Shown in pieces: positions 1 to 64,000 of a stretch of DNA of 64,000 nucleotides. The translations under genes and the position numbers were made by a program. Location of the stretch: NCBI GenBank assembly GCA_016208305.1, contig JACQYI010000078.1, positions 1 through 64,000 on the forward strand, in the 5' to 3' direction. Every line of letters begins with the position of its first letter. The stretch's first letter is position 1. Source of the DNA: Oscillatoriophycideae cyanobacterium NC_groundwater_1537_Pr4_S-0.65um_50_18. Its GTDB lineage: Bacteria > Cyanobacteriota > Cyanobacteriia > Elainellales > Elainellaceae. Under the pieces are notes generated by a model. That model had not been told where the DNA came from. It saw nothing but the letters and a program-made list of their open reading frames with translations, and made no database searches.

Positions 1-322
1 AGTTGTTGCAACCCGAAGCTCGCTCAACGTTCGGTCTTCTTCCGCAGTCAAAACGATATGCACAGAAGCAGGCATCAGAGTCAAAAATAGGAGGGTTTGG
101 TGTTCCTTTCTATCTTATGCTTAATTGCACCTACCTACTTAGACAACTTAAATGAACGAGCAAACTGGCTAGTCGGCAGTGCTCCGCTACTGCTCCTGTT
201 TTGAGCGAGAATCAGAGAGGCGATCGCTTTTACCGATGACGGGCGATCGTTCCTTCAAGTGAGAAAATTAATCTAAAGGGGCGATCGCCTCAATGCATTT
301 CACAATCCTTGCAATTCTCTGT
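1..322. other. Intergenic or gene-free left edge
   Basis: I see no convincing coding region here. The stretch contains two GCGATCGC-type HIP1 sites and lies downstream of xisI, which is read leftwards. No terminator-like hairpin with a T tract is obvious. Confidence 0.5.
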
Positions 323-646
323 TTAAGCAGTTAAAGCAGTTTTGGGTTCAGATAAAAATGCTAGAACAATCCGTTCTGAAGGAATACCTTCTGCAATCAA
401 ATCGTCAGTAATTCCCTGCTCCATCCCGTCATACTCAATCCAAACCTGGTGATTTTGCAGCGTGACATAAATGAGATTTCCCCTCACCCGTCGTCCTCGA
501 TCCCAACCCACCTGCATCAAGGCATAACGATCTTGGATCTCATCGAATACCGTATCCAGCCGAATATCCCCATGTGACGGTTTAAACTGGGCATAATGCT
601 GAATCACTTGCTTGACAATCTCTCGATCGCTTCGGGGGGTATCCAT
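323..646 (-). CDS. xisI: XisI family protein
   Basis: This 107-residue protein matches the XisI family, first named as a controlling factor for fdxN-element excision in Anabaena and widespread in cyanobacteria without that element. Family features visible are an N-terminal helix ending in HYAQFKPSHGDI, the central segment YALMQVGWDRGRRVRG, and the C-terminal block containing GIPSERIVLAF. The start at 646 lies inside the end of xisH, giving a 43-base overlap, so the two are almost certainly co-translated. XisI is presumed to bind XisH; no direct catalytic motif is visible. The stop codon sits in a weak 9-base direct repeat (323-331 and 332-340). Confidence 0.9.
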   Translation of the reverse strand: MDTPRSDREIVKQVIQHYAQFKPSHGDIRLDTVFDEIQDRYALMQVGWDRGRRVRGNLIYVTLQNHQVWIEYDGMEQGITDDLIAEGIPSERIVLAFLSEPKTALTA

Positions 647-1077
647 TGCTTTACCTCAGCCGCTTCCACATCTACGATAATCAATTTTAGCGGCAACTCA
701 CGGATCACCAACTCACCGATCGGTTCGCTAAAAAGCTCATCATAGGTTTTGTCTGCAATCGCCAGATAAAGATTACGTCCTGGATCAACCTGTTTGAGAA
801 GCACCTGGTAGAGAACATATTGACCAATCGCCTGTTCTAGATCAGCGATCGCTGATTTGCCTCGAAATTCCTTAATCTCAACGGCAATTTGTCGATTTCC
901 TCTTCTAGCTCCAATGAAACGTCCTTTATTGTCATTGGGCGTATTTAGCTTTGCTGCCAAATCGATGAAAAGAAACCGCTCACCGTAGGATATAACATAG
1001 GGATCGTCGGTAATTTCCCATCCTTCCTTGATGAGAGCCTGCTTCATGAAAGGATGAGTACTATCGCGAAGAGGCAT
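604..1077 (-). CDS. xisH: XisH family nuclease-fold protein
   Basis: A 157-residue XisH-family protein. Family knowledge places XisH in the PD-(D/E)XK restriction-endonuclease-like fold. In the sequence I see FIDLAAKL supplying the acidic residue near residue 37, and IAVEIKEF near residues 67-74 supplying the E-x-K pair, so the active-site pattern looks intact. It is the first gene of a two-gene unit with overlapping xisI. The neighbourhood has no fdxN or other programmed-excision element, so a role in heterocyst-type rearrangement is unlikely here. A defence-like or toxin-like nuclease function is possible but unproven. Confidence 0.88.
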   Translation of the reverse strand: MPLRDSTHPFMKQALIKEGWEITDDPYVISYGERFLFIDLAAKLNTPNDNKGRFIGARRGNRQIAVEIKEFRGKSAIADLEQAIGQYVLYQVLLKQVDPGRNLYLAIADKTYDELFSEPIGELVIRELPLKLIIVDVEAAEVKQWIPPEAIERLSSK

Positions 1078-1337
1078 AGCGTTACCATCAATTTAACTCC
1101 CATGATTGTACATCTGATGTCGAAGAGCGAAATTCTGCAACATTGTTTTAGTTGACGAATGGTCAGAAGCAAGTGGAATAAAATTGAGCGAGTCAACCGT
1201 TGCTGAGGCACGATCGCAAATGAGGTAATTTTAGGTGTTGAGTTTCCGAGATTGCTGTAACCTGGCAATGTAATGATCGCTCTGCAAATTGAGGAGAGAT
1301 TGGCAATCTAGAAAGAGATGTCCATCTTAGACAATCC

Positions 1338-2279
1338 ATGACAAATAAAACTTCATTCGTAGAGCGAGTACCCCAGCCTCCTGAAAACTCGATCGCCTGG
1401 ATACCCCAACCCACACAAGACGGCTCCTTTACCTTTTTCTCCCCAGAATTTGGTGAAACCTTCCACAGCCGTCAGGGGGCAAGAGCCGAGGCATTTCTCA
1501 AATTTGCTGCCGCCACCGATTTAGTGGCGCGATCGCATCAGCCCTGCCTGCGTCTGCTCGATGTTTGTTATGGGCTAGGCTACAACACAGCAGCAGCGCT
1601 AGAAACCATCTGGGCCGCGAACCCAAATTGCCAGATTGAGCTGCATGGGCTGGAACTAGATGCGACCGTACCCCAGGCTGCGATCGCCTTACTCGAATCC
1701 TGGTCGCCCAAGGTGCAGGAAGCGCTGAAGGCGATCGCCCAAGATCATCACTACCAAACCCCTCAGCTTCAGGCGAAACTCTGGATTGGAGACGCCCGCC
1801 AAACGATTCAGCAGCTTGCTGGCTTTGAGGCAGATGCCATCTTTTTCGATCCCTTTTCGCCTCGCTGCTGTCCGCAGCTCTGGACCGTCGAATTCTTGCG
1901 CCAGGTGTCTAAAAGGCTGTCTCCAGACGGCAAGCTTGCCACCTACTCCCGTGCTGCTGCGGTGCGATCGGCGCTGCTAGAGGTGGGCTTAAAGATCGGC
2001 ACAATTCCCATCGGTGGCGATGCTTTAAACAATCTCATCAGCGATCGCCCTTCGTCTCATGAGTGGTCGCAAGGTACGGTTGCAAGTTTTAACGGCGATC
2101 GGCTTTGTCCTCTATCCCAACTTGAGCAGGAGCATCTCCAGACCCGTGCCTCTGTTCCTTACCGCGATGCCAATTTGTCAGATGCAGCCGAGGTGATTTT
2201 GGCACGACATCAGCAAGAGCAAGAGCAGTGCCAGAAAGAATCTACCTCTAGCTGGCGGCGACGCTGGGGCATTCGTTGA
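1338..2279 (+). CDS. MnmC-like SAM-dependent tRNA methyltransferase
   Basis: A 313-residue protein resembling the methyltransferase half of MnmC (MnmD/DUF752 type), which methylates the aminomethyl-uridine at the tRNA wobble position. Visible features are the N-terminal SPEFGETFHSRQGARAEA, the SAM-binding glycine stretch LLDVCYGLGYNTAAALE near residues 72-88, and the family motif FFDPFSPRCCPQLWTVEFL near residues 169-187, followed by GKLATYS. The FAD-dependent oxidase domain of the E. coli bifunctional enzyme is absent, as in many cyanobacteria. It is convergent with the GGDEF-EAL gene, only four bases from its stop. The ATG at 1338 gives the full domain. Confidence 0.85.
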   Translation: MTNKTSFVERVPQPPENSIAWIPQPTQDGSFTFFSPEFGETFHSRQGARAEAFLKFAAATDLVARSHQPCLRLLDVCYGLGYNTAAALETIWAANPNCQIELHGLELDATVPQAAIALLESWSPKVQEALKAIAQDHHYQTPQLQAKLWIGDARQTIQQLAGFEADAIFFDPFSPRCCPQLWTVEFLRQVSKRLSPDGKLATYSRAAAVRSALLEVGLKIGTIPIGGDALNNLISDRPSSHEWSQGTVASFNGDRLCPLSQLEQEHLQTRASVPYRDANLSDAAEVILARHQQEQEQCQKESTSSWRRRWGIR

Positions 2280-2283
2280 GGGG

Positions 2284-4479
2284 TCACGCCAGTGAGCTTA
2301 GAAAATCCTGCACTTGCATTGCATCAATGGGTTGTGAGAAAAAATAGCCTTGTCCAAATTCGCAGTCAAGCCTGTGTAAATGTTCAAGCTGTTCTGATGT
2401 CTCAATTCCTTCGGCAATCACATCCATGCCCAAGGTATGCGCCAAACTGACGATCGCCCGCACAATTTCTTGACTGTCCAGATCTGCATTCATTTGAGCC
2501 ACAAAGGAGCGATCGATCTTGAGCGTATTGATGGGGAGTCGATGCAGATAGCTGAGCGATGAATATCCTGTGCCAAAGTCATCAATGCTGAGTTGAATGT
2601 GACGTTGCTTAATACACGCTAGCAGTTGAGAAACGGTATCTAAATCTTCGATCAGCATACTCTCTGTAATCTCTAACTTGAGACAGGCTCCATTCAGATG
2701 CGTGGCTTCTAAAACTTCATCCAATTGTTGAATGAAATGAGGCTGGCGGAACTGTTGGCTAGAAATATTAACGCTCATGGTCAGATGGCGAGCGTTGGGA
2801 TATTGAGCCTGCCACTGGCTGAGTTGCTGGCAAGCCTGATGTAAAACATATTGACCCAACCTTGAGATTAGTCCGCTATCTTCGGCTACCGGAATGAATG
2901 CATTAGGATACACTAAGCCCTGTTCTGGGTGTTGCCATCGCACGAGCGCCTCAAACCCAACCAAGGTTTGGCTTTTCAGTTCAAAGATCGGTTGATAGTG
3001 AAGGATAAACTCCTGACGGTCTAGCGCTTGGCGTAATGCGTTTTCAAGATGGAGTCGCTCCATAGCTTGAACATGCATGGCGTGATTGAAAATTTCGTAG
3101 CGATTTCTCCCTCCTTCCTTGGCGCGATACATGGCAGTATCGGCATCCCGCAGCAGATCAACGGCCTGTTCATAACGCTGCAAACCAAACACGATACCAA
3201 TGCTGGCCGTCGTAAACACAGTATGTCCTTCTAGCAGCAAAGGAACATTGAGGTTGTGTTGAATGCGATCGACAATTTTGATGACCGTGGATAAGTCAGG
3301 CGTATTGTCTAGCAAAATCGTAAACTCATCTCCCCCCAGCCGAGCCACGATGTCATTGGGACGTAGGCAGCTTTCGAGGATACGGGCGATCGCCACCAAG
3401 AGCTGATCGCCAATGAGATGCCCTAGACTATCGTTGACCAATTTGAAGCGATCGAGGTCAATAAACAGCACCGTAAAAAGATATTCTGCCCGCTGGGTTG
3501 CCTGCTTTAGCGCCAGCTCAACCTGTTTCATAAACAAGACTCGATTGGGTAAATCGGTGAGCGTATCATGGAGGGCATCGTGGGTTAACTGGGCTTGCAC
3601 CGTCACCCGTTCTGTCACATCGCGCGACGCTGTTTGCATACAAATCACCTGACCTGACTCATTCAGCAGGGGCTTGGCTAACGTTTCTAACCAGATGTAC
3701 TCCCCCGACTTTTTACGAAAGCGATAGGTGGTTGAAATCGATTCTCCGCGAAGAATAGGCTGATGGGTTTGTAGTTGAATATGTTCTATATCATCCGGAT
3801 GGAAAAACTGATAGGGACTCAAGCCAATAAGTTCGTCGGCAGAAAATCCTAAGAGCGTCTCACAGGATGGACTGACGTAGAGATACCTGCCATCTGGCTC
3901 ATGCAGACACACTAAATCACTCATATTCTCAGCGAGCAGCCGAAATCGAGCTTCACTTTCCCGCAGCGCACGTTCAGCATGTTCTCGCTCTGCAATTTCT
4001 CGCGTTAGCTGCTGGTTGATTTGCTCTAGCTGGGTGGTGCGCTGCTGTACCCGTTGTTCTAAGTCTGTATTTAACTCGCGAATCTGAATTTTGGCATGTT
4101 GGAGCGCTAGGTGGGTTTGAATCCGGGCTAATACTTCTTCTAACTGGAACGGTTTGGTAATGTAATCTACGCCGCCCACGCTAAAGGCTTTAACCTTATC
4201 TAAGGTGTCATCCAGTGCGCTCAAAAAAATCACGGGGATGTCGCAGGTGCGTGGATCGGCTTTGAGCTGTTGGCAGACCTCGTAGCCTGTGAGATCGGGC
4301 AGGCGAATATCGAGCAAAATCAAATCGGGGGTTGCCGATCGCGCTGCTAGCTTTGCCATAGTGCCTGTAACCACACCGCGCACCTCATAGCCCGCATCCG
4401 TGAGTGTGCTAGACAGCAGACGCAGGTTCTCTGGCACATCATCCACAATCAGGATTCTTCCGCTGTTCGGATTAGTCAT
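2284..4479 (-). CDS. REC-PAS-GGDEF-EAL response regulator (c-di-GMP turnover)
   Basis: About 731 residues. Domains in order are a receiver (about 10-125, with VDD, phospho-acceptor in LILLDIRLPD, and YITKPF), a coiled linker (about 130-190), a PAS domain (about 185-300), GGDEF (about 305-465) and EAL (about 475-725). The cyclase site is intact (RLGGDEF), with an RxxD inhibitory motif (RPND) five residues before it. The phosphodiesterase motifs FEALVRWQHP, EITES, DDFGTGYSSL and AEGIET are also intact, so it could make and degrade cyclic di-GMP. The ATG at 4479 overlaps the kinase stop (ATGACTAA), which suggests translational coupling. An in-frame start at 4503 is possible but less likely. Confidence 0.93.
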   Translation of the reverse strand: MTNPNSGRILIVDDVPENLRLLSSTLTDAGYEVRGVVTGTMAKLAARSATPDLILLDIRLPDLTGYEVCQQLKADPRTCDIPVIFLSALDDTLDKVKAFSVGGVDYITKPFQLEEVLARIQTHLALQHAKIQIRELNTDLEQRVQQRTTQLEQINQQLTREIAEREHAERALRESEARFRLLAENMSDLVCLHEPDGRYLYVSPSCETLLGFSADELIGLSPYQFFHPDDIEHIQLQTHQPILRGESISTTYRFRKKSGEYIWLETLAKPLLNESGQVICMQTASRDVTERVTVQAQLTHDALHDTLTDLPNRVLFMKQVELALKQATQRAEYLFTVLFIDLDRFKLVNDSLGHLIGDQLLVAIARILESCLRPNDIVARLGGDEFTILLDNTPDLSTVIKIVDRIQHNLNVPLLLEGHTVFTTASIGIVFGLQRYEQAVDLLRDADTAMYRAKEGGRNRYEIFNHAMHVQAMERLHLENALRQALDRQEFILHYQPIFELKSQTLVGFEALVRWQHPEQGLVYPNAFIPVAEDSGLISRLGQYVLHQACQQLSQWQAQYPNARHLTMSVNISSQQFRQPHFIQQLDEVLEATHLNGACLKLEITESMLIEDLDTVSQLLACIKQRHIQLSIDDFGTGYSSLSYLHRLPINTLKIDRSFVAQMNADLDSQEIVRAIVSLAHTLGMDVIAEGIETSEQLEHLHRLDCEFGQGYFFSQPIDAMQVQDFLSSLA

Positions 4480-7306
4480 GACTCTGTTCTTGCCAACGCT
4501 CAATCAGGCTGATAATTTTGTCACAGCGGAAGTTGTTGACCCAACTGAGTAATCCTTGGCTGAGATGGATCTGCTCAGAGGGAAGTTCATCTAATAGCCG
4601 CAGGATCGCCTGGTTGTCAACTTGGGTGGCAGCTTCGTACAGGTGAGAAATCCACTCGTCAGACAGGGTGCCCAGATCACTCGGAGCTATGGCAGGCAGC
4701 GTAGAGGTTTCAGGCGCAGGCGATTGATCTAGCTCTTGATAGAGATATTGAACGCCTAGATATTGCGCCATTTTGCTAAAGAGAACTTCCTTGCGAAACG
4801 GTTTGCGCACAAAGTCATCACACCCCGCAGATAAGACAATAGCCCGCTCTTCGTCAAGCGTGCTGGCGGTTAAGGCAATAATGGCGGTTGCCTGTCCATT
4901 TAAGTGGGCTTTAATATGGCGGGTCGCCTCATATCCATCCATTACGGGCATGCGCATATCCATCCAAATCAGGTGAGGATGCCAGGTTTGCCACAGAGCG
5001 ATCGCCTCCTGTCCATTGGCTGCTTCCTGTACCTCAAACCCCAACGGAGTCAGCAGGTTAGCGACCAAGCGGCGGTTTGTCCAGCGATCGTCTACTACTA
5101 GAATGCGGTACTGGGGCTGCCCCGGCACTAGACCCACAACCGGGCGCATTGTTTCCGGTTCGCTAGGCTGCTCGATGGCATCAACTGAACGAACTCGAAT
5201 ATCGAAGGTAACGGTTGTGCCCTCACCAACAGCACTTTGCACGATGAGGCTGCCGCCCATTAAATGCACAAATTTTTGGCTAATGCTCAAGCCTAACCCT
5301 GTTCCTTCCTGAGACTGCCGTCCGGATTCGGATTGCACAAAGGGTTCAAAAATGGTGGCTAATTCTTCAGAGGCAATACCTGGCCCGGTATCTTCTACGT
5401 TGAAGTACAGCCTCATCTGTGAGTTTTGGGCTGTGGATAGAGTCAAGTCTTGGGGTTCAGCGCTGGAATTGCCCGATTCACGATTCTCTAATTCACGATT
5501 GCCCGACTCATCACTGCTATAGGCATTGACGCGCAGTGTCACGCCGCCTCGGTCAGTAAATTTAATGGCGTTTCCCACAAGATTGATCAAAATCTGCCGC
5601 AGTTTTAGTTCGTCAGCTTGCACGTAGTGCGGTACGTTTGGATCTCGGATAAAGATGAGCTGTAGTTGCTTGGCCTCTGCCCGTAGGCGCAACATCTCTT
5701 CAACAATGTCAAGCAAATAATACAGATCAAATTTGCTTTCATTCAGGTTTTCCCGTCCAGCTTCAATTTTTGACATCTCTAAGACATCACTAATTAAATC
5801 CAGCAGATGTTCACCGCTTTGGCCAATGATGTCTAGCTCACTTTTGACGTTGGACAGGGCAGGGTTTTGCTGAAGCAGTTGGGTAAAGCCCAGAATGGCG
5901 TTTAGAGGTGTCCGCAGTTCGTGGCTCATGCGAGCGAGAAATTCGCTTTTGGCTCGATTGGCATCATCGGCGGTTTTTTTGGCTAATTGAAGCTGGGCAG
6001 TGCGTTCATCGACGCGATGTTCCAAATCTTCAAAGGATTCCCTCAACTGGGCTGCCATTTGGTTAAAAGATTGGGACAAGGTTTCGAGTTCTTGAATTCC
6101 TCTAGCGCTTACGGTCTGGTTGAGATCGCCATCTGCGATCGCCTTTGAAGCTCTGCTCATCCGCAACACAGGGTAAGTAATCCAGCGGGCAGTCAGTAGC
6201 CCTAAGAGAATCGCAAACGTGAGTGCCGCTAGGCAGAGAAAGAGGGTGTTGCGTGTGTTGTCATAAATTTGAGCCATAAAGTCTTGCTCTGGAATTGCCA
6301 CCACAATCAGCCAGTCCAAACCTCGACCATCGGTATAGGGAGACACCTGAACCCACGAGCGTTCACGGTTATGGGTGAAGCTCAGTTGATAGCTGCGGCG
6401 AATTTGACGCAGGTCTTTAAACTTAGCCTCTAGATCTTGAGCCGTCGATTGAATGAGAGAGTCTTGACTCTCTGAGGCTTTGATGCGATCGGCTTGAGAC
6501 TGACCTGGACGGATCACAAAGGGCGCTTCATCGGCTGAAGAGGCCACAATTGCGCCTTGGCGGTCAATGATAAAGGTTTTGCCCGTTTGCCCTACTTTTA
6601 ATTCTTTGAGAAAATCGCTGATCTTAGAAAGATATAAATCGGTGCTGAGAACACCCACAAAGGTTCCATTGCGATCGTATGCAGGCTGACTCGCAGAGAT
6701 ACCCAAATTTTCTTCAATGTAATACTGATAAATCGCATTCCAAACTGGCTTTTGGGCTGTAGCCGCAGATTTATACCAGGGGCGAACTCGCGGGTCGTAG
6801 TCTGGGTAAGTTTCCACTTTTCCGATTGGCTTTTTCTGCTTATCTACGTGGATAATGGTGTCAACAAAATTTGTTGAGCGATCGCTGGTTTCAATCACCA
6901 AACTACCATCTGCGGTTTTGCCTGCCCCCGCATATTCGGCCTGAGTACCGCCAAAACTGATGTAGCTAGCATCGGGAAATTGCAGCAGTTGCCAAAACAT
7001 GTAATCACTCAGCGGCTTCATGTCATCAGGATTCCGCAAATTAAAGCGTTGAATCGCATCGGCGTTAATTGCATTGATGCGATGGGGAACATTGAGCCGC
7101 TGATGGAGATGTTGAGAAATCTGACTTGCTATTTCATCTCGCAATTGAGCCGTGACATCATTGATGGCGCGCTGCCCGTTTTGAAAGGACAAATACCCCG
7201 TTATCCCGACAACGGAAATTAGTTGGAGGACAAATGGAACCACCAATATGACTTGAAGCGGTAACTTTTTGGGAACCTTTGAAGACACGGATGCAGGAAA
7301 AACCAT
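4472..7306 (-). CDS. Cache-HAMP hybrid histidine kinase
   Basis: A 944-residue membrane sensor kinase. A first membrane segment (about 17-38) precedes a long extracytoplasmic dCache-like sensor (about 45-340), then a second membrane segment (about 350-372), HAMP, HisKA with MSHELRTPLNAILGF near residue 460, HATPase with N box ILINLVGNAIKFT, DTGPGI and GTGLGLSI, and a C-terminal receiver with LIWMDMRMPVMDG and VRKPF. A short tail of about 90 residues follows. Cache domains usually bind small molecules; the ligand cannot be read here. It is the first gene of a two-gene unit, and its stop overlaps the start of the GGDEF-EAL regulator, its most likely phosphorylation partner. Confidence 0.93.
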   Translation of the reverse strand: MVFPASVSSKVPKKLPLQVILVVPFVLQLISVVGITGYLSFQNGQRAINDVTAQLRDEIASQISQHLHQRLNVPHRINAINADAIQRFNLRNPDDMKPLSDYMFWQLLQFPDASYISFGGTQAEYAGAGKTADGSLVIETSDRSTNFVDTIIHVDKQKKPIGKVETYPDYDPRVRPWYKSAATAQKPVWNAIYQYYIEENLGISASQPAYDRNGTFVGVLSTDLYLSKISDFLKELKVGQTGKTFIIDRQGAIVASSADEAPFVIRPGQSQADRIKASESQDSLIQSTAQDLEAKFKDLRQIRRSYQLSFTHNRERSWVQVSPYTDGRGLDWLIVVAIPEQDFMAQIYDNTRNTLFLCLAALTFAILLGLLTARWITYPVLRMSRASKAIADGDLNQTVSARGIQELETLSQSFNQMAAQLRESFEDLEHRVDERTAQLQLAKKTADDANRAKSEFLARMSHELRTPLNAILGFTQLLQQNPALSNVKSELDIIGQSGEHLLDLISDVLEMSKIEAGRENLNESKFDLYYLLDIVEEMLRLRAEAKQLQLIFIRDPNVPHYVQADELKLRQILINLVGNAIKFTDRGGVTLRVNAYSSDESGNRELENRESGNSSAEPQDLTLSTAQNSQMRLYFNVEDTGPGIASEELATIFEPFVQSESGRQSQEGTGLGLSISQKFVHLMGGSLIVQSAVGEGTTVTFDIRVRSVDAIEQPSEPETMRPVVGLVPGQPQYRILVVDDRWTNRRLVANLLTPLGFEVQEAANGQEAIALWQTWHPHLIWMDMRMPVMDGYEATRHIKAHLNGQATAIIALTASTLDEERAIVLSAGCDDFVRKPFRKEVLFSKMAQYLGVQYLYQELDQSPAPETSTLPAIAPSDLGTLSDEWISHLYEAATQVDNQAILRLLDELPSEQIHLSQGLLSWVNNFRCDKIISLIERWQEQSHD

Positions 7307-8063
7307 AGGGGAATGCGCTGAGAATAAACACCAGCTTTAAGGTTAAGATTCCCCTAATTACGTGAGAAGATAGTTTTTCGATATAAAAATCAACGCTTAT
7401 TTAAATTGCTTCTTAAACATCTAATGGTCTAGCAGGCTGGGTTTGGCTCAGCATGGGTGAGGCACCGACTATGGTTGTTGAAGGTGTGCGCTCCTTTTGC
7501 CCTAAAGGATACAGTTCTGGGATAAAAATAATCTCTTGAAGATATTCAAAAGATACTAAAATAAGCACGTTTTAGGAGGCTATCTGCACGGTCAGATATA
7601 GATCTTTAGACTGTGTAACTCAACGCTAAACAAGCGTCATCCAACGGGATGGAAATAAGGGGGTGAAATAATAATATCTCTAAAGCTAAATAGGCTCTAA
7701 AGCGAGTAAAACGAGCCACTGGTGAAGCAGCAATTGATAAATCTGTGCAATCCTGAACGATCGCTGATAAAGAGTGACGGATTATACAATCCTGCTCCTC
7801 GAAAAGCATGATCTTAACTGAGTACCTAGTTTTACAAGAAATATTACACAGGCTCACAAATAGCTATCAAGTTAAGAAATCCGATGTTAAGAATGAAAAT
7901 CAGAAGGAGATTATGATTCCAACGATCTATTCTAGATACAGTGTAAAACACGATCCAATGAAGTCTAGAAGACTTTATTGAAACTCAAGTCAACGAAGCT
8001 ATGTGCAATGTAAAGAATAAAAATTACCGCATAACTCAAAATCTTATCTAGAGGATTGAATAT
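7307..8063. other. Gene-free stretch between divergent genes
   Basis: These 757 bases separate the hybrid kinase (leftward) from the GAF gene (rightward), so promoters for both must lie here. An 83-codon reading frame on the minus strand (7606-7857) has no recognisable domain and atypical composition, and I treat it as chance. I see no tRNA and no strong terminator. Confidence 0.45.
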
Positions 8064-8570
8064 ATGAGTGATTTGGTAAATGAATGGATTGATGAACAGC
8101 CAGCCTATTGTAGTTTGTTGGCTAATGTCATTCAGCAAGTCTGTGAAACAACAGGCTGGGAGTATGGTGAGATTTGGCTTCCCAAACCTGATAACCCCAT
8201 TTTGCAATTGAGTTTAGTTTGGCATGTGAGCGATCGATTAGGAAGCGATCGCCGACTCTCTTGGCAGCAGTTCCGCTATTGTAGCGAAAAGTTTACCTTG
8301 AAGTTCAGTGAAGGATTGCCAGGGAGAGTTTGGGCTTCTCAAACGCCTGAGTGGATTGCCGATGTATCTGCTGAATCGGAATCGTATTTTTTACGCAATC
8401 AAATCGCCAAAGCCTTTGGAGTCAAAGCTGTGTTTGGTTTGCCCATCAACACTCAGGAAATTCAGGCGATCGCTGCCTTTTTTAAATCTGAAGCTTGTGA
8501 TCAAGATCTGCAATTGATGGCAAAAACTGAGGCGATCGTTGCTCAATTTTTACAAAATCCAACAGGATAA
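8064..8570 (+). CDS. GAF domain protein
   Basis: A 168-residue single-domain protein. The pattern from ANVIQQVCETTGWEYGEIWLP through GLPGRVWASQTPEWIADVS to AFGVKAVFGLPI is typical of a stand-alone GAF domain, a small-molecule or chromophore pocket. The canonical bilin-binding cysteine context (CH) of phytochrome or CBCR GAF domains is not present, so it is probably not a photoreceptor. No output domain is fused to it, so it would have to act through a partner. It lies divergently from the hybrid kinase, whose signalling it could join, but that is inference. Start ATG at 8064. Confidence 0.8.
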   Translation: MSDLVNEWIDEQPAYCSLLANVIQQVCETTGWEYGEIWLPKPDNPILQLSLVWHVSDRLGSDRRLSWQQFRYCSEKFTLKFSEGLPGRVWASQTPEWIADVSAESESYFLRNQIAKAFGVKAVFGLPINTQEIQAIAAFFKSEACDQDLQLMAKTEAIVAQFLQNPTG

Positions 8571-8607
8571 ACCTAAGATTCTACGAGGATGCATTGAAAA
8601 GTGCCGA

Positions 8608-8690
8608 TTTCGACTCGGATAGCCCCTAAATCCCTCAATCCTGGGGACTTTGAACAAAAATTGGCTGGAAAATCTCCTAGAATTGCGAGC
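8608..8690. repeat. Possible dispersed intergenic repeat
   Basis: The segment with 'cccctaaatccctcaatcc' followed by 'tggggactttgaac' resembles intergenic repeats that I recall as common in cyanobacterial genomes and often mis-called as small proteins rich in KSP/LGDFE. No second copy is present in this window, so the assignment rests on memory of the pattern only. The remaining 8571-8989 interval holds no gene that I can support. Confidence 0.3.
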
Positions 8691-8938
8691 GAATGCAAGA
8701 CTTTTGATACTTTTCAAACATTCTCTAAAAGGTGTTTAGGCGAGTCTATCTGGTCTGAGCGCTGCTTTGATGAAAGATGCTACTGTGTCAGATAAAATTA
8801 TTGCCTAGCGTTTTCCTAAAAAATCTTTGCAAGATCTACGACCCTGCAAAGATTTCTTCGAGACCAAATTGGCGCTCTCTGGGTAGAAACGGAGCCTTAA
8901 TGCAAGAGAGTCTTACAATAACCCTCAGCCGCTCCCCT

Positions 8939-8983
8939 CAGAGTTTGCTGACTCAGAGTTTGCTGACTCCGAGTTTGCCGAGT
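8939..8983. repeat. 15-bp tandem repeat, three copies
   Basis: Three adjacent 15-base units: 'cagagtttgctgact' twice exactly (8939-8953, 8954-8968), then 'ccgagtttgccgagt' (8969-8983). The array ends seven bases beyond the leftward stop of the GDP-fucose synthase gene. Confidence 0.9.
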
Positions 8984-8989
8984 AGAACC

Positions 8990-9949
8990 CTAAACGGCAT
9001 GCTGCCGATACCAGTCGATCGTATTTTTCAGTCCCTGCTTAAATTCTACCTCTGCCGTGAAGCCAAAGGCTTTAGCCCGTTCAGTGTCCAGACAGCGGCG
9101 TGGTTGTCCGTTGGGCTTGTCCACCTCCCAGACGATCTCACCTTCATAACCCATCAAATCGCAAATCAGCGTGATTAGATCTTTGATAGAGATTTCGTAG
9201 CCTGTTCCTAAGTTCACGGGTTCAGCATCGCTGTAAGACTGTGTTCCCATGACAATGCCTCTGGCTGCGTCCGTAGAGTAGAGAAACTCGCGCGTGGGGC
9301 TACCATCTCCCCAAACCGGAATTTGTTTGTCACCCCGTTGCTGCGCTTCGTAAATTTTGCGAATCAGCGCCGGAATCACATGGGAACTGCTGGGATCAAA
9401 GTTATCTTCAGGGCCGTAAAGATTAACGGGCAGCAGGTAAATGCCATCAAATCCATACTGCTGTCTGTAGGCCTGAAGCTGCACCAGAAGCGCTTTCTTC
9501 GCAACGCCATAGGGTGCATTGGTTTCTTCCGGGTAGCCGTTCCAAATGTCTTCTTCTTTGAACGGCACAGGCGTGAACTTGGGATAGGCGCAAATGGTGC
9601 CTACACAGGTAAATTTCTTTACCCCTGCTTGGTAAGCCGCATGAATCAACTGCGCTCCCATCATTAAGTTATCGTAGAATAACTCAGCAGGCTTGACCTG
9701 GTTGAGGCCAATGCCGCCGACGTGAGCCGCAAGGTGAATGACAATATCTTGCTGATCGACGGCGCGCTGGCAAGCTTCCATCGTGCAAAGATCATAGTCA
9801 CGCGATCGCGGTACCGTTATCTTTGCTGGGTCTGCCCCTGCCTTGCAAAGTTGATCAACAACTTGGCGACCCAAAAATCCGGCTCCACCCGTAACCAGAA
9901 TGCGCTGATTGCTGAACTCTAATTGCGTTGGCTCTAACTGCGTTGACAT
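8990..9949 (-). CDS. fcl: GDP-L-fucose synthase
   Basis: A 319-residue short-chain dehydrogenase/reductase that epimerises and reduces GDP-4-keto-6-deoxy-mannose to GDP-L-fucose with NADPH in the cytoplasm. Visible features are the Rossmann motif [11 protein letters not shown] near residues 21-31, the [10 protein letters not shown] block near residue 73, the catalytic YxxxK in PYGVAKKAL near residues 147-155, and the [21 protein letters not shown] signature. Length is normal for the family. It follows gmd on the same strand after about 420 bases that contain strong hairpins, so the two may be separate transcripts. Its product feeds fucosylated surface polysaccharide made with the downstream glycosyltransferases. 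Confidence 0.96.
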
Positions 9950-10055
9950 AGGTTTAGGTGCCTAGTGAATTTGCTAAGGGACATTGAACGTCAAGTGACG
10001 AAGCATCTGGCATGAAGCCTTTAGGCTCACAAATTAATTAATCTGGAATAGTTTT

Positions 10056-10108
10056 TTGGAAGTGCTGCGCTCTGTGCAGCACTTCCAAAAAACTATTCGG
10101 TTTGACTT
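10056..10108. terminator. Perfect 23-bp hairpin between gmd and fcl
   Basis: Arms 10056-10078 and 10086-10108 are exact reverse complements (23 bp) around a seven-base loop 'gctctgt'. Six-base A and T tracts lie inside the stem, so it could terminate transcription in either direction. It lies downstream of gmd and upstream of fcl on the minus strand. Confidence 0.75.
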
Positions 10109-10235
10109 TGTGTGCGATCCTTAGCCTATAGTATTCAGCCTGAAGCATTCAAAAACTCTCAGAACGATGAGGTATCAGCACCCTAGCGTCAATATTTTGC
10201 CCGTCGCTCTCACGATTGTGCTCGGTAAGGAGTCG

Positions 10236-10298
10236 CTCATGAACAGGGTTGAACCGCCCTCATGAGATAGAAGGAGCAACTTAATAAGCAACTTAATA
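10236..10298. repeat. Interrupted hairpin and 12-bp direct repeat
   Basis: Bases 10236-10266 form a hairpin (ctcatg / catgag outside, aggg / ccct inside, with a small bulge). Immediately to the right, the 12-base unit 'agcaacttaata' is repeated exactly at 10275-10286 and 10287-10298. This lies just downstream of the gmd stop. The rest of 9950-10369 holds no supportable gene. Confidence 0.6.
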
Positions 10299-10369
10299 AG
10301 AGACGCGATCGGGCACAGCTCCGAGACAAGAAAAGGATGTTTGCATTATCGCTCCCATCCTAGCTATGC

Positions 10370-11449
10370 TTACATACTGATCTGGCTTAGGCTCTCCCGC
10401 ACGGTGGCATGATCAAGAACGGGCTGCATTGTGTGACCATTTAAAGGCACCAATCCCAACGCCTTTAAATCAGCTTCTACCATCAGGTTGACCAACTGTT
10501 CAAAGGTGACAGAAGGCTCCCATCCTAGCTTTTGCTTCGCCTTAGCGGGATCACCAATCAGCAACTCTACTTCCGCAGGACGGAGATAGCGTTCGTCAAA
10601 CTCTACATAATCATGCCAGTCTAGATTGACATAGCCGAAAGCAATATCGAGAAATTCTCGGATAGAGTGCGTTTCGCCCGTTGCCACAACGTAGTCGTCG
10701 GGCTGCTCTTGCTGAAGCATTAGCCACATAGCGCGAACGTAGTCTTTGGCGTACCCCCAATCCCGTTTGGCATCTAGGTTGCCCATATAGAGCTTCTTTT
10801 GCCGCCCTGCCACAATCCGTGCGATCGCCCTAGTGATCTTCCGAGTCACGAAGGTTTCGCCTCGGCGTGGCGACTCATGGTTAAACAAAATACCGTTGCA
10901 GGCAAAGAGCTTGTACGACTCGCGGTAGTTAATGGTCTGCCAGTGGGCGTACACCTTGGCGCAAGCATAAGGGCTACGGGGATAGAACGGAGTATTTTCC
11001 CGTTGAGGAACTTCCTGTACTAAACCATACATTTCTGAGGAACCCGCCTGATAAAAACGCACCTCTATCCCGGTTCGCTGCTGATAGTCACGAATGGCTT
11101 CCAGAATTCGCAGCGTACCCATCCCAACGGTATCAACCGTATATTCAGGTGAGTCAAAGCTAACCCGCACATGGGATTGAGCACCCAAATTATAGATTTC
11201 TACGGGTTGAATTTCCTCAATAATGCGCCGCAGGGTTGTGCCGTCAGTGAGATCGCCATAATGCAAGAATAAGCGGGCAGCTTCATCATGGGGATCATCG
11301 TAGATGTGGTCAATTCGATCGGTATTAAAAGTAGAAGTGCGGCGAATAATGCCATGAACCTCATAGCCTTTCTCAAGCAATAGTTCGCTTAAGTAGGAGC
11401 CATCTTGACCCGTGATTCCTGTAATTAGCGCGCGTTTTTTTTGTGTCAT
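10370..11449 (-). CDS. gmd: GDP-mannose 4,6-dehydratase
   Basis: A 359-residue extended SDR enzyme that converts GDP-D-mannose to GDP-4-keto-6-deoxy-D-mannose, the substrate of the neighbouring fucose synthase. The NADP-binding [15 protein letters not shown] lies at residues 9-23, [12 protein letters not shown] near residue 87, the active-site YxxxK in [12 protein letters not shown] near residue 157, and [16 protein letters not shown] near residue 190. The C-terminal [17 protein letters not shown] is the usual family tail. Length is normal. It opens the polysaccharide-precursor pair, with a separate promoter region of about 500 bases upstream. Confidence 0.97.
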
Positions 11450-11793
11450 GCTGAATTCCTTAGAAGTTGCAGAAAAGCAGAAGTAGAAAACTCAAAGCTG
11501 GATAGATTTCTGTCAATCTTGAGCGGATGGTGATAAACAATGGGACTCCCTCAATCGCCAAACGATGCAGTAAGCTCTAACCTAGCTTTGAACAAAAGTT
11601 CAAGCCCTCCTACTCCATGCCGAGCCGCTATTGGGAAGCAGCCCTTACCTACAGATCGGTCTTGAGAAGCCGAAAAGATCTGGAATGGAGAGCACTTCAT
11701 GCGTTTATCTTCGCTCCAGATCATCTCAGGGTTAACCTGAACAGAAATCTGCACATTGCCTATATTCATTGAGCCAGTTGACCAATCAGGGAC
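11450..11793. other. Gene-free stretch upstream of gmd
   Basis: An 88-codon minus-strand frame (11551-11817) exists but shows no domain that I recognise. The DNA contains a short hairpin (ttgaac aaaa gttcaa, 11590-11605), so the region may instead be an untranslated leader or decayed sequence. It must hold the gmd promoter. Confidence 0.35.
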
Positions 11794-11908
11794 GCCTCTA
11801 CAAAATTTCTTCACCAACTTAACAGAAAGTTAAGGATAAAGCCCGAAAAGTTTTTCAAGATAGCACTGTTCCTGATGTTAACTTTGTAAAGAACAGTTTT
11901 GTAGAGGC
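11794..11908. ncRNA. Candidate branched structured element
   Basis: A perfect 12-bp outer stem (11794-11805 with 11897-11908) encloses two further perfect stems: cttaac/gttaag (11818-11823 with 11829-11834) and actgttc/gaacagt (11865-11871 with 11891-11897). The fold would be a three-way junction of about 115 nt. It lies 68 bases beyond the prolyl oligopeptidase stop, within its presumed 3' region. I know no named RNA family that matches. A small palindromic mobile element is an alternative. Confidence 0.4.
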
Positions 11909-11975
11909 CAGCAAAAAGGCGCGATCGCTCTATTTCAGTCGGTTTTTGGGTCGGTTTTTGAGCATTGTTATTTGG

Positions 11976-14072
11976 CTAGTATTCAGGGTTAATCTCTAGA
12001 ATCCGGGTCAAAAACGCCCAGCGATCGCTAACTTCTTCAATCACTTTGGCGGTCGGTTTTCCGGCTCCATGTCCGGCTTTCGTTTCAATTCGAATCAGCA
12101 CAGGAGCGGAGCCACGATGGGCAGCTTGCAGCGCTGCGGCAAACTTAAAGCTGTGGGCAGGTACCACGCGATCGTCATGATCAGCGGTCGTAATCAGCGT
12201 TGCGGGGTATGAGGTGCCGGGTTGGAGATTATGCAACGGCGAATAGGCGTAGAGCGTCGGAAAGTCCTCTGCATTTTCCGCAGAACCATATTCTGCACAC
12301 CAAGCCCAGCCGATCGTAAATTTGTGGAATCGCAGCATATCCATTACCCCAACGGCAGGTAAGGCAGCGGCAAATAGGTCAGGACGTTGAACCATGCAGG
12401 CTCCCACCAGCAGCCCACCATTGCTGCCGCCAGCGATCGCCAATTTTTGGGGTGAGGTGTACTGCTGAGCGATCAGCCACTCTGCCGCTGCGATAAAGTC
12501 ATCAAACACATTCTGCTTATTAGCTTTCATGCCCGCCTGATGCCAAGCTTCGCCATATTCGCCGCCGCCGCGCAGATTTGCCATGACGTATATCCCTCCC
12601 ATCTCCATCCAGACAATATTGCTAGGAGAGAAAGAGGGGGTAAGCGAAACGTTGAATCCACCATAGCCATAAAGATAGGTGGGATTCGTGCCATCCAGCT
12701 TCAGCCCTTTCTTGGAGGTGATAAACATTGGCACCTGCGTCCCGTCTTTGCTGGCATAGAACACTTGCCGAGTTTCATAGTCTTCTGGATTGAAATCTAC
12801 TTGAGGCTGACGAAATAGCGTGCTTTCGTGGGTCAGCAGACTGTAGCGGTAAATGGTGGGTGGCGTGGTAAAGCTGGTGAAGCTATAGAAAGTCTCCGTG
12901 TCGTAACGTTTGCCCCCAAAGCCGCTGACTGAGCCGAGTCCGGGTAAGGTGACTTCCTGGACAAACGTGCCGTCGAGATCAAAAATCTTCACCTGGGTGT
13001 GAGCATCTTTGAGATAGGAAGCAACAAATTGATTGTTGAGTAAGCCAATGCCCTCTAGCGTTTCAGCACTTTGGGGAATCAGTTCACGCCAGTCAGAGGG
13101 GGCAGGATGGGCTAAATCGATCGCAATAATTCTACGGCGCGGCGCAGCTAGGTCGGTTTGTACCCAAAAAGTTTCGCCATCGTTATCAATAAAGCTGTAG
13201 CTCGCCTCAAACTGGCTAATTAGCTCAACGACCGAACGATCGGGCTGGGTTAAATCTTGATAAAACAGCAAATTTTTAGATTCGGTTCCCTTCCACACCG
13301 AAATAATCAGGTAGCGACCATCTTCGGTGACAAAGCTGCCGAAGCCCCACTCTTTTTGGTCAGGGCGATCGTAGATCAACGCATCATCCGACTGAGGCGT
13401 GCCCAAGCGGTGATAGTAGAGCTTTTGGTAGTAGTTAACGGCCTCTAGCTTTGTAGTTTCGTTGGGTTCGTCGTAGCGAGAATAGAAAAATCCCTGGGAG
13501 TCATGCGTCCAAGACACGCCGGAAAATTTCACCCATTTGAGGTGATCAGACAAGTCTTCTCCCGTTTCGATATCTCGCACCTTCCACTCGCGCCAGTCGG
13601 AGCCAGAGGCAGACAGACCATAGGCCATGAACTTAGCGTCTTCGCTAATGGCTAGTCCGGCAAGGGCGATTGTGCCATCGGCTGAAAGCTTGTTGGGGTC
13701 AAGCAAAACTCTGGGTTCGGCCTCTAGGCTGGGCTGCGTGTAGAGAACGCTCTGATTTTGCAGACCATCATTTTTGAAGTAGAAATAGCGATCGCCCTGC
13801 TTAAATGGCGTACCAAACTTCTCGTAGTTCCAGAGCTGAGTAATTCGTTGCTTGAGTTGCTCCCGAATTGGGCTTTGCTCTAGGTAGGCAAACGTTACTT
13901 GATTTTGAGCCTCAATCCAGGCTTGAGTTTCAGGGGACTGGGGATCTTCTAGCCAGCGGTAGGGATCGGCAACAGGCGTGCCGTGATAATCATCTGTTTG
14001 GTCAAGCTGGCGGGCGGGGGGATAGGTCAAGGGGGCAGATTCAGAAGGCATGGGCAAACGGCTAATGGACAT
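11976..14072 (-). CDS. Prolyl oligopeptidase family serine peptidase (S9A)
   Basis: A 698-residue cytosolic-type prolyl oligopeptidase that cleaves short peptides after proline. The N-terminal YHGTPVADPYRWLEDPQSPET near residues 29-49 is the classic S9A opening; a seven-bladed propeller occupies roughly 75-410, and the alpha/beta hydrolase domain follows. The catalytic serine is in GGSNGGLLVG near residue 545, the aspartate in DHDDRVVPAHS near residue 630, and the histidine in KAGHGAGKPT near residue 668. There is no signal peptide. Length matches the family. It interrupts the polysaccharide block with no obvious functional link. Two near-identical 12-base units (11939-11962) sit just past its stop. 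Confidence 0.95.
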   Translation of the reverse strand: MSISRLPMPSESAPLTYPPARQLDQTDDYHGTPVADPYRWLEDPQSPETQAWIEAQNQVTFAYLEQSPIREQLKQRITQLWNYEKFGTPFKQGDRYFYFKNDGLQNQSVLYTQPSLEAEPRVLLDPNKLSADGTIALAGLAISEDAKFMAYGLSASGSDWREWKVRDIETGEDLSDHLKWVKFSGVSWTHDSQGFFYSRYDEPNETTKLEAVNYYQKLYYHRLGTPQSDDALIYDRPDQKEWGFGSFVTEDGRYLIISVWKGTESKNLLFYQDLTQPDRSVVELISQFEASYSFIDNDGETFWVQTDLAAPRRRIIAIDLAHPAPSDWRELIPQSAETLEGIGLLNNQFVASYLKDAHTQVKIFDLDGTFVQEVTLPGLGSVSGFGGKRYDTETFYSFTSFTTPPTIYRYSLLTHESTLFRQPQVDFNPEDYETRQVFYASKDGTQVPMFITSKKGLKLDGTNPTYLYGYGGFNVSLTPSFSPSNIVWMEMGGIYVMANLRGGGEYGEAWHQAGMKANKQNVFDDFIAAAEWLIAQQYTSPQKLAIAGGSNGGLLVGACMVQRPDLFAAALPAVGVMDMLRFHKFTIGWAWCAEYGSAENAEDFPTLYAYSPLHNLQPGTSYPATLITTADHDDRVVPAHSFKFAAALQAAHRGSAPVLIRIETKAGHGAGKPTAKVIEEVSDRWAFLTRILEINPEY

Positions 14073-14286
14073 GGATGAATACGTAGACCTAGAGTTTTGG
14101 GAGTGGACTGGGTTAAAGGCTGAGCCTCACCAAACCTAATTTTCCAGAGGTCTATATTGCTAAAGCTATTTACTAAGGTATACGCTACCCCATTCGCTTG
14201 AATCCAGTGAAGCTAGCTTTTAGGGCTTTGTGGCGCGCCATACTCACAAAAACTTACTCTTCAGATGGACTGAGGCTGGACTTTTC

Positions 14287-14916
14287 TCAAGTCTGGATTT
14301 TTCTCAAATATTGTGGACGGCAAGGACTGCCCCAGCACACTTGCTGATTGGGCATATTGTGAGTGACAAGGCTACGAGCGCCGATGACTGCATTTGCCCC
14401 GATCGTCACACCCGCCGCAATTAAACAGTCACTCGCCACCCAAACGCCATTACCAATCACGATCGGAGCCGTCTTCAGACCAAAAGCAGGGTCTTGAATA
14501 TCGTGACTGCCCGTACAGAGATAGCTCTTTTGGGAAATGACGCAATGCTGTCCAATTTCAATGCGATCGAGGCTATACAGCACGACATTGTCTCCAATCC
14601 AGCTATGGTCGCCCAGGCTAACCTTCCAGGGATAGGTGAACCGAGCAGTGGGGCGAATGATTACCCCTTGTCCCACCTGAGCGCCAAACCCTCGGAGTAA
14701 GGCCGCGCGCGTAGAGTTGGCAAAGTGCGGTGTGAGGGGAAAAGCGATGCTCTGCACCAGCCACCACAGCAAGATCTGCCAGCCAGGACGACCGCGATCG
14801 AACCCTGTCTGATCATATTGGCGCAAATCAACCTGAGCAGGCGCATAGGGTGCGATCGGCAGCGGGGCAGATTCATCCGCTTCGGATAGTGGGTAGTTAG
14901 AGATGGGTGAAGTCAT
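14287..14916 (-). CDS. WcaF-like hexapeptide acetyltransferase
   Basis: About 209 residues. The N-terminal LRQYDQTGFDRGRPGWQ and the left-handed beta-helix repeats (IGDNVVLYSLDRIEIGQ, VIGNGVWVASDCLIAAG, VTIGANAVIGARSL) identify a putative colanic-acid-type acetyltransferase that would O-acetylate a polysaccharide sugar using acetyl-CoA. The ATG at 14916 leaves 13 bases after the upstream glycosyltransferase; an ATG at 14967 would overlap that gene by 38 bases, and I cannot exclude it. The family core is complete with either. The stop codon (14287-14289) lies in a 17-base near-duplicate (14274-14290 and 14291-14307). Confidence 0.88.
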   Translation of the reverse strand: MTSPISNYPLSEADESAPLPIAPYAPAQVDLRQYDQTGFDRGRPGWQILLWWLVQSIAFPLTPHFANSTRAALLRGFGAQVGQGVIIRPTARFTYPWKVSLGDHSWIGDNVVLYSLDRIEIGQHCVISQKSYLCTGSHDIQDPAFGLKTAPIVIGNGVWVASDCLIAAGVTIGANAVIGARSLVTHNMPNQQVCWGSPCRPQYLRKIQT

Positions 14917-14929
14917 GAGATTTATGGCT

Positions 14930-15868
14930 CTAGGCTTCGGGTTGAGGGAGAGAAGGAGCGATCGCATCAGGAGGACTTAGCTCAGTCTGTGGGACAAGGT
15001 TAAGACTGCCGCCAAACCGAAGTTCATACAGTTTTACCCCAATCTGGTATTCATACTGGCTGAGCAGACGCGCATAGATATAGCCTGCCCTACCGTCCAA
15101 AAAGCCCAGACGAATCAGGTAGGTCAGCAGGAACCGTAGCAATGGCTTAAAAGGGAGATACACCCAAATCTTTTTGAGAAATCTCTTGCGCTGTACCGGA
15201 TTTCCAAAGAGCGTTGCGCCGATCGTGCCGCTTTCGCCGCTGCCCGTCAGCAAGTTGTAATAGACTTGCGCCTCCCAGTTTGAGTAGCGATTGTGACGTT
15301 CAAGCCAGTGATACATATCTCGGAAGTCGATATGCAACATATCGTTTTTGAGATAGCCGACTTTGCCTTGCAGGATCACATGCTCATGAACTTCGTTGTC
15401 GCCTGTGTTGCGAATCTCTTCGGTATGGAGGTTTTCGTAGCGCCCTTGGGTGTGGCGAAACAGGCGCAGATTCCAATCGGGATATTTGCCCCCAAAGCGA
15501 ATCCACTGCCCCAGAAAAAAGACGCGGCGGTTTAGATAGTAGCCTGCATAGTCTGGATTTTGGATGGCGATCGCAATTTCCTGCCATAGCTCTGGCGTGA
15601 TCCGTTCATCGCAGTCTACAATCAGCACCCACTCATGGCGGAATGGCAGATTCTCTAGCGCCCAGTTTTTCTTTTTGGGCCAGCGTCCGTTGAAGTGAAA
15701 CTGGACGACTGTTGCGCCATAAAGCTGGGCAATTTCGAGGGAGCGATCGCTGCTTTGAGAATCAACCACAAAGACTTGATCCGCCTGTGCCACACTGGCA
15801 AGGCAGGCTGGCAGATTAGCCTGTTCGTTTTTGGCCGGAATGAGAACAGAGACGGGAAGTTTGGACAT
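14930..15868 (-). CDS. Family 2 glycosyltransferase (WaaE/KdtX-like)
   Basis: A 312-residue GT-A-fold glycosyltransferase. It opens with VSVLIPAKNEQANLPACLAS, has VDSQSSDRSLEIA and the nucleotide-sugar-binding DCDE in VLIVDCDERITPELWQ near residue 88, and the RLFRHTQGRYENLHTEE segment seen in the WaaE/KdtX branch acting on lipopolysaccharide or related glycans. The C-terminal half has hydrophobic stretches that probably associate with the membrane. It lies nine bases after the next glycosyltransferase and just before the acetyltransferase, so the three read as one operon. Donor and acceptor sugars cannot be read from sequence. Confidence 0.9.
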   Translation of the reverse strand: MSKLPVSVLIPAKNEQANLPACLASVAQADQVFVVDSQSSDRSLEIAQLYGATVVQFHFNGRWPKKKNWALENLPFRHEWVLIVDCDERITPELWQEIAIAIQNPDYAGYYLNRRVFFLGQWIRFGGKYPDWNLRLFRHTQGRYENLHTEEIRNTGDNEVHEHVILQGKVGYLKNDMLHIDFRDMYHWLERHNRYSNWEAQVYYNLLTGSGESGTIGATLFGNPVQRKRFLKKIWVYLPFKPLLRFLLTYLIRLGFLDGRAGYIYARLLSQYEYQIGVKLYELRFGGSLNLVPQTELSPPDAIAPSLPQPEA

Positions 15869-15876
15869 GGGCTATT

Positions 15877-16830
15877 TTAGAGTTTAGATTTTGAAGTCTG
15901 AGAGAATCGGGCATTGTGCTTGAGCATGGCCTGGAGGGTGGCCTGGAGGTAGCCGATCTGTCCGTAGGCGTAGGCAAAATTGTCAAAGCGCTGAGCGGGA
16001 TCGTGCCAGTATTTCAGCGATCGCCACAGCCCCCTTAGCAGTTTTTCGCCGCCTTGAGCGAGTTGGGGCAACCCTACCGATTGGGTTAACTGTTCGCGAT
16101 AGCCTTCGCTAATGCCCTGCCACCAGCCTCGATTGAGAAACCAACCTGGGCGGAGCCGTTCTGGGGCAACGTTGTGAGCCACATGAGCGTCGGGCAGATA
16201 GGCAACCTGCCAGCCTTGCGCCAGCGCCAGTTCAGTCATATGCAGCTCTTCGTTCGACAGCAAGTTCTTCCCGACCCGACCCAGATGGCGATCGAATCCA
16301 TTGACTTGATCTAAAAAGCTGCGGCGAATGGAGTAATTGAGTCCGCGGGGGGTGAGTCCGGGCTGGGTAATCAGCTGCGTTTGGTTGCCCAGGTCGTAGG
16401 CTCCTAAGTTGCCCGCCAAACCCGATGAAAGCCAGATGGGCGGATGCGTGCCCTCTGCCCAGAGCAACGTGACTTTGCCTCCGGCGATCGCCAGCTTTTC
16501 GTTGCGTTGATAGGCGGCGGACAAAACTTGCAGCCATTGCGGGCTGGCGACGGCATCATCGTCGAGGTAGGCCAAGATGGGGCTTTGGGCGGCTTTGGCT
16601 CCTGTGTTGCGGGCGATCGAGAGTCCGGTAACCGCTTCATAGCAATAGCGCAGCCGAGGGTGAGCGCGCGACTCGACCACTTGTGGCGTACCATCGCTAG
16701 AGGCATTATTCACGACGATGACTTCAAACTCGCCAGGAAAATCCTGTGCCAAGAGACTATCGATCGCTGCGCCTAAATATTGCTCTCGGTTGTGGGTACA
16801 GATAATCGCAGAAATCTGCGGTTTGAACAT
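15877..16830 (-). CDS. Family 2 glycosyltransferase (HpsE-like)
   Basis: A 317-residue GT2 enzyme. Features are ISAIICTHNREQYLGAAIDS at the N terminus, VNNASSDGTPQVVE, the metal-binding acidic stretch LAYLDDDAVASPQWL near residues 88-102, and a C-terminal half with GFDRHLGR and LLSNEELHMTELAL. The overall pattern recalls glycosyltransferases of the cyanobacterial hormogonium polysaccharide loci such as HpsE; that is memory of family similarity, not proof of function. It is the first gene of the three-gene operon with the following GT2 and the acetyltransferase. Confidence 0.88.
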   Translation of the reverse strand: MFKPQISAIICTHNREQYLGAAIDSLLAQDFPGEFEVIVVNNASSDGTPQVVESRAHPRLRYCYEAVTGLSIARNTGAKAAQSPILAYLDDDAVASPQWLQVLSAAYQRNEKLAIAGGKVTLLWAEGTHPPIWLSSGLAGNLGAYDLGNQTQLITQPGLTPRGLNYSIRRSFLDQVNGFDRHLGRVGKNLLSNEELHMTELALAQGWQVAYLPDAHVAHNVAPERLRPGWFLNRGWWQGISEGYREQLTQSVGLPQLAQGGEKLLRGLWRSLKYWHDPAQRFDNFAYAYGQIGYLQATLQAMLKHNARFSQTSKSKL

Positions 16831-17129
16831 GGACGGGCACCCTTGGGAATTTTAGAGTCGCGGTTTTGACTAGCGGGCACGGAGCAGCCCACCCAACTTA
16901 TCCACGAGGCTTTCACCCGCTAGAATGCCCAGAGAACCGAGTCAGCTAACTGGGGCAATTTTGATTTTTTGCCTGATGCCAGCGGCTTTTTGTAGGGATG
17001 CTTTTTGGGAGGTTTGAACGTATCGCTGCGCCACACCGCCTAGCAAAATAGATTGCATAGCCTGATTAAGCCATGCCCAGACCTCAAGACCCTTACCGAT
17101 TTAAGCTAGCGATCTTTTATGCCAGAGAT
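16831..17129. other. Intergenic region with possible coding remnants
   Basis: Two short minus-strand frames lie back to back: one ending at a TGA near 16941 (with WAWLNQAMQSILLGGVAQRY) and one ending at 16870 (LGILAGESLVDKLGGLL). They look protein-like but lack a supportable start and family. They may be relics of a broken gene or chance. No terminator was recognised. Confidence 0.3.
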
Positions 17130-18803
17130 CTAAGGTCGAATCTGCCCACCTGTCCAGGTAGGATCGGTGGGTGCGATCGGTTCTACAGGCTGTCCCCGAA
17201 ACACTTTGGCGAGCTGGGCTGAAGTGAGCGATCGCACCAGGCTAACGGGCGACGGTGCCCGACTTAAGGTTTCGACGTAAGCCGAACTGAGATAGGGCCG
17301 ATACTCTGATTGATTGGCAACGTAGGTGCCAAAGAAGGCTACGCTGATGGCTTTGAGATAGGTATGAGTCAGAGTGGGGTCAGGCCCAATAATATCCGAG
17401 GGCAGCTCAACCACCCTACCGTCAGCATTGGGAACATCGATCGTTGAAAAATGCGTGCCGCGAGGCATCAGCATCAGGTATTTTTCAGGAGTTTGTAGCC
17501 AGGTAAAAGGACGGATCTGTTCTAGCAAGGCTGGGGCTACGGTATCAGCTCCACCACTGATTATCATCACCGGAATTTGAATGGCGGCAAAGTCTGCTTC
17601 GCCCAGCAAGCTGCCGCCAATGGGATTGATGGCAATGATTGCTTTGACGCGATCGTCATGCAGGTTTGGGAGCGGTTGAGGCAGTTCTAGTGCTCGACAT
17701 TGAAGTAATAAGGACAAATTAAGGGTGTCATTGGGCGCGCAGTCGTTAGCCAATTGCTCAAAATTAAGATTGGCTCCAGCCAGAGCCAAAGCTGTATAGC
17801 CGCCAAAAGATTGACCTACTACGCCAATACGCTGCATGTCTAGCCGCCCGATGAAGCGAGCATCTGTGGTTGAGCGGCGTTCTAAAACAGTCAGCAGAAA
17901 CTTAATATCCAAGGGACGATCGATAAACTCTGCGGGTTCAGTCACCTGGCTTGCCCTGCCTGAAATGAGAGCCTGGAGCTGGCTGGCATTGCTGCCAGGA
18001 TGTTCGGGTACCGCAACAGCAAATCCATAGGAAGCAAGCTGTGCTGCCAGATACGCATAGGAACTACGATCGGAGCCTAACCCATGAGAGATGACGACCA
18101 AAGGCGCGGGAGACTGAGTTTTGGGCACATACATATCTACCGGAAACTTTCGATCGCGCTGGCGATCGCGCAAGTTGAGCGTGTATTTGTCCCAAGCTAT
18201 CGTTCCAGGCAATCGTAGGTCAGGCGCAGTCAGCAGCGAGACAGGCGTACCGCTTTGAGCTTCTAGAATAGACTGCTGCTGAATCAGCGCGATCGCCCCT
18301 TGGGTCTGCCGCACCACCGCTTCCAAATCACCCAGAATGGCAAAAGCGCGGCTGAGATCAATGCGAATGCTATCAATAGGAAATTTCTCTAGTACATTGA
18401 GCAGCGTTAGTCCGTCTGGTTCAGCTGCCGCCAGAATCATGGCCGATCGCAAAGCGTAAAAGCCAGACAAGTTGCCCTCAATCTGGATCACATTACCTAG
18501 TCGATCGAGCAGCGCCTCTCCTTGTTCGGTATAAAGAAACTGGGAAACCGCCACAGGAGAGAGATCAGACTTGGCACGCAACAGCTGGCGCAGTTGCAAG
18601 AGCTGGTCTGCGTCTAAAAAGCGCGTGTAGTGGCTAAAATCTCTGGTAATCCTGCCTTCTTGTGCATAGATAGACAAAGAACTAACAGAGATCGATCGCT
18701 CTAGCAGCCCATAAGATACGGTGACGCGAGTGGCAGCGATCGCAGCGTTGGTTAGCAGCAGCGACGCGAAGGGCATTATCCATAATCCTAAGGCTCTTCT
18801 CAT
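17130..18803 (-). CDS. DUF1400 / alpha-beta hydrolase, exported
   Basis: A 557-residue protein with an N-terminal signal peptide (LWIMPFASLLLTNAAIAA, about 1-24), then a DUF1400 domain of cyanobacterial type (about 25-150, with VTVSYGLLERSISVSSL), and an alpha/beta hydrolase domain related to PAF-acetylhydrolase/dienelactone hydrolase. The nucleophile lies in VGQSFGGYTALALAG near residue 331, preceded by the oxyanion-type VVISHGLGSDRSS near residue 237; candidates for the acid and histidine are in ISGGADTVAP and PRGTHFS. It is probably a periplasmic esterase or lipase-like enzyme; the substrate is unknown. It reads leftwards and is separated from the catalase by two strong hairpins. Confidence 0.88.
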   Translation of the reverse strand: MRRALGLWIMPFASLLLTNAAIAATRVTVSYGLLERSISVSSLSIYAQEGRITRDFSHYTRFLDADQLLQLRQLLRAKSDLSPVAVSQFLYTEQGEALLDRLGNVIQIEGNLSGFYALRSAMILAAAEPDGLTLLNVLEKFPIDSIRIDLSRAFAILGDLEAVVRQTQGAIALIQQQSILEAQSGTPVSLLTAPDLRLPGTIAWDKYTLNLRDRQRDRKFPVDMYVPKTQSPAPLVVISHGLGSDRSSYAYLAAQLASYGFAVAVPEHPGSNASQLQALISGRASQVTEPAEFIDRPLDIKFLLTVLERRSTTDARFIGRLDMQRIGVVGQSFGGYTALALAGANLNFEQLANDCAPNDTLNLSLLLQCRALELPQPLPNLHDDRVKAIIAINPIGGSLLGEADFAAIQIPVMIISGGADTVAPALLEQIRPFTWLQTPEKYLMLMPRGTHFSTIDVPNADGRVVELPSDIIGPDPTLTHTYLKAISVAFFGTYVANQSEYRPYLSSAYVETLSRAPSPVSLVRSLTSAQLAKVFRGQPVEPIAPTDPTWTGGQIRP

Positions 18804-18954
18804 GGCGCAAGTCCAGGGAAAGTATGGGTCAATCCTATCAGTCTCGCACCCGGTCAGCGAATCATCCGATCGGTTATCTAATTCATGACAGCTCAGTTAT
18901 GAATCAGATAACCAATCAGATAGATTGCCAGCAGTTCCCATTATGGATTTCATA

Positions 18955-18990
18955 GGGGGAGTTTGCGCCCATACGGGCGCAAACTCCCCC
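18955..18990 (-). terminator. Perfect 16-bp GC-rich hairpin
   Basis: Arms 18955-18970 and 18975-18990 pair perfectly around the tetraloop 'atac'. It is the second of two tandem hairpins met by transcription leaving the manganese catalase gene. No long T tract follows, but the stem is very stable. Confidence 0.75.
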
Positions 18991-19041
18991 AACAAAGCCC
19001 GAAAAGATTCCGCTGCCGACGGGTTCTTTTCGGGCTTTGTT
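18991..19041 (-). terminator. Perfect 17-bp hairpin
   Basis: Arms 18991-19007 and 19025-19041 are exact reverse complements with a 17-base loop. The stem carries 'aaagcccgaaaag', a terminator-like core that also occurs, without its partner arm, at 11838-11850. It lies 187 bases beyond the catalase stop and directly abuts the next hairpin. Confidence 0.7.
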
Positions 19042-19227
19042 TCAAAATGAAAATTGCAGATAGCTCGCCGCTTTCCCTTTCTTCTAAGCTTCCGACGCTT
19101 GGTTAGCCTTCTTGGATGCTTTCACTAGCGTCTTCTCTATGATTTGTAGAATGACTTGTAAAATCCCTACGAATCATAGAGGGACGGGTTTGGCTGAACC
19201 GTCGTCTAGCTCCAGTCGCCCAACAGC

Positions 19228-19944
19228 CTACTTCAGCTGGGGTTGTTTTGCCGAATTGGACTGACCTGCTTCCATCGGATTCTCAATATATCTGAAATCT
19301 GGCTCAGCGTTCCAGTCTCCCCGTTGATCGCCTTCACCTTGAGACAGGTTGTAGTAGATGTCTACAGTCTCATCGGGCTTGATATTGCCGAAGAAAGGAT
19401 CATCCAGTTTGCCCATTGAGTTGAGTGCCTTCATGAACATCTTTGTGTGAGAGATTTCGCGCGTCAGCAAATGAACGAGCGTACTCTTTGTCCCTTCGTC
19501 TGGAGCCAGTTTGATCAGCGCCTCATAGGTTTGTCTTGCCCCAGCTTCCGCAGCAACATTGGCTCGCAAATCTCGCACCACATCGCCTCCTTCATTGATG
19601 TATTGCGCTGTCCAAGCTGAGCCTTGACTGTCTAGGAAATGAGGCCCCATGCCCCGTACTGCAAACAAGCTGCTTTTGAAAGCATCAGTTTGATCGACAT
19701 TTTTGGTATGAGATTCGATGAGTTTTCCCACCATTTCCAAATGCCCGAATTCTTCGATCGCAATGTCTTGCAGCATGTCGCGAATGCCTGCATTCTCGCA
19801 ATGAAAAGATTGCACCCAATATTGCAGAGCGGCAGTGAGTTCGCCTGTTGCCCCCCCAAACTGTTCAAGCAATAGCTGAGCAAATTTAGGATTCGCCGCA
19901 TCAATTTTGACGAGATGAATGGGGTCTTTTTTGTGAAAAAACAT
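19228..19944 (-). CDS. Manganese catalase
   Basis: A 238-residue non-haem catalase that would disproportionate hydrogen peroxide at a dimanganese centre within a ferritin-like four-helix bundle. Expected ligands are visible: a glutamate in GATGELTAALQYW near residue 35, E and H in IAIEEFGHLEMVGKL near residues 66-73, and E and H in the second pair of helices (NVAAEAGARQTYEAL and REISHTKMFMKAL). Length is somewhat short but normal for the compact cyanobacterial forms. A strong ribosome-binding site, AGGAGAG at 19952-19958 with seven-base spacing, fixes the start. Role: defence against peroxide from photosynthesis. Confidence 0.94.
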   Translation of the reverse strand: MFFHKKDPIHLVKIDAANPKFAQLLLEQFGGATGELTAALQYWVQSFHCENAGIRDMLQDIAIEEFGHLEMVGKLIESHTKNVDQTDAFKSSLFAVRGMGPHFLDSQGSAWTAQYINEGGDVVRDLRANVAAEAGARQTYEALIKLAPDEGTKSTLVHLLTREISHTKMFMKALNSMGKLDDPFFGNIKPDETVDIYYNLSQGEGDQRGDWNAEPDFRYIENPMEAGQSNSAKQPQLK

Positions 19945-20322
19945 GGTTGAACTCTCCTAAAGGATTGGAACATTAAGTTGCAAATTCAATTGCAAAGTAT
20001 TAATGTCCTTATGCAATTCAGCTTAAGGAATCAGCAGCCATAAACCCTGTATCATGCGGCAGAACTGGAGCCGACAGAACAGGCTAAAATCCTTAACTTT
20101 AGGCACATCTGGCGATTTTTGATATTGCGTGGCATAGGTGGTGCAATGGGCACAGGTATAGTTCTCCCTGCTTTTAAAACTGCACCTCATCTCACTGTGT
20201 TGGAGCTTGGAATTTTTTAAAGATGAGTGATGGCTCACCTGGCTGATGCAGGCACCAATCACGCCCAAATGCTTTTAATCAAGCCACAATAGGAGAACGA
20301 TCGCGAACAATCTGCTATACCC
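19945..20322. other. Divergent promoter region
   Basis: These 378 bases separate the catalase (leftward) from the AAA gene (rightward). An 81-codon minus-strand frame (20023-20268) contains a CxxC but no family that I recognise; I treat it as chance. The catalase ribosome-binding site is at its left end. Confidence 0.4.
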
Positions 20323-21819
20323 ATGGACTCGGCGGAAAATTTTAATGACAAAAGCTTGACTGATAGAGGCTTAGCCGACAAAGGCTTTACTGATAATTGG
20401 ACATATTTGAAAGCAGAGCTTCAGTGGCTCGATCGCATGCTGATGGTGGCTGTAGCGCGACAGAAAAAGGATACGAAGGATATCGATCGCATTGCCCAAT
20501 CCAAAGCCGATCGCGCCACTAGCCATTGGTGGAAAGGTGTAGTTTCTCTAGAAGGCAGCGGAGCCTATGATGAGTACCGTCAGCCCAGCCAACCCCTCGG
20601 CGTTCCCAAGCTAACCCAGTCGCAACAGCTTGAGCAGCGTATCCGAGCCAGTCGGCAGCAGGGGATTGTGCTGGCGTTGCCTGCCTTGGGCGATCGGCTA
20701 CAGCTTACCCCTTTTGAGAAAAACCTCGTTTTGATGAGTCTGGCTCCAGAGCTAAACCGTCGCTATGCCAAGCTGTATCGGTTTTTGCGGATGGAAGAAG
20801 CAGCAGTTAAGACAGATTTGCCTAGTCTTGAGCTAGTGCTACGGCTGTTTTGCCGAAACGATACGGAATGGCGATCGGCACGCGATCGCCTCATGGCAAA
20901 TTCGCCGCTCAGCCGCTACCGCCTGCTGCAATTGTTGCCCACCCCCGAAGAAACGCTGCTCAATTCCTCGCTGAAGCTAGAAACAACGCTGCTGAATTAC
21001 CTGGTTTCAGAACGACCTACCCTAGAGACGCTAGAAGATCTGCTTAACCGACAGGAAGAAATGCAGATCGCCATATCTCCATCTGCTCGTCCTCTAGGTG
21101 TGAAGCAGACCGCGATCAAAACAGAGTGGAAAGACTTGGTTTTGCCTCCGCCTTTATTAGAGTCATTGCAATATTTGACTCAGCGCCTTCGGGGTTGTGC
21201 TCAAGCTGAGCAACTCTGGGGGGTTCAGCCCCGGTCTGCGGGTGTTGTGACGCTGCTGACAGGCGCGAAAGGCACAGGCAAAACGATCGCAGCTCAAGCC
21301 ATTGCCCATGCCCTACAAACGCCTCTGACTCAAGTCGATTTGGCTCAAGTCGCTGCACAAGACTATGCTCAGCTTTTACAACTGCTTGTGCGCCAAGCGC
21401 CAACTGTCCTGCTGATCAAGTCTGCTCACCTCTGGCTGGGGCGATCGCGCCAGGTAGAAGCTGCTGCGCTGCATCAGTTTTTGGCACGAAGACGCAGCCA
21501 GTCAGCCCTAACGCTGCTGAGCGTCTTGCCTTCCTGCACCGTTTCGGCAGAGTGGCGATCGCAAATAGACTCAACCCTAACTTTTCCCCGACCTTCAGAT
21601 CACGATCGCCTGCACCTCTGGCAGCGCGCCTTTCCGCCTCAGGTGCCCGTTGCCACAGACATAGACTGGAAAGCCCTAGCGAAGCAGCTTTCGCTGACGG
21701 GAGGAGAGATTGGTGCGATCGCTCAGGAGGCCATTCTTTACGCAGCGGCGATCGAGGCTCCTCAGGTGAGCATGACGCATCTGCTCTATGTCTTGGCGCA
21801 GCGTGGAATTAAGTTCTAA
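20323..21819 (+). CDS. AAA-family ATPase-like protein, degenerate Walker B
   Basis: A 498-residue protein. The N-terminal half (about 25-240, with WLDRMLMVAVARQK and LTPFEKNLVLMSLAPELNRRYAKLYRFL) matches the helical/winged region found before the AAA module in a bacterial family of AAA proteins. The AAA module (about 295-495) has a good Walker A, TGAKGTGKTIAAQA, near residue 313. Where Walker B should carry two acids, the sequence reads TVLLIKSAHLWLG, so the catalytic glutamate is missing. The sensor-2-like LSLTGGEIGAIAQEAILYAA is present. It probably binds ATP without normal hydrolysis. The function is unknown. Confidence 0.8.
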   Translation: MDSAENFNDKSLTDRGLADKGFTDNWTYLKAELQWLDRMLMVAVARQKKDTKDIDRIAQSKADRATSHWWKGVVSLEGSGAYDEYRQPSQPLGVPKLTQSQQLEQRIRASRQQGIVLALPALGDRLQLTPFEKNLVLMSLAPELNRRYAKLYRFLRMEEAAVKTDLPSLELVLRLFCRNDTEWRSARDRLMANSPLSRYRLLQLLPTPEETLLNSSLKLETTLLNYLVSERPTLETLEDLLNRQEEMQIAISPSARPLGVKQTAIKTEWKDLVLPPPLLESLQYLTQRLRGCAQAEQLWGVQPRSAGVVTLLTGAKGTGKTIAAQAIAHALQTPLTQVDLAQVAAQDYAQLLQLLVRQAPTVLLIKSAHLWLGRSRQVEAAALHQFLARRRSQSALTLLSVLPSCTVSAEWRSQIDSTLTFPRPSDHDRLHLWQRAFPPQVPVATDIDWKALAKQLSLTGGEIGAIAQEAILYAAAIEAPQVSMTHLLYVLAQRGIKF

Positions 21820-21838
21820 GGAACGGAAATTAAAAGCG

Positions 21839-22177
21839 CTACATCGGGCTACAAAGCTCAACGAGAATCCCATCCTGATCGCATACATAGGCAACGGTCT
21901 GTCCCCAAGGCTTTACCTTAGGCGCAGTCAGGGCGATCGCGCCAGCTTCGACCGCGCGCAAAAAGGCAGCCGCTACATCTTCTGTGACAAACCCGATTTC
22001 TATTCCAGCCAGAGAGGCTGACAAACTGGTTCTCTGAAAGTTTTCGGGCAGATTAGAATGCGCCAAGTCATTGCAGGCCAAAGCAAGCGTGGTTTCATCG
22101 GTTTCGATTTCTGCATATTGATGCGTTTCATCCATAAACCGCTGCGTTACGCCAAATGCCTTTCCGTAGAAGGCCAC
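21839..22177 (-). CDS. VOC (glyoxalase-like) protein, N-terminally short
   Basis: The 112-residue frame matches the VOC superfamily from [18 protein letters not shown] to [19 protein letters not shown], the normal C terminus. The usual opening strand (about 10-12 residues before SVAFY) is missing: upstream in frame there is no ATG, only 13 codons after a TAG near 22217, and the sole standard start is the GTG at 22177. It is either expressed from that GTG as a shortened protein or is a decaying gene. It converges on the AAA gene and lies beyond a hairpin following the DUF554 gene, so it seems transcriptionally isolated. Confidence 0.65.
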
Positions 22178-22239
22178 AGATTGGACAACGGGCGCATCTA
22201 GCGGTTGGGGTAGCCTCTAAATGTTGTGAGCGCGGGAGG

Positions 22240-22282
22240 GTGGGATGATGCGATCGCCGTTGTTCGCTCTCCATCATCCCAC
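22240..22282 (-). terminator. 11-bp hairpin after the DUF554 gene
   Basis: Arms 'gtgggatgatg' (22240-22250) and 'catcatcccac' (22272-22282) pair perfectly. The hairpin lies four bases beyond the leftward stop of the DUF554 gene. There is no clear T tract. Confidence 0.55.
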
Positions 22283-22285
22283 TCT

Positions 22286-23029
22286 CTAACTGATCCAATC
22301 CGCAATTCCGTAAAAAATCGGCGTGAGCAGCAGCGCTGGCAAAAAAGAGGCCACGCGAATTTGCCCCATCTGAAGCATGTTGAACCCCAACGCCATAATC
22401 ATCAAACCGCCAACGCCCGTAATTAACAGCACCTGGGGTGCATCGGCTGGATTGGGCAACGCCTGAGCTAAAAATCCGGCCGCCAAAGACATGCCGCCCT
22501 GGTACAGCAAAATAGGCAACACGGAAAAGCCAGAGCCAATGCCATAGCTGCTGGTGAGTGCGATCGCCGCTAACCCGTCCATTGCAGCCTTCAGCGTCAA
22601 AATCGTATTGTCTCCCGTTAGCCCATTATTCAAGCTACCAATAACCGCCATTGGCCCAATGCAAAACAGCAAGCTAGTGGCCACAAAGCCCTCTGTAAAG
22701 CTGCCTTTGCCCTTAAATCGCCGCTTTAACCAGTCGCCCAATACCGTTAGCTGTTCCTCAATTTGGCAAAGTTCTCCGAGCAGCCCTCCAACGACGATCG
22801 CCAGCAGCCCGACAATGACCCCTGCCACCCGCCCGGCCTGGACGTTGCTCAGCTCGCCCGCCATGCTGATGCCCACGTACAGCACAATTAGCCCTACGCC
22901 CTGAGTAATCACTTTTTGCATGCGCAACGGTAACCGTCCGTGTAGCAGTAGCCCCAATCCAGTGCCTAATAAAATTGTGGCAACGTTGATCCAAGTGCCG
23001 CTCGTGCGTGTCCAAAAATCGAGTGCCAT
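22286..23029 (-). CDS. DUF554 family membrane protein
   Basis: A 247-residue polytopic membrane protein of the DUF554 (YqgA/YdfK) family. Six to seven hydrophobic segments are visible, starting with TWINVATILLGTGLGLLL, and the family motif region GSFTEGFVATSLLFCIGPMAVIGSLNNGLTGD lies in the middle. The substrate, if it is a transporter, is not established for the family. The ATG at 23029 places the first membrane segment at residues 12-30. It lies downstream of psaC on the same strand but beyond the psaC terminator, so it is probably expressed separately. Confidence 0.9.
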   Translation of the reverse strand: MALDFWTRTSGTWINVATILLGTGLGLLLHGRLPLRMQKVITQGVGLIVLYVGISMAGELSNVQAGRVAGVIVGLLAIVVGGLLGELCQIEEQLTVLGDWLKRRFKGKGSFTEGFVATSLLFCIGPMAVIGSLNNGLTGDNTILTLKAAMDGLAAIALTSSYGIGSGFSVLPILLYQGGMSLAAGFLAQALPNPADAPQVLLITGVGGLMIMALGFNMLQMGQIRVASFLPALLLTPIFYGIADWIS

Positions 23030-23063
23030 AGATCAACAGCTAGAAAAGCAGCAGATAGACCAT

Positions 23064-23087
23064 AAAAAAAGAGGGTAATTACCCTCT
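23064..23087 (-). terminator. Rho-independent terminator of psaC
   Basis: The palindrome agagggtaa/ttaccctct (23070-23087) is followed on the minus strand by a run of seven T (23064-23070). It lies about 93 bases past the psaC stop and before the DUF554 gene. This is a textbook intrinsic terminator. Confidence 0.85.
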
Positions 23088-23179
23088 GTAGATGATAAAT
23101 CAAGGCGCACCCAAAAACGCACGCATTGAGAAACGCACGTATTAGAGATACGCAAAGTATATAAAGGCGTTTTGAGTAC

Positions 23180-23811
<632 letters not shown>

Positions 23812-24150
23812 ATGGGTTGGTTAAGCAGAATTTTTCCCGGACTCAAGAAGCCAGAGACTCCTCCTGTGGTCGCAAATGCCACCACTCCAACCGGGGAAAC
23901 AATTCCTCCGGCGAAAGTAGGGCTGAATGGTGAATTTGATGAGAGCGGTTTGGCTAAGCGCGTTGTCGTAGCTTTTGATGACGATGCTCAGTTAGATGAC
24001 ATTGAAACGCTTTGGGTCGCCCAACTGAGCGGCAAAGTTGTTTTGAAAGGAAAAGTGCCTAGTCAAGAACTATTGGACAAAGCAGTGTCAGTAGCTTCCA
24101 GTGTGGAAGGTGCAGAAGGCGTAGACACCAGCGGCGTTACAATCGGTTAG
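23812..24150 (+). CDS. BON-domain-like small protein
   Basis: A 112-residue soluble protein. The C-terminal half, from KRVVVAFDDDAQLDDIETLWVAQLSGKVVLKGKVPS to LLDKAVSVASSVEGAEGVDT, follows the BON pattern of a short helix followed by strand-turn-strand with a conserved G, as in phospholipid-binding or osmotic-stress proteins. The N terminus (MGWLSRIFPGLKKPE) is amphipathic and could touch membrane. The stop codon lies in a 14-base tandem near-duplicate (24142-24155 and 24156-24169). A strong hairpin lies downstream. The role is unknown. Confidence 0.72.
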   Translation: MGWLSRIFPGLKKPETPPVVANATTPTGETIPPAKVGLNGEFDESGLAKRVVVAFDDDAQLDDIETLWVAQLSGKVVLKGKVPSQELLDKAVSVASSVEGAEGVDTSGVTIG

Positions 24151-24238
24151 TCGCGATCGGTTAGTCGCTAGTTAAGGCTTGTTTTAGCACTCTGATCTTG
24201 TGATCAAAGCTCTAATAATCGTTTGAACCTACTAGATA

Positions 24239-24277
24239 TTTTTTGGAAAAGGGAAATAGCTACCCTTTTCCAAAAAA
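24239..24277 (+). terminator. 15-bp hairpin with A/T tracts
   Basis: Arms 24239-24253 and 24263-24277 (ttttttggaaaaggg with its complement) pair perfectly around a nine-base loop. The A and T tracts at the stem base resemble those of the hairpin at 10056-10108. It follows the BON-like gene and could act in both directions. Confidence 0.7.
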
Positions 24278-24430
24278 TGCCTCTCTGAAGCTCTGGGCAA
24301 ATATCTGAATACCTAATGTTTAAGTCAAGACCCAAGCCAATGTTTGAGGGTCACAACTAAGCTCTTGGCTGAAACATAAAACTTTAAGAAGCTTAAATTC
24401 TCAAATTGAACTTGAACGAGGCAGTATCCT

Positions 24431-24994
24431 ATGGGACTTTTTGATCAGATTTTGGCAGCGATCGATAATCCCAGCCAACAAGCAAATCCTGACCAGCTCA
24501 GCACTATCTTGCAGACCGTGCAGCAAGCAGGCAGCGCTCAGGGTGTACAACCCTCTGCCACAAACGATGTCGTTTCTATGCTGGGTGGCTACGTGCGATC
24601 GGCATTGCAGCAGCAAGCCGCAACAGGGGGACGGGGGCAGGTAGAATCGATCGTTAATCAGTTTGGGGGCACAAGTCCCAGTACAGCAGCGCTCAGCGCC
24701 GTTTTTAACCCTGCACAGCAGCAGCAAGTCGCGCAGGCCATTTCTCAGCGCACGGGCATCAGCGCCGATGCCATCTTGGGAATGCTGCCGATGCTGATTC
24801 CGGTGGTGCTAAATTTGCTGAAGTCAGGGGCAGCCAATCAGTCAGGGGCAGCCAATCAGTCAGGGGCAGCTCGACCAGCAGGGCAGGGCAGCTCTAATCC
24901 TGTACTGAACTCATTTCTAGATGCAGATGGCGATGGCGATGTAGATATTGCCGATGCTATGTCTATGGCAGGTCGATACCTGGGTCAGCGGTAG
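24431..24994 (+). CDS. DUF937 protein with a C-terminal calcium-type loop
   Basis: A 187-residue protein. It opens with MGLFDQILAAIDNPSQQ and has the DUF937 core VESIVNQFGGTSPSTAALSAVF with GISADAILGMLPMLIPVVLNLL near residues 115-138. The C terminus carries a DADGDGDVDIADA loop, which matches the EF-hand/dockerin-type calcium-binding consensus, followed by a short helix. Between them, an 18-base tandem repeat (24823-24870) encodes QSGAAN repeats. DUF937 function is not established; a calcium-binding role for the tail is inference. The following GIY-YIG gene is close on the same strand. Confidence 0.82.
   Translation: MGLFDQILAAIDNPSQQANPDQLSTILQTVQQAGSAQGVQPSATNDVVSMLGGYVRSALQQQAATGGRGQVESIVNQFGGTSPSTAALSAVFNPAQQQQVAQAISQRTGISADAILGMLPMLIPVVLNLLKSGAANQSGAANQSGAARPAGQGSSNPVLNSFLDADGDGDVDIADAMSMAGRYLGQR
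24823..24870. repeat. 18-bp tandem repeat, 2.7 copies, in-frame
   Basis: The unit gtcaggggcagccaatca is repeated exactly at 24823-24840 and 24841-24858, followed by 12 more matching bases to 24870. It codes for the linker of the DUF937 protein and could vary in copy number without a frameshift. Confidence 0.92.
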
Positions 24995-25045
24995 CTTGAG
25001 TCCGCGATAGGATCAGAAAAGCCCGGAAAACAAAGCTTGGAGCGT

Positions 25046-25693
25046 ATGGAAAGCGATAAAGAGACGGCGATCGAACATCAGCAGGTGCCCGTAGAGCATC
25101 GCAGCCTTCATGATTTTCTCTATAGCTCGAAGGATGAGCATGGGGTATCTGAAGCCAATATCGCAATCGAAAACGGGGGTGCGATCGAATCCTGGCAAAG
25201 CTGGTGCGATCGGGTGGCAAATGCCAAAGTTGCGGGGGTTTATGCAGTACTTAACTCCCAACAGCAAACCCAATATGTGGGCTATTCGCGGAATGTATTG
25301 CTGTCGTTGAATGGACATCTTGCACAAAACGATGAAGAGACTTGTGCCTTCGTGCGGGTGCAGTCATTTAAGTTTCCCAAGCGCACCGAAATGGAGCAAT
25401 TGCGAGATGCCTGGATAGCGGCATTGGCCACCGTTCCACCCGGAAATGCAGAAGCGAGCGATCGCTGGGCGGGAACCATTGGCGAGGTGGCAAAGGCCGC
25501 CATGTCTGAGGTAGAACGCCATGCCTATGAGGAGAAAAAGCTGAAGCTGCGGAAAGCGATGGCTGACGGTCAGCTCAGTAGAGAATTAGAACTCCAGCCA
25601 GCAGCGGATGAGCGCCAGCAAAAATTAGCGGCAGCGGTAGAAAATGACGATTGGAGCAGTGTGATTCAGACGCAGACCCAGGAAACGGTCTAA
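25046..25693 (+). CDS. GIY-YIG nuclease-like protein
   Basis: About 215 residues. The GIY-YIG core is recognisable as GVYAVLNSQQQTQYVGYSRN near residues 68-87, with the usual spacing between the GVY and YVG elements, and an arginine (VRVQSF) further on. A long charged helical C-terminal tail (EEKKLKLRKAMADGQLSRELE) follows. Similar proteins occur in cyanobacteria and chloroplast lineages; their substrate is unknown. The ATG at 25046 is preferred to the TTG at 25037. It follows the DUF937 gene by about 50 bases and may be co-transcribed. Confidence 0.78.
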   Translation: MESDKETAIEHQQVPVEHRSLHDFLYSSKDEHGVSEANIAIENGGAIESWQSWCDRVANAKVAGVYAVLNSQQQTQYVGYSRNVLLSLNGHLAQNDEETCAFVRVQSFKFPKRTEMEQLRDAWIAALATVPPGNAEASDRWAGTIGEVAKAAMSEVERHAYEEKKLKLRKAMADGQLSRELELQPAADERQQKLAAAVENDDWSSVIQTQTQETV

Positions 25694-25718
25694 GGCTCAC
25701 AGCGAACTCTTCCGAAGG

Positions 25719-26513
25719 TTAAAGCTTTGCCTGAGCTTGCAGAATGAATTTTGCCAGTTCGCAAAATCCCTCGACTTCAGGGGCTTGCGTGATGTAAGCA
25801 GGCTGATGTGCCAGTTGTGTGGCAAAGTCTCTGACGTTTGCGACGCCAACGGAGAGAGGAAACCGCTCCCCATCAAACAAACTCTCATCATTGGGGCTGT
25901 CGCCCACGGTGACAATTTCGGTCGGCTGATAATTTGGGAAATAGCGGTTCAGGGCTTTACTGAGTCCGATCGCTTTGTCCTGATGCAGCGGCTTAATGTG
26001 ACATTGGACGGTGCTATAAGTAAATCCTAATCCCTCTGCCAGACAGCGATCGCCCATAGCACGAAGCTCTGCAAGACCCAGCCCAAACACATCAAATGTC
26101 CAGTCGGTCAGGCGAAATCGATTGTCTACAGACTCTTGAATCTGCGGAAATTCGGCGCGTAGCTTATCAAACATTTCGGCAAGACGCTGCCGATGGTTAG
26201 AATCGATCGCGCCTAAAAATTCTGGCTCTGCGCCATTTCTATAGGGTGAAAAAGCGTCGTGCTCAGCGCTACTCCGAAAGAGAATGCCCCCGTTTTCGGC
26301 GATCGCACCTACCACAGGTAAGTAGCTAGCAATGCCGTTGACCCACCCTGCCGATCGTCCGGTAATAATGAGCACCTGAATACCAACCTGGGCTAAATCA
26401 GCGATCGCTTGCAGCAGAGCCGGCGTAAATTTTCCCTGCTGTGTCAGCGTGCCATCCATATCGGTAGCGACGAGACGAATCGATTGGAAAGCCTGAAGTT
26501 TCAAAGGCTGCAT
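25719..26513 (-). CDS. HAD-IIB hydrolase (sugar-phosphate phosphatase type)
   Basis: About 264 residues. HAD motif I is VATDMDGTLTQQ near residues 14-25, motif II the threonine in VLIITGRSAGW, motif III the lysine in HIKPLHQDKAIGLS near residue 184, and motif IV TVGDSPNDESLF near residue 208. The large C2B-type cap between motifs II and III places it in the HAD-IIB group with mannosyl-3-phosphoglycerate and sucrose-phosphate phosphatases; which substrate it uses is not decidable. The ATG at 26513 is chosen over an upstream TTG at 26543. It converges with the GIY-YIG gene. Confidence 0.87.
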   Translation of the reverse strand: MQPLKLQAFQSIRLVATDMDGTLTQQGKFTPALLQAIADLAQVGIQVLIITGRSAGWVNGIASYLPVVGAIAENGGILFRSSAEHDAFSPYRNGAEPEFLGAIDSNHRQRLAEMFDKLRAEFPQIQESVDNRFRLTDWTFDVFGLGLAELRAMGDRCLAEGLGFTYSTVQCHIKPLHQDKAIGLSKALNRYFPNYQPTEIVTVGDSPNDESLFDGERFPLSVGVANVRDFATQLAHQPAYITQAPEVEGFCELAKFILQAQAKL

Positions 26514-26717
26514 TCTTGCTCTCAGTGAATGGACGCAAACCAATCCAGTTGAATGTGATCAACATTGAAATCTTTTCTTGTGATCGTCAGGCTAACTCTC
26601 AACGCGCTCAAGTTGGTGCGTTTCAACGGCATAACGCTCAAGATAAATAAGCCTAGAGAAAAATAAGGCAGAGCTAGAATTCACATCCTAATTTTGCTCT
26701 AGCGAACTTCATCAGAT

Positions 26718-27521
26718 TTATCGGATTTCTAAAAACAAATCAAACAGCGACAGCACAATTTCCACCACGATCAAAATCACTACGTACCATTCCACGCGCA
26801 GACCCGTATTATGCTGAAGCAAATTCAGTACCGTTTCTGCCGTCCGAGAAATTAGATCTAACTTACGCTCTAGTGCTAAATGCCGCTCACGAATCTCGTA
26901 CTCGTTTTCGAGTCGGGCATAAAGCCGCTCTAAATCAGGTGAGGAGTCCCACAGTAATTCTGGCTTGTCAATAATTTCAACCCGTCCGACAATTTTGTGC
27001 TGAATGGTTAATGTCCGGCCAAGCTGCCGGAGTAGCTCTTTACCCCAACGCTCGTCTTTGGTACTGCGTTGCAGGCTGTCAGCAAAAGGTTCAAGTTGGT
27101 CAAATACCTTAGCTGTGCCCCCCTCATAGTGAGCCAGCACCACGCTTTTGCTTAGCACATCTGCCACAATTTGAATCCGTCTAACATCAAACTCTTGCAG
27201 CCAGATTGTGCCATTCTCAACTCTACCGCCTACGTTATCTTGCATTAAGATAGCTTCTTCAGTCTCAGGCGTGGTAAATGGCTCTATGACCAGCGGCTGA
27301 AGGTAAGACAAAAAAGAGGCTTCCTCAACCGGGTCTAATCCAAATAAAACGATGGCTCCGTAGCGAAAAAGCACTGCACAACCCCGATCGCCTGCTCCAA
27401 CCACGAGGGGCAATGTTGCCAAGTAGCCTGTCTTTTCTAATGCCTTTAAGTCCAGTCGCTCTCCCAAAAACAGAGCGCGACCTTTAACCATGACCTTATC
27501 AGTGAAGAGTAATTTCTCCAT
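26718..27521 (-). CDS. RMD1/YagE family (DUF155) membrane-anchored protein
   Basis: A 267-residue protein of the RMD1 family, related to yeast Rmd1/Sif2 and cyanobacterial DUF155 proteins. The signature ALFLGERLDLKALEKTGYL lies near residues 16-34, AVLFRYGAIVLFGLDPVEEASFL near 49-71, and the C-terminal helix-rich part with LYARLENEYEIRERHLALERKLDLI ends in a single membrane segment (WYVVILIVVEIVLSLFDLFL, about 244-263). Its function in bacteria is not established. It faces left and is probably monocistronic. Confidence 0.88.
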   Translation of the reverse strand: MEKLLFTDKVMVKGRALFLGERLDLKALEKTGYLATLPLVVGAGDRGCAVLFRYGAIVLFGLDPVEEASFLSYLQPLVIEPFTTPETEEAILMQDNVGGRVENGTIWLQEFDVRRIQIVADVLSKSVVLAHYEGGTAKVFDQLEPFADSLQRSTKDERWGKELLRQLGRTLTIQHKIVGRVEIIDKPELLWDSSPDLERLYARLENEYEIRERHLALERKLDLISRTAETVLNLLQHNTGLRVEWYVVILIVVEIVLSLFDLFLEIR

Positions 27522-27637
27522 ATTTAAATTATGGACGGTCTTCTCCTGATAAAACAGTGTCTAGCGTAGCCGAAAGCGTTAGTTTAGCCAACTTAGACCC
27601 ATGTCTCAATCCAGATTGGGTAAAACATGGCAAAAAA

Positions 27638-27880
27638 TTATCCGATCGCATCTGTCTTTTTGTTGACTTCAGGCTGATAGTAATCTTGCGTTTGAACCGT
27701 ACCGATTCGATCGCGATCTTGATTGATACAGGCAGGACTTTTGGCATATTGGCAAACCCTTGCCCAAAGAATAGCACGGGTACCTGGAGAGCCAGTGGAA
27801 AACAAGACGCGATCGCCGCCAATCATTTTGACAATCTTGACCTGGCATTTAGGGCAGGTCTGCACTCCAGATTCTGTCAT
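27638..27880 (-). CDS. Small four-cysteine protein, conserved-looking
   Basis: An 80-residue protein beginning MTESGVQTCPKCQ. It has a CxxC pair (CPKC near residues 9-12) and a second cysteine pair in RVCQYAKSPACINQD near residues 42-56, suggesting a small zinc-binding fold. The middle GGDRVLFSTGSPGTRAILWAR looks like a conserved cyanobacterial small protein that I have seen annotated only as hypothetical. A longer frame on the other strand overlaps it but lacks any recognisable pattern. No function can be given. Confidence 0.62.
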   Translation of the reverse strand: MTESGVQTCPKCQVKIVKMIGGDRVLFSTGSPGTRAILWARVCQYAKSPACINQDRDRIGTVQTQDYYQPEVNKKTDAIG

Positions 27881-28307
27881 GGTGAAGCTTCCTTTCTAAA
27901 GAATAAGCCTTTCTAAACAGTAAGCCTTGCTGAGCAATAGAGCTGAACACTGGAACATTGGTTAAGGGATTGTACCCCACGCTTTGCTCTGTGCAAAGCT
28001 CCTAGACGGGCTCTGCATCCAAAATATAATCCGATCATGCCGGACAGAATCGGGCTGCGTCATCCCCCCTAAGAGTACTGAAGAGTACTGAGCAAATCTC
28101 CGTGTCTTTTCGAGTTCAGAGGTGTTTTTTAGATAAGCCTATCGCTTGCATTCTAAAAGCAGATCTGATTTTCGGAAGCCATTTAGCATCAATTACATAG
28201 CCCTTGACCTTCTAGCAGGACAAACACCCGTGATAATAACGATGACCCAAACGGTATGATTGGGCACGCTGGCAAGAGAGCATCTACAATCTCTGTGCCA
28301 GAAGCTT
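27881..28307. other. Divergent intergenic region with a small hairpin
   Basis: A gctttgc/gcaaagc hairpin with loop tctgt lies at 27981-27999, and the 10-base unit 'agagtactga' occurs twice around 28072-28094. Since genes on both sides point away, the hairpin is not a terminator for either of them. No gene is supportable here. Confidence 0.5.
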
Positions 28308-29606
28308 ATGGTTCTTGCTACTTCTGTTATTCCGCCGATCGCTGCTTCCTCGCTTCTCTCTGAAGTGGCAAAGGAGCTGGCAAGCGACCAAAACGCGCTT
28401 CGCATCAAGAAGCTGATGCTGTTTGCCTGTACTCAAAAATGGGAAAACGACTCCCACCGTCTGCAAGAGGTAAATCTCTTAGAGCTGGTAAAGCGCCTAT
28501 TGGCGATCGCCCCTACTCTAGAGCAACTTCAGTCGCGTATTCACGGCATTGCCAACTCTTTGAATAAATCTGCGGAATATACGCTGATAGCCAACGCCAT
28601 CATTAATCGAGTCAGCCGACTATATCTGGAAACTTGTCCTGTGGGGGCAGGGGCAGGAGCTAAAGACTATGAAGCAGTGGCGCAAATTCTAGCCTGTGAT
28701 CCCGATCATTTGCGAATCAAAAAGCTGCTGATTCTAGCCAGCAAAAATATCTGGGAAACGGACGCAAATCGGCTTAACTCTTTGCCATTTCTAGATTTGG
28801 TGCAAGAAGTCCATGACCTGACGCCAACGCCAGAAAGCCTCAAAGCTGTTCTAGACAATTTGGCTAAAACATTGAGCAAAAAAACCGAATATGAGGCGAT
28901 CGCTGAGCGAGTTTGCCTCATTTTTCAGTCGCTTTATTTCATTAACCTGTCGGCTCCAGCTCTGGAGATGCTGGATATTACCTTAACGGAAGGCATTCTA
29001 GAGGCTTCGCTAGGGGCTTCGTCAGAATCTCTACCTGAGCCTTCCTGTGAGGCCATGGCTCAGCCTCAGCAGCCCTATGCTTATATTCGGCAGCAAGCCC
29101 TGCCAGATTTCTTTGATCTGCGGGTCAGTATCATGCAGTCTGCCAACCCGATGCGGGTGAAAATTTTGCTCTTTACGCTAATGCACGAAGTGTTTACGCC
29201 GGGGGCAGAACATGATTCGCTGCTCAAAAATCATGAGCTAGATGATTTACTACAAATCCTTCTGCAAACCCACAAACTGCTAAGTGATCTGGAGTCTAAG
29301 CTGCTTAGTGCGGCTAGATCGCTGCAAGAGTCAGACGAATATGCTCAGGTGGCTCAAGTCCTTTTGCGATCGCTCAAACCTTTCTATACCTATCTACCGC
29401 TCAAGGCGGGTCTGCCAACTTCCGCTGATGAAGGAGCGACCAACATTGTCAGCGTAGAGGCAGGTTTACCCGGCACTACAGAGCCAAATTCTCAGAAGGG
29501 CGATGGCTCTCCCTCGGCTCGACCTGACCATACTTGCCAAGTGCTGACGTTTGAGCGGGCGATTGAAATTTCTGAGCTTCAAGCAGGGGCTTCAAGTCAT
29601 GATTAA
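28308..29606 (+). CDS. Triple helical-repeat protein, unknown function
   Basis: About 432 residues (a TTG at 28260 would add 16). Three repeats of about 90-100 residues are visible: LASDQNALRIKKLMLFAC...WENDSHRLQEVNLLELV, LACDPDHLRIKKLLILAS...WETDANRLNSLPFLDLV, and a more divergent MQSANPMRVKILLFTLMHEV...LLKNHELDDLL. Each continues into a helix-rich segment ending in KxxEYxxIA-like sequence and an aromatic SLY or PFY. I do not recognise a named family. The stop overlaps the start of the pentapeptide gene (ATGATTAA), so the two are translationally coupled and may act together. Confidence 0.75.
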   Translation: MVLATSVIPPIAASSLLSEVAKELASDQNALRIKKLMLFACTQKWENDSHRLQEVNLLELVKRLLAIAPTLEQLQSRIHGIANSLNKSAEYTLIANAIINRVSRLYLETCPVGAGAGAKDYEAVAQILACDPDHLRIKKLLILASKNIWETDANRLNSLPFLDLVQEVHDLTPTPESLKAVLDNLAKTLSKKTEYEAIAERVCLIFQSLYFINLSAPALEMLDITLTEGILEASLGASSESLPEPSCEAMAQPQQPYAYIRQQALPDFFDLRVSIMQSANPMRVKILLFTLMHEVFTPGAEHDSLLKNHELDDLLQILLQTHKLLSDLESKLLSAARSLQESDEYAQVAQVLLRSLKPFYTYLPLKAGLPTSADEGATNIVSVEAGLPGTTEPNSQKGDGSPSARPDHTCQVLTFERAIEISELQAGASSHD

Positions 29607-30594
29607 TGCCAACGAACTACTAAAACGCTATGGTGCAGGTGAACTCAGCTTCTGTGGCGAAAACCTCACAGGGGTTAATCTAACGCGCGCGGATTTAATT
29701 GGCATCGATTTACAAGAATCAGATCTTCATAGCGCTGTTTTTGTTTTGGCTTATCTCAACCGTGCCAAGTTGACCAAAGCTAACTTGATGGCAACTCGCT
29801 TGGGCGGCATTAACCTCAGCCAAGCCAATCTCGTTCGTGCCAATTTGCGGGATGCCGATCTGCACGGAGCCATTCTTCAGGGTGCCGATCTGCGTAGCGC
29901 CGACCTTACCCTGGCTAACTTGCTGGATGCTAATCTGATCGATGCTGATCTCCGCAACACCAACCTGAGTGGAGCCAACCTGACCGGAGCCTGTTTGCGG
30001 GGTGCCAATCTGCGTGAAGAGAACCGCAAGTATTCTGCCAATTTACGAGGAGCCACCCTGAGAAAAGCCGATTTGCGGGGTGCCAATCTGACCGGAGCCG
30101 ATCTGGCGCGGGTTGATTTACGCGGTGCTAACCTCAGCGAAGCCACCTTGCGGGGGGCAGATCTTAGCGGAGCAGACCTGACGGAAGCGACCCTCAAAGG
30201 CACCACACTCACTGAAGCCAACTTGGCGCGTGCTGTCTTGCGGGGCACTAATCTTATGAATGCGAAGCTAGAGCGTGCTGATTTGACAGAAGCCGACTTA
30301 GCCAGTGTTAACTTGCAAGGCGCAACCCTGGCAGATGCCAAGCTGATTCGAGTGCATCTGGCAAAAGCCAACCTAACACGCGCTCGACTGAATCGGGCTG
30401 ACCTCAGCCGCGCCAATCTCTGGGGAGCCTCACTCCGCGATGCTCACCTCATCGAGACTTATCTAGCCAGAGCAAATTTTACCAATGCTGATTTGACCAA
30501 TGCCAATCTGGTACGAGCAGAAATGAGCAGCGCTAATTTAACAGGGGCAATCTTGACGGGCGCAACCCTGCCCGACGGACGAATTCAACCCTAG
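29599..30594 (+). CDS. Pentapeptide-repeat protein
   Basis: About 331 residues, almost entirely tandem A(D/N)LXX pentapeptides from LTGVNLTRADLIGIDL to SSANLTGAILTGATL, which form a right-handed quadrilateral beta-helix. A short N-terminal capping segment (MINANELLKRYGAGELSF) precedes the coils, and a brief break (REENRKYSANLRGA) occurs near residue 140. There is no signal peptide, so it is cytosolic. The ATG at 29599 overlaps the preceding stop by eight bases and fits the capping segment; an in-frame start at 29551 is less likely. Its partner is probably the upstream repeat protein. Confidence 0.92.
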   Translation: MINANELLKRYGAGELSFCGENLTGVNLTRADLIGIDLQESDLHSAVFVLAYLNRAKLTKANLMATRLGGINLSQANLVRANLRDADLHGAILQGADLRSADLTLANLLDANLIDADLRNTNLSGANLTGACLRGANLREENRKYSANLRGATLRKADLRGANLTGADLARVDLRGANLSEATLRGADLSGADLTEATLKGTTLTEANLARAVLRGTNLMNAKLERADLTEADLASVNLQGATLADAKLIRVHLAKANLTRARLNRADLSRANLWGASLRDAHLIETYLARANFTNADLTNANLVRAEMSSANLTGAILTGATLPDGRIQP

Positions 30595-30766
30595 ACACAT
30601 GGCATAAACTCGGATGGCATAACTTCGTCTTCTAAATTCATCAACCTTTAAGGCTTAAGGAATGCAGTAGGTGCTCCTAGAAATATGCTAACTAGGACGG
30701 CAGTTGCTATATCTTGAAGATCTGCGACTAGACCTATTGCCTCCGCCAATTTGGTTGGTACTTTTT

Positions 30767-33700
30767 GTGACTCGGAAACGTTTATTTCAATGGGTAACTG
30801 CACTGCTGGGCTTGTGGCTGCTGCTAGATCTGGTATCTCGCTTGGGCGCTGAAATGCTCTGGTTTCAGGAAGTGGGTTATCTTCCAGTCTTTTGGCTTAA
30901 ATTGCAGACTCGCCTGTTGCTATGGGCTGCTGTAACAGGACTTTCGGCTGCTTATTTATTCGGCAATCTAGCGTTAGCCCAACGATTAAAGTACTCTGAT
31001 ACTTCTACAGATCGCCAAGATGAGGAACTTAGAAAGCTCTCTCTAAGTTCGGTCAAAACAGCTTCAGTTAAAACAGCTTCAGTCAAAACAGCTCTGGCTA
31101 AGACAGTGGTGCAGTCAGGTGTTCTACCGTTTGCTTCATCCCCTGCTTTGGGATTGCGATCGCTCCTCGCCATCTCCCTGGGGTTAAGTGTGTTGACGGG
31201 TTTTTTACTGCTGTATTACGGCCAGCTAGCCGTCTCCTATTGGCAAGAGGGTGCTGTGCTGTCCAGCCCGTTTGTGTTTCGCTTCAATCCTACAAATCTC
31301 TGGCGAACAGCAACAAGGCTCATAGATCAGATAGGGCTGCTCGGTGGAGTCGCGGGCATTGCGATCGCTCTCTTAATTTATCCTCGCGTCTTGTTGAGGC
31401 CGATCGCAGGAGGGTTGAGCCTTGTATTGGGGTGGCTGTTGTCAAAACAATGGGCTGTCCTGCTGCAATATCTGCATTCCACCCCATTCAATAGTTCTGA
31501 ACCCTTGTTTGGGCGAGATATTAGCTTCTATGTCTTTGCTCTCCCAGTTGGAGAATTGGTGGAACTGTGGCTTTTGGGTCTGTTGGTGTTTGGCTGTATT
31601 GCCGTTGCGCTCACCTACCTGCTCTCCGCAGATAGCCTCAGTCAGGGGCGCTTTCCAGGATTCTCTCTGGCTCAACAGCGCCATTTGTATGGGGTTGGCA
31701 GTGGCCTCATGAGTGCTCTTGCTTTGAGCTATTGGCTTAGCCGATATGAACTCCTATACTCGCCTCGTGGGATTGCCTTTGGTGCTAGCTATACCGATGT
31801 TGTCGCTCAACTGCCCATCTACACAGGAGCAAGCCTGCTGGCACTAGCGATCGCGGCCTATTTTCTATGGCGGGCGCTCTTTTGGCAACCAAAGTTTCAT
31901 CGGCACTGGGTCAAGATTGGGCTGGGACTGTTTGGAATCCTGGCTATTGTGGGAGTCATTGTTCCAGAAGCCGTACAATATCTCATCGTGCAGCCGAATG
32001 AGTTGGCGCGCGAACGTCCATTTATTGAGCGAACGATCGCTCTAACCCGTCAAGCTTTTGGGTTGACAGCCATTGACGCCAGCAACTTTAACCCCGAAGG
32101 AAACCTGACAGAAGCGGATTTAACGGCCAATGATCTGACGATTCGTAACATTCGTCTGTGGGATCAGCGACCTTTGCTAGAAACCAACCGTCAGTTGCAG
32201 CAGATTCGTCCCTACTATCGCTTTCCAGATGCAGATATCGATCGCTATACCCTGCAAGCTGATGGTTCACCCCAGCCCCCTGTAACTTCGCCAGAGCCAT
32301 CCCCTAACCCATCCAATGGTTCTACTGAACAGCGACAGGTTCTGATCGCTCCACGAGAACTGGATTATAGTGCTGTACCCCAGGAAGCTCAAACCTGGGT
32401 AAACCGCCACCTTATCTACACTCACGGCTATGGCTTTACGCTGAGTCCTGTCAATACCGTGGGTGCAGGTGGATTGCCAGAATATTTTGTCAAAGATATT
32501 ACGGGAGGTGAGTCTGGAGCGTTAACGACCTCTAGCCCTGCTATTCGAGCCAGCATTCCCATAGGGCAACCTCGCATCTACTATGGCGAAATTGCTAACA
32601 CCTATGTCATGACTCAGACGCTGACGCGAGAGCTAGATTATCCCAGCGGCAGCGACAATACCTACAATGTCTACGATGGTCAGGGAGGTATCAATATTGG
32701 CTCTTGGTGGCGACGGGGGCTGTTTTCGGTGTATCTGCGCGACTGGCCTGTGCTGTTCACCCGTAATTTTTTGCCCAATACCAAGGTGCTGTTTCGACGC
32801 AATATTAGACACCGGATTCAGGCGATCGCCCCTTTCCTGCGCTATGATAGCGACCCTTATTTGGTGTCAGCCAATGTGCAAACATCCAGCGAGAACGATC
32901 AAAATTATCTTTACTGGATTGTGGATGCCTACACAACGAGCGCTCGCTATCCCTACTCTGATTTAGGTAGTGAGGGGATCAACTACATACGCAACTCCGT
33001 CAAAGTGGTCATTGATGCCTATCATGGCTCTGTCAATTTTTATGTGGCTGATCCTAGCGATCCCATTGTTAGGACATTCTCTAAAGCCTTTCCTGACTTT
33101 TTCAAACCGCTCAACGCAATGCCGCCTAGCCTGCGGAGCCATCTGCGCTACCCAGTAGATTTTTTTAAGCTGCAATCAGAGCGATTGATGACTTATCACA
33201 TGACTGATCCGCAGGTGTTTTATAACCGGGAAGATCAGTGGCAGATTCCCAATGAGGTCTATGGCGATGAGACTCGTCCGGTCGAACCATACTATGTCAT
33301 TACCAGCCTGCCCACTGTACCGTATGAAGAGTTTATGTTGCTGTTGCCCTATACGCCTCGGCAGCGGACAAACTTGATTGCTTGGTTGGCTGCGCGATCG
33401 GACGGTGAGAACTACGGCAAACTCTTGCTCTATGTTTTTCCGAAAGAACGGCTAATCTATGGGCCAGAACAAATTGAAGCGCGAATCAATCAAGATCCGG
33501 TCATCTCTCAGCAGATTTCGCTCTGGAATCGTCAAGGTTCACGGGCAATTCAGGGTAATTTGCTTATCATTCCGATCGAGCAGTCGCTGCTGTATGTGGA
33601 ACCGCTCTATTTAGAAGCCGATCAAAACAGTTTGCCAACCTTGGTGCGGGTCATTGTTGCTTACGAAAATCGCATTGTCATGGCACCCACCCTAGAAGAA

Positions 33701-33784
33701 GCCTTGCAAGCCATCTTTAAACCTCAGGTTACTCCAGATGCAACGATTATTCGTCCCGTCGAAGAACCTGCGATCGCAAATTAG
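30767..33784 (+). CDS. UPF0182 family large membrane protein
   Basis: About 1005 residues. The N-terminal third has about seven membrane segments (from [18 protein letters not shown] onward, with the family motif [13 protein letters not shown]), and the rest is a large soluble domain with [36 protein letters not shown] and [11 protein letters not shown]. The family is widespread but of unknown function. The GTG at 30767 gives MTRKRLFQW, close to the usual N terminus; a TTG at 30704 would add 21 residues. Lineage-specific inserts are a 15-base tandem repeat coding SVKTA (31051-31095) and a proline-rich stretch near residue 500. Confidence 0.9.
31051..31095. repeat. 15-bp tandem repeat, three copies, in-frame
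   Basis: Units 31051-31065, 31066-31080 and 31081-31095, all close to 'agtcaaaacagcttc', encode SVKTA three times within a cytosolic or lumenal loop of the UPF0182 protein. Confidence 0.9.
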
Positions 33785-33807
33785 GGTGTTGCAATTCGTG
33801 AGCCTAA

Positions 33808-34776
33808 CTACTCTAAACGCTTTGCAAAAGATAGCTTTGCATGCAGCTTGCGAAATCCAACCGATTCGTAGAGTTTTTGCGCCTGATAGGAATTTTGGGC
33901 GTCTACCCCCAGCAGAGCCGTTTTCATGCCTTTTTCCTGAAGCTTTTGCAGCCCTGCCAGCAGCATAGCGCGCCCCAACCCGCGCCGACGGAAGCTATGC
34001 CTTGTGCCCAAAATATGGATGCCGCCCTCTAAGCAGTTGCGGTGCTGGTTATCTTCTATGTCAATGTGGCAAAAGCAAAAAGCGGCGAATTTTCCATCTG
34101 GTGCGATCGCTACGAGATCAAGTTCTGGCTGGTAATCGGGCTGTGTCAGCCAATGGCTGTGTTCAGCGACCGTGATGGGGTGAGATCCCCAATGATCATT
34201 AAAGCTCTCGTTATGCGCCTCAACCCAGGCCGCTGCATCCGCGACGCCTTGGCTATGAGACAACCTAAAGCCATTGGGAAACTCTGGTTTGTCAACTGGC
34301 TCTGCTAGCGATCGCGCCATGCGAAAAAACTCTCGCTCTAGCTCATAGCCGCAGACTTCGTAAAGCATTCTGCGATTGCGCTGATCTTCGCGACAGCCCA
34401 GATAAAGCTTGGCAGCCAGCCCCCGCTCTGTTGCAAGTGCCTGCATTCGCACCTCGCCCCAGGCAATAATGTCAAATTCTAAACCTCGATCGCGATGGTG
34501 AGGATGAACGTGAAACATTAGCCAACCTGATGATTCAGGCTTGCTAGAGGCTTCAGGCACCCAAAGTTCTGCGATCGCAATCAGCTGTCCCTCTGCATCT
34601 TCCCACAGGCGTAAATCACGCACGGGGTCAAATCCAGGTTCGGCATATTCTGCTCTCAACCCAGATACAGAGTAATAGCGCTCAATGCGATCGAACTTAG
34701 CGCAGATATTGAGCAAATGAGCGATCGATTCTAAATCAGCTTCTCCTACATAGGAGCGCACAATTAGCGTATTCAT
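33808..34776 (-). CDS. Tandem GNAT acetyltransferase
   Basis: About 322 residues with two GNAT-like halves. The first (about 5-150) includes LWVPEASSKPESSGWLMFHVHPHHRDRGLE; the second (about 170-320) has the clearer acetyl-CoA motif GGIHILGTRHSFRRRGLGRAMLLAGLQKLQEKG and NSYQAQKLYESVGFRKL. This arrangement is typical of MshD-like or uncharacterised double GNATs; the acceptor is unknown. The ATG at 34776 is preferred over an upstream start at 34809. It converges with the UPF0182 gene. Confidence 0.85.
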   Translation of the reverse strand: MNTLIVRSYVGEADLESIAHLLNICAKFDRIERYYSVSGLRAEYAEPGFDPVRDLRLWEDAEGQLIAIAELWVPEASSKPESSGWLMFHVHPHHRDRGLEFDIIAWGEVRMQALATERGLAAKLYLGCREDQRNRRMLYEVCGYELEREFFRMARSLAEPVDKPEFPNGFRLSHSQGVADAAAWVEAHNESFNDHWGSHPITVAEHSHWLTQPDYQPELDLVAIAPDGKFAAFCFCHIDIEDNQHRNCLEGGIHILGTRHSFRRRGLGRAMLLAGLQKLQEKGMKTALLGVDAQNSYQAQKLYESVGFRKLHAKLSFAKRLE

Positions 34777-34913
34777 AGGGCGCAAATTAGAGCGAAAAGC
34801 AGTGGGCACAGGTGAATAATGACAGTAAATATGTCTGGCGTTTGGATCAATACAGTGTAAAAAAATAAAGTTTGAAACATGGCTTGCTTTGCCAATCTCT
34901 ATCTTTATTTCAT

Positions 34914-35420
34914 CTATGGCCTCTCAACTTTAAAGAAGAGAATGGGCTTGCCATCTACAAACCTTTTCTCGACTTCTCTCATACCAATCCTCTCTGCAAC
35001 TCTTTGTGAACTTAAATTTGGACGATCGCAGCTTGCCAAAACATACGAATAGCTAAGGTTGCTAAAGCAGTATTCTAGTATTCGGGTTGCAGCCTCTGTC
35101 GCAAAGCCTTTATGGGTGGCATGGGGCAGCAGAGCATATATTAGCTGAGGCTGTTTCTCTTCAAAGAAATACCATAAACCTACGAATCCAATCGTTTCTT
35201 GTTCCTCTTGAGTCTCAACAAACCAAAGACCAAATTTCTTTTCATCAAAGAGCTTTTGGCTCTCCATTAACATCTCTTTAACTTGTTGCAAAGAAAAGAC
35301 TTCGCCATCACACAAGTATTCTCTAACGTAGGGATTAATAAAAATCTGATGCAACAGAGTCAGCTCGCTCTCTAAGATAGGTTTCAAGCGGAGTCTCTGA
35401 GTTTCAAGTATGAGGCTCAT
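34914..35420 (-). CDS. GNAT acetyltransferase, RimJ/RimL-like
   Basis: About 168 residues. It begins MSLILETQRLRLKPI, the usual opening for RimJ/RimL-type N-acetyltransferases, with GFVGLWYFFEEKQPQLIYALLPHATHKGFATEAATRILEYC supplying the acetyl-CoA site and NLSSQRVAERIGM near the end. The acceptor (protein N terminus or small molecule) is unknown. The ATG at 35420 is preferred to 35435. Local base composition looks more AT-rich than in the neighbours, which hints at later acquisition but is not strong evidence. Confidence 0.86.
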   Translation of the reverse strand: MSLILETQRLRLKPILESELTLLHQIFINPYVREYLCDGEVFSLQQVKEMLMESQKLFDEKKFGLWFVETQEEQETIGFVGLWYFFEEKQPQLIYALLPHATHKGFATEAATRILEYCFSNLSYSYVLASCDRPNLSSQRVAERIGMREVEKRFVDGKPILFFKVERP

Positions 35421-35435
35421 TTCATCTTTTCGCAT

Positions 35436-35926
35436 TGAACTTTTCTTCCCCCTTGCCTCTGCGATCGCCGATCACATTCTGTACGCATAGCCCCTAGGTA
35501 CATACTCATACAATATGGGTAGTAGCCTTCGGGCAATGATTTTTCACTAATGATTTTTGACTGTATAAACCGATAAGTAAATCCTATGAGAGCGTACAAA
35601 GCTTCAAATCTGGTTTTCTATCTGTCTGCATAACGCTCCAAAACTTGTTCATTCATCCAAAATTCATTGGATCGATCTAATTATACTACATATACTACAG
35701 ATATTACATGATTGCTTTGATCAAAACTGGGTGGGAGTGATTCCTATTGTGAAGAATGCTTCGACCAAGGCAAAGTACCCTCAAGGGGAATATGCATTAT
35801 TCATCCAATAGCTGATCACACGTTGGATACCTCTAGCGCATTAAAATCGAGCTTGACTGCCTTAAGGTATCGAAAAGCCGGCAGTGTACACTCTCTCAAT
35901 AACCTGAATGAATCCGAAAGGGATGT
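35436..35926. other. Gene-free, AT-rich stretch
   Basis: These 491 bases lie between divergent genes. I see no gene, tRNA or strong hairpin. Promoters for the GNAT gene (leftward) and the dsRBD gene (rightward) should be here. Confidence 0.4.
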
Positions 35927-36499
35927 ATGAGTGAAAATGCGAAGAACCAGCTTCTAGAGTTACTCAAAAATCTTGGCTGTATTGAAGATTGCGCTGAGTT
36001 TCAGACTACTTTGGCATCTACAGCTCTTTCTCCTCTTCACCAGTCCACTGTAATCGTAAGATTTCCAGATGGTCGTACAGTTGAAGGAACAGGTCAAGGG
36101 AGGCGTAAGTCTGAGGCTGATATTGCAGCCGCACAAGTTGCCCTTGATAAAGTGCGTAACGACCATCCAGATCTCGTAATTCCCTGGAATGCGTTGAATG
36201 TGGAAGCACAAGCAGGGGATGCACTCATAAAGCTAGGGGTATATCTTTCAGCAGCTTTAAAGAGTGCAGATGATAAATCAAAATACTTACAAAGTTTAGA
36301 ATCTGATTTTTACCTGGCAAAAGTATTTGATCAGTGGAAAGCTCAAGGCGATCCAGACTTAGCTGTATGGGGTACTCACTTAGGCGAGAAGCGAAAAGCT
36401 ACGTTAGTTGAAGCATTGTTATGGCGGCGTTTTGGGAGCCAAGTTATCACTGATCAAGCGCCTATGAAACTTCAATTTCTATTGAAAACTTTGCAATAA
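35927..36499 (+). CDS. dsRBD protein with RNase III-like C-terminal half
   Basis: A 190-residue protein. Residues about 5-85 form a double-stranded-RNA-binding domain: NQLLELLKNLGC, then VIVRFPDGRTVEGTGQGRRKSEADIAAAQVALDKV. Residues about 98-185 resemble an RNase III domain: GDALIKLGVYLSAAL (compare GDAVL), LESDFYLAKVFDQW and GEKRKATLVEALLWRRFG (compare the DALEALIGA helix). The order is reversed from standard RNase III, where the dsRBD is C-terminal. Only one acid of GDA and the glutamate in VEALL seem kept, so cleavage is doubtful. The function is unknown. It is flanked by gene-poor AT-rich DNA. Confidence 0.68.
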   Translation: MSENAKNQLLELLKNLGCIEDCAEFQTTLASTALSPLHQSTVIVRFPDGRTVEGTGQGRRKSEADIAAAQVALDKVRNDHPDLVIPWNALNVEAQAGDALIKLGVYLSAALKSADDKSKYLQSLESDFYLAKVFDQWKAQGDPDLAVWGTHLGEKRKATLVEALLWRRFGSQVITDQAPMKLQFLLKTLQ

Positions 36500-36707
36500 A
36501 GTCTCATGAATTGAGTTTTGTAGATTGAGTTGCAGGCTAAGATGTTTCTGCTAGATACGGTCATTCTGATCTGAGTGAAACCTAAGCGCTTGGTAAATGA
36601 GCATCTGGTAAATCCGCCCAGGAGGCATTACCTCAGCCTCACTTCAGAAGATAAGATTTAGGGGACAGAGCAAACTTGCTTATTAAATCTCAGAGTCCGA
36701 GCTAAAG

Positions 36708-37415
36708 ATGGACATCCTGATCGTTGAAGACGAACCCGAAATTACCCAGCTCATCCAGATCTATCTGGAAAAGGAGGGGTTTAACTGCCGTACTTGCCGA
36801 GACGGGCTAACGGCAATGCAAATGTTTCAAGATTATCAACCTGACCTGATTATTCTGGATTTAATGATTCCAGGTATGGATGGTTTAGAAGTCTGTACTC
36901 GCATTCGGCAAAAGCCAGGCAGCAAAGATCCCTACATTTTGATGCTGACGGCAAAAGGTGAAGAGATCGATCGCATCATTGGTCTCTCTACGGGCGCAGA
37001 TGACTACATGGTCAAGCCTTTTAGCCCTAGAGAGCTGGTTGCGCGTGTGCGAGCCTTGCTCAGGCGAACGCTGCGTCAGGGTGGGCAAACACGCGCTTTT
37101 CAAACACCCCACTTCTCTGCCGATGTCGATCAACGCGTTGCGACGCGTCAAATAGAAGGTGGTGAATCAGAGCCGTTAGAGCTGACCACTTTGGAGTTTG
37201 ACTTGCTCACTACCTTCATGAGCTACCCAGGGCGAGTGTGGAACCGAACTCAGCTGATTGAAAGGCTTTGGGGTAGCGACTTTTTTGGTGATGAGCGCGT
37301 GGTAGATACTCATGTAGCGCGTCTCCGTAAAAAAATTGAGCCTGATCCAGCCAATCCAACTTTTCTCAAAACAGTGATTGGCGTAGGTTACAAGTTCGAG
37401 GATGTCTCTAGCTAA
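36708..37415 (+). CDS. OmpR/PhoB-family response regulator, orphan
   Basis: A 235-residue two-domain regulator. The receiver (1-120) has the acidic pocket EDE near residue 7, phospho-acceptor in LIILDLMIPGMDG near residue 51, and the switch lysine in YMVKPFSPREL. The winged-helix DNA-binding domain (about 130-232) shows TTLEFDLLTTFMSYPGRVWNRTQLIERLWG and VVDTHVARLRKKIEPDP, with VIGVGYKFE at the end. No histidine kinase gene is adjacent, so its partner is encoded elsewhere. It has about 200 bases of upstream region and a strong terminator that it shares with the convergent cyAbrB gene. Confidence 0.94.
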   Translation: MDILIVEDEPEITQLIQIYLEKEGFNCRTCRDGLTAMQMFQDYQPDLIILDLMIPGMDGLEVCTRIRQKPGSKDPYILMLTAKGEEIDRIIGLSTGADDYMVKPFSPRELVARVRALLRRTLRQGGQTRAFQTPHFSADVDQRVATRQIEGGESEPLELTTLEFDLLTTFMSYPGRVWNRTQLIERLWGSDFFGDERVVDTHVARLRKKIEPDPANPTFLKTVIGVGYKFEDVSS

Positions 37416-37553
37416 AGAGAAGTCTGGTTATAGGTCGTTGAGGACAACTTTTGAGGAACGTTTAAGCAGGGGCGCAAGGTGTGGCCTAAAGATGGCTTTG
37501 TCTTTCCTCTCTTGACAGGCGTTAAACCATTCTCTGCAATGATTTTTTGACAA

Positions 37554-37596
37554 AAAAGGGGGAGGACTTTTCGATGAGAAACGTCCTCCCCCTTTT
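37554..37596. terminator. Bidirectional terminator between response regulator and cyAbrB
   Basis: Arms 37554-37567 and 37583-37596 (aaaagggggaggac with its complement) pair perfectly over 14 bp, and the stem continues with one mismatch into the loop. T tracts on both sides allow it to serve both convergent genes. Confidence 0.85.
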
Positions 37597-37679
37597 CATA
37601 CTTTCTTCCGAAAGTCCAATGCCTTGATCAGGAATTCAAAGCTAATGATTTAGACTCACTCTCAAGGCTTTGGCCAGCC

Positions 37680-38072
37680 TCATTCCTCAAATATCTCCTC
37701 TGAGTCAATTTGCTTCAGTCGAATATGTTTCCGCCCTAAAGAAATTTCAAATTCGTCCCCTGGCTTCAAATCCATCTGCTTTGTATAAGCAGCTCCAATC
37801 AGCAAATTACCATTGGCTTGAACCGTGATGCGATAGCTGGCACTTCGCCCTCCACGCCCGTTACTGGCCTGCTTACCATCCAGCTCAATTTCCTTCGCTT
37901 CTAGAAGTGCATTATAGAACTTCATCATATTGACGCGCTCTACACCATTCTTTGTAATCGTGTAGTAGCCGCATTGCTTAGCCTTCTCTTCTTTGCTGAG
38001 GTTCTCTAGTTCCTTAACTTTTGCAAGGAGCGCTTCACCTAACAGCGGCTCAGTTCTTTTCTTCTTACTCAT
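37680..38072 (-). CDS. AbrB-like transcriptional regulator, cyAbrB type
   Basis: A 130-residue protein of the cyanobacterial cyAbrB family, whose AbrB-like DNA-binding fold is C-terminal rather than N-terminal. Diagnostic stretches are GEALLAKVKELENLSKEEKAKQCGYYTITKNG near residues 12-43, VNMMKFYNALLEA, and the DNA-binding part GRSASYRITVQANGNLLIGAAYTKQMDLKPGDEFEISLGRKHI near 73-115. Members regulate carbon and nitrogen metabolism genes in Synechocystis. The GGRSASY wording is closest to the cyAbrB2 type as I recall it. It converges with the response regulator, with the shared terminator between them. Confidence 0.93.
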   Translation of the reverse strand: MSKKKRTEPLLGEALLAKVKELENLSKEEKAKQCGYYTITKNGVERVNMMKFYNALLEAKEIELDGKQASNGRGGRSASYRITVQANGNLLIGAAYTKQMDLKPGDEFEISLGRKHIRLKQIDSEEIFEE

Positions 38073-38718
38073 TAGCCTGAATCTATATCAAATGATGAAA
38101 AGTTTTACATTGTTCTGTCAGTTAAGACCCAATGATAGCGCTTTATCTATTTGCTCTACCCTAGCCCTCAACGACTATATTACCCTGCTCTTGATTTTTT
38201 TATTTAAATTAGGTTGAAGATTACTCGTTTTAATCTAATTTCTATTAGTTACGATGATACAGGCAGGTCTTACCAAGAATTTTGATATAACCTATTGCGA
38301 TCGCTCTTCTCATTTTGTTTACCCTTCTCATTTTGTTTACAGTGCTATTTCTGTAATGTCAGGAGGAACTTATAAAATTTACGTCTGGGGGCTTGCAGTT
38401 GAGCAATTCAGTCCAACAAGAAATTAAGTGGGTTGAATAAAGTTTTGTGGCAGCTCTAGAGAGTGACAGCCCTAGAAAGATGACAAAACTGAGTAAAATT
38501 ACAGAACGGTCTTCAATAATTTTTAGAATAGGTTCGACTGAAATAGGCTTTAGTGGAAAATTCTTTCCTATGTCTGTAAGATTTCGCCTGTGAGGTTACT
38601 CAATTAGGTCACGTAAGTCGCTTGATTGAATACGGAACTTCGTTGAATCGTAAAACATATTGAGCAGGTAAGCCGATAAACTCGATGAATAGATAAAGAA
38701 AACTGCTGATTCAGCCCA
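38073..38718. other. Divergent region between cyAbrB and the Rrf2 gene
   Basis: These 646 bases contain no supportable gene. A 74-codon frame on the plus strand (37993-38217) mostly shadows cyAbrB and its leader. The region is AT-rich and should carry long regulatory leaders for both genes. The direct repeat 'cttctcattttgtttac' occurs twice at about 38307-38340. Confidence 0.45.
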
Positions 38719-39162
38719 ATGAAACTAACGACTCGTGGACATTACAGCGTCAAAGCATTACTTGATTTGGCTTTACAACCCCGATGTCAGCCCATTTCAG
38801 TCAGAGCGATCGCCCAACGTCAAGATATTCCAGCTCCCTATTTAGAAAAACTGCTGATCGAGTTGCGCAAGGCAGGTTTGATAGAATCCGTTCGGGGTGC
38901 GCATGGGGGCTACCGACTGGCTCGATCGCCCGCCAGCATTTCGTTGGGGCAAATTTTAGAAGCCGTAGGCGAAGCAGTTGAGCCTTTGCCTCGTTACGCG
39001 CCCGAAGCTGAGCAAGCAGAAGATTGGGTCACGTTAACCCTATGGCATCAGCTGCATCAGAAGCTCAAGGAAGCCCTCTACAACATTATGTTAGAAGACC
39101 TCTATTACGATGCTCGAAGCTGGCAAGCCACTCAGGGAGCATCGACAAGCTTCGTTGTTTAA
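38719..39162 (+). CDS. Rrf2 family transcriptional regulator
   Basis: A 147-residue winged-helix regulator. It opens MKLTTRGHYSVKALLDLAL, with the recognition region ISVRAIAQRQDIPAPYLEKLLIELRKAGLIESVRGAHGGYRLAR near residues 26-69. The three cysteines that bind a [2Fe-2S] cluster in IscR are absent from the region around residues 85-115, so it is not a classical cluster sensor by that site. The C-terminal helix LWHQLHQKLKEALYNIMLEDLYYDA mediates dimerisation in the family. Its targets are unknown; it may regulate itself. Confidence 0.92.
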   Translation: MKLTTRGHYSVKALLDLALQPRCQPISVRAIAQRQDIPAPYLEKLLIELRKAGLIESVRGAHGGYRLARSPASISLGQILEAVGEAVEPLPRYAPEAEQAEDWVTLTLWHQLHQKLKEALYNIMLEDLYYDARSWQATQGASTSFVV

Positions 39163-39536
39163 CTTCGTCGTGGGGAGTCATGACAAAAGGGGGATCATGC
39201 CGACTGCCACAATTGCCCTGCGCTGGGAAGAGAAAAGGCCGCTTGAAGTTGAGCTTTGAAGTTGAGCTGTTAGAAAGTTGCGATCGCCCCCCTCTTGACA
39301 CTTCCCTATCCTTTTCGTCAAAATTGTATACTGATCGTTTATCCATATTGCTCGGATCAGGTTTGAGGTCTATCGGATTTTCCAGACCTCACTAGAAATG
39401 CTTGAGCCAAATTGATTTGAACTGTGAAATATGAGTTAGGTCAACCCAGCGTGGTTCAACCAAGCTGGCTGCCTACCAAATTGTCGGAGTTTAGAGTCGA
39501 TCGAGCTACCTGTACGGCACAACTTAAGGCAAGTTC
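39163..39536. other. Leader region of rplU
   Basis: These 374 bases between the Rrf2 gene and rplU contain no supportable gene. Ribosomal protein L21 operons often have structured leaders, but I cannot define one here; a 'cgtggttcaaccaagctgg' stretch at 39449-39467 can form a short hairpin (ggttcaacc-type). Confidence 0.35.
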
Positions 39537-39941
39537 ATGACATACGCAATTATTGAGACAGGTGGGAAGCAGCTTAGGGTCGAACCCGGTCGTTTTTACG
39601 ATGTAGAGCGGCTTGCAGTTGATGAAGAAGCATCTGTAACTATAGACAAGGTTTTTTTCATCGACAATGACGGAGAAGCCTCGGTAGGTCAACCTTTTGT
39701 CGAAGGTGCAACTGTTGAGGGAACGGTCTTGCGGCATTTGCGCGGCCGCAAAATTATTGTCTACAAGATGCGCCCCAAGAAGAAGACGCGCAAGAAGCAA
39801 GGGCACAGGCAGGAACTGACTCGCTTGATGATCAACTCTATTTCTGTCGGTGGTAAGGTCGTAGCAAGCGAGTCAGCCGCTTCTACACCCTCCCCCACTC
39901 CAGCAGCAGAGCTTTTTCCTGAGGAAGAATCCGCAGAATAG
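39537..39941 (+). CDS. rplU: 50S ribosomal protein L21
   Basis: A 134-residue L21 protein that binds 23S rRNA in the large subunit. It begins [26 protein letters not shown], with the conserved [30 protein letters not shown] near residues 75-104. An acidic/proline extension (about 112-134, [19 protein letters not shown]) follows the core, as is common in cyanobacteria. It precedes rpmA by about 60 bases in the standard rplU-rpmA operon. Confidence 0.97.
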
Positions 39942-40004
39942 ACAGTTCAAGCTTCAATCCAGCTTAAAACTTGAAGACATCGTTAGTAAGAGGCAGGAAT
40001 TCAC

Positions 40005-40289
40005 ATGGCTCATAAAAAGGGAACAGGCAGTACTCGCAACGGACGGGACTCTAATGCTCAGCGTCTCGGCGTTAAGCGTTACGGGGGTCAGGTTGTCAAA
40101 GCAGGCAATATTTTGGTGCGGCAACGGGGTACCAAAATCCATCCTGGTTCAAATGTGGGGCGCGGTAGCGACGATACCCTGTTTGCGCTAGTGGATGGAG
40201 TCGTAACCTTTGAGCGTAAAGGTAAGAGCCGTAAGAAGGTCAGCGTTTATGCTGTGGCAGCGACTGAAGCTGTGGCTGAATTAGCTTAG
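40005..40289 (+). CDS. rpmA: 50S ribosomal protein L27
   Basis: A 94-residue L27 protein, whose N-terminal tail reaches the peptidyl-transferase centre. The sequence [36 protein letters not shown] is the standard beginning, with no removable N-terminal extension of the Firmicutes type. [24 protein letters not shown] is also canonical. It is the second gene of the L21-L27 operon and is followed by an intrinsic terminator. Confidence 0.98.
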
Positions 40290-40318
40290 CTTGGCTGCAA
40301 AGTTATAAAAACTTGGCA

Positions 40319-40350
40319 AGCGGAGTTTGTTTGCGCAAGCTCCGCTTTTT
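40319..40350 (+). terminator. Intrinsic terminator of rplU-rpmA
   Basis: An 11-bp stem with one G-T pair (40319-40329 with 40336-40346) is followed by five T (40346-40350), 30 bases after the rpmA stop. Confidence 0.85.
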
Positions 40351-40415
40351 AGTGGTTTGATTTTAAGAATGAGTGGCTTGGTTTTAAGGATATGAGTTCA
40401 GGCCGATTGCTTCAG

Positions 40416-41453
40416 TCAATCGTTTGGCACCAACTTAAGAAACGTATCTAAATCATCGAACGAACCGGCATAGGTCAATGTTGGAATGTCATACCCTTTA
40501 AGGCTAACGGTATGTTGCTTAAATAAATCAGGACTAATCCCTGATTCTGCCAAATATTGATAGGTTGTTTCGCCCAAAGCAATGTCTGCACCAATTTGCT
40601 TTGTCGAAGATTCCAGTCGAAATGCAGCATTAACCGTGTCGCCCAAAGCGGTGTAATCTGGGCGATCGCCCGTGCCTGTGTTTCCTACCATGGCATAGCC
40701 TGTGTTTAAGCCAGCACCAATGCGCAGAGGAAAAGGCAGCGGATAGCGCTCATGCAGTTGACTAGTCATTTTGTGCATGGCGCTTAGTGCGCGAGTAATA
40801 CGCACCATTTCCTCAGGGCTAATGCCCTGTGCTCCATGTATCCAGACTGCCATCACAGCATCGCCGATATACTTATCGACCCAGCTTCCATATTCACGGA
40901 TGATATCGCCTGCACAGCGAAACCAGGTGCCGATCACCTCAGACAGAATTTTCTCATCGAGTTGACGAGTCATCCCTGTAAAGTTGCGAATATCAACGAC
41001 TAGCACTGAGATCAGACGACGCACATGGAGGGTGGCTGTAGCTGTGAACTCTTGCGAGTCTAACCCAACCCCTGGCTGGTTCAAGTATTCAGTGTCAGGT
41101 GTATAAAACTCAAGTTCAGTTTGCCCAAAAGTGAGGCGATCGCCATTTTGCAGCGTCACAGGGACACTGACCCTTCTGCCGTTGACAAAAGAACCATTTC
41201 GACTGCCCAGGTCAATCAGATAAAACTCGCCTGTCTCCATGCGTTGCAGCATGGCATGGTTACGGGAAATCCAACGATCGGGCAGAACAAAGTTGTTATC
41301 ATCTCCCCGTCCGGCAGTCCAACAGCTGCTGCCCACTAGAGAGAGATAACGGCTCCCCGATTCAGTTCGCAGGATTAAATGGGGAACGGGTTGTGCAGTT
41401 GCCACACGCTGAGAAACCATTCGTGTTTCCGGATTGGTATTATCCTGACTCAT
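40416..41453 (-). CDS. FHA-domain adenylate/guanylate cyclase
   Basis: A 345-residue protein. An N-terminal FHA domain (about 35-115) shows AGRGDDNNFVLPDRWISRNHAMLQR and LIDLGSRNGSFVNGRRV, which binds phosphothreonine peptides. A class III cyclase domain (about 150-330) has the first metal aspartate in VLVVDIRNFTGMTRQL, the second in DKYIGDAVMAVW, and YTALGDTVNAAFRLES. The residues separating ATP from GTP use cannot be judged safely here. A phosphoprotein could recruit or control cyclic-nucleotide synthesis. It converges with rpmA and lies downstream of the DUF3120 gene on the same strand. Confidence 0.92.
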   Translation of the reverse strand: MSQDNTNPETRMVSQRVATAQPVPHLILRTESGSRYLSLVGSSCWTAGRGDDNNFVLPDRWISRNHAMLQRMETGEFYLIDLGSRNGSFVNGRRVSVPVTLQNGDRLTFGQTELEFYTPDTEYLNQPGVGLDSQEFTATATLHVRRLISVLVVDIRNFTGMTRQLDEKILSEVIGTWFRCAGDIIREYGSWVDKYIGDAVMAVWIHGAQGISPEEMVRITRALSAMHKMTSQLHERYPLPFPLRIGAGLNTGYAMVGNTGTGDRPDYTALGDTVNAAFRLESSTKQIGADIALGETTYQYLAESGISPDLFKQHTVSLKGYDIPTLTYAGSFDDLDTFLKLVPND

Positions 41454-41761
41454 TCAACGCAAAAAGCGATCGCTTCTGGCTATTGCATTATAGGAAGACT
41501 TCATCTGAAATGGACTCCGGATTAATCACTAACTTCTTCATCCAAAATAACATTGCTCAGTAAAATGCCATGCAAATATGTAACGCAATGTGCAGTTCTA
41601 GATCAAGCTATTGTTTTGTGAAGCAGGTTCGGACATACTATACCTGCCTCTAGCCGCTTGGCTAAAGGATTTGGACGATCGGAATTTTATGATGCATTTG
41701 ATGAAGAGAGACTTGAGCCATCCTTCTACAAGATTAAGGTTGTCTCAACTATATCCTGACT
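41454..41761. other. Upstream region of the cyclase gene
   Basis: These 308 bases hold the cyclase promoter. A 65-codon plus-strand frame (41611-41808) has no recognised domain and is not called. Confidence 0.4.
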
Positions 41762-42484
41762 CTAGGCATGAGTCGCTACTACCCAGAAGAGACCATCTAC
41801 TAAAATAGTGCTGAATACTGCACCACTAAAGCCCCACCAGTGAAGCTGATGCAACCGCAAAGGTAAACTGCTGGCTACTATCAGCACTAAAGCGAGGGCG
41901 ATCGCACAGCCGCCCCCCCAAGGAGTCTGAATTTGCATGACCGCACTTTGAAAAATAGGCTGGACTAGATCTGGCTCTACTTGCATCAACTGCCGCCACT
42001 GCGGGATGAGATTGACCAAGTAAAAATAGATATCTGTCACTGATGTGCCGAATAGCGAACCGAGATAAAACCAGTTGCCTATCTTATCTCGACCCATCAT
42101 GAGGCTAAGCCAAGCAAAAGGCAGGCCGATCGATTCGATCGGTAGGTGCAACAGAGGCTCCCAACGCAGCCAACCCCAGTAAACTGATCCAGCTAGCCAG
42201 GTCCAGGTAAACCCCAGCATCAAATCTCCCCATAGAGCTGTGGCGTTGCGGTTACGCAAATACAGACTCAACCCAAACCATCCTCCTGTCATCACCAAAC
42301 TTAGCCATGGGAAAGCCCGCACCAGAGGAGCCTGAAGGAATACAGGAACAGATACCAAAAAAGCGGCTGCGGCAAACAGCAAGCGAGACAGACGAATGCG
42401 ATCGCCGACCTCGTCTGTCTGAACAGGGAGGGCATCTAAAGCGTTTGAATAGAGATTTTCAGAAAAGGGGGTGAAGGAGGACAA
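41762..42484 (-). CDS. DUF3120 membrane protein
   Basis: A 240-residue cyanobacterial membrane protein with about seven hydrophobic segments (LLFAAAAFLVSVPVFL, LSLVMTGGWFGLSLYL, LMLGFTWTWLAGSVYWGWL and others). The WTWLAGSVYWGWLRWEPLLHLPIESIGLPFA stretch is typical of DUF3120. No function is established; the family is nearly restricted to oxygenic phototrophs. It is upstream of the FHA-cyclase on the same strand but about 300 bases away. Confidence 0.85.
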   Translation of the reverse strand: MSSFTPFSENLYSNALDALPVQTDEVGDRIRLSRLLFAAAAFLVSVPVFLQAPLVRAFPWLSLVMTGGWFGLSLYLRNRNATALWGDLMLGFTWTWLAGSVYWGWLRWEPLLHLPIESIGLPFAWLSLMMGRDKIGNWFYLGSLFGTSVTDIYFYLVNLIPQWRQLMQVEPDLVQPIFQSAVMQIQTPWGGGCAIALALVLIVASSLPLRLHQLHWWGFSGAVFSTILVDGLFWVVATHA

Positions 42485-42731
42485 GATTTTCTAATCAGTC
42501 AGTTCAACTTTCTTAACATAGCATGAATACATCCCCCTGGGGGGCATATTTATTCTCGCATTTTATCGAGCTAATGATCTACTGCTTAATAATTTCAAGC
42601 CTAAGATAAAATTTTTTTGAAGAAGATGTCCCAAGCTAGGCTTGGAACGGAATAAGCTCCTAAGCTGTACCTGGCATAGCGGTTTTAAAATCGTTTGAGG
42701 AAAGCCCCCCGGAACGAATGCGATATTGCAG

Positions 42732-42786
42732 CCTAGGTTATTTATTTTTAAAGAGGGCATCCCCTCTGACAAAAACAAATAATAGG
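42732..42786. promoter_or_regulatory. Long imperfect hairpin upstream of uppP
   Basis: An agaggg/ccctct core (loop catc, about 42752-42767) is extended by complementary AT-rich arms (ttatttattttt against aaaaacaaataa) and by ccta/tagg at the ends. It lies about 53 bases before the uppP start with no T tract after it, so it may be a leader structure rather than a terminator. The rest of 42485-42839 has no supportable gene. Confidence 0.45.
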
Positions 42787-42839
42787 TTGGGAGCATTGCA
42801 GACGACGCCAATTACACTAATAAACTGCTAGGTAACACC

Positions 42840-43658
42840 GTGAATCTGATTCAAGAAGTCTTTCGAGCGATCGTTCTAGGTATTGTTCAAGGCATTACCG
42901 AATTTTTGCCCATCAGCAGTACTGCCCATCTGCTGGTATTCACCAAATTATTTGGCTGGTCAGATGTCGGACAAAAATACTTTGTGGATGCCATTCAGTT
43001 TGGTAGTGTCATCGCGGTAGTTTGGTACTTCTGGTCAGATATTCGGCAGACCCTGACTGGAGCGTGGTCAGCCTTTCAACAAAAAGACTGGCAGCGAGAA
43101 GAGTGGAAGCTGTTTGTTGGCATTATCGTAGGTACCCTGCCCGCTTTGGTGGTTGGGTTCATCCTCAAAGATGTTTTGCCAGAAAGTGTAGGAGTGATTG
43201 CCGTGATGTCTATCGTCATGTCACTTTTGCTTGCCCTCGCCGAAAAAATAGGCAGCCGCAAACGAGGGTTTGAATCGCTGCAAGTCATTGACGGCATTCT
43301 AGTTGGTTTTGGGCAAATGATTGCTCTACTCCCAGGCGCATCTCGTTCTGGCTCGACCCTGACCGCCGCTTTATTTTTAGGGCTAGAGCGTCAAACCGCC
43401 GCTCGGTTCTCTTTCTTGCTAGGCATTCCAACTTTGACGATCGCCACCCTCTATCAAGCGGGCAAAGCTTTTGGCAGTGCAGACAGCATTATTGCCTTGG
43501 TGGCAGGGATTATCTCAACCTTTATCTTTTCCTATTTGTCGATCGCGTGGCTGCTGCGCTACTTGCAACGGCGTAGCACTTGGGTGTTTGTTTGGTACCG
43601 CCTAGGGTTTGGGGCTTTGCTGCTGCTAGGCTTGGCGCTCAATTTGCTCAAAAATTAA
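42840..43658 (+). CDS. uppP: Undecaprenyl-diphosphatase (UppP/BacA)
   Basis: A 272-residue polytopic membrane enzyme that recycles undecaprenyl diphosphate to the monophosphate carrier used for peptidoglycan and surface polysaccharides. The two active-site motifs are intact: GIVQGITEFLPISSTAHL near residues 14-31 and LLPGASRSGSTLTAAL near residues 163-178. Eight membrane segments are visible and the length is standard. The start is the GTG at 42840. It stands alone on this strand; the neighbouring genes converge or diverge. Confidence 0.97.
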   Translation: MNLIQEVFRAIVLGIVQGITEFLPISSTAHLLVFTKLFGWSDVGQKYFVDAIQFGSVIAVVWYFWSDIRQTLTGAWSAFQQKDWQREEWKLFVGIIVGTLPALVVGFILKDVLPESVGVIAVMSIVMSLLLALAEKIGSRKRGFESLQVIDGILVGFGQMIALLPGASRSGSTLTAALFLGLERQTAARFSFLLGIPTLTIATLYQAGKAFGSADSIIALVAGIISTFIFSYLSIAWLLRYLQRRSTWVFVWYRLGFGALLLLGLALNLLKN

Positions 43659-43702
43659 TTTTTTCAAAGAGCTGCTTGACGCCTTCTGGCTTGGCGCTTC
43701 GT

Positions 43703-44116
43703 TTAGGTTTGCAGACGTTTGACTTCACTTTGTTGCAGCAACAGAGCATCCAAATTAGCCAGCACTCTAGCTGCTAGCTTAAGAGACATACGCGCCAGCA
43801 CTGGCAGTTGCGTCATAATATCGTCGGAGTCAGCGCGATTTCGGCTGATGCGCAGCCTCGCCAAATCGTTGGCAATCATTCGATGAAGCTCATTGCTGCT
43901 GCGATCGAAGTACTCGCGCACATAGCGATGCACATCACCATTTCTAGGTAAGTCTATGTCTTGGTGAACGCGGAGATAGTTTCTGGCGCGAATAAAAGCG
44001 GCATAGTAGGCACGGCTGATGGTTGAGCGGAGGCGCGCTTCTTCTCCTGCGATCGAATTGGCGATTCCGGTGAGTTCCTCTGCCAGATGCAGATATTCTT
44101 CCCAATTAAAGCTCAT
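43703..44116 (-). CDS. HEPN-domain protein (UPF0332-like)
   Basis: A 137-residue all-helical protein. SRAYYAAFIRARNYLRVHQ near residues 34-52 matches the S-YYA-F-A pattern of UPF0332-type HEPN proteins, and RNRADSDD near residue 96 stands where these have R-x-x-A-D-Y. HEPN domains are often ribonuclease toxins or nucleic-acid-binding partners of MNT nucleotidyltransferases. No nucleotidyltransferase is adjacent; instead a 126-residue unknown protein precedes it by 31 bases on the same strand. The canonical RxxxxH motif is not evident, so nuclease activity is uncertain. Confidence 0.7.
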   Translation of the reverse strand: MSFNWEEYLHLAEELTGIANSIAGEEARLRSTISRAYYAAFIRARNYLRVHQDIDLPRNGDVHRYVREYFDRSSNELHRMIANDLARLRISRNRADSDDIMTQLPVLARMSLKLAARVLANLDALLLQQSEVKRLQT

Positions 44117-44147
44117 AGGATTTAGAGATGATCTAGAGTCATCCGCG

Positions 44148-44528
44148 TCAAAGTTCCTGAAAATCTACATCAATCATCAGCCTGCCTGCAACGGTCTCTG
44201 AAGCTTTGAGCCACCAATCTCGATCTAGCTTCCAGAGAAGTTCTAGAGCATCGTCGGCATCCAGATGCGTCATGACATGAATCACCATTTCATCATCATC
44301 TGCGTTAGAGCCTTGAGGATGCACCAAAACTTCCAGGTACATCGCTGCATCGGGAAAACGTCGGCAAATATGGGTAGGGGCTTCTAGGAGTAGAGGAATA
44401 ATGAAGGCATGCTGCTGCAAAAATCGCCAAATTTCTGGCGATCGCCGAAAGTGGTAAATTTGCTCTAGCTGCTCAGCCTCTTCTAGAGAAATGTTGTACA
44501 CAGCCTGCGAAGGAGAAAGCTCAGCCAT
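44148..44528 (-). CDS. Unknown protein, possible HEPN partner
   Basis: A 126-residue protein that I do not recognise by family. It is acidic, with EEAEQLEQIYHFRRSPEIWRFLQQH near the N terminus and LEVLVHPQGSNADDDEMVIHVMTHLDADDALELLWKLDRDWW in the middle, a mixed alpha/beta pattern without membrane segments. It lies five bases after the tpiA stop and 31 bases before the HEPN gene, on the same strand. That order (small acidic protein before a HEPN protein) fits an antitoxin-toxin layout, but nothing in the sequence proves it. Confidence 0.68.
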   Translation of the reverse strand: MAELSPSQAVYNISLEEAEQLEQIYHFRRSPEIWRFLQQHAFIIPLLLEAPTHICRRFPDAAMYLEVLVHPQGSNADDDEMVIHVMTHLDADDALELLWKLDRDWWLKASETVAGRLMIDVDFQEL

Positions 44529-44533
44529 CCCAT

Positions 44534-45274
44534 CTACCGTTGAAAATCGGCATTAAAGTTGGCGATGCGGGCAAACTCTTTAGGTGAAAGACTTGCGCCG
44601 CCGACTAATGCCCCATCAATTTCGGGTTGTGCCATGATTTCATCCACATTTCCCGGCTTGACAGAGCCTCCGTACTGAATCGTCACATTTTTATTGTCAA
44701 GCTGACTGCGGATTAGCCCCACAATGCGATCGGCCTCTCTAGCATCGCAGGTGTCTCCTGTCCCGATCGCCCAGATGGGTTCATAGGCAATCACAAGGTT
44801 GTTTTGATCAACATCGACCAAATCTTTCTCAAGCTGACCACAGATGAGAGATTCTGTCTCGCCCATGTCTCGCTGCTGCTTCGTTTCACCAACGCACAAG
44901 ATCGGAATGAGTCCGCTCTCTTGAGCTGCTTTTAAACGCAGGTTAACCGTTGCGTCGGTTTCACCAAAAAACTGTCTCCGTTCGCTATGTCCAACGACCA
45001 CATAACTCACCCCCATTTCTGTCAGCATGGGCGCGGATATCTCTCCAGTGTAGGCACCTGCGGGTTCCCAATGGACATTTTGTGCCCCTACTCGGATGCG
45101 AGTGCCATGAAGATTTCTAGACATGGCGCTCAATGATGTGTAGGGCGCACAGAGAACGATCTCGCGATCGTCTGGAATTTCATCGATTTGATCTAAAAAT
45201 CCTTGTAAAAACTCTTGGGCTTCTGCCTGAGTTTTGTACATCTTCCAATTGCCAGCAATGATGACCTTACGCAC
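44534..45274 (-). CDS. tpiA: Triosephosphate isomerase
   Basis: A 246-residue TIM-barrel enzyme interconverting dihydroxyacetone phosphate and glyceraldehyde 3-phosphate in glycolysis and the Calvin cycle. The catalytic lysine is in AGNWKMYKT near residue 11, the histidine in [14 protein letters not shown] near residue 94, and the base in [15 protein letters not shown] near residue 162. The phosphate loop [11 protein letters not shown] and GALVGGASL are intact. Length is standard. The HEPN-type pair follows closely on the same strand. Confidence 0.98.
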
Positions 45275-45449
45275 GAGTTAACTCAGTATGCTAAATGTAA
45301 AAATGGGTAAGCATGAGAATGATGCATCCTCTAGTCTAAGGCTTTGGGGGTGCAATCTAGCAAAGGAGTGCTGAATTAGAAGACCTGTAGATTTACAGAC
45401 TCGTAGATTTGCAGACGCTGGCTCAGGCAGAATCAAGTGGCGTTGCTGA

Positions 45450-46382
45450 TTAGGCGAGGCATTGCCCGATGGTTGCTGCTACAGATTGCGCCAAAGCGTC
45501 AAAGTCATAGCCTCCCTCTAACCCAAACAAAATGCGTCGGGTTACACGCAAGCATTGAGCCGTAAAAGCTGCGTAATCTTGAGGCTGTAGAGCAATGTTG
45601 GCTAGCGGATCGGCTTGATTGGCATCGTAGCCAGCGCTAACAATTAACAAATCGGGCTGAAAACGCTGTAGAAAGGGAACAATGCTTTGCTCAAAGTGCG
45701 GTAAGTAGTCGGCGATCGTGCTGCCTGCTTTCATCGGAAAATTTAAAACATTGCCAGATTGCCCATGCTCCTCAGCCGCGCCTGTACCGGGATATTGTGG
45801 AAACTCGTGCAGTGAACAAAAGGCAATATTGGCATGGGATTCAACGATCGCCTGAGTGCCGTTGCCATGATGCACGTCCCAATCTACAATAGCGACCCGT
45901 TCAACCTCAGGTTGCTGAAGCGCATAGAGAGCTGCGATCGCCGCATTGGCAAAAATGCAAAATCCCATCCCTCGCTCTGGCAAAGCGTGATGTCCTGGAG
46001 GGCGCGTTAGCACAAAAGCCGCTTCTCCAGATTGAAGGACTTGATCTACTCCATCCAACCAAGCATTGACCGTCAGCAAGGCAACATCGTAGCTGCGGGG
46101 TGAAGCGACAGTATCCGGGTCAATATGGCCACCACCCGTCTGCGATAAAAGCTCCACGGCCTGAACATAGCGATCGGGATGCACAGCTTGCAGGGCTTGG
46201 GTGAGTCGATTGCGTTGAGCCACAATAGGAGTGGGCAGTCGCCAGTCTAGGCGATCGCTCCAAGGCTGTGCCTTGAGCTTCTGAACTATGGCCGTTAACC
46301 GCCCCGATCGCTCTGGATGGTAAGCGCCCGTGTCATGTTCTAAAAACTCGTCAGAATAAAAAACTGGAAACAGGGGTGACAT
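45450..46382 (-). CDS. Histone-deacetylase-superfamily hydrolase
   Basis: About 310 residues of the HDAC/acetoin-utilisation (AcuC/APAH) superfamily, zinc-dependent amidohydrolases acting on acetylated amines. The active-site stretch LTRPPGHHALPERGMGFCIFANAA near residue 130, the zinc ligands in VDWDVHHGNGTQA near residue 172, and SAGYDANQADPLA near residue 250 are all intact. Residue changes do not suggest inactivity. The substrate (acetylpolyamine, acetyl-lysine or other) is not determined. The ATG at 46382 is preferred to a TTG at 46394. Confidence 0.94.
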   Translation of the reverse strand: MSPLFPVFYSDEFLEHDTGAYHPERSGRLTAIVQKLKAQPWSDRLDWRLPTPIVAQRNRLTQALQAVHPDRYVQAVELLSQTGGGHIDPDTVASPRSYDVALLTVNAWLDGVDQVLQSGEAAFVLTRPPGHHALPERGMGFCIFANAAIAALYALQQPEVERVAIVDWDVHHGNGTQAIVESHANIAFCSLHEFPQYPGTGAAEEHGQSGNVLNFPMKAGSTIADYLPHFEQSIVPFLQRFQPDLLIVSAGYDANQADPLANIALQPQDYAAFTAQCLRVTRRILFGLEGGYDFDALAQSVAATIGQCLA

Positions 46383-46545
46383 GGCTCTACTCAACTTTCA
46401 GGCTATTCATGCGTATTACCCGATCTACCTTCATGATCTAACAAAAAGTTAAGCTATAGGAAAGGAACTACATTTCAGTAGCTGTTGCGACAGTATTCCT
46501 TTCAATGCTATTCAGTTTTTCCTGAGTTCTCACTGAGCTATTTCC

Positions 46546-47427
46546 ATGAGTGCATTTGGTCTGGGCTGGCAACATCACTTCATTCAGACGAATAACATTC
46601 GCCTCCATTGCGTTATGCAAGGTGAGGGCGATCTGGTGATTCTCCTCCACGGATTTCCAGAGTTTTGGTATTCTTGGCGGCATCAAATTCCGGTTTTAGC
46701 GCAGCATTTTAAGGTGGTTGTGCCGGATCTACGGGGCTATAACGACTCCGACAAGCCCGATAGCGGCTATGACCTAGATACCCTCAGTCGGGATATTCGG
46801 GGCTTGATGGAAAATTTGGGATACCTTAAAGCCCATGTCGTGGGACATGATTGGGGCGGAGTGATCGCCTGGCACCTAGCTCAGAAATTTCCAGATGCAC
46901 TCGATCGCTTAGCCATGCTCAACGCTCCACCGCCCCAGCGCTTTGTGCAAGAATTGGCCAGTAATTTAGATCAGCTTCGTCGGAGCTGGTATGTGTTGGC
47001 GTTTCAGGTTCCAGCCTTGCCAGAGTGGCTCATTCGGCAGAATCTACGGAGCTTCGTCAAAACGCTTTTTCAAGATCAAGCGATTCGCAAAGGGGCTTTT
47101 ACGGCTCAAGACACTGAGATTTACCAGGCCGCTTTAGAAAAACCGGGCGCGCTCTCTGCTATGTTGAGCTACTATCGTCAGCTCTTGTCGCCTCAGGTTT
47201 GGCTACCCAATTTAGGACGATCGCCTACTCCTATTTCTACGCCAACCCTGGTGCTCTGGGGCGAAGAGGATTTTTTCTTTAGCCATAAAATAACGGAAGG
47301 ATTTGAAAATCTTGTGGCAGCGCCGCTAAAGCTGAAGTTTTTGCCGCATTGTGGCCACTGGGTGCAGCAAGAAGCCCCACAAACGGTTAATCGAGAATTG
47401 CTAGACTTTTTGCGATCGCCTCTATGA
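46546..47427 (+). CDS. Alpha/beta hydrolase, epoxide hydrolase/dehalogenase type
   Basis: A 293-residue enzyme. It has LLHGFPEFWYSWRHQ (oxyanion HGFP) near residue 34, PDLRGYNDSDKP, and the nucleophile elbow VVGHDWGGVIAW near residues 102-113 in which aspartate is the nucleophile, as in epoxide hydrolases and haloacetate dehalogenases. The histidine lies in LPHCGHWVQQEAP near residue 272, and LVLWGEEDFFFS precedes it. Which of the two activities it has cannot be decided from sequence. It diverges from the deacetylase-like gene. Confidence 0.92.
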   Translation: MSAFGLGWQHHFIQTNNIRLHCVMQGEGDLVILLHGFPEFWYSWRHQIPVLAQHFKVVVPDLRGYNDSDKPDSGYDLDTLSRDIRGLMENLGYLKAHVVGHDWGGVIAWHLAQKFPDALDRLAMLNAPPPQRFVQELASNLDQLRRSWYVLAFQVPALPEWLIRQNLRSFVKTLFQDQAIRKGAFTAQDTEIYQAALEKPGALSAMLSYYRQLLSPQVWLPNLGRSPTPISTPTLVLWGEEDFFFSHKITEGFENLVAAPLKLKFLPHCGHWVQQEAPQTVNRELLDFLRSPL

Positions 47428-47596
47428 TTTTGCTTCTTTGTGAATTTATGTAAATGGATAATATTGCTACTTGTTACCGTTTACTAACTTGCAGCGACTT
47501 TTGCTAATTCTCCGTAATCATGCGGTTATTTTTACGAGACTGTAACCCTTACGCTTTATTTAACAAGATCTGGGTTCCAACCTTGGCAAGCCGCAT

Positions 47597-48304
47597 ATGC
47601 TCAGCGCTGATGAATTAGTCTCCTATACCTCCGCTTCAATTGACACCTGCGCCAATGAAGACTTGCAACATCGCCTTAGCCTCTATCAGGTATTTCTCAA
47701 GCTCTACGAGCATCATCGCGGCTTGCTAGATGAAATCCTGCATTTAGAAAACTCTGGCAGCAAATCCCTGGCAGGCGTCACCCTACCTTACGTGCAAGGG
47801 GTGCTGTTAGAGGGTCGGGTTCACCTAGCAACCAATTTGTTGCAGGGCAAAACTCAGGCATTGGTGCAGCCTCAGCAAGTTTGGGTGTTGGGACGTGACC
47901 CCCACAAAGCCAGCATTGCTATTCAAGACAGTCGATTGTCTCGTTGCCATGCGGCCATTCAATACGTAGCCGGGCAAGGATTCTTTTTGGTGGATTTGGG
48001 AAGCCGCAATGGTTCGTTTATTAACGGCGAGCGGGTTTGGCGATCGACTCTCCTCAAAGATGGCGATCGGGTGCGGCTAGGCAGCCTATCATTTGTTTTC
48101 TTCATCTGCCAAACCGCGCAAGTTTTAGCCCCTCTGTCGCCTGAGACACGGGATTACCCACAATTGACTCACCCAAAGGCAAAGCGACCTGCCCTATCGG
48201 AGCTGCGTTCTGCTGGACGGGTCATGCCGTCTGAGGGTCGAGATGAATTCATTAATTCTCAACAGGGAACCTTTACTTTCATGTCCGGTGACGCAGAGTC
48301 TTAA
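47597..48304 (+). CDS. FHA-domain protein
   Basis: A 235-residue protein. Helical residues (about 1-60) precede a single FHA domain (about 85-175) with VLGRDPHKASIAIQDSRLSRCHAAIQY and FFLVDLGSRNGSFINGERV, a phosphothreonine-peptide binding module. The C-terminal tail (about 180-235) is basic and low-complexity. Its partner would be the target of an Hanks-type Ser/Thr kinase encoded elsewhere. It is the second FHA protein in the window. It is followed after 57 bases by the DprA/LOG-like gene. Confidence 0.88.
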   Translation: MLSADELVSYTSASIDTCANEDLQHRLSLYQVFLKLYEHHRGLLDEILHLENSGSKSLAGVTLPYVQGVLLEGRVHLATNLLQGKTQALVQPQQVWVLGRDPHKASIAIQDSRLSRCHAAIQYVAGQGFFLVDLGSRNGSFINGERVWRSTLLKDGDRVRLGSLSFVFFICQTAQVLAPLSPETRDYPQLTHPKAKRPALSELRSAGRVMPSEGRDEFINSQQGTFTFMSGDAES

Positions 48305-48361
48305 GGCAAAGCCCTTGACCCTGATCTCCCACCCGACTAAAATATCTGGGTCGTTCCTGGA

Positions 48362-48874
48362 ATGTATTTTTTGAGTCAATCTATTGATCTGCCTAAAGTA
48401 GACGATTTTTTACAGGAATTAGCAGCGATCCAGCAGATTGGGTCAAAGCGAATTGCCATATTGGGGTCGCGTCATGTACCTATTACCCATCAGCACCTGA
48501 TTGAGCTGATGACCTATGCCCTTGTGCTTGCAGGCAACCAGATCATTACTTCTGGAGCAACCGGCACAAATTCGGCAGCCATTCGGGGGGCAATGAGAGC
48601 AGATCCTAATTTATTGACGGTGATTTTACCCCAGAGCATGGAGCGCCAGCCGCGCGAGTCGCGGGATCAGCTAGAGCAAGTGATTCACCTGGTGCAAAGT
48701 CCAGAAAATGATCACCTCTCTCTGGGTGAGGCCAGCGCCCTGTGTAATCAGGAAATCATTTCTCGCTGTCAGCAGCTCATTTGCTTCGCGTTTCACGATA
48801 GCCAAATTTTGCTGAAGACCTGTAGTGATGCAGAAGATCAGCGAAAAGTGGTGACGCTGTTCTATTTTGATTGA
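48362..48874 (+). CDS. DprA/LOG-like Rossmann-fold protein
   Basis: A 170-residue protein related to the DNA-processing protein A core or to LOG-type nucleotide-binding proteins. The glycine-rich IAILGSRHVPI near residues 36-46 and ITSGATGTNSAAIRGAM near residues 65-81 fit the DprA-type G-S/T-R and SG(A/G)A-G-D-A pattern; the DprA winged-helix tail is missing. Similar small cyanobacterial proteins are annotated as DNA recombination-mediator-like, but I would not infer that role. A 9-base direct repeat with 15-base period (48869-48877 and 48884-48892) contains the stop. Confidence 0.72.
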   Translation: MYFLSQSIDLPKVDDFLQELAAIQQIGSKRIAILGSRHVPITHQHLIELMTYALVLAGNQIITSGATGTNSAAIRGAMRADPNLLTVILPQSMERQPRESRDQLEQVIHLVQSPENDHLSLGEASALCNQEIISRCQQLICFAFHDSQILLKTCSDAEDQRKVVTLFYFD

Positions 48875-48956
48875 GATCGCCGGGATTGAGATTTGTGTTG
48901 ACCCCTTGGGGTACTGTGTTCGAAAACTCTAAATTAAAGGCTTAAGCAGAAAGTTT

Positions 48957-49379
48957 ATGGCGTTATTGCAACAGCTTTCGGTGTCGGGCACCTTGCTCTA
49001 CTGCATTGTGGCATCCGCAGCTTTAGTCTACTTTCCCTTTCTAGTGGTTGGTTACGGTAGGGTTAAGGCGGGCTACGATGCATCGGCTCCCCGATCTTTA
49101 TTTGACAAAATGCCTGCCTTTGCCCAGCGGGCAACATGGGCGCATGAAAATTCGTTTGAATCTTTTGTGCTGTTTGTGGCAGCGGCTTTGATGGCCTATG
49201 TGACACAGGTGAGTTCACCGCTGGCGGCTAAAGCGGCCATTGCCTATGTGATAGCGCGTTTCCTTTACTCGTTGTTCTATATCTTGAACGTGCCCATTGG
49301 GCGATCGCTGATGTTTGCAGTGGGTTCAGCCAGTATTGCAACGCTGATGATTTTGAGTTTGTCTCAGGCTAGAGTTTAG
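48957..49379 (+). CDS. MAPEG family membrane protein
   Basis: A 140-residue protein with four hydrophobic segments (LLYCIVASAALVYFPFLVVG, SFESFVLFVAAALMAYV, AAKAAIAYVIARFLYSLFYIL, MFAVGSASIATLMILSL). The ATWAHENSFESFVLF and ARFLYSLFYILNVP stretches are typical of MAPEG (microsomal glutathione-transferase-like) proteins. Activity with glutathione is plausible but not shown. The stop codon lies within a 16-base near-duplicate (49367-49382 and 49383-49398). Confidence 0.85.
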   Translation: MALLQQLSVSGTLLYCIVASAALVYFPFLVVGYGRVKAGYDASAPRSLFDKMPAFAQRATWAHENSFESFVLFVAAALMAYVTQVSSPLAAKAAIAYVIARFLYSLFYILNVPIGRSLMFAVGSASIATLMILSLSQARV

Positions 49380-49435
49380 ATAGGCTAGAGCTTAGACAAG
49401 GTAGAGTTTCAAAGTCTTCATGGATAAATTGACCT

Positions 49436-49927
49436 ATGGCTTCCAACTTCTCTTTTGATGTTGTCAGCGACTTCGATCGGCAAGAACTCGTTAACGCGGT
49501 TGATCAGACGACGCGCGAAATTATTGCCCGTTATGACCTTAAGGACACTAAAACAACAGTGGAATTAGGAGCAGATGAGATCGTTATCAATACTGACAGC
49601 GAGTTCACGCTAGATGCGATTCATACCATCTTGCAAACCAAGGCGGCCAAGCGCGATCTTTCGCTCAAGATTTTTGACTACGGCAAGATTGAATCTGCTA
49701 GTGGCAATCGGGTAAGACAAGAAATTAAGCTGCGTAAAGGCATCAGCTCAGAAATTGCGAAGCAAATCTCTAAGCTGATCCGGGATGAGTTTAAGAAGGT
49801 GCAAGGCTCTATTCAAGGCGATGCCGTCAGAGTTTCGGCCAAGTCCAAAGATGATTTGCAGCTGGTGATGCAGCGTTTGAGACAAGAAGACTATCCTTTA
49901 GCGCTGCAATTTACAAACTATCGATAG
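49436..49927 (+). CDS. YajQ family nucleotide-binding protein
   Basis: A 163-residue protein of the YajQ/UPF0234 family, with two ferredoxin-like halves. [40 protein letters not shown] is the classic opening, and [46 protein letters not shown] the conserved C-terminal part. A Xanthomonas homologue binds cyclic di-GMP, so it could respond to the nucleotide made or degraded by the GGDEF-EAL protein in this window; that link is inference. Confidence 0.95.
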
Positions 49928-50442
49928 CTCGTAGATTAGCCTGTAAATTTTTACTGCGGCACTTTGATGCCCTCTGTATGCTGAAGGCTTTCAGAGGCAA
50001 GGTTCTGAGGGATGCCGCTGGCACAGTTTCTGAAAGAAGAGATTTTCTCTAAGGCAATGCTTGGGGGTTGAAAATCAGTGGAAAATCCAGTCAAAATCAA
50101 GCCCTGAGAGCAAAGGGTTTGTTTGTAACCTCTCTACATAATGTTCTAATTCATACTCCATTCGATTTGATCCCTGAAACCCAAAACCTGCTTGGGAAAG
50201 CGTCCATTCAGTGGCATGATATTGAATGAGAACCGCTCAATCTCGCTCAATCTGTGCCTCAGCTTTGTGGTTAGATTTCCACAAACTTAGGATCGCGAAT
50301 TTAATAAAACCCAAGGTTTTTTTGAAAAAGTAGGCATACTTTGTGCAAAAAATCTTTTAGGTCACTTTATCCCCGATCCTTAGACAGACTGAGCTTCGCT
50401 GTGTTGACCTTCTGATAATTGAGGACGCTTCCAAGGAGAACC
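49928..50442. other. Upstream region of psbV
   Basis: These 515 bases contain no supportable gene. A cctctg/cagagg hairpin (49971-49997) lies shortly after the yajQ stop and may end that transcript. The psbV ribosome-binding site AAGGAG is at 50433-50438. Confidence 0.45.
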
Positions 50443-50934
50443 ATGTTTAAGAAATACATTTGGCTGATTGCGGTCACTCTGTTCTTTGCATTTCAAGGCT
50501 TTGTAGGTGGCGCGATCGCTGCTGAACTCGATGCAGCCACCCGAACTGTGCCCCTCAGCGATACCGGAGAAACCGTTGTCTTGAGCTTGAAACAGGTTGC
50601 CCAAGGCAAGCGCATGTTCAACTATGCCTGCGGTCAGTGCCATGTTGGAGGTGTCACCAAAACTGATCCCAATATTGGTCTTGATCCAGAAACGCTGGCT
50701 CTGGCTTCGCCTGCCCGCGACAACATTGAATCTCTGGTTGACTACATGAAGAATCCGACGACCTATGACGGTCTTGATTCGATTGCTGAACTGCACCCCA
50801 GTACCCAGAGCACCGATATTTTTCCTAAGATGCGAAATCTAACAGAAGATGATTTGGTGGCGATCGCGGGTCACATCCTGCTGCAACCCAAAGTGGTGGG
50901 TCAAAAGTGGGGCGGTGGCAAGATCTACTACTAA
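50443..50934 (+). CDS. psbV: Photosystem II cytochrome c-550 (PsbV)
   Basis: A 163-residue extrinsic, lumenal haem protein that stabilises the oxygen-evolving manganese cluster of photosystem II. A signal peptide (about 1-26, ending GGAIAA) precedes the mature ELDAATRTVPL. The haem site is CGQCHVGG near residues 64-71, and the second axial ligand is the histidine in SIAELHPST near residue 119. The C-terminal VGQKWGGGKIYY is standard. The ATG at 50443 has the ribosome-binding site AAGGAG four bases upstream; the frame also opens at 50419 without one. It heads the cluster psbV-psbV2-petE. Confidence 0.97.
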   Translation: MFKKYIWLIAVTLFFAFQGFVGGAIAAELDAATRTVPLSDTGETVVLSLKQVAQGKRMFNYACGQCHVGGVTKTDPNIGLDPETLALASPARDNIESLVDYMKNPTTYDGLDSIAELHPSTQSTDIFPKMRNLTEDDLVAIAGHILLQPKVVGQKWGGGKIYY

Positions 50935-50991
50935 GGCTTAGTGTTCTAGTAGTCCCCAGGCTTCTGACGATTCCGACGTTACTTACTCCTC

Positions 50992-51492
50992 ATGGTTTCA
51001 ATGCTTCGTCGATTGCTCTCTAAGGTTCTGCTTGTACTCTTAATTGTCGGTGGCAGCATCACGGTCGGCAGTTCCTGCGCTCAGGCTTCGATAGATGCCT
51101 ATGTCTTAAGATACTTGGATGCGGCAGAACCCGTTGAGCTAGCGATCGACGAGACTCAAGCAACCCGATTGTTCTCAGCAGCGCAGTTGTCTGAAGGGAA
51201 GCGCCTGTTTGGAGAAAGCTGCACAAATTGTCATGTTGGTGGTGCCACACTGCCTGATCCTACCCAGCCCCTCTCTCTTGAGGCTTTGCAAGGTGCTACA
51301 CCCCCTCGTGACACAGTGAATGGGTTAGTCGCTTTTCTCCGACAGCCCATGACCTATGATGGCAGTGAAGAAACGCCTTGGTGTCGGCAAATTCCAGAAA
51401 GCTGGCTGTCGCAAGAGAAGGTAGAAAATTTGGCTGCTTTTATTTTAAGAGCGGCACAAAAAGCCCCAGGCTGGGGGACTTCTTCCTTTTGA
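50992..51492 (+). CDS. psbV2: Cytochrome c-550-like protein PsbV2
   Basis: A 166-residue paralogue of psbV. A signal peptide (about 1-33, ending SCAQA) precedes the mature part, which aligns with PsbV over LSEGKRLFGESCTNCHVGGATLPDPTQPLSLEAL. Where PsbV has the axial histidine about ten residues after YDG, this protein has a cysteine nine residues after YDG (YDGSEETPWC). A Thermosynechococcus PsbV2 is known from structural work to have an unusual His/Cys-ligated haem, so the same is likely here. Its function is unknown. Starts at 50992 and 51001 are both possible. It lies 57 bases after psbV. Confidence 0.9.
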   Translation: MVSMLRRLLSKVLLVLLIVGGSITVGSSCAQASIDAYVLRYLDAAEPVELAIDETQATRLFSAAQLSEGKRLFGESCTNCHVGGATLPDPTQPLSLEALQGATPPRDTVNGLVAFLRQPMTYDGSEETPWCRQIPESWLSQEKVENLAAFILRAAQKAPGWGTSSF

Positions 51493-51567
51493 TACGCCAT
51501 GAATGATCGCATTCAAGCTAAGATTTTATTTGAGAAAGAATTCTGCTTAAGTCTCCTGAGGTTTTTC

Positions 51568-51951
51568 ATGAAGCTGATTACTAAGGTTTCCCGGAGTTTC
51601 AGTCTCGCCCTCTGCGCGATCGCGCTGGTGGTCGGCAGCTTTTTAATGGTGGTGTCTCCCGCCTCTGCTGATACCGTCACGGTCAAAATGGGCGCTGACA
51701 ATGGCATGTTGGCATTCCAACCTGCAAACGTCACCATCAAGGCGGGCGATACCGTTAAATGGGTGAACAACAAACTCCCTCCCCACAACATTGTGTTTGC
51801 TGATAAAGGGATGGCCAATAAGTCTCATGACCAGATGATGTTTTCTCCTGGTGAGTCTTATGAGGTGACTTTTGATGCCCCTGGCACATATGACTATTAC
51901 TGTGCACCTCATCGGGGCGCAGGCATGGCAGGTAAAGTCACAGTTCAGTAG
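51568..51951 (+). CDS. petE: Plastocyanin
   Basis: A 127-residue type I copper protein that carries electrons from cytochrome b6f to photosystem I in the thylakoid lumen. A signal peptide (about 1-31, ending SPASA) precedes mature [16 protein letters not shown]. The four copper ligands are present: histidine in [10 protein letters not shown], and cysteine, histidine and methionine in [13 protein letters not shown] near the C terminus. The ATG at 51568, with a GAGG box six bases upstream, is preferred; an in-frame start at 51499 gives an unlikely extension. A terminator follows. Confidence 0.97.
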
Positions 51952-52009
51952 TTGAACCGTGAGTTGCAGTTGTCCTGTGGCTGTGTGTTTATTTCATTGT
52001 ATCTATGAT

Positions 52010-52054
52010 AGCTGGAGTGATTTTCCCGACCTGGGATGGTGACTCCAGCTTTTT
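52010..52054 (+). terminator. Terminator of petE
   Basis: Arms 'agctggagt' (52010-52018) and 'actccagct' (52042-52050) pair perfectly, with a small inner hairpin in the loop, and five T follow (52050-52054). It ends the psbV-psbV2-petE region. Confidence 0.85.
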
Positions 52055-52209
52055 GCTGGGTGTTTTTTGCCCATCTGGGTTTTGCTGAGATTGATTTTTT
52101 TGCTTAGATTAGAGAGAAAGCAGCATTCAGATTGCATATCGCTACATTAACATCTGTCTTCTTCACCTGAAATTGCTCGCCTCCTTCCCTCAATACTATC
52201 TTTTACGCT

Positions 52210-54999
52210 ATGGCTGTTTTAAACCTTAGACTGCGCCCCTATTTGCTGGTGGGGCTGTTCTTCAGTTTTTTCTTGGGTATTGTTGTCTTTTCTTCCTTTG
52301 TCCCAACTGTTGCCTCTACTCCTGCAACTTCGCCGTCTTCGGTTTCTTTGACAGAGGGAACCCAAAAAACGGTGTTAGACAATGGCTTAGTTGTCTTGAC
52401 CAAAGAAATTCATACGGCTCCGGTCGTGAGTGCGCAGATTTGGTATCGGGTGGGATCGCGCAACGAACCCGCAGGACAAAACGGCATCTCTCATCAGCTT
52501 GAGCATCTGATGTTTAAGGGAACGACCGATCGCCCCATTCAGTTTGGCCGCTTCTTTAGCGCCTTAGGCAGTCAGTCGAATGCTTTTACGAGCTACGATG
52601 AAACCGCATATTTCGGCACGGTAGAAAGCAATAAGCTAGAGGCGCTTCTAACGTTAGAAGCCGATCGCATGACTCATGCTTTGATGGGGGCTGAACAGCT
52701 TGCCAGCGAGAAAAAAGTCGTGATTTCGGAGTTGCAGGGCTACGAAAACAACCCTGGATATCGGCTTGGGAAAGAGGTGATGAGAACGGTGTTTCCCGAT
52801 CGATCTTATGGACTGCCTGTAGGGGGGACGAAATCTGACGTAGAGCAGTTTACCGCAGAACAGGTGCAGGCTTACTACAGAACCTATTACAGCCCCGACA
52901 ACGCCACATTGGTAATCACAGGTGACTTTGATACCCAGGCGGCTCTGGAGCAGGTGCGTCGGCTCTATGGGCAGATTCCCAAACGGGCTGAAAATCGTCC
53001 TAGTGATTTTGTACCCCCAGGTGCAGAGGCGATGGCAACCCCCTTACAGTCGTCACCGATTGTGATGAAACAGCCTGGAAGTGCTGCATTGCTTCAGGCG
53101 GTCTATCCGCTCCCTGACATTAACCATCCTGACGTACCTGCGATCGATCTCATGGACATGGTGCTAACGGGGGGACGCAGCTCTCGCCTTTACCAAGCCT
53201 TGGTGGAAACGGGATTGGCGACGGGCGTGGGTGCCTATGCTGCCGAAATGATTGAGCCAGGTTGGTATAACATGTCGGCAACGGCGGCTCCAGGCAAAGA
53301 TATTGCTGAAGTCGATCGCGTTTTGCTAGAAGCGCTTGCTGTACTGAGCGAGAAAGGGGTGACGGCTGAGGAACTCGACCGGGCAAAAACCCAGCTTAAG
53401 ACTTCCTTTGTCTTGAGCAATCAAGATATTTCGAGTCAGGCGAGCCAGCTTGCCTTTAATCAAACGGTGACAGGAGACTATTTATATAGCGATCGCTATT
53501 TGGCCGCGATCGACCAAGTGACTCCGGCTGAGGTGCAGCGGGTAGCGCAAATCTATCTGGAGCCAACCAAGCGTACAGTGGGTTACTTTGAACCTACCGT
53601 AATTGATGGACAATCGGGCGCTGGTAGCAGCTCTAATCGAGCGGTTGAGAGCTTCAATCCGGGTGCGCCTGTCGATCCGGCGGAAGTGGCGCGCTATTTG
53701 CCGCCAATCAAGCCAATTGCGAATGCCAATGCTCAGCCGCTGCCGACGCAACTAAAGCTGGAAAATGGCTTGCGCGTTTTGCTGCTGCCCGATGCCGGGA
53801 CGCCGATGATCAACCTCAACGGCTGGATCAATGCGGGATCGAGTTTTGACACTACCGATAAGGCAGGGCTGGCCAGCCTGACTTCCGATAATTTAATGAA
53901 TGGCACGCGATCGAAGGATGCGTTGACTTTAGCTAAAACCTTGGAAAACGAGGGCGCAAGCTTGGGTTTTAGCGCTCGTCGCGAGGGCATGAACTTTAGT
54001 GGCTATGCCTTGCCAGAGAATCTGCCTACGCTGATTCAAACCCTAGCCGATGTCATGCAAAATGCTACCTTTCCGGCCGATCAGCTAGAGCTAACCCGCC
54101 AGCGAGCAATCACACGGCTTAAGGTGGAGCTAGATGATCCGCAACAGCTCGGCTGGCGAGTATTCCGAGAGGCCGTTTATCCTGCTAGTCATCCCTATCG
54201 ATCGTTTGCGACGCCATCGACGCTCTCGGCTATTACCCAGGCGGATGTGACTAGTTTTTATCAGCAGCACTATCGTCCAGACAATACGATTGTGACGTTG
54301 GTCGGCCGCTTTGACCCAGAGCAGGTTCAGGCGCTGATCACAGAGAATTTTGGCAACTGGAAGGCTGAAGGCAATAAGCCTACGCTGAATTTTCCTCAGG
54401 TCTCTTTGCCTGCCTCTATGACTGAGTTAACTCCTGTGATTCCCGGTAAAACAGAAGCTGTCACCTACATGGGCTACTACGGCGGCATCAATCGCCAAGA
54501 TGCTCGATTCTATGCAGCTTTGGTACTGAATCAGATTTTGGGGGGTGACACGCTTTCGAGCCGCTTGGGGACTGAGATCCGCGATCGCCAGGGTCTGACC
54601 TACGGCATCTATAGCTTCTTTCAGGCAGGACTGGAGCCTGGACCATTTGCGATCTTTATGCAAACCGCTCCGGGAGATGCACCCAAGGCGATTGACAGTA
54701 CGATCGCCCTGTTAAAGCAAATGCGTCAGCAAGGGGTCACTGCGGCTGAGCTAGATTCTGCCAAGCGATCGCTGATCAGCGGCTACTCGGTAGATTTGGC
54801 TGATCCGAGCAACCTCTCTGCTTCCATCCTGGATAACGATGTCTTGGGGCTAACGCCAGAGGAAATTCGTCAATATCCTGAGAAGCTGAATGCGGTGACT
54901 GCCGAGCAGGTACAGCAGGTGATTGCGGATTTGATTCATCCCGACAATCTCGTGATTGTCACTGCAGGGCCAGGAGATGGCAGCCCAACGGGAGGCTAA
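52210..54999 (+). CDS. M16 family metallopeptidase, two-domain
   Basis: A 929-residue protein with an N-terminal hydrophobic segment (about 12-34, LLVGLFFSFFLGIVVFSSFV) serving as signal peptide or anchor. The first half carries the inverted zinc motif HQLEH in NGISHQLEHLMFKG near residue 98, with ERs and glutamate further on (EADRMTHALM). The second half has the M16 fold (LENGLRVLLLPD, NGWINAGSSFDTTDKAGLASL) but no HxxEH, so it is the non-catalytic partner domain. This pairing is the usual chambered M16 design. It probably degrades small peptides in the periplasm or lumen. A strong terminator follows. Confidence 0.94.
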   Translation: MAVLNLRLRPYLLVGLFFSFFLGIVVFSSFVPTVASTPATSPSSVSLTEGTQKTVLDNGLVVLTKEIHTAPVVSAQIWYRVGSRNEPAGQNGISHQLEHLMFKGTTDRPIQFGRFFSALGSQSNAFTSYDETAYFGTVESNKLEALLTLEADRMTHALMGAEQLASEKKVVISELQGYENNPGYRLGKEVMRTVFPDRSYGLPVGGTKSDVEQFTAEQVQAYYRTYYSPDNATLVITGDFDTQAALEQVRRLYGQIPKRAENRPSDFVPPGAEAMATPLQSSPIVMKQPGSAALLQAVYPLPDINHPDVPAIDLMDMVLTGGRSSRLYQALVETGLATGVGAYAAEMIEPGWYNMSATAAPGKDIAEVDRVLLEALAVLSEKGVTAEELDRAKTQLKTSFVLSNQDISSQASQLAFNQTVTGDYLYSDRYLAAIDQVTPAEVQRVAQIYLEPTKRTVGYFEPTVIDGQSGAGSSSNRAVESFNPGAPVDPAEVARYLPPIKPIANANAQPLPTQLKLENGLRVLLLPDAGTPMINLNGWINAGSSFDTTDKAGLASLTSDNLMNGTRSKDALTLAKTLENEGASLGFSARREGMNFSGYALPENLPTLIQTLADVMQNATFPADQLELTRQRAITRLKVELDDPQQLGWRVFREAVYPASHPYRSFATPSTLSAITQADVTSFYQQHYRPDNTIVTLVGRFDPEQVQALITENFGNWKAEGNKPTLNFPQVSLPASMTELTPVIPGKTEAVTYMGYYGGINRQDARFYAALVLNQILGGDTLSSRLGTEIRDRQGLTYGIYSFFQAGLEPGPFAIFMQTAPGDAPKAIDSTIALLKQMRQQGVTAAELDSAKRSLISGYSVDLADPSNLSASILDNDVLGLTPEEIRQYPEKLNAVTAEQVQQVIADLIHPDNLVIVTAGPGDGSPTGG

Positions 55000-55067
55000 T
55001 CAGCCCTCAAGATTTCTCTGAAAGCCCGACTCAATGAAGCTTTCGGAGAAATTCTTACCTAACGTTT

Positions 55068-55100
55068 TTGAGCGTCGCGCTTTGCGCGACGCTCAATTTT
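55068..55100 (+). terminator. Terminator of the M16 gene
   Basis: Arms ttgagcgtcgcgc (55068-55080) and its complement (55084-55096) pair perfectly over 13 bp around a three-base loop, followed by a T tract. It lies about 69 bases past the M16 stop. Confidence 0.85.
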
Positions 55101-55110
55101 TGGGGAAGAC

Positions 55111-55131
55111 AGGGCGCGCTCTGCGCGCCCT
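55111..55131. terminator. Second hairpin before the convergent kinase gene
   Basis: Arms agggcgcgc (55111-55119) and gcgcgccct (55123-55131) pair perfectly with loop tct. It lies 26 bases after the stop of the leftward kinase and may serve that gene. Confidence 0.7.
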
Positions 55132-55156
55132 CACCGCTGCGAATATAGCCATAAAA

Positions 55157-56551
55157 CTAGGCTAGATTTTTGGCTACAATCGGCAACCTGACTTGAAAAC
55201 AGCTGCCGATACCCACCTGGCTAGTAACCGTAATTTCGCCGCCGTGCGCCTGGGCGATCGCCTGAGCAATCGCCAAACCTAAACCCGTACCTCCGGCACG
55301 GTGCGATCTCGCCCGATCGGCGCGCCAAAAGCGATCGAAAACCAGAGGCAAGTGCGCAGGTTCAATGCCAATACCTGTATCGGCTACAGTAATCCAGACC
55401 TCCGATCGCGTTTTGTACAGCATGAGGCTGATCTTGCCGCCCTTTGGGGTGTATTGCAGCGCATTTTCCAGCAGGTTAGCAAACAAGCGATAGAGCGAGT
55501 CGCCATTGCCGTTGATCCAAACTGGGATGATGTCTTCGGCCACCAGGGTGATATCTTTTGCGATCGCTTGGGGCTGTACCCTCGTGAGTAAATCCTCCAG
55601 AATGTCATCTATAGGGATTAGGCGGTGCGTTTCAGCATTGGGTAAGGCATCACTTCGAGCCAGCAGCAGCAAATCTTCGACCAAACTTGCCATCTGGCGG
55701 GTGGCGCTGGCGATCGCTTCTACTTTTTTGAAATCAGCGGGATTGATGCGCTCAGGATGGCTTTGAATCACCTCAGTGGTGGTTTGAATCGCCGTCAGAG
55801 GGCTGCGTAGCTCGTGAGAGGCATCGGCTGTGAACTGCTTGAGCTGCCAAACGCTCTGTTCAATCGGCTGAAGCGATCGCTGAGTCAGCCAGCTTCCCGT
55901 TAGCCCAATCAGGATAATCGCACTTAACCCCCCAATGCCCAATCCAGAGAGAAGGCGGCTGAGTTCGTCTTCGATGGCCTTTGTCGATTCGCTGACCCGC
56001 ACATAGCCGCGTAAATTTTCCTGAGTCTTGGGCTGCTTCGCGGTATAAACCGCAATGGTGAAGGCGCGAAGATGCTGGGCAGGCCAAGTTTGAAATCCGG
56101 TACCCCCGACTGCGTTAGGCAAAGCCGAGCCGACAATCACCAGCGGTTGATGTTGGGCATCGACCCACTCAATCGTTTGATTCGTTGCTCGCACATCTTG
56201 CCAGGGCAAATCAAAATCGCCATCGTTGTCAAAGACCGTAATGCGGCGATCGACTGCATTGCGATCGGCGGCAATCTCGGCCAAACTGTGAGCCGCTGCA
56301 TCGGAAAGAACAATGAGCTGGCGATCGAAGCGATCGTATAGGCTTTGGGCAACGACCTGATAGACAACCGTGGTTGAAATCCCTACGACTGCCGCCATTG
56401 CGCCTAGGTAGGATAGCAGCAGCCGCCAATAGAGCGCTCGAAACTGGAGCGAACTGACAGGCGATCGAGATTTTGTCAGTGAATGGGAGAGACGTTTCTT
56501 AGGAATGCTTGAGCCGATACCCCAAGCCGTAAACCGTTTCAATAAAGTCAT
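55157..56551 (-). CDS. Sensor histidine kinase
   Basis: Up to 464 residues. Two membrane segments (about 47-70 and about 193-215) flank a periplasmic sensor of roughly 120 residues, followed by HAMP-like linker, HisKA with the phospho-acceptor in DASHELRSPLTAIQTT near residue 249, and HATPase with NLLENALQYTPKGG, VADTGIGIEPAH and GGTGLGLAIAQAIA. The frame opens at 56551, overlapping the regulator's end by 53 bases, so the true start may be later and the first 35 residues should be treated with caution. It is the cognate kinase of the OmpR-type regulator just upstream. Confidence 0.92.
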   Translation of the reverse strand: MTLLKRFTAWGIGSSIPKKRLSHSLTKSRSPVSSLQFRALYWRLLLSYLGAMAAVVGISTTVVYQVVAQSLYDRFDRQLIVLSDAAAHSLAEIAADRNAVDRRITVFDNDGDFDLPWQDVRATNQTIEWVDAQHQPLVIVGSALPNAVGGTGFQTWPAQHLRAFTIAVYTAKQPKTQENLRGYVRVSESTKAIEDELSRLLSGLGIGGLSAIILIGLTGSWLTQRSLQPIEQSVWQLKQFTADASHELRSPLTAIQTTTEVIQSHPERINPADFKKVEAIASATRQMASLVEDLLLLARSDALPNAETHRLIPIDDILEDLLTRVQPQAIAKDITLVAEDIIPVWINGNGDSLYRLFANLLENALQYTPKGGKISLMLYKTRSEVWITVADTGIGIEPAHLPLVFDRFWRADRARSHRAGGTGLGLAIAQAIAQAHGGEITVTSQVGIGSCFQVRLPIVAKNLA

Positions 56552-57173
56552 CGGCTGCTCCTGCTGCCTTAAGTTTTTGCCGGAGACTGCGCAAATGCAC
56601 CTTCACTGTTTCCTCTCCGGGGGGATCACCGGATGACCAGAGATGATCGAGGATGACGCTGCGGCTGAGGACACGACCGCTGCTGCGTAAAAAGAATTCC
56701 AGCAGGCTATATTCTTTGGGGGTGAGCGCCAATGGGCGATCGCCATAGGTGACTTCACAGGTTGCCGGATCGAGCCGCAGACTTTCCCAGGTCAGCAGCG
56801 GTGGTAGGGTAGAACTCCCACGCCGTAACAGCGCCCGAATCCGCGCCAGCAGCTCCTTCAAATCAAAGGGCTTCACGACATAATCATCGGCTCCGGCATC
56901 CAGTCCCAGCACCTTATCTGTACTGGTATCACGGGCGGTCAGCATGAGCACAGGCATGGTGTAACCTCGCTGCCGCAAGCGCTGACAAAGGGCAATGCCA
57001 TCGAGTCCCGGTAGCATCACATCCAAAAGGATCAAATTGTAGGGAAAAGCCTCAATCCAGTCCCAGCCTTCTAGGCCATCGGGCGCTACATCAACCGCAT
57101 AATGCTGATCGGTGAGGGCTTCTGCCAACGCCCCAGCAATGCGATCGTCATCTTCTACCAGCAGAATTTTCAT
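56499..57173 (-). CDS. OmpR-family response regulator
   Basis: About 224 residues. Receiver: KILLVEDDD at the start, phospho-acceptor in LILLDVMLPGLDG near residue 51, and YVVKPFDLKELLARI. The winged-helix domain has PKEYSLLEFFLRSSGRVLSRSVILDHLW and VKVHLRSLRQKLK, with the usual ETVYGLGYRL end. It pairs with the histidine kinase that overlaps its stop. Its sequence recalls the RppA/NrsR/ManR group of cyanobacterial regulators for redox or metals, but I cannot assign a ligand. The ATG at 57173 is preferred to 57197. Confidence 0.93.
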   Translation of the reverse strand: MKILLVEDDDRIAGALAEALTDQHYAVDVAPDGLEGWDWIEAFPYNLILLDVMLPGLDGIALCQRLRQRGYTMPVLMLTARDTSTDKVLGLDAGADDYVVKPFDLKELLARIRALLRRGSSTLPPLLTWESLRLDPATCEVTYGDRPLALTPKEYSLLEFFLRSSGRVLSRSVILDHLWSSGDPPGEETVKVHLRSLRQKLKAAGAADDFIETVYGLGYRLKHS

Positions 57174-57205
57174 CGCTCCGTTTGTTGTCGCCTGCAAAAA
57201 ATTCG

Positions 57206-57709
57206 CTAGTCACACTCTAGCGTTTCGCGTGTCTCACGTCCCGTAACCGGATTTTTGCCCTGAGCCACTTCGCAAAGCAAGTCATGCATGTCTTCTCGCA
57301 TCAGCACGTTGGTAAAGTCGGCTCCCTCGATCGTCGCGCGGTTGAATTTGGCGTTAAAAGCAAAGGCACCTTCAAGAATAGCGTTGGTCAAGTTGGCTTC
57401 GACGAGTCGTGCAGAATCTAGCGTGGCGTTCGTCAAGTTTGCGCCTTCCAAATTTGCTGCCTCTAGATTAGTGCCAAAAAAACGAACGCCCTCAAGGTTG
57501 GTATGGCTGAGGTCAGCGCTGCGCATATTGGCTTTTGTAAACTCGGCATCTGTCAAGTCGCGACCTGAGAAGTCTTGACCCACCAAGAAGGCTCGGTTGA
57601 AATCTTCGGCAAGTGCCACTGGAGCGCAGAGAAAGCAAGCAAGGGCGATCGCCAGACTTAGCACCAGACTCAGCGCCAAACTTGCAAAAGAACGACATAA
57701 ACTCATCAT
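57206..57709 (-). CDS. Exported pentapeptide-repeat protein (lumenal type)
   Basis: About 167 residues. A signal peptide with hydrophobic core (SLALSLVLSLAIALACFLC, ending VALA near residue 35) precedes about 16 A(D/N)L-type pentapeptides. The tail DLLCEVAQGKNPVTGRETRETLECD is shared with thylakoid-lumen pentapeptide proteins, with two cysteines that could form a disulfide. The start at 57709 gives a proper signal peptide; an in-frame opening at 57793 does not. It lies 32 bases upstream of the response-regulator start on the same strand, so it may belong to that operon. Confidence 0.9.
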   Translation of the reverse strand: MMSLCRSFASLALSLVLSLAIALACFLCAPVALAEDFNRAFLVGQDFSGRDLTDAEFTKANMRSADLSHTNLEGVRFFGTNLEAANLEGANLTNATLDSARLVEANLTNAILEGAFAFNAKFNRATIEGADFTNVLMREDMHDLLCEVAQGKNPVTGRETRETLECD

Positions 57710-58010
57710 GATCGATCGACTCAAAACGTTGAAGTGACTTGTGGAGATAATGCTCTGCAATAGTTTTCTGGATTCGGTTCGAAACATCGCCAATCTAGAT
57801 CCTACCTGAATCTGTTGTCACTCTGGAAATATAGCGACTTAGGCTGAAATGCCCAGACAACTCTAGTTTGGACGAAAGCCTACGGGTGACTGTATGCGGG
57901 TGTCGCGCTCATTGCCGTGTTGGCGATCGCCTCCCTCATTAAAGCTGAAACGAGTTGAGGCTGGACTGGGCAAGGACAGGAACTCTCTTCCGTCCAAAAA
58001 AGCCTGCCCT

Positions 58011-60230
58011 CTATTTCAACAGATCTGTCACTTCTTTATAGGTTGAAGAGAGGCGATCGCTCACTACCCGAATCACAAACTTCTGAAACGTTGCAGCTAC
58101 TTCAAGATGGTCTTGCTGGAGCCGTTGCAGTGCAGCTTGAGAGAGACAATAGAGGGTACTAGGCTGATTCGTAATAGCCGAGGTCTGATGCGGAGCCTGT
58201 AAGAAAAATTCAGTTTCGCCCACCAGATTTCCCGCACCTAGACTCTGAAGACGGCGCATCTGACCCGATCCAAGTTCCAGCCAAACAGTCACTTCTCCTG
58301 TTTCAATCAGATAAAGCGCATCGGCGGCATCGCCAGCCTGAAACAATGCCTGCCCTGCCTCTACCACCAGTTCTTCTAAGTAGTTCATGAACGTCGGGAC
58401 ATGATCGACATTGGGGAACAGATCGTCGAGTTGGAGGGCAAGCGGCAGAGCACGGCGGCGGCGCTGAGGAATCTCCTCTAAAATCTGATTTTCGCACCAT
58501 TCAATGCCGCGATCGAGGTCAGGAAAAAGCTGGCAGAAGGGGTCTTGTAAGCAGCCTCCCTGCTGTAACTGCCGCTGGATGGTTGGCGAGACGTGAGTGA
58601 AAATAAGGTTGAACTGTTGCTGTTGAGCCACTTGCTGGAGCTTGCTGAAGCTGAGGACGGATGAGGAATCCAATCCAGTGACTGCCTGGAAGCTAAGAAC
58701 TACAGATTTTACGGGAGGCATCTGGCGTAAGCGTAGGCGAATCTGCTCAACTAGCTTATTTGCCGTGCCAAAGAAGAGAAAACCTTGCAGCTCTAAAATA
58801 TAAATTTGATTGCCCTCTGTTTGTAAGAGCCGACGCTGTTGCCAAGAACGAGCCGCATGGCTGGGGTAAGTTGCGCCTGAAAGAATGTGTTTGGTGACAT
58901 TGACCTGGCTGTAGTTGATCACGAAGAGGACGATCGCCACCACTAGCCCTACCGCCACTCCTTCTAGGAAGCCAACCGCCCCAATCACAACCAGAATCAG
59001 GGCAACCATGAGGTAATCTAGCTTGGGCAGCTTGAACCAAGCATCGTATAGCCACTCCACCAGGTAATCGAGTCCCAGAAATAAAAGCATTCCGCCCAGT
59101 ACGGGCTTGGGGAAATAGGAAATAATCGCTCCGCCTGCAAACAGCAACATGATGCAAAGCAGCGCTTTGAATAGACCGACCATGCGGCTTTTGATCCCCA
59201 CCTTGGCATAGCTTAAGGTCGAAAGACTTAAGGATTGGAACCCAATGATCAGCCCACCTGACAGCCCAGATACCAGGTTGGCAACGCCAGCGGCTTGCAG
59301 TTCGCGGTTGAGATCCAGATCTTGCTTCGTCGCTAATTCAATGCCTGTTGACTTTAGCAATACGGCCAGGACGGTAATCAGGGGAACCGTCAGAATCTTG
59401 CCCGTTTGTGCCGCGATCGCCTGCCAGTCAGTTTGCCAAAAACCTGCAAGGGGAAGCGGTTGCCAGAGTCCTCCCTCTGGGAAAGGATCTAAAAACAATC
59501 CAGAGGTGCGGGCGGTGGCGATCGAGGTATGGGTCACTGCCAGGATGAGATAGAAGAGGGCGATCGCGCCCAGTATCAGTCCTGGCGTAATTAAAGCGTG
59601 GCTGTAGCGACGCAGAACTAACAGAACCAGAATGGCAAACCCAAGTCCCGGTAGCCATTGGATCAGATGATTGGGTTGAAATAACTGCGGCAGATGCGCC
59701 AAGTCTAGGGGAAAGTCGGTCATAAGGCTGATGGCCCCCTGAGCCAGCAGCCAGCCCGTCCCGGCCAAAAAGCCGCCCACCACCGGGTAGGGAATAAACC
59801 GGGGAAGATTGCCGAGTTTCAACCTGCCAAAGACAAAACAGAAAATGCCCGTCAGGATGTTGATTAAAACGATCGCGGCCATGACGGTAAACAGGGTTTC
59901 GGAGACCGAAGCTGAGGCGGGCATTTGAGTGACAATCAGGCTGGCTGTTAAAGCGACGATCGCCGTGGGGCCTTCTTGCAGCGAAGTCAACATGCCAGAC
60001 AAAGAGGATGTTAGGGCAATGACAATGCTGGTAATTGCCACTGACAGCAGCGCTAACCCAATCCCTGTCGATGCGTAGGGAGAAAGCACGCCTGAAAAAA
60101 TTAGGGCGGCAAAGGAGATCGCATAGATGGCATCGATAATCGTAGCGACTAAACCCATTGTCAGATTAGGCAACAATCGCTTCGGCTGAAATTCCTCGCG
60201 TAGCTGCCTAATGAGCTGTTTATCCCGCAT
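58011..60230 (-). CDS. SulP-type anion transporter with STAS and cNMP-like domains
   Basis: About 739 residues. The first 400 form a SulP transporter core (NLTMGLVATIIDAIYAISFAALIFSG onward, about 12 membrane segments). A STAS domain (about 455-555) contains FLFFGTANKLVEQIR and SFQAVTGLDSSSVLSF. A cyclic-nucleotide-binding-like domain (about 600-730) has FQAGDAADALYLIETGEVTVWL and NLVGETEFFLQAPHQTSAIT. The phosphate-binding arginine of that site is replaced (QTSA), so cNMP binding is doubtful. Its substrate (sulfate, bicarbonate or other) is unknown. The ATG at 60230 is preferred to 60368. Confidence 0.9.
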   Translation of the reverse strand: MRDKQLIRQLREEFQPKRLLPNLTMGLVATIIDAIYAISFAALIFSGVLSPYASTGIGLALLSVAITSIVIALTSSLSGMLTSLQEGPTAIVALTASLIVTQMPASASVSETLFTVMAAIVLINILTGIFCFVFGRLKLGNLPRFIPYPVVGGFLAGTGWLLAQGAISLMTDFPLDLAHLPQLFQPNHLIQWLPGLGFAILVLLVLRRYSHALITPGLILGAIALFYLILAVTHTSIATARTSGLFLDPFPEGGLWQPLPLAGFWQTDWQAIAAQTGKILTVPLITVLAVLLKSTGIELATKQDLDLNRELQAAGVANLVSGLSGGLIIGFQSLSLSTLSYAKVGIKSRMVGLFKALLCIMLLFAGGAIISYFPKPVLGGMLLFLGLDYLVEWLYDAWFKLPKLDYLMVALILVVIGAVGFLEGVAVGLVVAIVLFVINYSQVNVTKHILSGATYPSHAARSWQQRRLLQTEGNQIYILELQGFLFFGTANKLVEQIRLRLRQMPPVKSVVLSFQAVTGLDSSSVLSFSKLQQVAQQQQFNLIFTHVSPTIQRQLQQGGCLQDPFCQLFPDLDRGIEWCENQILEEIPQRRRRALPLALQLDDLFPNVDHVPTFMNYLEELVVEAGQALFQAGDAADALYLIETGEVTVWLELGSGQMRRLQSLGAGNLVGETEFFLQAPHQTSAITNQPSTLYCLSQAALQRLQQDHLEVAATFQKFVIRVVSDRLSSTYKEVTDLLK

Positions 60231-60441
60231 TTGTACTTTAGAAGAAAGACTGCATCGGTCTGTCAAAATTGCGTAGCTTAAAACTACCATTTGGCGACTC
60301 AGACATATCCTATCACTGGAGCAAATCTGTGGTTTCTTTGTAGCGAGAGGGTCAGTTGCTTTGCTCATCGCTATTCCAAAGTAGATATGTAATCGAGTCT
60401 TGCTCTAGAAGATCTAGGACGGCGATCGGGCAACCTAACCT

Positions 60442-60483
60442 TAGTCTTACAAATTTAGTCTTGCAAATTTAGTCTTGCAAATG
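60442..60483. repeat. 14-bp tandem repeat, three copies
   Basis: The unit 'tagtcttgcaaatt' (first copy with one change) occurs at 60442-60455, 60456-60469 and 60470-60483 (last two bases differ). It lies between SulP and YraN, ending 11 bases before the YraN start. Confidence 0.9.
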
Positions 60484-60494
60484 CAGCTCACCCT

Positions 60495-61043
60495 ATGGCT
60501 AATGCCTCAGAGTTTTCTTCCGATTCAAAATTGCCCAAAACATCCAAACAAGCGAGTTTGGAGCGAGGCAGATTGGCTGAAGATCTGGTAGCGCAATGGC
60601 TAGTGGGGCAGGGCTGGGAGATTTTGCAGCGACGCTGGCGCTGTAAATGGGGAGAGTTGGATTTGGTCGTTTATACTGCCAACCCCGCCAGCACCCAAAC
60701 GCCTCTAGCTTTTGTGGAAGTGAAAGCCCGCAGCAGTGGCAACTGGGATGGGGATGGGTTGCTGTCGATTACGCCGCAAAAGCAGGAAAAGCTGTGGCGA
60801 TCGGCACAGTTATTTTTGGCTGAGCATCCGCAATTGGCGGGCTTGCCCTGCCGCTTTGATGTCGCCTTGGTTTCTTGTCAAGAACGGCGATCGCCTTGGC
60901 GCAAAGAGCCGAGAGAGAAGCCAGAAACTCAATCGCCAATGCATACGCCAATGAACATGAACCGGGTAGAAATTGGAAAAGCAGTGGCGATCGCTCACCA
61001 CTGCCTTATACTTCAACACTATCTTCCTGGAGCGTTTGACTAA
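60495..61043 (+). CDS. YraN family protein (UPF0102)
   Basis: A 182-residue protein of the YraN family, predicted nuclease fold of the Holliday-junction-resolvase/endonuclease type. The core [35 protein letters not shown] near residues 25-59 has the E..D motif, and [14 protein letters not shown] the E-x-K. The N-terminal extension (about 1-20) and the C-terminal tail (about 140-182) are extra relative to E. coli YraN. The biological function is not established. It diverges from the SulP gene and converges with the small hypothetical gene. Confidence 0.92.
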
Positions 61044-61052
61044 GGGCTACCC

Positions 61053-61442
61053 TTACGCTAGCGTTTCCGGACAGTACCCTAAGCCCTGAACAAACTGTTT
61101 GCGAAACTCCTCAATCTCAGTGCGATCGGGATTTCCATGAGAGACAACAGCCACTTGGTAGCGGCGCATCACCTCAATGGGCGACTGCCCTGTTTCTAAG
61201 CCCCACATGGCCATCCGCACTCGAACTTCAGGCTCGTAGGGAATGCCTAATTCATTCAGAAATGCTCGTAAATCCCCGTCTTCTTGGGCATCTAAAGCGC
61301 GACCTAACTTGACCTTGACCACCCAGCCGTCGATTTGATGGATAACCGTCATGAAGCGAACTGGAAACCAGGGCATCCGATGCAGGTGTTCAACCACTCG
61401 TAACGTCAGGCTGGCATTCGCAAGGTAATAGATATATTCCAT
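61053..61442 (-). CDS. Unknown cyanobacterial protein
   Basis: About 129 residues starting MEYIYYLANASLTLRVVEHL. It is mixed alpha/beta with FMTVIHQIDGWVVKVKLGRAL and a C-terminal EIEEFRKQFVQGLGYC; no catalytic motif is evident. I do not recognise a named family. Codon use looks like its neighbours. The ATG at 61442 is preferred over a TTG at 61460. It converges with YraN. Confidence 0.65.
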   Translation of the reverse strand: MEYIYYLANASLTLRVVEHLHRMPWFPVRFMTVIHQIDGWVVKVKLGRALDAQEDGDLRAFLNELGIPYEPEVRVRMAMWGLETGQSPIEVMRRYQVAVVSHGNPDRTEIEEFRKQFVQGLGYCPETLA

Positions 61443-61747
61443 AGCGGTCAGTCCTGGCAAATGCTACTTCTTTATGTTCGCCAAGATTAATGCAGTAGCC
61501 TAGGGGAGAAGCACCCTATATGGTATGGGGAGGTTCACCCAATTTAGGCGAGTAGCGCCTTTTCCCTCAGCCTAGCTGCTGTGAATCCAGCTCTAGAACA
61601 CTGATGCTGAAGAGGTTTCAAAACGCGACGCTGTACCGCTAAAGTGGTAGGCGTGCTGGTGCTCAAAGCGTTGAGCTTACCGACATAATGCTGATATTTA
61701 GACGTTCTGAACCACAAACCATGCCATCCGATCGCCTTACAGTTTCC

Positions 61748-62863
61748 ATGACAGGCGAGAGCCAGGGCGATAGCATTACCCCTGATTTGTCTCTCTCTGC
61801 CTACGATTACGTCTTGCCTGAAACACACATTGCCCAAAATCCGGTTTCGCCACGAGATAGCTCTCGACTACTGGCGATCGATTCTCTCACTTCTCACCAG
61901 CACCGCATCTTTCGGGAGCTACCAGAGCTGCTGCGCCCTGGAGATTTGCTGGTGATGAATAATACGCGGGTGATTCCGGCAAGGCTATATGGTCGCAGAG
62001 TGGATGGCTCAAAAATTGAGCTACTGCTGTTGGAAGAGCAGCAGCAAAACTGTTGGCTGGCACTGGTAAAACCGGGCAAACGCATGAAGCCGGGTACGCA
62101 AATCGAATTTGGCGGTTCAGAGCTGGAGTCTGGGCTGGAATCTAGAGATGCCCCCGTTTTAACGGCAACCGTGATGGCGATCGATCCGGCAACAGGCGGC
62201 AGACTGATCCAGTTTGACTTACCACCAGAGCGATCGCTCCTGCCGCTGTTGTCGAAACTGGGTGTCGTGCCATTGCCGCCCTACATCACAGATTCACAGG
62301 CCGATCCAGAGCAGTATCAGACTGTCTATGCCGATCGTCCCGGAGCCGTTGCCGCCCCTACCGCAGGGCTACACTTTACGCCAGAACTGCTCGACCGCCT
62401 ACAAGCAGTCGGCATTCAGCAGAGCTTTGTCACGCTGCATGTGGGGGTGGGCACCTTTCGTCCGGTCGAGGTAGAAGACATTACGCAGCACAATATGCAT
62501 AGCGAGTGGCTAGAAGTACCGCCCGAAACTGCCGAAAAAGTTCGCCAAACCCAAGCCTCTGGGGGACGAATTATTGCAGTCGGCACCACAGCAGTCCGGG
62601 CTTTGGAAGGAGCATCCCAGAATGGCACTATCCAGGCTTACTGTGGCAGAACAGAAATTTTTATCTATCCCGGCTATCAGTGGCGGGTGGTGGATGGACT
62701 GATCACAAACTTTCACCTCCCTAAGTCAAGCTTGCTGATGTTAGTCAGTGCCTTAATTGGACGAGAACGGCTGCTAACGCTTTACCAAGAGGCGATCGCC
62801 CAGCAATACCGCTTTTATTCTTTTGGCGATGCGATGGTCATCTTGCCGGAGGCAAAGCTTTAA
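61748..62863 (+). CDS. queA: S-adenosylmethionine:tRNA ribosyltransferase-isomerase
   Basis: About 371 residues from the ATG at 61748 (an ATG at 61688 would add 20). It transfers the ribosyl part of SAM to preQ1-modified tRNA in queuosine synthesis. Features are YDYVLPETHIAQNPVSPRDSSRLL near the start, GDLLVMNNTRVIPARLYGRRV, ADRPGAVAAPTAGLHFTPELLDRL, TLHVGVGTFRPVEVEDI and IDGLITNFHLPKSSLLMLVSALIG-type C-terminal block. All are canonical. The last codons and stop are part of a 25-base tandem repeat (62846-62920). Confidence 0.97.
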   Translation: MTGESQGDSITPDLSLSAYDYVLPETHIAQNPVSPRDSSRLLAIDSLTSHQHRIFRELPELLRPGDLLVMNNTRVIPARLYGRRVDGSKIELLLLEEQQQNCWLALVKPGKRMKPGTQIEFGGSELESGLESRDAPVLTATVMAIDPATGGRLIQFDLPPERSLLPLLSKLGVVPLPPYITDSQADPEQYQTVYADRPGAVAAPTAGLHFTPELLDRLQAVGIQQSFVTLHVGVGTFRPVEVEDITQHNMHSEWLEVPPETAEKVRQTQASGGRIIAVGTTAVRALEGASQNGTIQAYCGRTEIFIYPGYQWRVVDGLITNFHLPKSSLLMLVSALIGRERLLTLYQEAIAQQYRFYSFGDAMVILPEAKL

Positions 62864-62920
62864 CCCAACGCCGGAGGCAAAGCTTTAACCCAGCGCTGGA
62901 GGCAAAGCTGTGACCTAGAG
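62846..62920. repeat. 25-bp tandem repeat across the queA stop
   Basis: Copies at 62846-62870 and 62871-62895 differ by one base; a third, diverged copy is at 62896-62920. Each of the first two includes the final queA codons (PEAKL) and TAA. A partial further copy (cagcgctggag) lies at about 62930-62940. Confidence 0.92.
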
Positions 62921-62941
62921 GCAAGACCCAGCGCTGGAGCC

Positions 62942-64000
62942 TCAGAGATGCAGCACTCGCAAAGGCTCCGGAGGAATCGAAGGAGCGATCTGAGCAGGTG
63001 GCTCCGGGGTAAGATCGCTAACCGAATCGGTCGCTGGCGGTTCGATCGCCCCTTGAATCCCCTGAGGCTGAAGCGCTTTAGCGGCTGGAGAAGGTTCCGG
63101 AGAGAGGGCTTTAGGCTCTGGTTCGGCAATCTGGATGTCTAATTTCTCCGGGGGTGGCACATCCATGATTTGGGGCAGCTTGAGCGAAGAATCTGGCTCT
63201 TGGACTGGCTCTGGGATTAAATCAGGTGATTTTGTGCCGCCTAGAAAATCCTTAGCGCGATCGCTCCATGTTTTAAAGAAAGGCTTGGCCTCTGCTTTGT
63301 CAGGTTCGGGTAATGGCACGACTTGCTTCAGGCGAGCGCGCCATTGTCGCAATAGCGGCTGATCGGCGGGCATGGGCACAATCGGCGGAGTGGCGGGGGC
63401 TGGACTGTCGAGCAGATCAGGGGCGATCGGCTGCTCTGCGGGTGACGGCTCCAGAGCTTTGTCTTCCAAAACCTTCTCTACGGCATCTGGGAGCTGTTGC
63501 TTAACCGTTTCCTCGATGTCTGCTTTAATTTCCGCTTCCATCTGAATCGGCAAGTCTGAGCTAGGTGCCTTTAGATCGGGAACTGGGGTAGGCTCAGCAT
63601 CTGGCGGATTGCTGGACGAATTGCTGGGCGAATTCACGATCGGCGGCAGCGATTCTGGCGGCAGAATTGCGGGGGCTGGAGGAATCTCTGGCAGCGATTC
63701 TAACGTTGGCTCAGAGGCCGAGGGAATTTCGGGTTGAGGCTCTTCAGAGATCGGAGGTTCAGAGGTTGGAGATTCAGGGACAATAGGCTCGGTCGGAGAT
63801 TCAGGGGCTGGAGATTCAGGAAATTCAGGGACAACAGGCTCGATTGGAGTCAGTTCAGGTAGGTCTGGCTCGATCGGAGGTTCTGGTTGGTAAACATAGT
63901 CGCGATCGACAATGCTCCGCGCTTCTGCTGCCGAGAGTTCGCCCCGGACAAGCTTAGATAAGGTATCTGTGCCGCCGGGCTGGTAGTCAATCAGTCGCAC
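62942..64000 (-). CDS. Proline-rich protein, cut by window end
   Basis: At least 352 residues; the frame runs off the right edge, where the first codon is a GTG that may not be the start. After a short ordered segment (VRLIDYQPGGTDTLSKLVRGELSAAEARSIVDRDYVY), most of the sequence is Pro/Glu/Ser-rich disorder with repeats such as PESPTEPIVPESPTSEPP. Two short helical segments break it (EAEIKADIEETVKQQLPDAVEKVLED and LLRQWRARLKQVV). No family is recognised. Such proteins are often envelope-spacer or scaffold types, but that is inference. Confidence 0.7.
   Translation of the reverse strand: MRLIDYQPGGTDTLSKLVRGELSAAEARSIVDRDYVYQPEPPIEPDLPELTPIEPVVPEFPESPAPESPTEPIVPESPTSEPPISEEPQPEIPSASEPTLESLPEIPPAPAILPPESLPPIVNSPSNSSSNPPDAEPTPVPDLKAPSSDLPIQMEAEIKADIEETVKQQLPDAVEKVLEDKALEPSPAEQPIAPDLLDSPAPATPPIVPMPADQPLLRQWRARLKQVVPLPEPDKAEAKPFFKTWSDRAKDFLGGTKSPDLIPEPVQEPDSSLKLPQIMDVPPPEKLDIQIAEPEPKALSPEPSPAAKALQPQGIQGAIEPPATDSVSDLTPEPPAQIAPSIPPEPLRVLHL

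Follow-up and report, generated by a model that had tools for sequence, protein, structure and literature searches.

A cyanobacterial protein with an N-terminal dsRBD fold and a predicted C-terminal RNase III fold, carried in part by mobile elements

Papers on cyanobacterial RNase III and on Mini-III describe bacterial RNase III proteins of two kinds only, class 1 enzymes, in which the nuclease domain precedes a dsRBD, and Mini-III, which is the nuclease domain alone (PMC10989914, PMC5141509). The E106Q variant of Bacillus subtilis Mini-III is completely inactive, its cleavage being abolished (PMC5141509), and deletion of the Mini-III alpha5b-alpha6 loop abolishes cleavage but not binding (PMC7725608). 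Here we describe a gene in a 64,000-nucleotide stretch of cyanobacterial DNA (the window), for which an original prediction had proposed both domain types in swapped order. A search of the non-subscription literature revealed no description of a dsRBD-first bacterial architecture, although an earlier mention is possible.

The gene and its two predicted domains

The features of the gene, with the evidence for each, are as follows.

35917..35922, + strand: Shine-Dalgarno-like AAAGGG, 4 nt before the ATG (sequence)
35927..36499, + strand: complete gene for the dsRBD-RNase III-like protein, 190 codons plus stop (open reading frame, homologs, indications of purifying selection)
35936..36163, + strand: N-terminal dsRBD fold, residues 4-79 (AlphaFold2, VIA-align, weak Pfam dsrm match, hhalign)
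36185..36496, + strand: predicted C-terminal RNase III-fold domain, residues 87-190 (AlphaFold2 of the full protein and of the domain alone, fold matches)
36218..36220, + strand: D98 codon in the GDAL motif (invariant in 10/10 sequences; hhalign onto RNase III GDA)
36401..36412, + strand: T159-E162 codons, TLVE (residue alignments, hhalign, Mini-III alignment)

The gene stands alone between an acetyltransferase gene 0.5 kb away and a response-regulator gene 0.2 kb away. Its surroundings had been called AT-rich and gene-poor; the composition bears this out (40-44% GC versus about 50% for the window), but with genes within 0.5 kb on either side the stretch is not poor in genes. The GC3 of the gene was 0.31, compared with 0.42-0.56 in 11 other genes of the window. 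A 43-bp inverted self-match (37554-37596) between the response-regulator gene and a cyAbrB gene is probably a shared terminator hairpin. Genes for cyAbrB-type regulators occur less than 10 kb from the dsRBD-RNase III-like gene in three loci, in varying orientation (window, 37680-38072; L002, 12918-13310; L033, 18003-18392).

An AlphaFold2 model of the full protein, built from a five-sequence alignment (mean pLDDT 88, pTM 0.79), displayed an alpha-beta-beta-beta-alpha fold in residues 4-79 (helix 4-15, strands 23-30, 37-45 and 51-58, helix 61-79). Superposition of residues 1-84 on solved dsRBDs with VIA-align gave Z of 9.3-11.6, including 9.5-10.4 for RNase III dsRBDs (9.6 for that of E. coli Rnc) and 10.9 for the dsRBD-dsRNA complex 1di2; the top-ranked matches included the protein-binding 8igd, 4wyq, 4x8w, and 5cff, tied with RNA-binding ones. 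An hhalign comparison with the dsRBD of cyanobacterial RNase III (E = 1e-6) was in agreement with the model, and the dsRBD that had been called clear is thus upheld, with a weak Pfam dsrm match for the window protein itself (16.7 bits, E = 0.011, below the gathering cut-off). The same Pfam model matched five of eight family members, the best relative at 1.7e-5, and the family profile gave a weak match to the genuine dsRBD of an RNase III from another cyanobacterium. A viral fold search returned mainly dsRBD proteins, its other matches being weak and unconvincing.

The dsRBD does not retain the RNA-contact motif KKxAK at the start of its last helix. Specifically, the motif reads KSEAD in the window protein; none of the eight members keeps the last Lys, which is Asp, Glu, or Asn instead, and only one keeps the middle Lys. 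The His of a [G/S]PxH-like loop is kept in most members, and the net charge of the domain is negative in six of the eight, versus +2 for the dsRBD of the host RNase III. The domain may therefore bind RNA weakly or serve in protein contact.

Residues 87-190 were all-helical in the full-protein model (helices 87-107, 114-124, 127-139, 154-172, and 178-189). Since the dsRBD filled the fold-match list of the full protein, we predicted this domain alone, from ten sequences (pLDDT 87.3, pTM 0.81). The top 30 PDB matches returned by Foldseek for the domain were nearly all members of the RNase III superfamily, with probabilities up to 0.98 but E-values of 0.24 and above. In VIA-align, the domain gave Z 8.3 with E. 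coli RNase III (7r97; rmsd 2.9 Å over 98 residues), 8.1 with B. subtilis Mini-III (4oun; 3.5 Å over 95 residues), 9.4 with Giardia Dicer, and 8-9 with mitoribosomal RNase III-fold proteins; HEPN and other helical nucleases were absent among the fold matches listed. A Z of about 8 is moderate for an all-helical domain, and the assignment follows from the consistency of the matches rather than from that value itself. The models thus give good but not overwhelming support for an RNase III superfamily fold, as had been proposed for this half, and not for an unrelated one. Searches with Pfam (PF00636) and NCBIfam gave no match for the domain, and a sequence-profile search of solved structures gave nothing useful. 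Aligned by hhalign with 30 cyanobacterial RNase IIIs the domain reached E = 0.017, and column shuffling produced a score as high in 4 of 150 profiles. With Mini-III the corresponding number was 14 of 150, which is no significant match. Judged by sequence alone, the RNase III assignment is weak.

Residues of the predicted active site

The hhalign alignment placed D98 of the GDAL motif onto the GDA Asp of RNase III and E162 of the VEAL motif onto the FEA Glu, positions that we take to be D45 and E117 of the E. coli enzyme. The two motifs, GDAL and a VEALL helix, whose RNase III-like spacing had been noted, align with the two catalytic helices of RNase III. E162 was also aligned with E106 of B. 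subtilis Mini-III. None of the ten sequences, which reach down to 47% identity, departs from either acid; K157, A158, and V161 are equally constant, and position 159 is Thr or Ser.

Among the four classical metal-site acids (E41, D45, D114, and E117), only the D45 and E117 equivalents are present; the E41 equivalent is Ala, that of D114 is Thr (T159), and that of E38 is Asn or variable. The class 1 signature ERLEFLGDA reads NVEAQAGDA here. The protein had been said to lack most catalytic acids, which goes too far by this count: two of the classical acids are lost and two are kept.

A comparison with Mini-III disclosed a closer likeness. The host Mini-III, aligned to 1u61 and 4oun, keeps the GDA Asp and the Glu and carries Thr three residues before the Glu; 4oun has Gln at that Glu, consistent with the E106Q variant. 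D98 and E162 correspond to the conserved Asp and Glu (E106) of this class, and on these alignments the site appears equal, in the acids kept, to that of the active Mini-III enzymes. At the position of E. coli D114, the canonical RNase III of the host (L039, G000 C49) carries Ala (LAAAFEAIL); in this lineage, losing that acid alone is therefore no mark of inactivity.

Other elements are missing. No alpha5b-alpha6 loop is present, as only 14 residues separate helices 127-139 and 154-172 in the AlphaFold2 model. An aromatic residue (Phe or Tyr) three before the Asp forms the 'ball' of the RNase III dimer interface, and this position is occupied by the invariant Gln95. The suggestion that the protein is probably inactive is thus drawn in two directions: the E38, E41, and D114 equivalents, the loop, and the last KKxAK Lys are missing, but D98 and E162 show no variation and correspond to the two acids of active Mini-III (PMC5141509).

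Relatives, selection, and genomic context

Thirteen cyanobacterial genomes, the source among them, carry relatives: eight have an intact full-length gene and five have decayed or split copies.

Intact copies: window genome (G000), G009, G055, G355, G464 (L001), G528, G540, G574
Decayed or split copies: G008 (two), G013, G453, G567 (L002, Tildeniella), G621

The intact relatives in the seven other genomes share 47-73% identity with the window protein. The gene is sparse and scattered in cyanobacteria, with matches in 12 of 388 genomes of a class sample and 3 of 386 of a phylum sample; one of the three phylum matches is to nothing more than the dsRBD of a genuine RNase III. No relatives were found in annotated phages, nor in IMG/VR by peptide-pattern scans, which can miss divergent ones; a plasmid search gave only weak, partial, chance-level matches.

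All eight intact members have the dsRBD ahead of the RNase III-like domain, which, together with the structure predictions and fold comparisons, supports the swapped order. Conservation is higher in the C-terminal domain, which holds most of the invariant columns. Pairwise dN among relatives was well below dS in both domains; between the window gene and its relatives, dN was 0.16-0.59 and dS 0.75-2.9 in the pairs for which dS could be estimated. These values indicate purifying selection on both domains and, with the intact relatives, confirm the 190-aa frame at 35927-36499 (+) as a real gene. Upstream DNA is little conserved past the start region, except in the closest copies.

In two copies the gene is divided at the linker (Tildeniella L002 near 8246; G008 L009 near 1695), and a programmed frameshift was considered for them. 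In L002, however, an in-frame start codon is lacking close to where the C-terminal half begins, visual inspection showed no slippery site, and decay is plain in other copies; gene decay is the likelier explanation. G008 carries two damaged copies, L009 (G008 C78, around 1501-1860) and L008 (G008 C88). In one of them, the dsRBD and RNase III-like halves form separate overlapping open reading frames, the second opening with ATG, and the next gene encodes a NERD-UvrD helicase that matches a PADLOC candidate model.

The gene was found in diverse surroundings. In G009, it lies inside a prophage head module, between the portal and the scaffold and major head genes, in the order terminase, portal, HNH endonuclease, homolog, GIY-YIG-type protein, scaffold, and major head protein. 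This module spans 689-15790 of L012 (G009 C70:19000-38500), and its portal-scaffold stretch carries as cargo the homolog, the HNH and GIY-YIG-type genes, and DnaJ-like and GTPase-like proteins. The G574 copy shares its 8-kb contig with genes for ParA, ParB, and a resolvase-like protein, a relaxase lies near the G528 homolog, that of G355 is located between identical transposase copies, and type I restriction genes are near that of G055. In the window and in Tildeniella, the gene is placed among chromosomal genes. Conserved neighbours, which had been proposed as a check, were not found: no neighbour is common to the loci, and none of the eight points to an operon partner. The phage, plasmid, and transposon contexts and the lack of a common neighbour are consistent with an accessory gene that travels on mobile elements. 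In two distant genomes, the next gene downstream, in convergent orientation, is of the TPR-CHAT (caspase-like) type (L032 10103-13495; L034 1991-4663), which may be chance, such genes being common in cyanobacteria.

The best-assembled genome of the same genus (G003) has no copy; the acetyltransferase and the response regulator are encoded there on two different contigs, amid other genes. Given this absence from the closest well-assembled congener and the low GC3, the window gene was probably acquired horizontally. It replaces neither of the ordinary enzymes of its host, since the genome also has an ordinary RNase III (C49) and an ordinary Mini-III (C41). PADLOC-DB gave no match for any of the eight members at E up to 1, and PHROGs assigned no family.

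Possible functions and comparison with known RNase III proteins

The best reading of these data is a mobile accessory protein of the RNase III superfamily that would act on dsRNA, either cutting it slowly or specifically or binding it without cutting. Our leading explanation, held tentatively and at somewhat less than even confidence, is that a horizontally acquired, stand-alone gene encodes an N-terminal dsRBD fold, a short linker, and a minimal C-terminal RNase III fold that cuts dsRNA with D98 and E162. We infer that two subunits would pair via the RNase III fold and that the targets of the pair would be double-stranded or structured RNAs, such as sense/antisense duplexes of phages, plasmids, or other mobile DNA. 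The RNA would then be cut slowly or at restricted sites by the reduced D98/E162 metal site, as in Mini-III, and the dsRBD would supply weak RNA affinity or partner contact. The RNase III folds recovered from the domain alone, the invariance and Mini-III-like identity of the acid pair, the selection, the stronger conservation of the C-terminal half, and the mobile contexts argue for this explanation; the weak sequence evidence, middling Z, lost acids, missing loop, Gln95, degenerate KKxAK, and mostly negative net charge of the dsRBD argue against it.

The same losses could instead mark a catalytically dead adaptor or antagonist, as the original prediction suggested. By binding dsRNA, or by pairing with an enzyme of the host (RNase III or Mini-III), such a protein would shield or redirect substrates, for instance by protecting phage or plasmid antisense duplexes. 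We regard this as a close rival, somewhat less likely than the leading explanation. Without the E38, E41, and D114 equivalents and the Mini-III cleavage loop, the domain could resemble known non-catalytic RNase III folds, such as the mitoribosomal proteins among its fold matches, and the signature of Mucor R3B2 is likewise altered (PMC4395119); moreover, one copy lies in a prophage, and both host enzymes are available as targets. A dead protein, however, has no need of an invariant D98 and E162, and R3B2 has lost exactly this Asp (PMC4395119), nor is there a conserved partner gene. A role in defence against phages would agree with a distribution that is mobile and in part phage-borne, but such a role finds no echo in a defence-family match or a constant partner.

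The dsRBD could also be of the dimerisation type, like TRBP or Loquacious dsRBD3 and Staufen dsRBD5, with the helical domain as a scaffold and RNA not the main ligand. The protein-binding dsRBDs 8igd, 4wyq, 4x8w, and 5cff are among its best matches, the third KKxAK Lys is acidic or Asn throughout, and the domain is net negative in most members. However, the Z differences fall within ties (1di2 stands at 10.9), the loop His survives in most members, and the acid pair is invariant, so we consider a pure protein-protein module improbable. A chance open reading frame or mis-assigned domains, to which the sub-threshold Pfam scores might point, is hardly credible, as it is contradicted by the intact relatives in seven other genomes, the signs of purifying selection, and the confident, consistent models.

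A broader proposal is that these proteins are phage- and plasmid-borne dsRNA-processing enzymes with an N-terminal dsRBD and a Mini-III-type site, forming a separate bacterial RNase III class that takes part in conflicts between mobile elements and hosts via dsRNA; we regard it as rather unlikely. A conserved reverse-order family on mobile elements, in cells that also have the ordinary RNase III and Mini-III, would add one more class to the bacterial ones. With such a family one could study, in a small and testable setting, how mobile DNA deals with bacterial dsRNA; it would also be a natural experiment on the minimum number of acidic residues required by an RNase III site.

Among known proteins, Mini-III (class 4; B. 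subtilis MrnC, 4oun/6tnn) shares the minimal RNase III core without a long N-terminal part, the GDA Asp and FEA/VEA Glu, Thr at the D114 position, and the fold (Z 8.1); unlike the two-domain protein described here, it is a single domain, with no dsRBD and a long alpha5b-alpha6 insertion. Class 1 RNase III (E. coli Rnc) has both domain types (Z 8.3 for the nuclease domain, 9.6 for the dsRBD), but here their order is reversed, the signature is altered, D114 is replaced by Thr, and KKxAK is degenerate. Mucor R3B2 (6zdw; Z 5.5) likewise combines an RNase III-like domain of altered signature with dsRBDs; its RNase III domain, however, comes first, followed by two C-terminal dsRBDs, and its Asp is changed to Glu (PMC4395119). 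Dictyostelium DrnA and DrnB carry an N-terminal dsRBD ahead of their RNase III domains (PMC4894637; also PMC10328071), and the likeness is one of domain order, since these eukaryotic proteins are much larger and have tandem catalytic RNase III domains.
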